DNA of 29,984 nt, from IMG/VR virus record IMGVR_UViG_3300042319_000838, positions 1 through 29,984 of that record; one strand, 5' to 3'. This DNA is from a virus. The notes below the pieces were generated by a model. The model was not told the origin of the DNA. It ran no database searches and worked only from the letters and a program-made list of their open reading frames with translations. The position numbers and the translations under genes were made by a program. Of the stretch, positions 1 to 29,984 are shown one piece after another; the stretch's first letter is position 1, and each line of letters starts with the position of its first letter.

Positions 1-1204
1 GCGTAAAGGTATGAACCCCGTTGCTGCCGTGCGGGCTTGAACAAACCTGCCCTGATAGGTCATTGTTTTGAATGCATACCTGAACATTGCCTGAGCCATG
101 CCCGCTAATGGTAAGTTCAAATTGTACATTGGTAACAATCGTGCTAATGTCGCAGTCAATTCCCTCGGCATAAGCAAAGTCATCTTTTCTGCTGCTATTG
201 AAACAAACCTGATTGCCGTCTATGCTAATGCCAGCGGCTATGTCAGTATTCCAGTTGCCGTCTTGCCCAATCGTTTGAAATACCGCACATTCGGCTTCTT
301 CGCTCAGGCATACCGAAACATCGCAGCCCTCAGGCAGTTCAATACACTTTTCAATGATGCCGTTCTGCAGGCCGCCGCCCGTGTAGGTAAATGCCGTCCA
401 CGCCCCGCCGTTTACGCTATATCCGTAGGTTCTGTTTACCAAATATGCTTCGCTGTTGCATAACGAAATGCAGCCCGTAAACTCACCTGTTGTTATAAAC
501 TGCAATCGGTTAATGTTTAACGGTTCGCCAAAGTACCAATCAAATGTACCGGGCGATGCAATCGGCAGCGTGTAAAGGGTAAGGCCTAATGCTGCGTTTA
601 GCGATGCCGTGCCTTGGCTGTATGAAGTAACATCAAACGTGCCACGATACCAATTGCCAGACGCCCCCACAGGAAATTTAATTTGCACCTCGCCGTCAAA
701 CCTATTAAAGCAAATTGAATGGTCGGCCAATATGCTCACGTTGTTAATCTCTGTAATTGATATAACGGTAAGAAAAACGCTGTAAATTGCGTAACCTTGG
801 CCCGCAATAAAAGCATTTGCCCCGCTTGGCGTTCCAACAAGTGTTAACGTGGTAGCGGCCACTCCGCCTGTATTTACCGCAAAGGTATCCCCTGTTACCA
901 CGTTGCGAACGAACTGGTATTGCAGTATGCCGTTAACAATAAAGTTGCCGCCTGTATCAACCAACGTAGAAGCTGTGCCGCCCGTTGCCGTGCCTGTTTT
1001 TACGGGTAGGCAACTAAGCAAATTGCTGCCCGTTTCTCCCGCCTTGAATTGAAAGCAAAAATCTTCGCTGGAATCCCAAGGTAGGCACATTGGGGAAGCG
1101 TAAAAGCCGCATTCTTGGGCTATCTGCTCGTTGAATGATAGTTCGCCCTCCCCGTAGAATATCGGGCTGCTGTAAGGTATCGGTTGTGCGTTTCTAATTG
1201 CCAT
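1..1204 (-). CDS. Partial Cys-rich tail/virion protein, C-terminus off the left edge
   Basis: An open frame of 401 codons starts at ATG 1204 (MAIRNAQPIPYSS) and runs off position 1 without a stop, so the product is longer than 401 residues. It is rich in Gly, Thr, Ser, Asn and aromatic residues with many scattered cysteines (for example EGCDVSVCLSEEAECAVF), and has no catalytic motif, signal peptide or obvious membrane segment. This composition suggests a beta-rich extracellular virion protein. It lies directly downstream of the tail hub-like gene, 14 bp after its stop, where siphoviruses encode tail-tip or receptor-binding proteins. The exact role is inferred from position and composition only. 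A TACCTTTG motif ends 5 bp before the ATG. Confidence 0.75.
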   Translation of the reverse strand, partial: MAIRNAQPIPYSSPIFYGEGELSFNEQIAQECGFYASPMCLPWDSSEDFCFQFKAGETGSNLLSCLPVKTGTATGGTASTLVDTGGNFIVNGILQYQFVRNVVTGDTFAVNTGGVAATTLTLVGTPSGANAFIAGQGYAIYSVFLTVISITEINNVSILADHSICFNRFDGEVQIKFPVGASGNWYRGTFDVTSYSQGTASLNAALGLTLYTLPIASPGTFDWYFGEPLNINRLQFITTGEFTGCISLCNSEAYLVNRTYGYSVNGGAWTAFTYTGGGLQNGIIEKCIELPEGCDVSVCLSEEAECAVFQTIGQDGNWNTDIAAGISIDGNQVCFNSSRKDDFAYAEGIDCDISTIVTNVQFELTISGHGSGNVQVCIQNNDLSGQVCSSPHGSNGVHTFT

Positions 1205-1208
1205 AATA

Positions 1209-1216
1209 CAAAGGTA
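1209..1216 (-). promoter_or_regulatory. TACCTTTG motif, candidate -7 element
   Basis: The minus strand reads TACCTTTG, an exact match to the Bacteroidota -7 consensus TAnnTTTG, only 4 bases before the ATG at 1204. If used, it would give a leaderless or nearly leaderless transcript of the partial virion gene. No convincing -33 TTG is visible at the expected distance, so this may be chance. Confidence 0.2.
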
Positions 1217-1218
1217 GT

Positions 1219-3363
1219 TTATTCGGGTTCTTCTATGCTGTTCAGGTTTTCAAACTCAGGCGGCACTTGGTCAACCAGTCGGCCAGCCAGTTGTGCCTCG
1301 GTTTCCCCTGATAGCAAATTGCGTGTCATGTCAAGAATGTACATATTTCGCCCCTCGCCCGCATCGTTGACCTGATACTTTAATTGGCTGAACGGCGATG
1401 CCGCTATTTGCTGCCATGTCGGTAGGGGCAAGTTGCCTGACCATTCGTTTTTTAGTAGGTAGTTGTTGCCGTCTTCAACCTGAACGGCATCGCCGCCGTC
1501 CACGTTGGTAAATCTTAATGTAAAGTGGCTGCTTTCGTAAATAAACAATTGACTTGGAGTAGGTGCAACATAATCAATGGTTAAAAATATCTTATCGTTT
1601 GCATTTAATAAAATAGGGATTGTAAAAACCTCCATTTTTATTTTCTTAACCAAGAAAGGAATGGGGGGAATAGTTAAAAAATCGTTTTGGTTGTCGGAAA
1701 ACTGAGCCAAAATATTGCCAGTAGTATAGCTTGAATCGGTTCGCCAAAGGTTTAAATTAACAACGTAAAATGACGGCCCAATAACAATCCCCAAGTTTGT
1801 TTTTGTAATTAAATCAAGAATCCCATAAAAAACATAATATCCAGTTACTGGAATTGTATATTCATACGTGATGTTGTTGTAGTTGCTTCCTCCGTCAAAC
1901 GCTGGGGCAACCGAATCGTTATTCCATTGGCAATAAAACTGACTTGAAGGCACAATACCTGTTCCAAATGTTCCTGTACTTGTTCCGTTCCAGTTTATTC
2001 CGGGAGAGCCTTTTGATGCAATTAATTCAAGTAAATCAAATTCAAATGGGGTGTTGGCTAATAATGGTTGTTGAACATACGGCCCTGATGAATTGGCATA
2101 AAAGCCAGTTGTAAAAAGGTTTAGGTACTGCTTAAAAATCGTGGCGGGCAACCCTGTAAAGTTGTTTATCAATACATTTTGATTGCTGATGTCGCCGTTT
2201 AAATAGTATTCCCCGCTAAAATACAACGTGCCTTTTTCGTCCCAGTCAATGCCGTTGTGCTTTCGGCATATCACGTAAAACACCTCGTTGTCTTTGCTGC
2301 TATCGGGGTTGGCCAACCCTTGCTGCGTTTGCGTGTAGTAAATTAAATTAGTATCCGTAATCAATGCCTGCATACGCAAGTCCAGTTCCTTGTCCACGTT
2401 GCTGCGGTAACTCATCGAAAACTGCTCCTCGAAGGTTGAAAGAAAAGGCGTAAATGCAAAATACCCGTCAAGGTCTTCATCTTTGCTGCCAAGTCGAACG
2501 CACGAATATAGCGTGTCGCTGTTTATCATTTCCTTTACAGGCGTAGCTACGTGCTTGGTGTCTATTACGCCCGATTGCCGTATGTCATCGAACCTTTCAA
2601 CACGAAGGCGAAGGTTGCCGACCGAATCCCTTTCAATGTACTGAACCAAGTTGTATAGCTTGGCAAGGTCGCTGTATAGGTACTCAAATGAAATGTTAGG
2701 GCCGTATTGTTTGACGCCGTCCCGTAACGCCTCGCCGCTGAATAGGTAACCTTGGTTCAGCACGTTTTGAACTGGGTCTAAATACTCCTGTAATGCATCG
2801 GAATAAAAGCCGATTTGGTTGTCGGTCATAGCGGCTACAAGGAATTTCATCGCCTCGTATCTGCTCCAGCCAGTTACCGTGTTTGGGAAGTAAACAAGCG
2901 GCGGCGTTGGCAGGTTGTTCAATACCTGAATTTGTGTTGAACTGGCAACCCCTGTGATGTTTGTGCCGTTCTTCGACCGCCCTGAACCAATAATAAATTC
3001 AATGCTTTTGTTGTTTTCAATCTTGGCAAAGAACGAATTGTCCACCAGTTGAATCTCGCACGTTTGGGCGTACAGGTCGAAGGTGCAATCGGTAACGAAT
3101 ACAAGTCCATGCAATACGGTTTCCCAAACGCCAGCGTACTCATCATATCTTGATAGGGTGCAAGGTACTTGGGTGTCGTAATCGGTACGCAATAGGTTTT
3201 GAAAGTAGCGGAATCCTTGGCCGCCCAATAGTACCGTACCCGTTATTTCTTGAAGGAATGCCTTGCGTTCAATATCGTACCAAATGTGTTCCGACAAATC
3301 GTTCAGGTCGCTTATCGTGTCGGGCGTGTAGTCAGTCCCGTTTATGAATAATCTTGCTGTCAT
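1219..3363 (-). CDS. Tail hub / baseplate-like protein with inserted beta domain
   Basis: 714-residue protein starting MTARLFINGTDYTPDTISDL, overlapping the tape measure stop by 4 bp. The N-terminal 400 residues look like the distal-tail/tail-associated hub proteins that follow the tape measure gene in Bacteroidota siphoviruses. Residues of roughly 405-610 are encoded by visibly more AT-rich DNA (about 1540-2140) and contain a beta-rich stretch with NDSVAPAFDGGSNYNN followed by YTIPVTGYYVFYG, resembling a jelly-roll or carbohydrate-binding module. The C-terminal 100 residues return to the neighbourhood composition. The likely role is a tail-tip structural protein carrying a receptor-binding insertion. 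The assignment rests on gene order and architecture; no enzyme motif is seen. Confidence 0.65.
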   Translation of the reverse strand: MTARLFINGTDYTPDTISDLNDLSEHIWYDIERKAFLQEITGTVLLGGQGFRYFQNLLRTDYDTQVPCTLSRYDEYAGVWETVLHGLVFVTDCTFDLYAQTCEIQLVDNSFFAKIENNKSIEFIIGSGRSKNGTNITGVASSTQIQVLNNLPTPPLVYFPNTVTGWSRYEAMKFLVAAMTDNQIGFYSDALQEYLDPVQNVLNQGYLFSGEALRDGVKQYGPNISFEYLYSDLAKLYNLVQYIERDSVGNLRLRVERFDDIRQSGVIDTKHVATPVKEMINSDTLYSCVRLGSKDEDLDGYFAFTPFLSTFEEQFSMSYRSNVDKELDLRMQALITDTNLIYYTQTQQGLANPDSSKDNEVFYVICRKHNGIDWDEKGTLYFSGEYYLNGDISNQNVLINNFTGLPATIFKQYLNLFTTGFYANSSGPYVQQPLLANTPFEFDLLELIASKGSPGINWNGTSTGTFGTGIVPSSQFYCQWNNDSVAPAFDGGSNYNNITYEYTIPVTGYYVFYGILDLITKTNLGIVIGPSFYVVNLNLWRTDSSYTTGNILAQFSDNQNDFLTIPPIPFLVKKIKMEVFTIPILLNANDKIFLTIDYVAPTPSQLFIYESSHFTLRFTNVDGGDAVQVEDGNNYLLKNEWSGNLPLPTWQQIAASPFSQLKYQVNDAGEGRNMYILDMTRNLLSGETEAQLAGRLVDQVPPEFENLNSIEEPE

Positions 3364-6300
3364 GCTCCCCTAAGTTTTTTGCGTGTTTGTTTCATGGTTT
3401 GAAATCCGTCCCGAAGCACGGCGGTTTGCTCTTTGGTTGCCCTGAAAAGGCGGTAGTCATCGAAGTTGCTGGACATTTGCAATGCCATTGATGCGGCCAA
3501 GCGGTCGGCAAAATCTTCCTCAGCTTGCCGCTGTTGTTCCATCAAGGCGGGCCGCACAAAGTTTTTGTTAATGTACCCGTCAAGGCTGCCATCAATCCAC
3601 GATTTCGCAAGGCCCGGGTATTGCAGGTTCTTCCCGGTTGGTATAATCGCTTCCCCTTCGTGTGCCATTACGGGAATGGTGTCTTTGCCTTTGGGGTTGC
3701 CGCCCAACTGCAAATAGTCAGTACCCTCAAAGAACTTGTACGGGTTGGGCTGGGCTGCTATGATGCCGATTTGAACAGCACCGAACGCCGCTGCCGCCGC
3801 CGCTGCTGCTGGGGCTGCTGGGGCGAATAGCAAGGCTGTTGAAGTAAAGGCGTTCAATGCCGCCTGTGCAGATGACATTATCGCCTGAATGATTTGACTG
3901 CCTCGGCTGACCTCGAACTGCTCGGCTAAGATTGCGTTCTTTTTTGCCTCGTATTCTTCCTCGATGCGTAGCCGTTCCTCGGCAGTTAGGTTTTCGTTGG
4001 CAAGCCGTTCGTTCTTTTCCTTTTCAAGATTGTTTAAACGAAGGTCAAAGTAACCGTTCAATGCGTCCATTGCGGGGCCAAGCACCGAATTGACCGCACC
4101 AAATACCTCGCCCATTTTGGATTCAACCTTTTCAATGTTGGTTAGTTGGTTTTCAGTTGCCTTTTCTCCTTCCGTACCTTCAATTTCCTTACGCATTTTT
4201 GCAAACCTATCCGCAATTGCAAGTTTTTGCTCCTCGTTTAATATGTTGGTGGCTAATAATTCAGCATACATTGCCTCCTCATCTGCCAATTGTTGTTTTA
4301 GCCTGTCTTTATTTGTAAATGCAGCCTCGTTGTAAAATGCAATAACCTCTTTTGCCCTTTTCTGTTCCGATTCTGCTTGGCTATCTGCCGCCTCTTTAAA
4401 AATAGCGTCCGCCTCTTCTTGCAATCTTTTTTGTTCTTCAAGTGCTTTTATTTGAGCCTCGGTTGCATCTTTTTTAACTTTGCCGTTTTCCTTTACTTTT
4501 TCGGTGTTGTCGCTTGTCGCATCTGTGCTTTCCTTCGTTGCGGCGGCTTGCGAACTGATTGAAGCGGTGTTTTTGTCTGCTTGGTTTTTGGCCTCTGTTG
4601 CAAGGTTGGTGTAAACCTGAAGGCTTTTTGATGCCTCGTCAAACTGCTCATCAAGGCGAATAAGTTCTGTAAACTCATTCATTGCCGCAGCCGCCGCACC
4701 TTGGCCTCCCAATGTCAAAGCAAGTTGAGCAAACCTACTTAACGCTCCTGAACCTTGCCTTGCTTTAATTTGGGTTTCGGTAAAGCCTTCCATTAAAAGT
4801 TTTTGCTCGGCTTCAATAATTTTTGCCTGTACATCAATTTGCTTTTGCGATGCAACCGATGCGGCCGCTTCTGCTCCCCTTAATTTTATGCGTAAAGCAA
4901 ATGATTCATTGGCCTTTTTTAATGATGAATTTAACTGCTCATTAAACTTAGCCTCATCTTTAAGGTCTTTGATGGCAACTGGCGAAAGTTCGTTAAACCG
5001 TTGCAGCAATTTTGCCCTTTGTTCGCTACCCGGGTTGGTTCGGGTTAGGGCATCGGCTACCAAATTAAGTTCGGCCTGTTCTTTGCGAAGATTCTCGGTT
5101 GCCTTTCCCGATGCCTCTGCCATATCGTTTTGCAACTCAGTTACCCCGCTGAACATGTCGTATATCTCTGGGCCGTATGCAACCAATATTGCAATAGCCG
5201 AAGCAATCAATCCGAATGGGTTGGCGGCAACTGCCTTTGAAAGCCCTTGAACGCCTCCAGTTGCGGCCTTTAGTATTCCAGTCAGCCCGCCCATGTCTTT
5301 CATTAACGTGCCTAACTTAAAAGCACCGAAAGCCGTAGCCGCTACTGCAATAGCCTTGCCAAGATTGCGAATGGTATCGGCATCAACTCCTTGCATAAAG
5401 TCCCGAAGCCCCTCGGCAGCGTCAAGTAAAACGGGCATTAAGGCGTTGCCGATTTCAATCTTCACGTCCTCAAACGCATTTTGCATCAATTGAAACTGTG
5501 CATCTGCGGTTTGGGCTTGCTTTTCAAACGCCAAGTTAACGGCATTTGACCCCGTGGTCATGTCGGCCAAGGTAGCTGTATAAGATTCGTTTACCGTGCC
5601 GCCAAGGGCAAGGATAGCCGATGCGGTTTCAACGCTGCCAGTAACCTGTGCAACGGTCATGCCCGACGCCTCGGCTTCCTCTTTGATTAGCTTAAACGCA
5701 TTACCAAGGCCGCCCGATGTTTTGATTAAATCAATGCCGTCCTTGGCCCCCAGTTGTTTGAATATATTCGACAACTCCTTGCCGGGCTTCTGCATTTCGG
5801 TCAACGCCTGTTTAAGCTGCGTTTGTGCGGCAGCGGCTGGCGTTCCCAATGTAGTGATAGCGGCGGTTGATGCTTGCAAGTCGGCCAACGAAACCCCAGC
5901 GGCGGCGGCGGCAGGTGCAACCCCACCGAATTGTGCGGTAAGTTCGGCCAATGTGGTCTTACCCGCCTTTACGGTTTTGAATAAAATGTCGCTTATCTGC
6001 TCGGCACTTAACCCCTCAGCGGCAAATGCGTTCACGGCAGATGTCATTATGTTTGCAGCCTCGGCAGTTGTAGCCAAGCCAGCAACACCCAACTGGGCAG
6101 AACTTTCAAGAACGGCCATAGCGTCCTCGGCACTTACGCCTGCAGAACGCACATCGTACAAGGCAGATGACAATTGCCCCAACTCAACAGGGGTTTTCTT
6201 TGCCAAGTCCCTGACCGATGCACCCATCGAATCCATGCTTTCCACGTTGGTATCAACCAAGGTGGCAATGTTGCTCATTGATTTGTCAAATGCGGCGGCG

Positions 6301-6545
6301 GCGTTTACTGCCTCGCGGCCAAATGAAACCAACTGTTGAACAGCAAATGCCGCAGCAATCGTTTTGTTAAGGTCTTGCAACGTGGCCTTTAAGCCGTTTG
6401 CACCTTTGCCTACATCATCAATTTTATCTTTCGCTTTCTTGGCATCGGTTTCAACCGCTCCTAACCTACCTTTTAGGTCGTCTAATTCCTTTTTGAGCTT
6501 TGTGGTTTCCGCCTGAAACTCCACTATTATTTTGTCGATGGCCAT
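3360..6545 (-). CDS. Tail tape measure protein (TP901 type)
   Basis: 1061 residues. Residues 5-60 form a charged coiled coil. Residues 85-300 match the TP901-type tape measure core: FDKSMSNIATLVDTNVESM, then repeated Ala-rich helices such as SSALYDVRSAGVSAEDA and LAELTAQFGG. Hydrophobic segments lie near residues 400-460. A long Lys/Glu/Ala coiled-coil region spans roughly 480-880, and a very Ala-rich hydrophobic segment lies around 900-930. This order is typical of tape measures, which set tail length and enter the host membrane during DNA ejection. Using about 0.15 nm per residue, the tail would be near 160 nm. It follows the tail chaperone genes, as in most siphoviruses. No peptidase or lysozyme motif is obvious. 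Confidence 0.95.
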   Translation of the reverse strand: MAIDKIIVEFQAETTKLKKELDDLKGRLGAVETDAKKAKDKIDDVGKGANGLKATLQDLNKTIAAAFAVQQLVSFGREAVNAAAAFDKSMSNIATLVDTNVESMDSMGASVRDLAKKTPVELGQLSSALYDVRSAGVSAEDAMAVLESSAQLGVAGLATTAEAANIMTSAVNAFAAEGLSAEQISDILFKTVKAGKTTLAELTAQFGGVAPAAAAAGVSLADLQASTAAITTLGTPAAAAQTQLKQALTEMQKPGKELSNIFKQLGAKDGIDLIKTSGGLGNAFKLIKEEAEASGMTVAQVTGSVETASAILALGGTVNESYTATLADMTTGSNAVNLAFEKQAQTADAQFQLMQNAFEDVKIEIGNALMPVLLDAAEGLRDFMQGVDADTIRNLGKAIAVAATAFGAFKLGTLMKDMGGLTGILKAATGGVQGLSKAVAANPFGLIASAIAILVAYGPEIYDMFSGVTELQNDMAEASGKATENLRKEQAELNLVADALTRTNPGSEQRAKLLQRFNELSPVAIKDLKDEAKFNEQLNSSLKKANESFALRIKLRGAEAAASVASQKQIDVQAKIIEAEQKLLMEGFTETQIKARQGSGALSRFAQLALTLGGQGAAAAAMNEFTELIRLDEQFDEASKSLQVYTNLATEAKNQADKNTASISSQAAATKESTDATSDNTEKVKENGKVKKDATEAQIKALEEQKRLQEEADAIFKEAADSQAESEQKRAKEVIAFYNEAAFTNKDRLKQQLADEEAMYAELLATNILNEEQKLAIADRFAKMRKEIEGTEGEKATENQLTNIEKVESKMGEVFGAVNSVLGPAMDALNGYFDLRLNNLEKEKNERLANENLTAEERLRIEEEYEAKKNAILAEQFEVSRGSQIIQAIMSSAQAALNAFTSTALLFAPAAPAAAAAAAAFGAVQIGIIAAQPNPYKFFEGTDYLQLGGNPKGKDTIPVMAHEGEAIIPTGKNLQYPGLAKSWIDGSLDGYINKNFVRPALMEQQRQAEEDFADRLAASMALQMSSNFDDYRLFRATKEQTAVLRDGFQTMKQTRKKLRGA

Positions 6546-6765
6546 CGGCTTCTTTTGTTTTAAGTTTTAGCAAGCGGATGAAGTCGTTAATCGTGCCCGA
6601 AGACATCAAATCAACGAACTGCGAATGCTCACCGTTACACAAAAATAAGCAATCGCTGTCAAAGTCGCTTAGCCAATTGTAGACCGAATCTCGCCAAGAA
6701 TTGACTTTAGTATGTCCTTCTTTTTGCTTTGATACCGGTCGCTGGCTTGCCATAGCCCCTGCCAT
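6466..6765 (-). CDS. Tail assembly chaperone frameshift extension (T part)
   Basis: This 99-codon frame overlaps the end of the upstream chaperone gene by about 97 bp in the -1 frame and the start of the tape measure gene by 80 bp. The part beyond the upstream stop encodes a compact peptide (YNWLSDFDSDCLFLCNGEHS, then a helix DFIRLLKLKTKEADGH). Two overlapping frames just before the tape measure gene, joined by a -1 frameshift, are the classic lambda G/GT-type chaperone arrangement. The candidate slip site is C AAA AAG at 6726-6720 in the upstream frame; slipping there would give a fusion of about 285 residues. The heptamer is not ideal because its first base is C. An internal ATG at 6765 is a less likely alternative start. 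Confidence 0.5.
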   Translation of the reverse strand: MAGAMASQRPVSKQKEGHTKVNSWRDSVYNWLSDFDSDCLFLCNGEHSQFVDLMSSGTINDFIRLLKLKTKEADGHRQNNSGVSGGNHKAQKGIRRPKR

Positions 6766-7322
6766 ACGTCTGCCAGTTGAGCGGCATTGGGCAAGAATTC
6801 GTTCATGCCAGCGGACAAAAAAAAATCATGGTTGACAAACTCACGCTTAAACAACCGCAACTTTTCAGCCTGTATCGTTTCGTTTATTTCGAATGGGTTT
6901 TCATCGTCCCGAATCAGGTTCAACGCTGCCAACTCTACAATCAAGTCGGTATGCAAGCCCAGTTCTTTGTGGCGGCTTTCGGCTTCTTGTATCGCCCAAA
7001 GGCATTGTTGTAACCCCTTACCCCTATCCTTGCGGCTTTGCCCTTCAATGGCAGCCACCACGCTTTCACGTGCAATCTGTAAAATGCTGATAAGTTCATC
7101 GGATGTTAACCGATTATCTAACTGAATTAAAACAGCCTGAATCTCTTTGTAACGCACCAATGGCACATCGCCTGAATCCCGAAACTTGTAATACTTGTGG
7201 CCGTCAATATCAACCATAAATTCGCAACCCGCTTTCCAGTTCTTTGAATCGGGTTTCAGGGCAACCAACACCGCATCGGGGTAGTTCTTAACCAGCCAAT
7301 TTGCAACTTTACTTATGACCAT
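6669..7322 (-). CDS. Tail assembly chaperone (G-like)
   Basis: 217 residues from ATG 7322 (MVISKVANWLVKNYPDAVLV). This start is preferred because it overlaps the previous stop by only 10 bp, whereas the longer upstream frame would run through the preceding membrane gene. The protein is mostly helical and charged, with no membrane segment and no catalytic motif. Its place immediately before the tape measure gene and its overlap with a -1 frame ORF support a role as chaperone binding the tape measure during tail assembly. It is larger than the roughly 140-residue lambda gpG. The assignment comes from position and gene architecture rather than sequence motifs. Confidence 0.55.
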   Translation of the reverse strand: MVISKVANWLVKNYPDAVLVALKPDSKNWKAGCEFMVDIDGHKYYKFRDSGDVPLVRYKEIQAVLIQLDNRLTSDELISILQIARESVVAAIEGQSRKDRGKGLQQCLWAIQEAESRHKELGLHTDLIVELAALNLIRDDENPFEINETIQAEKLRLFKREFVNHDFFLSAGMNEFLPNAAQLADVWQGLWQASDRYQSKKKDILKSILGEIRSTIG

Positions 7323-7612
7323 TTGGCAAGTTTTAGAATGATGCCGTTTAGCCCAGCAAGGCAAACAACGAAGATAGGCCAGCCAATGAATGTTAATAGG
7401 TCGGTAGTGTTGCCGTTTATCATGTGCTGCCCCCAATAGGCTATCGTGCCGTACACCGAAGCCATGCATGTCGGGCAGTCCACAACGGGTTTAGCAAGGT
7501 TTGGCCATAGGCTAATAAACTCCCAGCGAAGTTGGTCGCCAATCATGCCCTCGGCGGTGGATAGCCATACGCCGAAGATGAATAGTGAAGTAAAAAGCAA
7601 GGTTTCAATCAT
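7313..7612 (-). CDS. Small membrane protein with CPTC motif
   Basis: 99 residues starting MIETLLFTSLFIFGVWLS. It has a hydrophobic N-terminal segment (residues 3-18), a central loop with VVDCPTCMASVYG, a second membrane segment beginning about residue 48, and a third near residues 72-92. The CPTC motif (CxxC) in the loop could bind metal or form a disulfide. Similar small membrane proteins lie near tail genes in Bacteroidota phages, but their function is not established. Its start overlaps the end of the preceding 70-residue gene by 8 bp and its end overlaps the chaperone start by 10 bp, so it is part of the late operon. Confidence 0.6.
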   Translation of the reverse strand: MIETLLFTSLFIFGVWLSTAEGMIGDQLRWEFISLWPNLAKPVVDCPTCMASVYGTIAYWGQHMINGNTTDLLTFIGWPIFVVCLAGLNGIILKLAKWS

Positions 7613-7817
7613 GGGTTTTTGGTATTAAAGGTTTCGTTGTAGTATTGTTTACGGCTTCTGCAATTGTTTGTAATATCCAAAATTCTCCGTGTTTAAAAGC
7701 CTCATTACTCTGCTCCTTTTCCATTTCTTTGGCTTGATAAAAATCAACTACTGAAAGTTTACCATTTTCATTTAGTTGCACTTCCAACCATTCTACTGCT
7801 GTTTGTTTTGGTGTCAT
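7605..7817 (-). CDS. Small accessory protein, MTPK family start
   Basis: 70 residues beginning MTPKQTAVEWLEVQLNENG, a pattern common in short accessory proteins of Bacteroidota phages and mobile elements. The middle is charged and helical (YQAKEMEKEQSNEAFKHG). No enzyme motif or membrane segment is visible. It shares its first four residues and much of its upstream leader with the next gene upstream (start 8051), suggesting cassette-like exchange of short genes through a shared translation-initiation region. The DNA is more AT-rich than the flanking tail genes. Function unknown. Confidence 0.65.
   Translation of the reverse strand: MTPKQTAVEWLEVQLNENGKLSVVDFYQAKEMEKEQSNEAFKHGEFWILQTIAEAVNNTTTKPLIPKTHD
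7616..7634. repeat. Repeated initiation region, copy 1
   Basis: 19 bp (tttttggtattaaaggttt) identical to 7821-7839. It forms the leader just upstream of the ATG at 7612 and overlaps the 3' end of the 70-residue gene. Confidence 0.8.
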
Positions 7818-7820
7818 GGT

Positions 7821-7839
7821 TTTTTGGTATTAAAGGTTT
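7821..7839. repeat. Repeated initiation region, copy 2
   Basis: Identical to 7616-7634. It precedes the ATG at 7817 and covers the last codon and stop of the 73-residue gene. The two copies are direct repeats about 205 bp apart and bracket one small gene. Confidence 0.8.
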
Positions 7840-8051
7840 TCGATTTCTTGTTTAACTTCTTGCCAATATCTATGTTGTTGTTCTATATTCTGTACTTCCA
7901 TCCAATCAAAATCAATAGCTTTTATTATCTCATTCACTGCAATCGATGCACATTGCTTGGCAAAAACTTTATTTATTTTCCCTCCGAAATAACCTCCACA
8001 TAAAGGTTTAAACTTATCAATCAACTCTTCTGCCTTTTCTTTTGGTGTCAT
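7830..8051 (-). CDS. Small accessory protein, KEKAEELIDKF family
   Basis: 73 residues from ATG 8051 (MTPKEKAEELIDKFKPLCGG). A longer frame extends upstream, but it would read through the end of the preceding gene. The pattern AEELIDKF, then AKQCASIAVNEIIKAI and a C-terminal helix YWQEVKQEIENL belongs to a family of short proteins frequent in Bacteroidota phages and mobile DNA; its function is not known. The reading-through product of the frameshifted cassette gene at 17978-18192 has the same layout (KALELIAKY, ARGCAIIGLDEML, QVRFELERV), so the two appear related. A palindrome and a TACCTTTG motif lie just upstream. Confidence 0.7.
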   Translation of the reverse strand: MTPKEKAEELIDKFKPLCGGYFGGKINKVFAKQCASIAVNEIIKAIDFDWMEVQNIEQQHRYWQEVKQEIENL

Positions 8052-8071
8052 GGGTTTGGTTTTGGTATGGT

Positions 8072-8090
8072 CAAAGGTAGTTAAACTACC
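8072..8090 (-). promoter_or_regulatory. Candidate promoter with 15-bp perfect palindrome
   Basis: On the minus strand TACCTTTG (8079-8072) matches TAnnTTTG exactly, 20 bp before the ATG at 8051. It overlaps the perfect palindrome GGTAGTTAAACTACC (8076-8090; arms 7 bp, one-base centre). A palindrome over a -7 element is a plausible operator, so the small accessory genes may be transcribed independently and repressed by a dimeric regulator. No clear -33 TTG is seen. Confidence 0.4.
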
Positions 8091-8455
8091 TGAATGTTTT
8101 GCGTGGTCGGGGCAGTTGTATTGCTTCGCCAAAAGTACAGCACGAAGCCAACGTATAGGTTGTCAATCAGCACGTAGTCGGCAATGTCATCGTTGTTCGC
8201 CACAACGTGCAAAGAATACAAATTGTTGCCGTTAAAGAACAGTGCGTTGGTTTGCAAAGATATGGTTGCAAGGCCAGCCCCATCGGTAACGATGTCGTAT
8301 TTAATAGTAGTTTGACTGCCGATATTGCTAATAAATACATCATAAGCCGTTGAAGGGGCTAATGTGCCGATATTCAGGTTAGCGGTTGCTTGGCAACTTG
8401 TCGGTGCGGCTAATACTTTGGCCGTTGTAAGGTCTTGAATGCAAATTGGGTTCAT
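8081..8455 (-). CDS. Small beta-rich putative virion protein
   Basis: 124 residues, MNPICIQDLTTAKVLAAPTS. Alternating hydrophobic and polar residues with many Thr, Asn, Ser and Gly (for example LAPSTAYDVFISNIGSQTTI) suggest a single beta-sandwich domain, as in head decoration or fibre-like proteins. The ATG overlaps the spanin-like gene stop by 4 bp (ATGA), so the two are translationally coupled. No signal peptide or catalytic motif is visible. Function is not recognised. Confidence 0.6.
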   Translation of the reverse strand: MNPICIQDLTTAKVLAAPTSCQATANLNIGTLAPSTAYDVFISNIGSQTTIKYDIVTDGAGLATISLQTNALFFNGNNLYSLHVVANNDDIADYVLIDNLYVGFVLYFWRSNTTAPTTQNIQVV

Positions 8456-9030
8456 TGTGCTTGGCTAAATTTGTTCAAATATACGGCAGAATCTTTAAAA
8501 CAAGGCGATGCAATCTTTATGTAGGCTTCTTTTTTGCCCAGTAGTCCGTTCCAAAGTTTCGCACCGAACCATTTGCCGGGACGCTGCCAATACCCAACCA
8601 CGCTCAAATCGTAGTCGGTTGTTAGCGTTACCTTGGCCGATGAATCGGGGTGCAATAATGCGGTCAGCTTTATGCAGTTGGTGTCAACGGTAAAGGATTG
8701 AATCGGGCATGGCAGAAGGTCAATATGCCAGCGTTCAACATCAACCTCAAAGGTGTCGGTCTTGGTTCGCCATTTGGTGCGATACACGAACTCAACCTTG
8801 CCGCTTTTCACGTTAAGGCTATCCAGCAGACGTTTGTTCTCGGCGGCTAATTGCTCAACCGTCAAGTCCAAACGCCTTGCTGTGCTTCCCGTTGTTTGCT
8901 GGATTGCCTCATAATTGCTTTTATGCCGCTCGGCCTCGGCCCTGTTGTTGCACGATTGCTTGCCCAATATGAATGCGGCAGCAATTGCGATAAGCCCGTA
9001 ATGCCTTGATATAAAGCCAAGCCAGTTCAT
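8452..9030 (-). CDS. Spanin-like membrane-anchored protein
   Basis: 192 residues. MNWLGFISRHYGLIAIAAAF gives a single N-terminal membrane anchor (about residues 10-26) followed by a cysteine and a charged coiled coil (residues 30-75, AEAERHKSNYEAIQQTTG, then VEQLAAENKRLLDSLNV). The C-terminal 110 residues are beta-rich. This Rz-like layout resembles the anchored proteins found near lysis genes of Bacteroidota phages and would suit an inner-membrane spanin disrupting the outer membrane at lysis. It sits two genes downstream of the amidase. The identification is by architecture only; a tail-associated membrane protein is possible. Overlaps neighbours by 4 bp on both sides. Confidence 0.5.
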   Translation of the reverse strand: MNWLGFISRHYGLIAIAAAFILGKQSCNNRAEAERHKSNYEAIQQTTGSTARRLDLTVEQLAAENKRLLDSLNVKSGKVEFVYRTKWRTKTDTFEVDVERWHIDLLPCPIQSFTVDTNCIKLTALLHPDSSAKVTLTTDYDLSVVGYWQRPGKWFGAKLWNGLLGKKEAYIKIASPCFKDSAVYLNKFSQAQ

Positions 9031-10064
9031 CGAACCTTGCGGTTGTCAATGCGAAAGTTTTCAACGCTGAAATCCCCATCTTCATCAATCTCAACAATGG
9101 CTGCCCCGTGATTCCATTTCGTGTATGCGAATGGGCGGTATGCTGGTTGCAAGTCGCAAAGGCAACCCGTAGAAAAGCAAGCAACTCCTTTGCTGTTTAA
9201 GTCGCTTTCGTGATGCTCCGATGTTTGATGGTTGTGGCCAGCCAATACAGATGCCTTACCTTTATTAAACAATCCCCGTGCTGGGTTTACTGGGCTGAAT
9301 ATGCTCTCTCCAAATTCGTGGCCATGCAGTACGCTTAGCTTGCCAAACTTGGCGTGTTGGCGGCTGTCGATTAACTCAATATCAAGTTCATCAAGGCCCA
9401 ATGCGGCCTTCAGTTGAAGCCCGGGCAGGGTAATCAACTCAGGTGCGTTTTGAAGTATGTACCTATCCCAGCGGTCTTCGTGGTTGCCCAGCTTGTAGAA
9501 AACAGGCAGCCCAAGGCTTACAAGCCCAGCCAAGAAGTCCCGAACCATTTGCACCTCAACGGGGGCCGACATCAACGCTGGATCTTTTTCCCATCGGCTA
9601 ATCTTAGCAAAGTCAATAACATCCCCGTTTAGGTATATCGCATCAACCCCGTTTTTGAACCCGTAGTCGATAGCTGTTTCGATTGCTGGCAGTTCATGGT
9701 ATGGAAAATGAAGGTCGGACAAAACCAAGGGCTTGCGTATGTTCTTCGGCAGATGCCATACCTCTTTGCTGGTCTTTTCCCCTCGGCCCATGAACGCTTG
9801 CATGTATTCGCTTGGCTTCATTTGCTCAGGGTTGTATAGGTTTTCCCGTAACGAACCACTGATTGTTGCATGAGCTTTAAGCTTTTCGCCTACCGCACCC
9901 GTTCGGTAGCGGATTGAACATCGCACCCTATCAACCTCTTTGTTTGTTTGCTCAAACGCACCCGGGTTTTCCATTACAATTTTACGTGCAAGGGTTCGTT
10001 TGAAGAAGCCCGGTTCTTGGGTATCAACGTAGCTGTCAATAATTTTTACTTGTTGTTCAGTCAT
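9027..10064 (-). CDS. Calcineurin-like metallophosphoesterase
   Basis: 345 residues from ATG 10064 (MTEQQVKIIDSYVDTQEPGF); a longer upstream frame lacks support. The metallophosphoesterase signature is complete: SDLHF (D117, H119), NGDVID (D148), GNHE (193-196), HGHE (247-250) and GHNH (276-279), which bind two metal ions and hydrolyse phosphoesters. Residues 1-110 form a separate charged helical region that could bind nucleic acid, though no family is recognised. The substrate cannot be told from sequence; phage members may act on DNA ends, RNA or nucleotides. It lies 55 bp after the amidase gene and overlaps the spanin-like gene by 4 bp. Confidence 0.85.
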   Translation of the reverse strand: MTEQQVKIIDSYVDTQEPGFFKRTLARKIVMENPGAFEQTNKEVDRVRCSIRYRTGAVGEKLKAHATISGSLRENLYNPEQMKPSEYMQAFMGRGEKTSKEVWHLPKNIRKPLVLSDLHFPYHELPAIETAIDYGFKNGVDAIYLNGDVIDFAKISRWEKDPALMSAPVEVQMVRDFLAGLVSLGLPVFYKLGNHEDRWDRYILQNAPELITLPGLQLKAALGLDELDIELIDSRQHAKFGKLSVLHGHEFGESIFSPVNPARGLFNKGKASVLAGHNHQTSEHHESDLNSKGVACFSTGCLCDLQPAYRPFAYTKWNHGAAIVEIDEDGDFSVENFRIDNRKVR

Positions 10065-10119
10065 AGGTTTCCCAATTGTTTGTATGAAAGTAGGCGTTTC
10101 CCAACACCGAAAAGGTTTT

Positions 10120-10539
10120 TTAACATTTCTTAACGGATGCCCACCAAGCCCCCGCATCAAAACATGGGCAGGCTTTGTTGACATTAGGGAAGTCCCGATG
10201 CCCTAATACCTTAGCGTTTGGGAACTTTTCGGTTAGCTTGGTAACCAGTTCGGCCATTGCTTGCTTCTGTTCTTTGGTACGGTTGTCGGTAGGCTTGCCG
10301 TTGGCATCAATGCCGCCAATGTAGCTAATATGAATGCTGTCGTGGTTGTGGCCCTTTACCCCGTTGGTCGTCTTTTCAATTGGCCAGTTGTCAACTACCT
10401 TGCCATCACGTTCAATGATGAAATGGTAACCGGGCGAACCCCAGTTCAACACCTTTTTATGATAGCGGTTAATGCTGTCTGCCGTGGCCGTTATGTTGCT
10501 GGCCGTGGTGTGCAAAACGATGTGGTTAATTGGTCGCAT
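10120..10539 (-). CDS. N-acetylmuramoyl-L-alanine amidase (endolysin)
   Basis: 139 residues of the Amidase_2/T7 lysozyme type. From ATG 10539 (MRPINHIVLHTTAS) the zinc ligands are H10 in VLHTTAS, H114 in GHRDFP and probably C124 in NKACPCFD; K122 and Y38 occupy the catalytic positions of T7 lysozyme. HNHDSIHISYIGG is the conserved central strand. A TTG two codons upstream is a possible alternative start. The enzyme cuts the amide bond between muramic acid and L-alanine and has no signal peptide, so it needs a holin; the holin is encoded 15 kb away. It overlaps the 90-residue gene by 14 bp. Confidence 0.92.
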   Translation of the reverse strand: MRPINHIVLHTTASNITATADSINRYHKKVLNWGSPGYHFIIERDGKVVDNWPIEKTTNGVKGHNHDSIHISYIGGIDANGKPTDNRTKEQKQAMAELVTKLTEKFPNAKVLGHRDFPNVNKACPCFDAGAWWASVKKC

Positions 10540-10798
10540 CTTCAAATGGGTTTATTGGTTTCGGGGCAACCCAAGGAATCAAAGGCAAATCCTTTACCCA
10601 CATAAATTCTTCGTTGGTTGTTTGGTCAATCTCCTCAACCGAAATCACCCAGTTGGGCGGCTCGTTGCCATCTTGAATTGGGTTGTAGTAGCTGTCAGGG
10701 GCGAATAGACGCCCTACCAAACTATCCTTTTGTAGTTCGGTTAAGCGGCCAACAAACTCGGTTTCTTGCCCTTGCGGTATTTCGTTTCGTGTTATCAT
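10526..10798 (-). CDS. Conserved small phage protein, unknown function
   Basis: 90 residues, MITRNEIPQGQETEFVGRLT. Acidic, Pro- and Trp-containing, with no membrane segment or motif (for example PPNWVISVEEIDQTTNEEF). It is coupled to the fibre-like gene by an ATGA overlap and overlaps the amidase start. Position between fibre-like and lysis genes suggests a late virion or assembly accessory role, but nothing in the sequence proves it. Confidence 0.6.
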   Translation of the reverse strand: MITRNEIPQGQETEFVGRLTELQKDSLVGRLFAPDSYYNPIQDGNEPPNWVISVEEIDQTTNEEFMWVKDLPLIPWVAPKPINPFEDATN

Positions 10799-11577
10799 AC
10801 TTGGCGGCCTAACGTGGTTTGAAATGCCTGTACGGCGGTGTAGTAGTTCAAAATTTCGGATGCGTTCAAACCATCACCTATTGAGGAAAGCCTTGCCTCT
10901 CTGTTGGTAAAGGTTCCTGCCGTGTTATTGCGTGCTCCAATCCAAATGTTGCCATTTGGCTTTGTTCCGGCGGGTGGTAAAGATAAGTTTTGAGCTATAA
11001 CAGTTCCATTTTTCGCTAATCTTACTTCATTGGATATTCTACTTCCAATGTAAAATCCTCTTGAATCTAAATTCGCAGCATTTACAAAGGTTGAAAATAT
11101 TTGAGTTAAAGAACCTAATGCTATACTTGTTAATCGCAAATCTAATGCAGATGACCCAACAGTGATAACACCTATTTCGGCATAATTTGCAACACTCGTT
11201 AATGTGCCGCTGTAATATCCAAGATGAATATCGTTTAAAATTATGTTTGTTGTTGGATTAAAAAAAGTATCTGCATACGCATTCGTTCCGTTTGGCAATG
11301 CTCCTGTTGATGAATGCGTCCAACCGCCATTAAAAGATAACCTAAAAGCTGCGTTTGTATCCGCAGGATTTATAAGGTTAAACTTATGCGTAGTGGCCGT
11401 CCCCCCAACAAAAGGGTAGATGGCTTTTAATTTAGTCCAAATGCCATATCCAACCAAATCAGCATACAATGTATTTAACGCAGATATAATTGTCGCATCA
11501 GTAATGCCTGTCGCTGCCAAAAAAGCCGCAACTGGGTCTATCCCCCCAGCCATCATTTGTAACCGTAGCCGCCTCAT
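10795..11577 (-). CDS. Fibre-like / LamG-like putative virion protein
   Basis: 260 residues; ATG 11577 overlaps the upstream stop as TAATG. The N-terminus MRRLRLQMMAGGIDPVAAF leads into a helix containing LNTLYADLVGYGIWTKLKAI, followed by a long beta-rich region (FNLINPADTNAAFRLSFNGG, later IWIGARNNTAGTFTN) of the concanavalin/LamG-like kind common in phage adhesins. DNA from about 10970 to 11500 is clearly more AT-rich than the flanks, hinting at horizontal exchange of the binding module. It follows a repeat-containing fibre gene. A receptor-binding or virion-decoration role is inferred. Confidence 0.6.
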   Translation of the reverse strand: MRRLRLQMMAGGIDPVAAFLAATGITDATIISALNTLYADLVGYGIWTKLKAIYPFVGGTATTHKFNLINPADTNAAFRLSFNGGWTHSSTGALPNGTNAYADTFFNPTTNIILNDIHLGYYSGTLTSVANYAEIGVITVGSSALDLRLTSIALGSLTQIFSTFVNAANLDSRGFYIGSRISNEVRLAKNGTVIAQNLSLPPAGTKPNGNIWIGARNNTAGTFTNREARLSSIGDGLNASEILNYYTAVQAFQTTLGRQV

Positions 11578-12494
11578 TAAACCGCTGGTGTTATGATGTA
11601 CCCTACATTTGTGCCCCCCATCCAAAAGAACACAATCAGGTTTACTTTGGTAAGGTCATAGTTAATCGGCCCGAACTTTATCGCCGTGCCGCCTGTTACA
11701 ACAATTGTTGGTGCAACGCTGTCATCGTGGTAAACTATTTGGTCAATGCCTCGCACCGCATTTGTCAGGCTAACTGCAATGTTTCCCGTTTCAGGTGCAG
11801 CATAAGTGCCGTATTCTTGCGGGGTAACCAATGCAACAGCAACCCCCGTAGTTGTCGCAACTGTGTTTTGCTTGCCAGCCAATGATGAATCAACGTATGT
11901 TTTGGTTGCCGCATCGCTGTTATTTGTTGGCGTGGGAAGGTTAGTAAGGCTTTGTGCCCCCATGTTTAGCGTGCCGGTCATTGTGCCGCCTGACAAACTT
12001 AATTTGCCAGCCAATGATGAATCAACGTAGCCTTTGGTTGCAGCGTCATCGGTTGCAACGGGTGTACCAAGATTCTCAACCATTTGGCCGCCCATGTCAA
12101 TATCCCCAGTCATTGTGCCGCCTGATTTGTCAAGTTTCAACGCATCGGCGGTGTCAACGTATCCCTTGGTAGCCGCATCGGTCGGGGCAAACGGCGTACC
12201 CAAGTTTTCAATTTGGTTGTTACCCATATCCAAATCGCCAGTCATGGTATCGCCTGTCTTTTGAACTGCCGTGCCTACTTGCGAAAGGGCATTGTTTGCG
12301 GTGTTTGCCGCAGCGTTTGCCGTGGCCGTTGCGGCGTTGGCAGTTGAAGCCGCAGCGTTTGCAACCGCCAAGGTCGAAGCCATTAGTAGTTGTTTGGTCG
12401 TTTTGCGGCTGGTTGTGCCCTGAACAACGTACAACAAGTCAGCATCGTTGCTGGTTGTTGCCGCTGGTAGTTGTGTAACCTTTTGGTTTGCCAT
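11577..12494 (-). CDS. Tail fibre protein with three GGTMTG/ATKGYVD repeats
   Basis: 305 residues. The N-terminal 38 residues (MANQKVTQLPAATTSNDADL) resemble the attachment segment of phage fibres. Residues 39-71 are an Ala/Asn/Thr heptad-like linker. Three repeats of about 44 residues follow (81-116, 125-160, 169-205), each with TMTGxLxMG, a LxTP segment and DAATKxYVD, the typical collar/fibre repeat that forms a trimeric shaft. The C-terminal 95 residues are beta-rich. At the DNA level a 26-bp stretch is identical at 11872-11897 and 12004-12029, so the repeats can recombine. Starts with TAATG overlap after the 215-residue gene. Confidence 0.8.
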   Translation of the reverse strand: MANQKVTQLPAATTSNDADLLYVVQGTTSRKTTKQLLMASTLAVANAAASTANAATATANAAANTANNALSQVGTAVQKTGDTMTGDLDMGNNQIENLGTPFAPTDAATKGYVDTADALKLDKSGGTMTGDIDMGGQMVENLGTPVATDDAATKGYVDSSLAGKLSLSGGTMTGTLNMGAQSLTNLPTPTNNSDAATKTYVDSSLAGKQNTVATTTGVAVALVTPQEYGTYAAPETGNIAVSLTNAVRGIDQIVYHDDSVAPTIVVTGGTAIKFGPINYDLTKVNLIVFFWMGGTNVGYIITPAV

Positions 12495-13141
12495 TATAGT
12501 ATAATTTTATCGTTCGATTCAGTTAGTAAGAAGTCGCCGCTTTCAAGCAGCAAGAAGTCAAGGTCGGCTGGGCAAGATGCACCAACGATGCAGCTTAGGT
12601 CGCCCGTAATGGTCAGGTTAACCTCCAACATCGCAGCGGCCATGTCCAAGGGTAGCCGAAGGTCGATGTTATCAAATACCCCGTTTAGCGTTTCAGCACC
12701 GTACTCCCGATTGGTAACAACCGTTTTGATTCGGTCAAGGCCAAGGGTAGCCCGAAGGCTGGGGATATTGTCAACGCTTACCGCCTTTTGAAGTGCAAGC
12801 AAGATGTATTGTTCAAGGTATTGCGTATCGTTCTGCCACGTGCTTCGTGTGCCAATCCAATGAAACTTTAAGGGAATGGTAATCTGCACCCGTTCTTTGT
12901 TGGCACGTACCCGGTCCAGCAGTTCAATATCTTCGGCCCCGTTCTTTAGCCAAAAGGACATACCTGTACGCCAATCGAAACGTGTAATGTAGTCAAGGTT
13001 GCCGTTGCCATCGTAAACCACGGGGAAGGTGCGAAGGTTGCCATCTTTGCCCGTTTCTTCTATAAGTTGGCACAATGGCCGCGTTACTGCCGAAATGTTG
13101 GGCAGTCGGGCGTTCAAGTACGATAGAATGTCGCTTATCAT
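12494..13141 (-). CDS. Putative head-tail connector / tail completion protein
   Basis: 215 residues, MISDILSYLNARLPNISAVT. Mixed alpha/beta with no enzyme motif. It lies after the gp10-like gene and before fibre genes, in the place of the neck, tail terminator or tail tube genes. The C-terminal repetition LDFLLLESGDFLLTESNDKI resembles short beta repeats found at the ends of some phage fibre or neck proteins. Coupled by ATGA to the upstream gene and TAATG to the fibre gene. The specific role is inferred from order alone. Confidence 0.5.
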   Translation of the reverse strand: MISDILSYLNARLPNISAVTRPLCQLIEETGKDGNLRTFPVVYDGNGNLDYITRFDWRTGMSFWLKNGAEDIELLDRVRANKERVQITIPLKFHWIGTRSTWQNDTQYLEQYILLALQKAVSVDNIPSLRATLGLDRIKTVVTNREYGAETLNGVFDNIDLRLPLDMAAAMLEVNLTITGDLSCIVGASCPADLDFLLLESGDFLLTESNDKIIL

Positions 13142-13641
13142 TTAAACAAATCTACGACTATTTGCTGGGCCTTATTAACGAATTCTTTGCGTTCAGCGTC
13201 CGAAAACTTAAAAGCATCGCCATATTTGTCCAAAAGCCCATCAACTTTGCCTTTCGGGTTGCCAGCGTTGTAGGTCATGCCTGTCGCTATAACGAACCCT
13301 GTGTTGCTAATTTTCAGTTCAGGGTTGACAATGGACTGCAAATACATTTGGCTGAATAGCCGAAACAATACCATCTTGCCTCGGCCTAATTCACGTTTGA
13401 ACTCACGATAGCCGCCCTCGTAAAACTTTGCCGTTGATGCCGTTGGCGTTTGGTTTTTGCCAATGCTTATCGGATTGGTTGAATAGTCGGGTTTGATAGG
13501 CCCGCCCCCCGAATCCAGCCCCTCGGCAAATACCCGTTTAAACTGCATGCGGCCAACACTTGAAGACAAGCCGACAAACCGTTTGCCGTTGATTGCCCGT
13601 TCAGCCTTGTTCAGCTTTGCGATGTATTCTTTGGTTGTCAT
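13138..13641 (-). CDS. Putative virion morphogenesis / tail completion protein (HK97 gp10-like)
   Basis: 167 residues from ATG 13641 (MTTKEYIAKLNKAERAINGK), chosen because it overlaps the previous stop as ATGA; a longer upstream frame would run through that gene. FYEGGYREFKRELGRGKMVL followed by LFRLFSQMYLQSIVNPELKI and a small Gly-containing strand region recalls gp10-like or virion morphogenesis proteins, which join head and tail. It lies three genes from the large terminase. The match is by pattern, not proven. Confidence 0.45.
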   Translation of the reverse strand: MTTKEYIAKLNKAERAINGKRFVGLSSSVGRMQFKRVFAEGLDSGGGPIKPDYSTNPISIGKNQTPTASTAKFYEGGYREFKRELGRGKMVLFRLFSQMYLQSIVNPELKISNTGFVIATGMTYNAGNPKGKVDGLLDKYGDAFKFSDAERKEFVNKAQQIVVDLFK

Positions 13642-13865
13642 TTGCCTGTGATACGTTTGATTTCGGCATCCACCACAGTCATTAGTTCGTGGCGGCTGCA
13701 ACTCTCAACACCGTCTCGATGTTTAATGCCGTACTCAAGTTTGTCGCTGCCGTTGTAACATACGGTTAAGCAAATCAACGGAACCTCGGGTTCTAAGCGG
13801 TGAAAAGTCAAATCGCCCGGCCATATATCGTTAATCTCAAATAGTTGTTTAGCGTGGTCTTGCAT
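13638..13865 (-). CDS. Small hypothetical phage protein
   Basis: 75 residues, MQDHAKQLFEINDIWPGDLT. It contains strands with two cysteines (PLICLTVCYNGSDKLEYGIK) and ends in a basic helix. No family recognised. First gene after the large terminase, separated from it by 94 bp that could hold a promoter, so it may begin a virion assembly operon. Confidence 0.55.
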   Translation of the reverse strand: MQDHAKQLFEINDIWPGDLTFHRLEPEVPLICLTVCYNGSDKLEYGIKHRDGVESCSRHELMTVVDAEIKRITGK

Positions 13866-13912
13866 GTGTTAAAAATATGCAATTGATTTTAAAGTGCATG
13901 CTTTTTTTTATT

Positions 13913-13929
13913 GTCATTAAAGGCACAAA
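13913..13929 (-). promoter_or_regulatory. TTTGTGCCTTTAATGAC motif in 94-bp gap
   Basis: The gap between the large terminase stop and the next gene (13866-13959) is AT-rich and holds this 17-bp motif, which recurs with one change at 18552-18568 ahead of the original MSQLILK start. TGCCTTTA resembles the Bacteroidota -7 element TAnnTTTG. The start codon is 48 bp further on. The recurrence suggests a promoter, but no good -33 element is visible. Confidence 0.35.
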
Positions 13930-13959
13930 CACCCCACGTCTTGCCCCTTTTATAACCAC

Positions 13960-15279
13960 TTACCTGAAAATGAACTGCCGATTGTTGGCGTGCAAATCGT
14001 ACCGCAGGCAGTCCAAGGCATCGGCACGTTTATCAACCTTGGTTCGGCTGCCTTTGTCAACACCGCCATCGGGTAACGCTTTCACGAACTCACAATCCCT
14101 GATAAGCACCTTGCATTTCGGGTTGATTAACACCTCATCGTAGTTGCTGAAGATACTGTTGCATAGCCGCCTTGATTCTTGATGCGGCGGGTTGGACCTT
14201 GGCACAAGTAAATTGTTTGGCGATACTCGCATGCGGTCCACAATCTCGGACCACATATTTTGCCCGACCTTGGCAATGACCGACTGGGCACGGCCCGAAG
14301 CATCACCCGTAACAAAGTACAATCGGTTTTGCACCTGTGCCGGGGTTCGCCTAAAGATTTCTTCAACCATCGCCTCGATAAATGTCTTGCCCTGTATGTG
14401 GTCTGCCGTTAACGCAATCTCATCGAAGTAGTGAATGTACTGTTTGCCATCTTGATGCCGCCCCCTGTGTGCCAATATGGCCGTAAACGGGTTGTTGTTA
14501 AAGTCAATCGAAACGTACACCGGCATGGTAATATCGTATGCCGCTTTACTGCCCACGTGCTTTTGCCTGTCGAATGAATACAGCCAATTCAGCCCTGACA
14601 TCGTTACCCGATTCGCCAGCACCTCACGTTTGAAGGTCAGGCTGTCATACGTCTTTTCAAGCTGCTCGATGTAGCCTTCGGGCAAATTCGCACTATTGTC
14701 ATAGGTTGTGCCGATGGTATGGGCTATTTGCTTCTCGCCCCATATCAGTTCATCGATGTCGGGGTTGTCCATGGGCGGTGTCATTGTCCACAGCGTGCGG
14801 GGGAACTTGGCCCCTGACATACGGCCCATAACAATGTTCAGGCTATCAATCGCCGCATCTTGCACCTCATCGCCCCAGCACCAACCAAGTTCAATGCCTC
14901 TTATCATTGTTTCGATGCTGAACGTGATTACCTGTGCCCCGTTCATAAATGACCAAACGCCGTTGTGCTTTTCGAACTTTGACTTGTAACCGAAGTAGCG
15001 TTCAGGGTCTTTATTGGCCACGTAATGTTCGCCTTTGAAAAGCCCGTAGGCGTCAAGTACGCCAATGAATTCGGATAGCGTTGCGGTGTTTAACTGGCTA
15101 ACCGTGTTGCTGAAGATGCCCCCTTTAATTTCGGGCTGATGAATGATGTTATGCAGGGCCCAATGTGCCCCCGTTATGGTCTTGCCTGAACGAATACCCC
15201 CGACATAAGCATACAGCCGTTCGGTTTCGCTTGCGGTTAATGTTTCGTGCTGCTTCGGGTTTAAGTTATACCTCTTCAT
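13960..15279 (-). CDS. terL: Terminase large subunit
   Basis: 439 residues. The ATPase domain has Walker A GGIRSGKT (residues 27-34), Walker B ending CWGDE (D137, E138) and the coupling motif WTMTPP (164-169). The nuclease domain has the expected acidic residues: D259 in VSIDFNN, D326 in FVTGDASG and D422 in RADALDCL. It packages DNA into proheads and cuts genome ends. The start overlaps the small subunit by 14 bp. Length and motif order are normal for phage large terminases. It is unusually far (about 12 kb) from the capsid gene. Confidence 0.96.
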   Translation of the reverse strand: MKRYNLNPKQHETLTASETERLYAYVGGIRSGKTITGAHWALHNIIHQPEIKGGIFSNTVSQLNTATLSEFIGVLDAYGLFKGEHYVANKDPERYFGYKSKFEKHNGVWSFMNGAQVITFSIETMIRGIELGWCWGDEVQDAAIDSLNIVMGRMSGAKFPRTLWTMTPPMDNPDIDELIWGEKQIAHTIGTTYDNSANLPEGYIEQLEKTYDSLTFKREVLANRVTMSGLNWLYSFDRQKHVGSKAAYDITMPVYVSIDFNNNPFTAILAHRGRHQDGKQYIHYFDEIALTADHIQGKTFIEAMVEEIFRRTPAQVQNRLYFVTGDASGRAQSVIAKVGQNMWSEIVDRMRVSPNNLLVPRSNPPHQESRRLCNSIFSNYDEVLINPKCKVLIRDCEFVKALPDGGVDKGSRTKVDKRADALDCLRYDLHANNRQFIFR

Positions 15280-15625
15280 CGTTTTTGACGATGTTGAAAG
15301 TAAAGTTGCTCGGCCATTTCACGTTGTCCCGCTTTTCTTCATGCGGCCTGTTGTAGCCCCTTGACTTGCCTTTGCTGTTCAGGTAGAAGATTATCGCAAC
15401 AGTATCCCCCTTGTTGATGCGGTCAATTAGCTTGTTTTCTACGAAGTCAAGTTGCACCTCCATGATTTCATCAACCTTGGCCTTGTATTCTTCATCCAGC
15501 TTTACCCATTCGTAATGAGTTACCCTTGCAACCCCGACCGCCTTGCATGCCGTTGTAACGATGCCCAATGATTTTTCAAGGGCTTCAAGCATCAGCTTTT
15601 TTTTAGCGTTCGTATTGTTCGCCAT
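15266..15625 (-). CDS. terS: Terminase small subunit
   Basis: 119 residues. Residues 10-45 form a helix-turn-helix of the kind used by small terminases: KLMLEALEKSLGIVTTACKA then VGVARVTHYEWVKLDEEYKA, followed by a helical oligomerisation region and a disordered C-terminal tail. It would bind the packaging site and recruit the large subunit, encoded immediately downstream with a 14-bp overlap. It is close to homeodomain-like TerS proteins of other phages. Confidence 0.88.
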   Translation of the reverse strand: MANNTNAKKKLMLEALEKSLGIVTTACKAVGVARVTHYEWVKLDEEYKAKVDEIMEVQLDFVENKLIDRINKGDTVAIIFYLNSKGKSRGYNRPHEEKRDNVKWPSNFTFNIVKNDEEV

Positions 15626-15629
15626 AGTT

Positions 15630-16124
15630 TTACTTCATTGAAACATTAAACCCTCGGCTTTTCAGTTCATCGAAAAGGTCTTCCAAGGTTATCATATCGG
15701 CCTCGACTATCAGGCTATTTGCGTCTTGTTCTTCGGGTTCATCGTTGGGCAGTTCGGCATCAAAGCCCGGTATCTCAAGCCCCCACCTTGTCAGTTCTTC
15801 TGCGTCCCATTCGTTTGCCAACTGCTCCCAGTTCCAATCGCCAAACCCAACATTGTCTTTGATAACAAATTCATCTTTCTGTGCATCGGTCAATCCTTCG
15901 GCAACTACAACGGGCACCTCCTTCCATTTCAGTTCTTGCATCGCCTTTAGCCGCATATTGCCGCCAAGTACGGTCATGTTTTCATCGACCACTAAAGGGC
16001 GAAGAGTAGCCATTTCAGGAAACTCCACAAGCGAAGCCACCAGCTTTTTGAATTTCTCATCCCGAATAAATCTTGGGTTGCGGCTATTTCCCTTAACCGA
16101 ACCGATTTTGACAAGTTTAACCAT
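15630..16124 (-). CDS. ParB-like nuclease domain protein
   Basis: 164 residues. The N-terminal 90 residues form a ParB/sulfiredoxin fold: RNPRFIRDEKFKKLVASLVE, PLVVDENMTVLGGNMRLKAM with the GGNxR motif at 54-58, then VPVVVAEGLTDAQKDEFVIK. The C-terminus is acidic. In phages such proteins often sit beside terminase or methyltransferase genes and may act as NTPase/nuclease or DNA-binding factors in packaging or modification. It overlaps the methyltransferase gene by 8 bp and precedes the small terminase by 4 bp. The catalytic role is inferred from the family. Confidence 0.88.
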   Translation of the reverse strand: MVKLVKIGSVKGNSRNPRFIRDEKFKKLVASLVEFPEMATLRPLVVDENMTVLGGNMRLKAMQELKWKEVPVVVAEGLTDAQKDEFVIKDNVGFGDWNWEQLANEWDAEELTRWGLEIPGFDAELPNDEPEEQDANSLIVEADMITLEDLFDELKSRGFNVSMK

Positions 16125-16767
16125 TTTTTATGATTTTGATTCCAGTATAGTCAATTTGTTCAATTTTTGGCGATATGCCTTGCCCTTCAAAGTATTCATC
16201 AACCGCAGTTTTCGAACCTTTCCAATGCCCGTAGTCATCAACAATCAAAACTCCGCCAAAGTTCAATTTAGGGTAAAGTACCTCCATTTCTTTTTTGGTT
16301 GACGCATACCAATCCGTATCAAGCCGAAGTAGTGCTAAGTTGCTTTCGTGTATGTACTTTGCACCATTAAGGGTAACGCAAACATCGCCCTGAACAAAAA
16401 TTACGTTTACCAATGGAAAACTTGAACGGCTTATCGTTTCCCGAACCTCATCAATTGGCGAAATGCACATAACGTCTGCAAGTATGCTTTCTGCCTTTCT
16501 GCCGTTTAGGTCTTTGTCAATATCTTCAGGCGGTGTCATGCCCTGAAACGTATCGTACAAAAACACCTTTCGGTCGGTCATTTTGTGAAATGCAAGGTAT
16601 TCCATGATTCCCAAAATGTTGCCACCTTTCCAAACGCCACATTCTACGAAATCGCCCTGAATGTTGTTTGCCCTTATGTACTCAAGGGAATCGTACAAAG
16701 CACCCATTCGTTCAACGCTGGTCATGGTGAACGGCGATACTATTTCAATAAACGTGTTCTTAACCAT
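16117..16767 (-). CDS. TylF/MycF-type SAM-dependent methyltransferase
   Basis: 216 residues with the TylF signature throughout: GDFVECGVWKGGN (SAM-binding loop, residues 38-50), LYDTFQGMTPP (70-80), LLRLDTDWYASTKKEMEVLY (147-165) and GGVLIVDDYGHWKGSKTAVD (171-190). The two metal-binding Asp positions around DTD and DDYGH are present. Characterised members O-methylate sugars in macrolide or polysaccharide pathways. The target here is unknown; host glycan or phage modification are possibilities. It is tightly packed between the VRR-NUC and ParB genes with 8-bp overlaps, so it is a fixed part of the packaging operon. Confidence 0.92.
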   Translation of the reverse strand: MVKNTFIEIVSPFTMTSVERMGALYDSLEYIRANNIQGDFVECGVWKGGNILGIMEYLAFHKMTDRKVFLYDTFQGMTPPEDIDKDLNGRKAESILADVMCISPIDEVRETISRSSFPLVNVIFVQGDVCVTLNGAKYIHESNLALLRLDTDWYASTKKEMEVLYPKLNFGGVLIVDDYGHWKGSKTAVDEYFEGQGISPKIEQIDYTGIKIIKNG

Positions 16768-17104
16768 TTTGAATTGTTTGCTGAATCAAAAGTACAAATT
16801 GTTCTACGGTTCTCACAATGTGATATTCGCCCCCATGCATCAATGCCATCTTTTGCCATTCTTTTTGCCCTTCGCTTTGCGTGCCCTTGGCGGTCTTTAG
16901 TTCAATGCCGTGTAACTTGCCTTTGTAAAAAAACAAAAGGTCGGGCACGCCAGCAATTACGCCCATGCCTTTTAGTACGCCCCCGTTTCGTTTGTCAATC
17001 GCTCTGCCATTGGTATGCCAAAAATTACAATAAAGGTCGGGAAACGCAGCCCTGAAGTACTTGACGCAAGCCAATTGTATTTGATGTTCAACACTTTTCG
17101 GCAT
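16760..17104 (-). CDS. VRR-NUC nuclease
   Basis: 114 residues, a stand-alone VRR-NUC domain. Conserved elements: E6 in VEHQIQ, the GMGVIAGVPDLLFFYKGK strand with D55, GIELKTAKG with E68 and K70, and Q80 in SEGQKEW. This is the PD-(D/E)XK fold that cleaves DNA branches and flaps. Stand-alone versions are frequent in phage replication or packaging operons, where they may resolve DNA before packaging. Overlaps the upstream gene by 17 bp and the methyltransferase by 8 bp. Confidence 0.92.
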   Translation of the reverse strand: MPKSVEHQIQLACVKYFRAAFPDLYCNFWHTNGRAIDKRNGGVLKGMGVIAGVPDLLFFYKGKLHGIELKTAKGTQSEGQKEWQKMALMHGGEYHIVRTVEQFVLLIQQTIQNG

Positions 17105-17345
17105 AATGCTTTGTTAATTTTTCAAGCCGCAGCCAGTAAGGTAGGTATAGCGGGTTGCCCTTGTTGTGCTTTAAGTACGAAATGTGGGTATTCACAAAGG
17201 TACGCAAGCAATTTATCTTTTGGGAATCTATAAACGCAATGGGCTGGGCGGTGTCGAAATCGAAGCCAGCCCAAAACTCGGCAACGGTGTCGATATTCAT
17301 AGGGACAATTTGTCCCCCCGTAGGGCAACTTGAATTCATGCTCAT
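17088..17345 (-). CDS. Small hypothetical phage protein
   Basis: 85 residues, MSMNSSCPTGGQIVPMNIDT. No motif recognised; a helical C-terminus (YLPYWLRLEKLTKHYAEKC) is visible. It begins as an ATGA overlap with the preceding 76-residue gene. Its neighbour downstream is the VRR-NUC nuclease. Function unknown. Confidence 0.55.
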   Translation of the reverse strand: MSMNSSCPTGGQIVPMNIDTVAEFWAGFDFDTAQPIAFIDSQKINCLRTFVNTHISYLKHNKGNPLYLPYWLRLEKLTKHYAEKC

Positions 17346-17572
17346 AAATCCTTAAAATCTTTTTCGTTAAGGTACTCCCGTATCTGCTCGGCAAGTAGAA
17401 TCTCTTGCTCGCTTGCTGTTTTGCCGTTGAAGGGGTTGTTCCCGTACTTGGTAATATCCCTCAGCTTTTGGTAAAGGTCATGCAGTACCAAGAAATACTC
17501 CCCGCCTTTTAGGGCAAAGTTTGCCTCGGTTTCATCTTCGGGCATGTTGAATTTTAGAATTAGTTGGCTCAT
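17342..17572 (-). CDS. Conserved small phage protein interrupted upstream by a cassette array
   Basis: 76 residues, MSQLILKFNMPEDETEANFA, with a helical body (LHDLYQKLRDITKYG). Short proteins beginning with a strand and FNxPED are common in Bacteroidota phage replication regions; function not established. Its first seven codons plus their junction (17552-17572, 21 bp) are repeated at 18514-18534 on the far side of the inserted cassettes, where the copy is followed by a premature stop. The gene therefore appears to have been split at codon 7 by the insertion but keeps an intact frame because the start was duplicated. It is now preceded by cassette DNA instead of its original leader. Confidence 0.7.
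   Translation of the reverse strand: MSQLILKFNMPEDETEANFALKGGEYFLVLHDLYQKLRDITKYGNNPFNGKTASEQEILLAEQIREYLNEKDFKDL
17552..17572. repeat. 21-bp direct repeat, left copy
   Basis: Identical to 18514-18534. It encodes the start (MSQLILK) of the 76-residue gene on the minus strand. The two copies bracket 941 bp of cassette DNA and may be a target duplication or recombination core. Confidence 0.9.
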
Positions 17573-17589
17573 AGTATCTCGTTTATTTC

Positions 17590-17610
17590 GCCTATACGAT
17601 AGTTAGGTGC
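17590..17610. other. Cassette-array terminal boundary site
   Basis: On the minus strand this reads GCACCTAAC then TATCGTATAGGC. The first nine bases hold a RYYYAAC-type box and are the exact reverse complement of GTTAGGTGC at the other end of the same cassette. The remainder closely matches the boundary of the 28.7-kb cassette (28712-28732), and TAGGC can pair with GCCTA. It looks like a short or truncated attC-type end. Confidence 0.55.
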
Positions 17611-17614
17611 AATG

Positions 17615-17824
17615 CTATGAAGACACCTGTTCAGATTCAATATTATCTTCATCAGTTTCAACAAAAATGGTAACAACCGATTGTTTTGTTTTGTCCATTC
17701 CGTTTTCACTAAGTTCACCCCACGCCAATACAAAATCAGTTGATGGGTTGTTACCATTTCTAACCCTAATCTGTGCATCTGGATTGAAATCTAAAAGTTG
17801 CTTTGTTAATTCTCTTATTGTCAT
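17615..17824 (-). CDS. Cassette gene: MTIREL small protein
   Basis: 69 residues from ATG 17824 (MTIRELTKQLLDFNPDAQIR). The N-terminal pattern MTIREL...LDFNPDAQIRV, followed by FVLAWGEL and an acidic tail, is a short domain widespread in phages and bacteria with no agreed function. The start is 26 bp after the GTTAGGTGC box of attC-like site A; an extended frame begins with TTG inside that site but is unlikely. It ends TAG 4 bp before the downstream boundary box. It is the last cassette of the array in reading direction. Confidence 0.7.
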   Translation of the reverse strand: MTIRELTKQLLDFNPDAQIRVRNGNNPSTDFVLAWGELSENGMDKTKQSVVTIFVETDEDNIESEQVSS

Positions 17825-17849
17825 CTTTTTAAAATTTGTGAAAAGCACT

Positions 17850-17985
17850 GCACCTAACAAGGTATTGCCAAAAGCAGGGCATTCTCGGTTAATTAATCAT
17901 TTGTACTTCTATTGGGCATTTGTGCAAGGTTGAAACATTTGTCTTTCAAATCCCTGCCTTCGGCAATACCCGAACCGTTATGTGC
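17850..17985. other. attC-like recombination site A
   Basis: Imperfect inverted repeat of 136 bp. Outer boxes are GCACCTAAC (17850-17858) and GTTATGTGC (17977-17985), resembling integron RYYYAAC and GTTRRRY cores. Inner arms GGTATTGCC (17861-17869) and GGCAATACC (17962-17970) pair perfectly, extended by AAAGCAGGG/CCCTGCC. Unequal spacers (2 and 6 bases) would leave unpaired bases in a folded single strand, as integron integrases need. The right box deviates from GTTRRRY in one position. No integrase is present in the window. Confidence 0.7.
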
Positions 17986-18192
17986 AAGGCTGCTCGACAC
18001 GTTCCAATTCAAAACGCACTTGTTTGAACCATTGGTAAATATGGCTTGGTACTTCTATATGGTCAAGCATTTCGTCTAACCCTATAATTGCACAACCTCT
18101 GGCAATTTCAAAGTCCATTCCGCCAAAATCTTTTAACATTGCAAGTGCCTGATATTTAGCAATCAGTTCAAGTGCCTTTTTTTTTCTGTCAT
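17978..18192 (-). CDS. Cassette gene needing -1 frameshift at an A9 run
   Basis: ATG 18192 begins MTEKK and then runs into a stop four codons later in frame 0. A -1 slip on the A9 run (18185-18177; 0-frame A AAA AAA followed by G) restores 71 residues: MTEKKKALELIAKYQALAML, then FEIARGCAIIGLDEMLDHIE and a C-terminal QWFKQVRFELERVEQPCT. The restored product has the same layout as the 73-residue protein starting at 8051, so the shifted reading is biologically meaningful. Explanations are programmed frameshifting or polymerase slippage, phase variation, decay, or a homopolymer sequencing error. The stop TAA lies inside the ACATAAC box of attC-like site A. An internal ATG would give a shorter product without slippage. 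Confidence 0.6.
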
Positions 18193-18231
18193 TTCGTTTT
18201 TAAATTAAATTTAGTGCTGATAAACCGCCCA

Positions 18232-18317
18232 GCACATAACAGCGGTTTGTGGTCATTAGCCCGACCACACAAGGCTTTGCTTCGCTAACGAACCACAAGC
18301 CGCAAAACGTTATAAGC
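18232..18317. other. attC-like recombination site B
   Basis: Imperfect inverted repeat of 86 bp with outer boxes GCACATAAC (18232-18240) and GTTATAAGC (18309-18317). Inner arms GCGGTTTGTGGT (18242-18253) and ACCACAAGCCGC (18292-18303) pair with one G-T wobble, and TTAGC/GCTAA extend the stem. Length and bulged layout fit integron attC sites. Its left box is the exact reverse complement of the right box of site A, across the intervening cassette. Confidence 0.75.
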
Positions 18318-18325
18318 AATAAAAA

Positions 18326-18505
18326 TTACTGCTTTTTGCTATTAAATTTACTTTCAAGTGATATGGCTATTAACAATATCGTCATCACAGTAAAGTTATC
18401 TGGTTGCTTACCTTGTGTCCATTCATAGAATGTTTTTGTAAATAGTAATAGCCATATCACTATTCCGATTAACGTCCATATTGATTTTAAAAGTTCTTTG
18501 TTCAT
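18326..18505 (-). CDS. Cassette gene: 59-residue two-helix membrane protein
   Basis: ATG 18505 to TAA 18326, 59 residues: MNKELLKSIWTLIGIVIWLL, then a short loop and a second hydrophobic segment FTVMTILLIAISL, ending in a basic tail. Two membrane helices are predicted with both ends probably cytoplasmic. Its start codon overlaps the stop of the duplicated MSQLILKIKI remnant as ATGA, so translation could be coupled to that hijacked phage start. It is the first gene of the inserted array and lacks an upstream recombination box. Function unknown; small membrane proteins of this size can be toxins, holin-like or exclusion proteins, but nothing here proves it. Confidence 0.6.
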   Translation of the reverse strand: MNKELLKSIWTLIGIVIWLLLFTKTFYEWTQGKQPDNFTVMTILLIAISLESKFNSKKQ

Positions 18506-18534
18506 ATTTTTATTTTTAGAATTAGTTGGCTCAT
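18502..18534 (-). pseudogene. Remnant start of the MSQLILK gene, now a 10-codon leader
   Basis: ATG 18534 reads MSQLILKIKI and stops. The first seven codons match the intact 76-residue gene at 17572 exactly over 21 bp (18514-18534); the divergence begins where the cassette array starts. The stop TGA overlaps the ATG of the 59-residue membrane gene. The remnant therefore keeps the original phage leader and start site and may act as a translational leader for the cassette. Confidence 0.7.
18514..18534. repeat. 21-bp direct repeat, right copy
   Basis: Identical to 17552-17572; see that entry. This copy adjoins the presumably original upstream DNA, including the 17-bp promoter-like motif at 18552-18568. 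Confidence 0.9.
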
Positions 18535-18551
18535 GCTTGCATCATTTTTGC

Positions 18552-18568
18552 GTCATTAAAGGTACAAA
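18552..18568 (-). promoter_or_regulatory. TTTGTACCTTTAATGAC motif
   Basis: Same as the motif at 13913-13929 except for one base. It contains TACCTTTA, one change from TAnnTTTG, and lies 17 bp before the remnant ATG at 18534. Probable original promoter of the MSQLILK gene, and now of the cassette array. No clear -33 box. Confidence 0.35.
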
Positions 18569-18593
18569 ATATGGTTAATGAATGGTTTATTGG

Positions 18594-19364
18594 TCATGGC
18601 TTTACCGAATTGCCCCAAAACGCTTTGCGAAGTTCATCGGCTTTGCTGGGCGGTGCATCAACTACCTTGTTGGCAATGATGCCCAACTTTTCGTATATGC
18701 TTTCACGAAGATGCTCAGGGCATGGTATCGATGGTAATTCGGCATCGGCTGGCAGTTGGGTTTGCGGCCATTGGGCAAAAGGCAAAATATCGAAAACGCC
18801 TCGGTTGTCATCCCCGGGCATGATGATGGTTTCCCATTTTTTAAGGCGTGAAGTTAACCGTGCATCGGGCTGCCCGTCCGTCCCGAACCTTGCCAAAATT
18901 TGGGACAAGGTGTTGTTTGAAATTATGCCTGTCAGGTGGTTGCTTTCCATTCGGCTTTCGATAATATCGTAAAGAATGGTATTCGCCCTGCCGTATGCAC
19001 CAACCGCTTCGTCGCTGCCCACGTCATCAAGAATTAAAGCCGTGTACCGCGTCTTTTGAATAAACGCCAAGATGAATTCATCAGGGTTTTTCATAGCCGC
19101 ATACTCCCGAAACAAGTGCCGCATATTGTAGTAAACGAATTTCTTATCGGGCTGGGCGGCCAAGAACAATTTTGTGTATATCGTTTTACCTGTCCCAGTA
19201 TCGCCCGTTAAAAAGAACGGTGTGCCATTTTGAAAGGCGGTGCAAAGCTGCCGAACTGCGGCGGCACGTTCTTTTGTTAGCCGCATTTTATCGGGGCTGA
19301 ATACCACGTTTGCAAGTTCAATTGCACGGCGATCAAGTGTTGTTTCGTGTAATGTTAGTTTCAT
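18594..19364 (-). CDS. DnaC-like AAA+ helicase loader
   Basis: 256 residues. Walker A GDTGTGKT at 54-61, Walker B TALILDDVGSD with D113-D114, sensor-1 IISNNT at 148-152, and an arginine-finger region ARLTSRLKKW at 168-177. This is the DnaC/DnaI pattern: an ATPase that loads the replicative helicase at an origin. It is encoded directly downstream of the winged-helix initiator, as in many phage replication modules. No replicative helicase gene is visible in the window, so it probably recruits the host DnaB. Confidence 0.88.
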   Translation of the reverse strand: MKLTLHETTLDRRAIELANVVFSPDKMRLTKERAAAVRQLCTAFQNGTPFFLTGDTGTGKTIYTKLFLAAQPDKKFVYYNMRHLFREYAAMKNPDEFILAFIQKTRYTALILDDVGSDEAVGAYGRANTILYDIIESRMESNHLTGIISNNTLSQILARFGTDGQPDARLTSRLKKWETIIMPGDDNRGVFDILPFAQWPQTQLPADAELPSIPCPEHLRESIYEKLGIIANKVVDAPPSKADELRKAFWGNSVKP

Positions 19365-19407
19365 AGCGGTAAAGTAAAATTAAGGTTTTTGTGTGTTAGG
19401 TTGCTGC

Positions 19408-20220
19408 TTAAAATTGTGTTACGCCTTCGCTTCGGTTTTCAAGTTTCTTAAGCCGCTCGGCACTCGCCTTGGCTGCGGCTATGGTTGCTGGGTCAAGCCA
19501 AGGCTTACCAGCTGGCAGGCTTGTTGATGTGCCTTTGCTTTGCTTATCTTTTCGGCCGTATAGCTGTGCCCAACCTTTGTCGGCTGCGGCCATTATCGCT
19601 GCATACATTTCGCTTTTGTTATGCCCTTGTATTTCGGCCTTTGAAATTTGCATGGACTTTTCGGTAATTACCTTTTTCTTTTGAAGCCATGTTTTCGTTA
19701 CGCTACGCAAGTCGGCATCGGTTTTGAATTCGCCCAGTAAGTCATCAATAAAGTTTTCACGTGTGTACACACTCTCTTTATTACCTTCTTTAATTGTTTC
19801 TTTATTACCTTCTTTATTATATATGCCCTGTGATGTGCCCTGTGATGTGCCCTGTGATGTGCCCTGTGTTATGCCCTTTGATGTGCCCTTTGTTTGCCCT
19901 TTGGCTATTTCTAAACCTTGGTAACTGCCCCAATTCACAAGGGTTACAAGCGAAAATTTACCGTGCCCTTTCCAAACGATTTCGCCGCTTTCTTGTAGCA
20001 CGTCTATTGCCCTTCTAACTTGCTTCTTTGTAAGCCCTGATTGGTCGGCAAATCTTTCATAACTGGTAACAAATTGCCCAGCCTGAATGGTAAGTTTGCC
20101 AAACTTTGACTGCATAAAATTTGCCGAAAGTAGACAATGAATAAAGGCAGATTTTACGGGCAAATCATGATACCATGCCCAATCTTTTATTTTTCTGTGA
20201 AGCTGAATGTATCCGCACAT
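19408..20220 (-). CDS. Winged-helix replication initiator-like protein
   Basis: 270 residues from ATG 20220 (MCGYIQLHRKIKDWAWYHDL); a longer frame upstream lacks any conserved sequence and crosses an attenuator-like hairpin. Residues 20-100 are a replisome-organiser winged helix (SYERFADQSGLTKKQVRRAI, then GEIVWKGHGKFSLVTLVNWG). Residues 108-150 are a low-complexity linker of QGTS and KEGNKE repeats. The C-terminal 110 residues are charged and helical with VTKTWLQKKKVI. It probably binds the phage origin, which in such phages often lies inside the gene itself, and hands over to the helicase loader downstream. Confidence 0.78.
   Translation of the reverse strand: MCGYIQLHRKIKDWAWYHDLPVKSAFIHCLLSANFMQSKFGKLTIQAGQFVTSYERFADQSGLTKKQVRRAIDVLQESGEIVWKGHGKFSLVTLVNWGSYQGLEIAKGQTKGTSKGITQGTSQGTSQGTSQGIYNKEGNKETIKEGNKESVYTRENFIDDLLGEFKTDADLRSVTKTWLQKKKVITEKSMQISKAEIQGHNKSEMYAAIMAAADKGWAQLYGRKDKQSKGTSTSLPAGKPWLDPATIAAAKASAERLKKLENRSEGVTQF
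19775..19815. repeat. 24-bp period repeat coding for KEGNKE
   Basis: The 17-mer ctttattaccttcttta occurs at 19775-19791 and 19799-19815. It encodes the NKEGNKE and IKEGNKE linker repeats of the initiator. Confidence 0.8.
19823..19890. repeat. 12-bp tandem repeat (QGTS linker), possible origin
   Basis: About four near-exact copies of gatgtgccctgt followed by degenerate copies, encoding QGTS/KGTS. In-gene iterons are typical of phage origins inside initiator genes, but the repeat may equally be a simple protein linker. Confidence 0.6.
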
Positions 20221-20229
20221 AATCGTAAT

Positions 20230-20252
20230 AAAAAAGCCACCTGTTGGGGGGC
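20230..20252 (-). terminator. Terminator-like hairpin just before the initiator start
   Basis: On the minus strand GCCCCCC...GGTGGC (20252-20236, 5-base loop, one mismatch) is followed by TTTTTT and lies 10 bp before the ATG at 20220. With a candidate promoter at 20362-20369 the leader would be about 140 nt. This could be an attenuator controlling initiator synthesis. Confidence 0.4.
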
Positions 20253-20361
20253 GGTAAAAACGGGTAAGAATTGGCTGAGCTGCCTCCGATTTCACGCTAC
20301 CCCCGAACAAACGGCTGGGTTAAATTTAATTGATTTGCTCAATTAGCTTCTTACTGCTTCG

Positions 20362-20369
20362 CAAATATA
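20362..20369 (-). promoter_or_regulatory. TATATTTG -7 element upstream of the initiator
   Basis: TATATTTG on the minus strand matches TAnnTTTG exactly, 4 bp past the stop of the HNH gene in the transcription direction. A -33 TTTG is not obvious. It would give a long leader for the initiator gene. Confidence 0.35.
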
Positions 20370-20373
20370 CAAA

Positions 20374-21036
20374 TTAAAATCCATTTGTTTTGTGATGTTT
20401 CCTGTGGCATAAAGAACAAAGGGTTGTTCCGTTATCAACATTTAACCTCAATTCAGGGTATCTGCTGTATGGTTTAATGTGGTGTGCGTGTAAGTCATTT
20501 GCATCTCCACAATTTGTACACTTGCCGTCCCTTTCCTTCACCATAGCAGCCCAAGCCTGACTTAAAAAACCACTTTTTCTTTTGCTTACTTTTGGGACTA
20601 AAGCCTTTTTATAAATTTGCTTTAATGCTACAAACCTTTTAATTCTATAATATGATTCATACCATTCTGGGGGGTTTATAAAATTTTCAATTTCATTAAC
20701 AATGTAGTTTAACATTGAAGATGAACACCTCGTGTTTAAACGGCCTTCAAGTGCAAGAATTTTTGTACCAAGGTCATCTGGTTCACAATAAACATAATGA
20801 CCCAATTCTCCATAATCTCCGTCTTCAAATTCATCATTATAAACAACCTTAAGACCAAGTTCCTCGGCCAATTCATCTAAGCAAATCCAATGATAGTTGT
20901 CAACAGTTATTTCATTTGCATATTTTTTAATAACTGCAAAAGCAATTAGCTCATCGGAACACAAATAATTGGTTATGGTAATAACCCAACCTTGATATTC
21001 GTATTTTTCAAAAACAGTAGGTTCAAATATTGGCAT
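20374..21036 (-). CDS. HNH endonuclease-domain protein
   Basis: 220 residues. Residues 165-217 are an HNH domain: KERDGKCTNCGDANDLHAHH with Zn ligands C173/C176 and catalytic H185-H186, N199 or N202 region, CSLCHRKHH with C207/C210 and a final His pair. The N-terminal 160 residues are acidic and unrecognised. The DNA is more AT-rich than the neighbours, consistent with acquisition as a moron or homing-type gene, though it does not interrupt another gene. It cleaves DNA with one metal ion; a role in packaging is less likely because it lies far from the terminase genes. Confidence 0.85.
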   Translation of the reverse strand: MPIFEPTVFEKYEYQGWVITITNYLCSDELIAFAVIKKYANEITVDNYHWICLDELAEELGLKVVYNDEFEDGDYGELGHYVYCEPDDLGTKILALEGRLNTRCSSSMLNYIVNEIENFINPPEWYESYYRIKRFVALKQIYKKALVPKVSKRKSGFLSQAWAAMVKERDGKCTNCGDANDLHAHHIKPYSRYPELRLNVDNGTTLCSLCHRKHHKTNGF

Positions 21037-21057
21037 TTGCTTGTTGTTAAATAGTTA

Positions 21058-21576
21058 TCACATCAATGGTGCTAAAAATTCAGCCATTACATGAATGCCG
21101 CTGCGTGAAGTTTTAATGTACTCGTAGCCCTCTTTGAAAGAAAGCGTATTGGCGATGTTCACAATTTCGTGCAAGAAGCCGTCCATTGCGAATAGCGGTT
21201 CATCGTGTTGGTATTCTACACTCCAGCCCGATTCATCGTTGTAAATGAAAAGCAGCGTGCTGGGGCTTTCAAATTGCCAGCTAATCACAAAGTCATTGTC
21301 ATCGTTCAGGTATCGGTTCAAGTAGTAAAAATACGTGTTGCCACCTTCAATGCTATCAAGGTACGGTTGGTTTGATATGCTTGCTTTGGTTGGCCGCACA
21401 TTGTCCTTGTCAGGGTTCGTTAAATGCAGCATAAGGTCAAAGTCAATGCCAACCACAGCTATGTTTGCTCTGCGGCGTAGGTCGGTTTCTTCAACGGTCA
21501 TTTCGTTCGTGCATTCGCCGTAAAAAGCAAAGCATTCATCTTGAAAGCGGTAGCCTAATGTGAAGAAGTGTTTCAT
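21058..21576 (-). CDS. Hypothetical phage protein
   Basis: 172 residues, MKHFFTLGYRFQDECFAFYG. Rich in aromatic and acidic residues with strands (NTYFYYLNRYLNDDNDFVIS, SPSTLLFIYNDESGWSVEYQ). No membrane segment or motif. Second gene of the operon headed by the 21.9-kb promoter module. No family recognised. Confidence 0.6.
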   Translation of the reverse strand: MKHFFTLGYRFQDECFAFYGECTNEMTVEETDLRRRANIAVVGIDFDLMLHLTNPDKDNVRPTKASISNQPYLDSIEGGNTYFYYLNRYLNDDNDFVISWQFESPSTLLFIYNDESGWSVEYQHDEPLFAMDGFLHEIVNIANTLSFKEGYEYIKTSRSGIHVMAEFLAPLM

Positions 21577-21595
21577 GGTGTTTGTGTTTTAAGGG

Positions 21596-21826
21596 TTAAA
21601 TGTTAGTAGGCTGCGACCAGTCAATGCGGTAGATTGCGTTCTTGTGTTCTACTACCTCGAAGCCGTTTATTTTTAGCCTTTGAATGTCTTCATTGGCAAT
21701 CGGGCCTTTTACCCAGCAGTACATTTCGCCTTGCTTAGCCTTGTTAATGCAGGCGGCTTCGATTTCGGCCATTAAAATTCTTGGCTTGATGTTTGCCAAG
21801 TTGTGAAGGTGGTTTGCGTAAATCAT
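21596..21826 (-). CDS. Small hypothetical phage protein, first gene of the 21.9-kb operon
   Basis: 76 residues, MIYANHLHNLANIKPRILMA. Contains IEAACINKAKQGEMYCWVKG and a Trp-containing C-terminus. No known domain. It is the first gene after one of two near-identical promoter modules, followed by the 172-residue and HNH genes. Function unknown. Confidence 0.6.
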   Translation of the reverse strand: MIYANHLHNLANIKPRILMAEIEAACINKAKQGEMYCWVKGPIANEDIQRLKINGFEVVEHKNAIYRIDWSQPTNI

Positions 21827-21848
21827 GGTTTTGTGTATTAGTGTACTG

Positions 21849-21902
21849 CAATAGTAAAAAGAATATCAATACGAAAATTTGCTTTAACACTTTTTAACAC
21901 TT
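21849..21902 (-). promoter_or_regulatory. Promoter module P2 with 10-bp tandem operator
   Basis: Minus strand: AAGTGTTAAAAAGTGTTAA (21902-21884, two AAGTGTTAA units 10 bp apart), then TTTCGTATTG (21876-21867), then TTACTATTG (21857-21849). The same three elements recur at 25466-25520 with equal spacing between the last two. TACTATTG is one change from TAnnTTTG. The gene starts 23 bp downstream. The tandem units, one helical turn apart, look like an activator or repressor site. Confidence 0.65.
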
Positions 21903-21920
21903 GGCGGCATTTGGCGGCAT

Positions 21921-21948
21921 AAAAAAAGCCCAACATCGCTGCTGGGCC
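21921..21948 (-). terminator. Rho-independent terminator after ssb
   Basis: GGCCCA...TGGGCT hairpin on the minus strand followed by TTTTTTT. It ends the ssb operon and is followed immediately by promoter module P2. Confidence 0.8.
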
Positions 21949-21971
21949 TCCCTTAACACTAACACACTATC

Positions 21972-22334
21972 TTAGAAAGGCAAGTCTTCGGTTTCTGCGA
22001 CTTGTGGCAAATGGTTCCCGCCTGATTCGGTTCTCGTGCCGCCAAGCAGTTCAACTTGGTTAACCAGCACCTTGATGTCTGTGCCGATTTTATCGTTGCC
22101 CTCTTTGTCTTTGTAAACGTCAAGAACTGGGCGGCCACTAATGTACACCTGAGTGCCTTTGCTCAAGAACTTGGCAACCCCAGCAGGCTGGTTGTTCTTG
22201 CCGAACAGGGCACAGCGAAACCATTGCGTTTCTTCGCCCTTGCCGACCGCTACCGAAAAGGTTGCAATGTCTTTGTTCTTGCCGACTAACTCGGCATCTT
22301 TGCCAATACGGCCAATCAATTGAATTTGTAACAT
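21972..22334 (-). CDS. ssb: Single-stranded DNA-binding protein
   Basis: 120 residues with a single OB fold: MLQIQLIGRIGKDAEL, then FSVAVGKGEETQWFRCALFG and VYISGRPVLDVYKDKEGN. The C-terminal tail ends ETEDLPF, the acidic tip that binds partner proteins in bacterial SSBs. It covers ssDNA during replication and recombination and would work with the ERF protein and exonuclease encoded upstream. It is shorter than typical bacterial SSB because the linker is short. Followed by a strong terminator. Confidence 0.95.
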   Translation of the reverse strand: MLQIQLIGRIGKDAELVGKNKDIATFSVAVGKGEETQWFRCALFGKNNQPAGVAKFLSKGTQVYISGRPVLDVYKDKEGNDKIGTDIKVLVNQVELLGGTRTESGGNHLPQVAETEDLPF

Positions 22335-22352
22335 GGTTAAATGGTTAAATGG

Positions 22353-22360
22353 TTATGGGT
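22353..22360 (-). promoter_or_regulatory. TACCTTTA candidate -7 element before ssb
   Basis: TACCTTTA on the minus strand, 18 bp before the ssb ATG, one base from TAnnTTTG and the same octamer as at 18557-18564. Weak evidence on its own. Confidence 0.25.
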
Positions 22361-22369
22361 TAAAGGTAC

Positions 22370-22675
22370 TTATTTTTTCTTTTGCTTGCGTTCGGTGATC
22401 AACTTTTCCACGATATACGTGCTGATGTCGGCCCCTGTCATGCCGCACCAAGATATCAGGTGTTTCAAATCAGCATATCGGTTGGCACAATTCCCGATGG
22501 GCAGTTCTTTGGGTTCATCTCCTTCCTTAATTGCAAGGCTAATGGTGGCGACGACCCCCGTAGTTGATGCCCGAATAATAAGCGGTGCCCCAAGGTAAAT
22601 TGGTTTAATGAGCAGCCCCCAGTTCACACCGTTCAGGTGCTGAAAGCCAAGTTTTTCTAATTGTGTTTTTGTCAT
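22370..22675 (-). CDS. Hypothetical phage protein
   Basis: 101 residues from ATG 22675 (MTKTQLEKLGFQHLNGVNWG). C-terminal basic tail KLITERKQKKK. Contains a strand-rich centre (ASTTGVVATISLAIKEGDEP). No motif recognised. It lies between the DnaA-like gene and ssb in the replication region. Confidence 0.55.
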   Translation of the reverse strand: MTKTQLEKLGFQHLNGVNWGLLIKPIYLGAPLIIRASTTGVVATISLAIKEGDEPKELPIGNCANRYADLKHLISWCGMTGADISTYIVEKLITERKQKKK

Positions 22676-22686
22676 GGTGTTTGTTG

Positions 22687-23181
22687 TTAATTGTGAAAGA
22701 AAATGCTGCAAGGTATTTCGTACAAGGTAGGCTGATTTTCGTTCAAATCCAACTCAATCGATTCCAACTCAATCAATACCATACGCAGATGCTCAGCCAG
22801 TTGAAGGCATTTGCTATAATACTCCTTGTCTCCGATTTTTGTATCGTTTACAACTTTTATGCTGTGGCTAACGCTGGCATGGTCGCAGTTAAGCAAAGCC
22901 CCAATTTTCTCCATTTTCATTCCAGTAACCACCCTGAGAGCAAACCGAAAAGCGTGTTTACAATTTATTTGTTCTGTAAACCTTCGCTTTGTAAGTGCGG
23001 TTTCAATCGGTACGCCCCAATAAGCGGCCATCTCCTTTAGCACCGTTTCTTCGTATCCGGGCTTAACGGGATATTTTACATTAGCCACAATTCTTTTAGA
23101 TAAAATTCGGTCAATGTATGCCTTGACTTCTAATAAATTAACGTCCTTGCGGTTTAAATAGCGTTTAAAATGTCGTGTCAT
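22687..23181 (-). CDS. Stand-alone DnaA domain IV-like DNA-binding protein
   Basis: 164 residues. Residues 47-113 match the C-terminal DNA-binding domain of DnaA: VLKEMAAYWGVPIETALTKR, then HAFRFALRVVTGMKMEKIGA, and NCDHASVSHSIKVV, where DHASVSHS stands for the DnaA signature DHTTVLHA. There is no AAA+ ATPase domain. It probably recognises a DnaA-box-like sequence, for replication or transcription control. It overlaps the exonuclease gene by 4 bp. Related stand-alone domains are known in phages, but the function is not certain. Confidence 0.8.
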   Translation of the reverse strand: MTRHFKRYLNRKDVNLLEVKAYIDRILSKRIVANVKYPVKPGYEETVLKEMAAYWGVPIETALTKRRFTEQINCKHAFRFALRVVTGMKMEKIGALLNCDHASVSHSIKVVNDTKIGDKEYYSKCLQLAEHLRMVLIELESIELDLNENQPTLYEIPCSIFFHN

Positions 23182-23786
23182 TTCAGTTTTGTTAATAGTT
23201 CAACTTCAATAATGTTTCGGCACATTTGTACCCTGTCGTAAATGGCCTCGATTAGCACATCGTCCCGCTTTATTTCGTAGGCCTTGATGCGGTATTTCGC
23301 TGGCACGTGATCATAGCTTTGCACCTCGCCGCATATTTCTTCAGGGGTTGGCATAAGCACGTAAACCAATTGGGCGTTTTTAAGCCCCGTTAAGGCCATA
23401 TAACCTTGCAACTGGTACACATACCCCATCGGCGGTTTAGAATCCCACAAAGGGAAGGTAAAAGCGTCCCAGCTACTCTTAATGTCCACGATGCTTGTGC
23501 CCTCAACAATGTCGGGCGTGCCAGTTAGCCAATCATTTTCAAATAACCGCTCGTTCTTTTCGGGCATGAACCAGCCAAGGTGGGCCCCAGCGAATTCGAT
23601 GGCGGCATCTTCAACCGCTCGGCCCTTCGCCATCGGCTTTGTGTCCAGTTGGCGGCGTACTCCGAAAAGTTGCTCAACAACCCAATCTTGAAGGTAGCCG
23701 TAGCAAGTTGCCCCGGCCGTATCCTTCCCCCTGCCATTGGCCATAATTTGACCAATGGCAGAACAGCGTGCTTTAAACTCCTTCAT
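23178..23786 (-). CDS. PD-(D/E)XK exonuclease (YqaJ/lambda-type)
   Basis: 202 residues from ATG 23786 (MKEFKARCSAIGQIMANGRG); a longer frame would start with TTG and overlap the ERF gene heavily. Motifs: E59 in GRAVEDAAIEF, TGTPDIVEG with D92, IVDIKSSW with D101 and K103, and the Cas4/YqaJ-type VYQLQGYMAL. These form the PD-(D/E)XK active site of a dsDNA exonuclease, which would resect ends for the single-strand annealing protein encoded directly upstream. The pair constitutes a Red/RecET-like recombination module. Confidence 0.9.
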   Translation of the reverse strand: MKEFKARCSAIGQIMANGRGKDTAGATCYGYLQDWVVEQLFGVRRQLDTKPMAKGRAVEDAAIEFAGAHLGWFMPEKNERLFENDWLTGTPDIVEGTSIVDIKSSWDAFTFPLWDSKPPMGYVYQLQGYMALTGLKNAQLVYVLMPTPEEICGEVQSYDHVPAKYRIKAYEIKRDDVLIEAIYDRVQMCRNIIEVELLTKLK

Positions 23787-24420
23787 TGCCGATTTGTTTT
23801 GAATAGATCGCAATTGCCTTTTCAATCGTTGCTTGGTTGTTTGCCCACGCCTTTACGTTGATGCACTCGCCATCGTTGAAAGGGTTTGCCTTGGCCCGGC
23901 TAACCTCAGGCAGTTGTTCGGAAATGTCGAACAACTGATTGCAAAGGTCTTGCATCTTGGTAGGTAGGCTCAAAAATGCGATAGGCTGCTGCACCTTGGC
24001 GGCAACTGAATACGTGTCTTTGTCGGCGTCCTTTAACTCCTCGGTAGGTATAAGTAGCATTTGCATTAGTGCGTACTTTAAAGCTGCTGACATAGCCTTG
24101 TTGGTTGACTTATCGCCGCTGTCCATGGCCTCGCCCTCAACGATTGAAAACACGCTGCTGCCGTCTATTGCGTAGAACGTGAACTTTACCCGAAGAATGG
24201 TGTAAAGTAGCAAGCCGCCTTTGGCCGTTGTGCGTTCTTCCCGGTTGTTGCTGACCACGTCGCTTGTAATGAATACGCCGTTGCGGGCGAATAGCGGGTG
24301 AATAGCGTTGTAAAGGTCATCAATGCCTCTAAAGTTGTACCCCTGCTGGGCGTTTTTGTTGTTCTTGCCAATTGCCGAAACTTCGGTCATGATGTTGGCG
24401 ATGCTTTGATAGATTTGCAT
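23773..24420 (-). CDS. erf: ERF-family single-strand annealing protein
   Basis: 215 residues. N-terminal MQIYQSIANIMTEVSAIGKN, then YNFRGIDDLYNAIHPLFARN and the ERF signature GEAMDSGDKSTNKAMSAALK at 96-115 followed by YALMQMLLIPTEE. This family anneals complementary single strands in phage recombination and genome circularisation. The C-terminus is variable, as expected. It is followed by the exonuclease gene with a 14-bp overlap, forming a two-component recombinase. Confidence 0.95.
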   Translation of the reverse strand: MQIYQSIANIMTEVSAIGKNNKNAQQGYNFRGIDDLYNAIHPLFARNGVFITSDVVSNNREERTTAKGGLLLYTILRVKFTFYAIDGSSVFSIVEGEAMDSGDKSTNKAMSAALKYALMQMLLIPTEELKDADKDTYSVAAKVQQPIAFLSLPTKMQDLCNQLFDISEQLPEVSRAKANPFNDGECINVKAWANNQATIEKAIAIYSKQIGNEGV

Positions 24421-24431
24421 TGTGTTTGGTT

Positions 24432-24620
24432 TTATTGGTTATTAAAGTTTACAAGGTTTTCAACGATTTTGACTGCTTGCCGCATTATGGTTTCTTGGGG
24501 CAATATGCCACCAACCCAGCGAAGCGATGCGGCAATGAATGGTTTGCCCTTTTCGGGCTTTGCAATTATTTGGATTTTGCCGCCGCCAATTGATGGGGTT
24601 TCTCGGATTTCGTACTTCAT
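24432..24620 (-). CDS. Small hypothetical protein
   Basis: 62 residues, MKYEIRETPSIGGGKIQIIA. A short beta-strand start and a helical C-terminus (MRQAVKIVENLVNF). Its start overlaps the lysozyme stop by 4 bp; the ERF gene follows after 11 bp. No family recognised. Confidence 0.5.
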   Translation of the reverse strand: MKYEIRETPSIGGGKIQIIAKPEKGKPFIAASLRWVGGILPQETIMRQAVKIVENLVNFNNQ

Positions 24621-24955
24621 CTTGGTTTGTTTGTTTGTAGTTGTTGTTTTACTTTTTTCCAGTATTTAAGGGTAGATGCCTTTTTGTGTCCGTTCGGCCC
24701 GCCGTTCCATTTTCGTGCAATAACCTCGGCGTTTGCGTAGCGGTTGGTAAGTACCCACATATCGAATGCTTTCATTGATTTGCCGCAGTTCCACCTATCA
24801 TCTAAGGTAAACGGTATGCCGATGCGGTTGAACTCGGCAACCATTATCGGGCGAATCTGCAGGCAGCCGCAAGCGTCTTCACGTTTGTTGTATGCAAGGT
24901 CATTGCCGCCGCTTTCAATCATGATAATAGCGGCTAAAAGTTTGATAAGAATCAT
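24617..24955 (-). CDS. Small lysozyme / lytic transglycosylase-like protein
   Basis: 112 residues with a goose-lysozyme/SLT-type core: IIMIESGGNDLAYN carrying the catalytic Glu at residue 14, GCLQIRPIMVAEFNRIG (the conserved LMQI-type strand) and IARKWNGGPNG. No separate signal peptide: the N-terminal hydrophobic residues belong to the catalytic helix. It would cleave the glycan chains of peptidoglycan after holin release. It lies two small genes after the holin, within the early region, while the amidase is 14 kb downstream. Confidence 0.8.
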   Translation of the reverse strand: MILIKLLAAIIMIESGGNDLAYNKREDACGCLQIRPIMVAEFNRIGIPFTLDDRWNCGKSMKAFDMWVLTNRYANAEVIARKWNGGPNGHKKASTLKYWKKVKQQLQTNKPR

Positions 24956-25176
24956 TGGTTTAGTATTTGGCAGTTTAGTAGAATCGGGTCGGCATTGCCT
25001 GTGTTGTATTTAGCCCTGATGTGGTTTTTGGCCCATATCATTAAAAGCCAGTCGGTCATTTCGGAATCGGCTTCGTAATGTTTCAGGCGGTTGATTTTTT
25101 GTTCATCAAGCCAAATGTTTAGCTTGCGAATGTGGGAGGAGCGGTCGGGCAAGGCCCATTGAATTGCAATTTGCAT
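24952..25176 (-). CDS. Small hypothetical protein
   Basis: 74 residues, MQIAIQWALPDRSSHIRKLN. Basic and helical, with IWLDEQKINRLKHY and WLLMIWAKNHIRAKY. No motif. Overlaps the lysozyme start by 4 bp, so both are cotranslated. Function unknown. Confidence 0.5.
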   Translation of the reverse strand: MQIAIQWALPDRSSHIRKLNIWLDEQKINRLKHYEADSEMTDWLLMIWAKNHIRAKYNTGNADPILLNCQILNQ

Positions 25177-25190
25177 AGCGTTTTGAATTA

Positions 25191-25212
25191 GCCCCCCGAT
25201 TTCTCAGGGGGC
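25191..25212. terminator. Strong hairpin, terminator for plus-strand reading
   Basis: A 9-bp stem with a 4-base loop (minus strand GAAA). On the plus strand it is followed by ggttttgtttt, so it would stop antisense transcription; on the minus strand no T tract follows. The core is shared with the hairpin at 29047-29068. Confidence 0.6.
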
Positions 25213-25221
25213 GGTTTTGTT

Positions 25222-25431
25222 TTATTTAAAGGTGATTACTGATTCTGCAATTGCTGTGTTGCTTGCAATTTGCTGTTTGCCTATTGTGCTAATGTAGTCA
25301 ATGGCGTAAACTTGTCCGCTTATAATGTATGCCTTAGTAATTTCGGCTACATTCTTGTATTGCTTGTTGCAATGCGATAGTAAAGCGTTGTAGGCTTTTC
25401 CGTTTTTCGAGAAGTTTTTTGAAGTTGTCAT
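25222..25431 (-). CDS. Small hypothetical protein, first gene of the 25.5-kb operon
   Basis: 69 residues from ATG 25431 (MTTSKNFSKNGKAYNALLSH); a longer frame upstream would start in the promoter region. Basic N-terminus and a helical body (KAYNALLSHCNKQYKNVAEI). No domain recognised. First gene after promoter module P1, so presumably among the first expressed. A strong hairpin follows its stop. Confidence 0.6.
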   Translation of the reverse strand: MTTSKNFSKNGKAYNALLSHCNKQYKNVAEITKAYIISGQVYAIDYISTIGKQQIASNTAIAESVITFK

Positions 25432-25465
25432 GGTGTGTGTTTTTGTTTGTGTTAATTGAACAGCA

Positions 25466-25520
25466 CAATAGTAAACTTTTAAACAATACGAAACCCCAGC
25501 GTTAACACTTTTTAACACTT
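25466..25520 (-). promoter_or_regulatory. Promoter module P1 with 10-bp tandem operator
   Basis: Minus strand: AAGTGTTAAAAAGTGTTAA (25520-25502), TTTCGTATTG (25493-25484) and TTACTATTG (25474-25466), the same set as module P2 at 21849-21902. Spacing between the last two elements is identical; the gap after the tandem repeat differs by one base. The ATG is 34 bp downstream. Confidence 0.65.
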
Positions 25521-25524
25521 GGCA

Positions 25525-25555
25525 CAAAAAGAAAAGCCCCAACTTTCGTCAGGGC
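25525..25555 (-). terminator. Rho-independent terminator after the holin
   Basis: Minus strand GCCCTGAC-GAAA-GTTGGGGC (8-bp stem with G-U pairs and GAAA loop, 25555-25536) followed by TTTTCTTTTT. It lies 22 bp beyond the DNA upstream of the holin start as read rightward, between promoter module P1 and the holin gene, so it ends the head operon. Confidence 0.8.
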
Positions 25556-25577
25556 AATTCAGCAAACAACGGGTTAA

Positions 25578-25997
25578 TTACTTGATTTTGCTTGCAATAT
25601 CTTTGCCCTTGGCGATTAAATCGTACAGGCGTTTGAGTAGGGTTGTGCCTGTCATTTTCTCGATGTTCTCATCTATGCTTTTAAACTCAATGGCAATCAA
25701 CGCAACCCCTACTGTCTTCGTTAATACGTATGGGGTGTTGATTAACGTGCCAAGAAGGTCGCCAACAATGAAAACGTCCATAATAAAGAACGAAATGGTT
25801 ACGGCTTGATACATGAGCATCTTCCAAACAACCTTGCTCAGCTTTTTGCTTTCGATTTTCTCGCCCATTTTCTGTGCGGCCATAACGCCAAGAAGGGTGT
25901 CAAGGGCAATGAACGCCCCGATTGCAATCATTATGCCAGCAACTGGGGCGAAAAAGGCAAGTACTGACGCTGATATGTAGGCAAAAGTAGATTTCAT
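25578..25997 (-). CDS. Phage holin (toxin secretion/holin_4 family type)
   Basis: 139 residues with four hydrophobic segments (about 5-22, 23-40, 57-82, 90-106): FAYISASVLAFFAPVAGIMI, FIALDTLLGVMAAQ, then the basic KKLSKVVWKM loop and FFIMDVFIVGDLLG. The C-terminal EFKSIDENIEKMTG matches the conserved end of the phage holin_4_1/Cph1 family. It would form the membrane lesion that releases the endolysin. It overlaps the end of the 336-residue gene by 1 bp and is closed by a terminator. Confidence 0.88.
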   Translation of the reverse strand: MKSTFAYISASVLAFFAPVAGIMIAIGAFIALDTLLGVMAAQKMGEKIESKKLSKVVWKMLMYQAVTISFFIMDVFIVGDLLGTLINTPYVLTKTVGVALIAIEFKSIDENIEKMTGTTLLKRLYDLIAKGKDIASKIK

Positions 25998-27007
25998 TAC
26001 GGGATATTTACACGGTTAACAACCATCGGGGTGCAAGAATAGCATCGGTCATTCGGTAGGCGAAGGTTGACCAACAGTTGTTGCAGTTCAATGTTGTAGT
26101 ATTGCACGTAAAGGTTTCGCTTTTCGTTGGCGTCCTCTTTGTTTATCGTGGTAACATTGTTCAGGCGGTCGCTAAAAAGCACCTCATCCATCAATTCAAC
26201 GCCGCTGGCATATAGCATGGCCCTTCGTAGTCGGTTGCTGAACTGGCACAGCCAAGTATTATCATCGCATTCAATTGAATAGTTAAGCGATACGCCGTGG
26301 GTGTAACCAATGCCAACAAGTGCGGTGTCGGTTAGGCTCCCCGTTTTGCTTGTCTTCACGGCCCTTGTAAACAGCAAATCACTGAAGCGTGAACGGCGGC
26401 CTTTTGAACAGCTTGCACAGTTGGTTGGGTTTATCCACGTATCAAAGGCAACCGAAAGCCCAGCGTCAACGGCAACCATCAAGTGTAAATCTTGGCCGTT
26501 TGTCGGGTAGGTCTTATTAATCAGCACGTTTGTTATTTGCCCAGCCACCGAAGTGAAAGGTATCGTGTCAATAATTCGGCCCTGGATAACATCAATAATG
26601 TAAAGGTTGTCGGTAATGCCAGAAGCAAAGAAAACCGAAACGCTGTTCAGGTTGAATTTCAAATATGGGTAGTCGCTTACCAGTATTTCAAGGCCAGCAT
26701 ATTGCCCAGCTTTTACTGCATCGGTAACCTTGTTTTCGTCAAAGAAGCCGATTGTACCTTTGTCAACTACCGAAGCGAAACGGCCTTTGATATCCATGTG
26801 CGAACGAAAGTCGCTCACAATTTTATCGCTTGCCCTGTTGACCGCATCTTGCATGACCTCGTAGCCGCTTAATTGCTGGCTGTCGTTTAGGTAGTCGGCA
26901 TGGTTAATGTCGAAGCCCGGCAATTGTGAAAGCGAAGTTTTGCCGCTTGGTAATGCGGTGCAACCATCGGGCACAAATATCAGGTCGGTAAGGCAAGTTG
27001 TTGGCAT
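25997..27007 (-). CDS. Putative virion protein with cysteine pairs, downstream of MCP
   Basis: 336 residues, MPTTCLTDLIFVPDGCTALP. Helical and strand regions with several cysteine pairs: NCASCSKGRR, ECDDNTWLC and CYSCTPMVV. Proteins of this sort follow the major capsid gene in Bacteroidota siphoviruses and are probably structural, perhaps a minor capsid or head-tail adaptor. No catalytic motif. The adjacent 21-residue peptide also has a CxC motif. The role is inferred from position. Confidence 0.6.
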   Translation of the reverse strand: MPTTCLTDLIFVPDGCTALPSGKTSLSQLPGFDINHADYLNDSQQLSGYEVMQDAVNRASDKIVSDFRSHMDIKGRFASVVDKGTIGFFDENKVTDAVKAGQYAGLEILVSDYPYLKFNLNSVSVFFASGITDNLYIIDVIQGRIIDTIPFTSVAGQITNVLINKTYPTNGQDLHLMVAVDAGLSVAFDTWINPTNCASCSKGRRSRFSDLLFTRAVKTSKTGSLTDTALVGIGYTHGVSLNYSIECDDNTWLCQFSNRLRRAMLYASGVELMDEVLFSDRLNNVTTINKEDANEKRNLYVQYYNIELQQLLVNLRLPNDRCYSCTPMVVNRVNIP

Positions 27008-27016
27008 AGCAAAAGT

Positions 27017-27082
27017 TTATCGGCCACCACAATTGCACCCTCCGGGCCGTGATGTCGGTTTTGGTTTTGGTTTGTATTTCAT
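27017..27082 (-). CDS. 21-residue Cys/Gly-rich basic peptide
   Basis: ATG 27082 to TAA 27017 encodes MKYKPKPKPTSRPGGCNCGG plus a final R. The KPKPKP stretch and GCNCGGR end are unlikely to be random, and it fills the gap between the capsid terminator and the 336-residue gene. Similar short Cys-Gly tails occur on small phage proteins. Expression is unproven; it is too short for confident calling. Confidence 0.45.
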   Translation of the reverse strand: MKYKPKPKPTSRPGGCNCGGR

Positions 27083-27090
27083 GGGGTTTA

Positions 27091-27115
27091 AAATAAGGGG
27101 GGCATTTCGCCCCCC
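27091..27115 (-). terminator. Strong terminator after the major capsid gene
   Basis: GGGGGGC-GAAAT-GCCCCCC hairpin (7-bp perfect GC stem) on the minus strand followed by TTATTTT, 24 bp past the capsid stop. It would separate the highly expressed capsid transcript from downstream genes. Confidence 0.9.
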
Positions 27116-27138
27116 TGTATTTGTGAATCCGCTATGGA

Positions 27139-28203
27139 TTAGTTTGAGCGGAAGGTCAGGATTCCGTTAACACCTTCCAATCTGTCGCCAGCCTGATACA
27201 TATCGGCAGGCAAGAAGATGAAATCGTGGTTCAGCGAAATCTCGAAGTTCCAAACCTTTTGGTCAGCACCGTTACAAGTGTACTCGGCACGGTAGTCAAA
27301 GGTCAATGGCAACGCTGGGTCGGGGTGCTGTAAAGTACCTTGTACCAAAGTGCTGTCGTTCATTTCCAAGATACCTTTGAATTCGTTGAACGAAATCATT
27401 TGAATTGCACCGGGAATAACGGCTAATGCGTTTAGGGCATTTCCGCTATTCAATTGGATGCGGCGGTCATATCCGAAAGTAACACCAGCTTGTGAAGCAT
27501 ACAACGAAGCAGATACACCGCCGTCGTTAAACGCACCGGGGGCAATTGCATTCAACGCCTTGATGTACTTCCACCATTTTTCGCCACCAAATACGAAAGG
27601 CATTTGGGTAAAGTCGTTGCTCATGTTTTGGAAAGCAATATCCTCAACGGCGGTAGTTTGTGGAACGTTACTGGTGAAGGTAGTAGTCGATTTGAAGGTT
27701 GAAGTACCAGCGGGGCTACCAGCATCGACATCGGAAGCGAAGTTGCCGCTGTTTGCTACAAGCTGAATGGCAGCGTTTGTCGCAACTTTGCGGGTTAGCA
27801 CGTCCATCATTTTGAAGATTTCACGTGCGATGTACGCAGAATCCTGCTCGCAACGTTCTTCCAATTCAGAAGCGGTCAATTTGAAACCAACGTGGTAACC
27901 ATCGGAAGGGCTTAGCGAATACAAAACAGAAGTTTCGCCATCGTTGGCAAAAGTTCCGCAAGTAACTCGGCCTCCGTCTTGAACCATTGATTCCAAGAAA
28001 CGCTGTCCGTAAACCACTTCAACTGTTTTGCGGCCGTGGTCGCGAAAGTTGATTTGATTTTGAATAACCTCGCTGCGGTTTTGGGCAGAAAGAATGAAAG
28101 AAAGCAAAGGCAAAGGCTCGGCTTTCAGGTTGTCGTACCCGAAGGAATCGAACAAGGATAGCTGCACGTTAGGGCAAGCAATAAAAGAAGATAAAGCTGA
28201 CAT
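27139..28203 (-). CDS. Major capsid protein
   Basis: 354 residues, MSALSSFIACPNVQLSLFDS. Features expected of an HK97-fold shell protein: an N-terminal arm, a central alpha/beta domain (RKTVEVVYGQRFLESMVQDG, then YHVGFKLTASELEERCEQDS) and a C-terminal beta region ending YQAGDRLEGVNGILTF. It follows the scaffold-like gene and is closed by a strong terminator, both typical for the major capsid gene. The identification is by gene order, length and composition; the fold is inferred. Confidence 0.85.
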   Translation of the reverse strand: MSALSSFIACPNVQLSLFDSFGYDNLKAEPLPLLSFILSAQNRSEVIQNQINFRDHGRKTVEVVYGQRFLESMVQDGGRVTCGTFANDGETSVLYSLSPSDGYHVGFKLTASELEERCEQDSAYIAREIFKMMDVLTRKVATNAAIQLVANSGNFASDVDAGSPAGTSTFKSTTTFTSNVPQTTAVEDIAFQNMSNDFTQMPFVFGGEKWWKYIKALNAIAPGAFNDGGVSASLYASQAGVTFGYDRRIQLNSGNALNALAVIPGAIQMISFNEFKGILEMNDSTLVQGTLQHPDPALPLTFDYRAEYTCNGADQKVWNFEISLNHDFIFLPADMYQAGDRLEGVNGILTFRSN

Positions 28204-28320
28204 AGTTTTTAAGTTTAGTTTGTCATTTGTTTGTTTTCGCCGTGTTTCGGGGGCGAAATTACCCGACTATGCCCGATTTAGGTTCGGCTGGGCTGCCGAC
28301 TATTACAAAATTAAGTAGTG

Positions 28321-28355
28321 TTTGACGAAGTGAATGGTATTTTTCCGCATATTTG
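28321..28355 (+). promoter_or_regulatory. Promoter for the plus-strand gene
   Basis: TTTG at 28321-28324 and CATATTTG at 28348-28355 (one change from TAnnTTTG), separated by 23 bp, fit the Bacteroidota -33/-7 layout. The ATG at 28370 is 14 bp further on, so the leader would be very short. Confidence 0.5.
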
Positions 28356-28369
28356 CCCAAAAAAACATT

Positions 28370-28654
28370 ATGAGCGAAGAAAATTACCAAAGTAGCCCCA
28401 TTATTTTGCGGGATATTGAATACAAAAGACGCACGGTTGCGATTTCCGAACCCATTACGAACTACCAATGTGCCCCACGTGCCCATCATAACTCTATTAA
28501 AGCCCAATACAGCAGCCGAATGTACTTTGCTGTCCTGATGTACCGTGAACTGCTTAAAGGTTCAGTTAATCGCTTTGAAGCGGCAACCGAAGCGGCCACG
28601 GTGCATGATGTGAATTACGATAAAATTATGCGGATTGCCCGAAAGGACATTTAA
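28370..28654 (+). CDS. Only plus-strand gene: 94-residue hypothetical protein
   Basis: 94 residues from ATG 28370 (MSEENYQSSPIILRDIEYKR); a longer frame would start before the promoter. The C-terminal half is helical and could form a small helix-turn-helix (YFAVLMYRELLKGSVNRFEA, AATVHDVNYDKIMRIAR). It is transcribed away from the capsid gene in a 1-kb stretch between capsid and scaffold genes, with its own promoter and a terminator at 28680-28710. Its opposite orientation and separate signals suggest an independently expressed, possibly regulatory, moron gene. No family recognised. Confidence 0.65.
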   Translation: MSEENYQSSPIILRDIEYKRRTVAISEPITNYQCAPRAHHNSIKAQYSSRMYFAVLMYRELLKGSVNRFEAATEAATVHDVNYDKIMRIARKDI

Positions 28655-28679
28655 TAACAAATTAGCCCTGTTTTTGTTA

Positions 28680-28710
28680 CAAAAAAAGCCCCGCCGAAGT
28701 AGGGCTGTTT
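28680..28710. terminator. Bidirectional terminator
   Basis: AGCCC (28687-28691) pairs with GGGCT (28702-28706). On the minus strand the hairpin is followed by TTTTTTT, on the plus strand by GTTTT. It closes both the plus-strand gene and the 28.7-kb cassette. Confidence 0.75.
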
Positions 28711-28711
28711 T

Positions 28712-28732
28712 GCCTATACATTAGTTAGGCAC
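28712..28732. other. Cassette terminal boundary site (28.7 kb)
   Basis: Minus strand GTGCCTAAC then TAATGTATAGGC. Same layout as 17590-17610, with the shared pattern CCTAACTAnnGTATAGGC. The GCCTAAC box also supplies the stop codon (TAA) of the cassette gene. Confidence 0.55.
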
Positions 28733-28901
28733 AATTATCAGATACCCACTTGTTACATTCTTCATCAAATTTGGATTTAACCTTTTTCCATATAAGTAAA
28801 GTTTCTTCATATTTTTCGGGATGTGTGATTTTTGCACCTTTGTCTCTATCCAAATTTGATTGTGCCCAATCTAAAACGATTTTAATTTCTGTTATATTCA
28901 T
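28725..28901 (-). CDS. Cassette gene: 58-residue hypothetical protein
   Basis: 58 residues from ATG 28901 (MNITEIKIVLDWAQSNLDRD), ending in an Asp/Trp-rich tail (EECNKWVSDNCA). Helical and charged. The stop codon TAA lies inside the boundary box GCCTAAC. It begins 13 bp after the GTTAGGTAC box of attC-like site C; the same TTGTTAGGT(G/A)CAGT sequence precedes the MTIREL gene in the other array. Function unknown. The DNA is AT-rich relative to the flanking head genes. Confidence 0.65.
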   Translation of the reverse strand: MNITEIKIVLDWAQSNLDRDKGAKITHPEKYEETLLIWKKVKSKFDEECNKWVSDNCA

Positions 28902-28914
28902 AATTTTAATAACT

Positions 28915-29011
28915 GTACCTAACAACGTATATAATGCATACGCCTTCAGCGGTTTTACATTTATTTAAGTTTATCGGTGGCGTACCCATTATATACGCAA
29001 CCGTTATTCAC
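28915..29011. other. attC-like recombination site C
   Basis: Imperfect inverted repeat of 97 bp. Outer boxes GTACCTAAC (28915-28923) and GTTATTCAC (29003-29011). Inner arms CGTATATAATG (28926-28936) and CATTATATACG (28987-28997) pair perfectly over 11 bp, with ACGCC (28940-28944)/GGCGT (28979-28983) further in and unpaired bases between. The right box GTTATTC deviates from GTTRRRY in one position. Confidence 0.7.
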
Positions 29012-29040
29012 ACCCCAAACATACAAACTATTTCAATAAC

Positions 29041-29068
29041 AAAAAAAGCCCCCGATTTCTCAGGGGCT
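29041..29068 (-). terminator. Terminator after the scaffold gene
   Basis: Minus strand AGCCCC-TGA-GAAA-TCG-GGGGCT hairpin followed by TTTTTTT. The core matches the hairpin at 25191-25212. It separates the scaffold gene from the cassette at 28.7-29.0 kb. Confidence 0.85.
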
Positions 29069-29088
29069 GTATTTTTCTCGCCATTTAC

Positions 29089-29103
29089 TCGCCAAGTTGG
29101 CGA
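29089..29103. repeat. 15-bp perfect palindrome
   Basis: TCGCCAAGTTGGCGA directly before the scaffold stop codon region (3 bp away), with a further GGCGAG copy 11 bp on. Could be part of the terminator region or a protein-binding site; role unknown. Confidence 0.5.
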
Positions 29104-29106
29104 AGG

Positions 29107-29910
29107 TTAGATTTTGATGCCTTGCGACCTTGCCTTTGCAAGCCACGCCTCTTTTGCTGCGGCAACTGCTGGGTTCATTTCTTTGCCAGCGGGTGCGTTG
29201 CTTTGACGCTGCGGTGTGCCTTGGCCTCCGTTGTTTACCTTGAACCGCTTGACCTCTTTTAAGGTGCTTTCAAACAATTGCTCAGCGGTAAGCTGCGAAG
29301 TTGTGCCGCCTGTTACGATGTTGTTGTCTTTATCGTAAACAAGCAACTTGCCGTTTTCCTTTTTGAAGATGTATTTATTCTCCAACTTGGTTAGCCATAC
29401 GCCCTCTTTCACAATTTCATCTGCATCGTCAATCCAGTTAGCGGCATCGAATGCACGCTTAACCTCCGCATCGGTTTGCATTTTGTTCAGGCGTTCCTCG
29501 GCGTCGGTTTGGGCGTTCTTGATTGCCTCTTGGTATTCAAGTTCCTTTGCCTTGGATTGCTCGGTCATTTCCCTTAACTGGTCGCGTTCTTTTTTGATTT
29601 GCTCAATATCGGGGTTTGACTTACCCGCTTCGATTGCCTTTTGAAGTTCATCGTTTAGGGCTGCGATTTTGCTGGGAACCAGTTCAACAAGTTCATCAAA
29701 GGTTTTGCCTTTTCCGTCCTCGCCGACAATTGCCTTTAGCTTGTTTTCGGCTGTACCTCTTGCTTTGCCAAAGGTGGCGTTGATTTCCTTTAGGTGCGTT
29801 TCTCGGTCAATGAACCGCTCGCCCAAGGCGGTGCGAATCGTGTCCTCGTTTGCACCATCGGCAACCTGTATGCCAGTCAGCTTTTCAAAGATTTCTTTAT
29901 TGATTTCCAT
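29107..29910 (-). CDS. Capsid scaffold-like protein
   Basis: 267 residues, MEINKEIFEKLTGIQVADGA. A long charged coiled coil (residues 75-150: ELQKAIEAGKSNPDIEQIKK, REMTEQSKAKELEYQEAIKN) and a C-terminal region with RQSNAPAGKEMNPAVAAAKE. This is the DUF4355/gp20-like scaffold pattern: helical, Glu/Lys rich, lying directly before the major capsid gene. It would shape the prohead and be lost before packaging. The cassette at 28.7-29.0 kb separates it from the capsid gene. Confidence 0.82.
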   Translation of the reverse strand: MEINKEIFEKLTGIQVADGANEDTIRTALGERFIDRETHLKEINATFGKARGTAENKLKAIVGEDGKGKTFDELVELVPSKIAALNDELQKAIEAGKSNPDIEQIKKERDQLREMTEQSKAKELEYQEAIKNAQTDAEERLNKMQTDAEVKRAFDAANWIDDADEIVKEGVWLTKLENKYIFKKENGKLLVYDKDNNIVTGGTTSQLTAEQLFESTLKEVKRFKVNNGGQGTPQRQSNAPAGKEMNPAVAAAKEAWLAKARSQGIKI

Positions 29911-29984
29911 TTGTTTGTTGTTTGCGTGATTGTTTGCTTGAATTTAATTGTGCCTCAAGTTCGGCAATTTTCGCCTGAAGTTCG
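29897..29984 (-). CDS. 3' end of an upstream coiled-coil gene
   Basis: At least 28 codons in frame up to TAA at 29897-29899, ending with a heptad-like ELQAKIAELEAQLNSSKQSR and a polar tail. It overlaps the scaffold start by 14 bp, so the genes are cotranslated. The rest of the gene lies beyond the window; by position it may belong to the portal or head-maturation group. Confidence 0.6.
   Translation of the reverse strand, partial: ELQAKIAELEAQLNSSKQSRKQQTNGNQ

Follow-up and report, generated by a model that had tools for sequence, protein, structure and literature searches.

The locus described here raises the question of what a tandem repeat, placed in identical form upstream of two operon promoters of one phage, does and what reads it. 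The window, i.e. the whole stretch of DNA that was analysed, is an IMG/VR virus record of 29,984 bases with nearly all of its genes on the minus strand. A preliminary description had placed two near-identical terminator-promoter modules at 21849-25520; the range covers both modules, and the modules proved to be real (Table 1). The order of elements in both gaps is a hairpin with a T-run, AAGTGTTAAAAAGTGTTAA, TTTCGTATTG and TTACTATTG, and the full reading of each module is terminator, GCC, AAGTGTTAAAAAGTGTTAA, 7 or 8 bp, TTTCGTATTG, 9 bp and TTACTATTG. The nearly equal spacing that had been reported was found again, the spacer between tandem and TTTCGTATTG being 7 bp at module 1 and 8 bp at module 2 and that between TTTCGTATTG and TTACTATTG 9 bp at both. 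The two AAGTGTTAAAAAGTGTTAA 19-mers are exact copies of each other and their repeat period is 10 bp, in agreement with the earlier view that the units lie one helical turn apart. With up to 3 mismatches allowed, two tandems were observed in the window against 0.02 expected by chance, and the same figures were obtained for TTTCGTATTG-N9-TTACTATTG.

Table 1. Features of the two modules, the adjoining genes and the third promoter; positions are those of the window
Feature	Position	Strand	Remarks
First gene of operon 1	21596..21826	-	76 aa, function unknown
Gap 1, with module 1	21827-21971	-	145 bp
-7 box TACTATTG of promoter 1	21849..21856	-	predicted start near 21844
TTACTATTG of promoter 1	21849-21857	-	
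TTTCGTATTG of promoter 1	21867..21876	-	conserved element at about -32 to -23
Tandem upstream element 1, AAGTGTTAAAAAGTGTTAA	21884..21902	-	forward; about -58 to -40; 27 bp 5' of -7 box
Intrinsic terminator right before module 1, ending the upstream recombination/SSB operon	21921..21947	-	GCCCAGCAGCGATGTTGGGC + T7; hairpin 21928-21947, T-run 21921-21927; with flanks -22.6 kcal/mol, z -2.8 (folding)
DnaA domain IV-like protein	22687..23181	-	Bac_DnaA_C, E 5e-7
First gene of operon 2	25222..25431	-	69 aa
Gap 2, with module 2	25432-25577	-	146 bp
-7 box TACTATTG of promoter 2	25466..25473	-	predicted start near 25461
TTACTATTG of promoter 2	25466-25474	-	
TTTCGTATTG of promoter 2	25484..25493	-	
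Tandem upstream element 2, AAGTGTTAAAAAGTGTTAA	25502..25520	-	forward; 28 bp 5' of -7 box
Intrinsic terminator right before module 2	25536..25555	-	hairpin with T-run TTTTCTTTTT; -16.4 kcal/mol, z -2.8 (folding)
Promoter 3	29016..29037	-	core type as promoters 1 and 2 (ATTG-N10-TATGTTTG); tandem absent
Terminator preceding promoter 3	29047..29068	-	

The operon from module 2 comprises the 69-aa gene, whose product had no match in PHROGs or Pfam, a transglycosylase-like gene and genes for an ERF annealing protein, an exonuclease, the DnaA domain IV-like protein and SSB. It ends at the hairpin of the first terminator, and the next operon starts from module 1 with the 76-aa gene, followed by an HNH nuclease, an HTH protein and an AAA ATPase and continuing onward to the terminase genes. 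The suggestion that the modules coordinate two parts of the replication region was not borne out, since the operon from promoter 1 extends beyond the replication genes in the direction of the packaging genes. At promoter 3 the sequence TTATTG directly adjoins the T-run of the preceding terminator. Its likely counterparts in sister phages keep degenerate reverse tandems, and promoter 3 of the window has lost its own.

Promoters 1 and 2 of the window differ from the Bacteroidota sigma-ABfr promoter in having TTTCGTATTG upstream of the -7 box in place of the -33 TTTG; at a distance of about 19-20 bp 5' of that box promoter 1 has no TTTG and promoter 2 has GGGG or GGGT. It had been stated that the -7 element departs from the host consensus. 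This is only partly correct: TACTATTG has one mismatch to TAnnTTTG, and the corresponding promoters of sister phages read TAGGTTTG, TAATATTG or TACTATTG.

The exact AAGTGTTAAAAAGTGTTAA 19-mer was found in 65 IMG/VR stretches, most of them from a single phage genus, whose terminases are 95-100% identical. For this genus 21 contigs were fetched, giving with the window a set of 22, and the promoter core ATTG-N10-TAnn[AT]TTG was searched without requiring the tandem. Practically all intergenic core promoters carried it, so that the search of relatives for the same block, proposed as a check in the preliminary description, located the tandem on 66 promoters in the 22 related contigs. Distances, counted between the 19-mer's end and the T of the -7 box for forward (F) and reverse (R) tandems, were F27 (n=18), F28 (n=7), F38 (n=6), F49 (n=5), R18 (n=16) and R28 (n=14). 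At R promoters the tandem is inverted as a whole. From the steps F27/28, 38 and 49 and R18 and 28 it is clear that distance and orientation vary while the helical phase is constant, and the 66 promoters have 31 distinct linkers in one helical phase. The position of element 1 is conserved in sister phages. The sole other distance, a candidate at F60 in one contig (G004), was dropped as a chance match with 4 mismatches that lies outside the module.

Contigs with a 63%-identical terminase had tandems at F37, F38 and R18, and of the contigs unrelated to the family that have the exact 19-mer, two fitted perfectly, L059 at F27 and L020 at R18. The other unrelated exact matches, together with matches at N=33 and N=42, were mostly attributable to chance, several of them lying inside genes, and were discarded. 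An out-of-phase candidate, R12 at L167/L170, was set aside as an F38 on its other side fits the main pattern. No named phage record was found to share the module, and terminase relatives among named phages had at most 27% identity, so no isolate of the window's genus is known here. A prophage search undertaken to infer the host found none.

A far wider distribution emerged when the core pair was searched in IMG/VR as TGTTAA-WDDR-TGTTAA followed after 14-44 bases by TAHHTTTG. There were 99 nonredundant forward sites among the matches listed, and 82 of these fell at 27-29 or 37-39, with counts of 37, 13 and 4 at 27, 28 and 29 and of 11, 11 and 6 at 37, 38 and 39, while distances 30-33 and 40-41 were empty. 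When these listed sites were clustered by linker similarity, 49/64 clusters were in phase against 6/31 expected (binomial p about 8e-23). The inverted pattern gave 127 sites among the matches listed, 110 of them at 20-21 or 30-32 (20, 3 sites; 21, 20; 30, 2; 31, 48; 32, 37), and 64/81 of the listed clusters were in phase (p about 8e-31). If the hexamers are placed within the 9-mers AAGTGTTAA and TTAACACTT, forward and inverted sites coincide in position to about one base. The pair is tolerated in either orientation.

Records with sites ranged from a few kilobases up to 356 kb. A phage record of 139.6 kb had 24 copies, of which 23 stood at 32 bp, and 0 matches to the control pattern read backward. 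The in-phase loci formed at least 13 groups without a common ORF (E 1e-10, flanks compared), one of which was large. At 7 loci, belonging to two groups by sequence, one tandem was shared by two divergent promoters and was in phase on both sides. Two isolated phages also had in-phase pairs, Polaribacter phage P12002L at R 21/32 and 20/31 and Riemerella phage RAP44 at R 31/41 and F 38/48. The element is therefore not private to the window's phage, and the view that the modules are a common transcription signal with meaningful helical spacing gained support, the phase being kept across the 31 linkers of relatives and in dozens of unrelated phages. Tandem copies are dispersed, one per operon promoter; replication iterons were rejected as an identity because the repeats are not clustered at one origin.

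The phase preference is specific to sequence. Single TTAACA sites were enriched 8.2-fold in phase, a figure that partly depends on the tandems searched because divergent promoters share tandems, whereas other TTAANN words reached at most 1.9-fold. A/T-only TTAA words had no in-phase enrichment (TTAAAA 0.9, TTAATA 1.2).

Many of the promoters that carry the tandem are of the Bacteroidota sigma-ABfr class, and it was from this promoter class that the hosts of the viral contigs were inferred. In many phages TTTG at a spacer of 19-20 and TAHHTTTG lie downstream of the tandem. The consensus of F28, R31 and R32 sites among the matches listed has TTTG 19-20 bp before TAnnTTTG, which is the published -33 box, and since this TTTG lies between tandem and TAnnTTTG, the tandem immediately precedes a canonical promoter of the Bacteroidota. 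The published sigma-ABfr promoter consists of -33 TTTG and -7 TAnnTTTG, with a consensus that has no element upstream of -33 (PMC6847099, PMC7366714). In F. johnsoniae a -7 TAHHTTTG was described with no clear -33 and with AT-rich motifs at -18 and -28, from a survey of 50 nt upstream of starts (PMC6847099), and the motif search in B. thetaiotaomicron covered -50 to +1 (PMC7366714). With the T of TAnnTTTG set at -12 (PMC6847099) an F27 tandem covers -58 to -40. Genome-wide motif searches limited to 50 nt upstream would thus have cut through or missed a tandem at -60 to -40. No prior description of the tandem was found in the literature searched, in which subscription journals were thinly covered.

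A reader of the element was sought among phage proteins and in host DNA. The DnaA domain IV-like protein (PF08299) was present in 22/22 genus contigs, the tandem was present in 33/33 contigs retrieved with this protein, and the key DnaA-box contact residues are kept (equivalents of R399 and H434). Outside the genus PF08299 (Bac_DnaA_C) was found in 13/42 other records with the element and in 0/14 of those of 39-356 kb. The protein was accordingly rejected as a general reader, being perfectly co-occurrent within the genus and absent from most other element-bearing records. A DnaA box test (TTWTNCACA, at most 1 mismatch) failed, the best register being AGTGTTAAA with two mismatches to TGTGNAWAA. 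A regulator common to unrelated phages was likewise rejected: phmmer comparison of RAP44, P12002L and 11b with the family gave structural, methyltransferase or recombination-type proteins only, RAP44 and the window's family had no common regulator, and no one regulator family was present wherever the element occurs. The earlier proposal that both modules share an activator or repressor of this phage is not supported by these results, as the element also occurs in phages with neither a detectable common regulator nor a DnaA-like protein. From RAP44 and the general scarcity of PF08299 elsewhere, a common host factor is the simplest reading. In Bacteroidota plasmid-type records (3.2 Mb, including a 1.77-Mb Prevotella record) a search that detects its positive control gave 0 matches to the paired element, and no phased single sites were found in 340 kb of plasmids; host use of the element is thus putative, and a general host promoter element was rejected on the basis of these records.

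Several explanations have to be weighed. A recent duplication within one phage with no general function is hardly credible; two exact 19-mers and near-identical cores would agree with it, but a phase that stays constant while linkers, orientation and spacing vary in unrelated phages does not, and the distance histograms already contradict it. Phased A-tracts, with an intrinsic curvature that aids the promoter and a sequence that is itself unread, could account for the 10 bp period, the TTAAAA runs and the phase dependence, yet the in-phase enrichment of TTAACA and not of TTAAAA or TTAATA and the exact conservation of 19 bp in the genus make this highly improbable. It is also very doubtful that the tandem is a repressor operator holding phage promoters off. 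R18 reverse copies do approach the -33 region, and the RAP44 copies are situated among repressor genes, but the majority are placed, in whole-turn steps, at -60 to -40 or farther 5', where a steric block is unlikely, and one large phage has 24 of them. An activator encoded by the phage, which would bind the tandem and turn on phage operons, has a candidate within the genus in the DnaA domain IV-like protein, with its co-occurrence, its conserved contact residues and the near fit of AGTGTTAAA; it is nonetheless improbable given the rarity of Bac_DnaA_C in other records and the lack of a regulator common to RAP44 and the family. With the system of phage-encoded DnaA domain IV proteins and DnaA boxes the window has in common that such a gene lies in operon 2, but most element-bearing phages are without it and the 9-mer is not a DnaA box.

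Rather unlikely, but of more weight, is a dedicated conserved host activator exploited by the phages, binding as two monomers or as a dimer on direct repeats (PhoB-type) and making polymerase contacts indirectly. The helical phasing, sites just 5' of -33, a sequence-specific core and the spread across unrelated phages are all consistent with such an activator, and it stands as the alternative candidate binder alongside the C-terminal domains of the RNA polymerase alpha subunit (alpha-CTDs). Against it are the use of both orientations at the same position despite an asymmetric repeat, the absence of the pair from the host-type records searched and the fact that no candidate protein is known. 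Tentatively preferred, as a reading that may be right, is that the tandem is an orientation-tolerant UP-like element of primary RNA polymerase promoters in Bacteroidota, with alpha-CTDs as the most likely binder. Two subsites of 9-10 bp with the core TGTTAA, or inverted TTAACA, one helical turn apart at about -60 to -40 and just 5' of where a TAnnTTTG promoter has its -33 region, would be contacted from the polymerase face, most likely by two alpha-CTDs, and their binding would raise promoter strength. It is proposed that the pair could be moved by whole turns or inverted without loss because the alpha-CTD tether is flexible. Phages would obtain compact strong operon starts by putting the pair right behind terminators. 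The analysis demonstrates the element itself together with its phase, its tolerance of orientation, its distribution and its preferred sequence. We infer that the action is positive, that the binder is of host origin and that it is probably the alpha-CTD; the position at -58 to -40, the one-turn subsites, the whole-turn shifts and the inversion seem to suit a pair of alpha-CTDs more than an asymmetric activator of the classical kind.

UP elements of E. coli occupy about -59 to -38 and are found at rRNA and phage early promoters. The tandem resembles them in position, in having two subsites one turn apart on the polymerase face and in its displacement by whole turns. It differs in its sequence, TGTTAA/TTAACA, which conserves a G or C where the UP element is an A/T tract, in its tolerance of orientation and in having a candidate binder only. 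Two observations count against the UP-like reading, namely this conserved G or C and the absence of the pair from the plasmid-type records, as host DNA might be expected to contain an element that serves the polymerase generally. Helix-phased upstream sites are also known from class I activators (CRP) and from the P2/P4 late promoters (Ogr/Delta sites at -55), and use at several promoters of one phage genome is a further shared feature; the tandem, however, is a direct repeat and not a dyad, and occurs across unrelated phages without a common phage activator. The lambda CII site TTGC-N6-TTGC is also bound from one face and also repeats directly at a 10-bp period, but it straddles -35, whereas the tandem lies upstream of -33 at several distances.

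The phased pair recurs at Bacteroidota-type promoters of many unrelated phages and points to a hitherto undescribed means of marking promoters as strong. For the Bacteroidota, major bacteria of gut and water, the promoter rules have so far comprised only two boxes, one at -7 and a weak one at -33, and a helix-phased third element gives a directly testable handle on promoter strength, a component ready for use in Bacteroides and Flavobacterium expression tools and a means of calling phage operon starts from sequence alone. It is possible, if somewhat speculative, that the Bacteroidota RNA polymerase reads TGTTAA/TTAACA pairs in either orientation at whole-turn distances. The pair would then constitute the phylum's third promoter element, used by phages of tens to hundreds of kilobases, with one pair able to serve two divergent promoters, and invisible to motif searches of 50 nt.

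Among the matches listed, single tandems (paired upstream elements with subsites one helical turn apart) were found flanked by divergent promoters, with the -7 boxes in phase on both sides. At these shared tandems the distances to the -7 boxes, in forward (F) and reverse (R) tandem orientation, were paired as F27/R21 or F38/R31 (bp). Promoters with TAGGTTTG occur within the genus (e.g. contigs G006, G010 and G014). Many phage -7 boxes carry GG at -10/-9, a dinucleotide that F. johnsoniae promoters (TAHHTTTG; PMC6847099) practically never have there.

The stand-alone DnaA domain IV-like protein exists in two versions, ~45% identical and interchanged among sister phages, in which the recognition helix is alike. 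A 119-aa HTH protein, found in 12 sister contigs, gave a weak match to Sigma-70 region 4 and by eye looks similar to DnaA domain IV. The ~94-aa gene, also present in the genus, adjoins the capsid gene on the strand contrary to nearly all other genes. The transglycosylase SLT-like gene lies in the recombination operon, not among lysis/tail genes, and the 12-bp repeat encodes GTSQGTSQ on the - strand.

Locations of the features (L-numbers, IMG/VR viral contigs)
Feature	Location	Strand	Remark
In-phase divergent-promoter tandems	L194:425, L213:2088(-), L219, L221, L223, L249, L281		
DnaA domain IV-like protein, stand-alone	window 22687-23181		
HTH protein, 119 aa	L068:16333-16692	-	opposite strand
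Small conserved gene, ~94 aa	window 28373-28654	+	
Transglycosylase SLT-like gene	window 24617-24955		
12-bp tandem repeat, TGCCCTGTGATG	window 19821-19892		within 300-aa HTH gene

In one large phage, IMGVR_UViG_3300033512_000218 (139,610 bp; L371 and related loci), there are 24 promoters like TTAACATTTATTAACA-N8-[T]TTTG-N20-TATCTTTG, with identical spacing in all but one (23/24), and this 24-copy set constitutes a natural promoter series.
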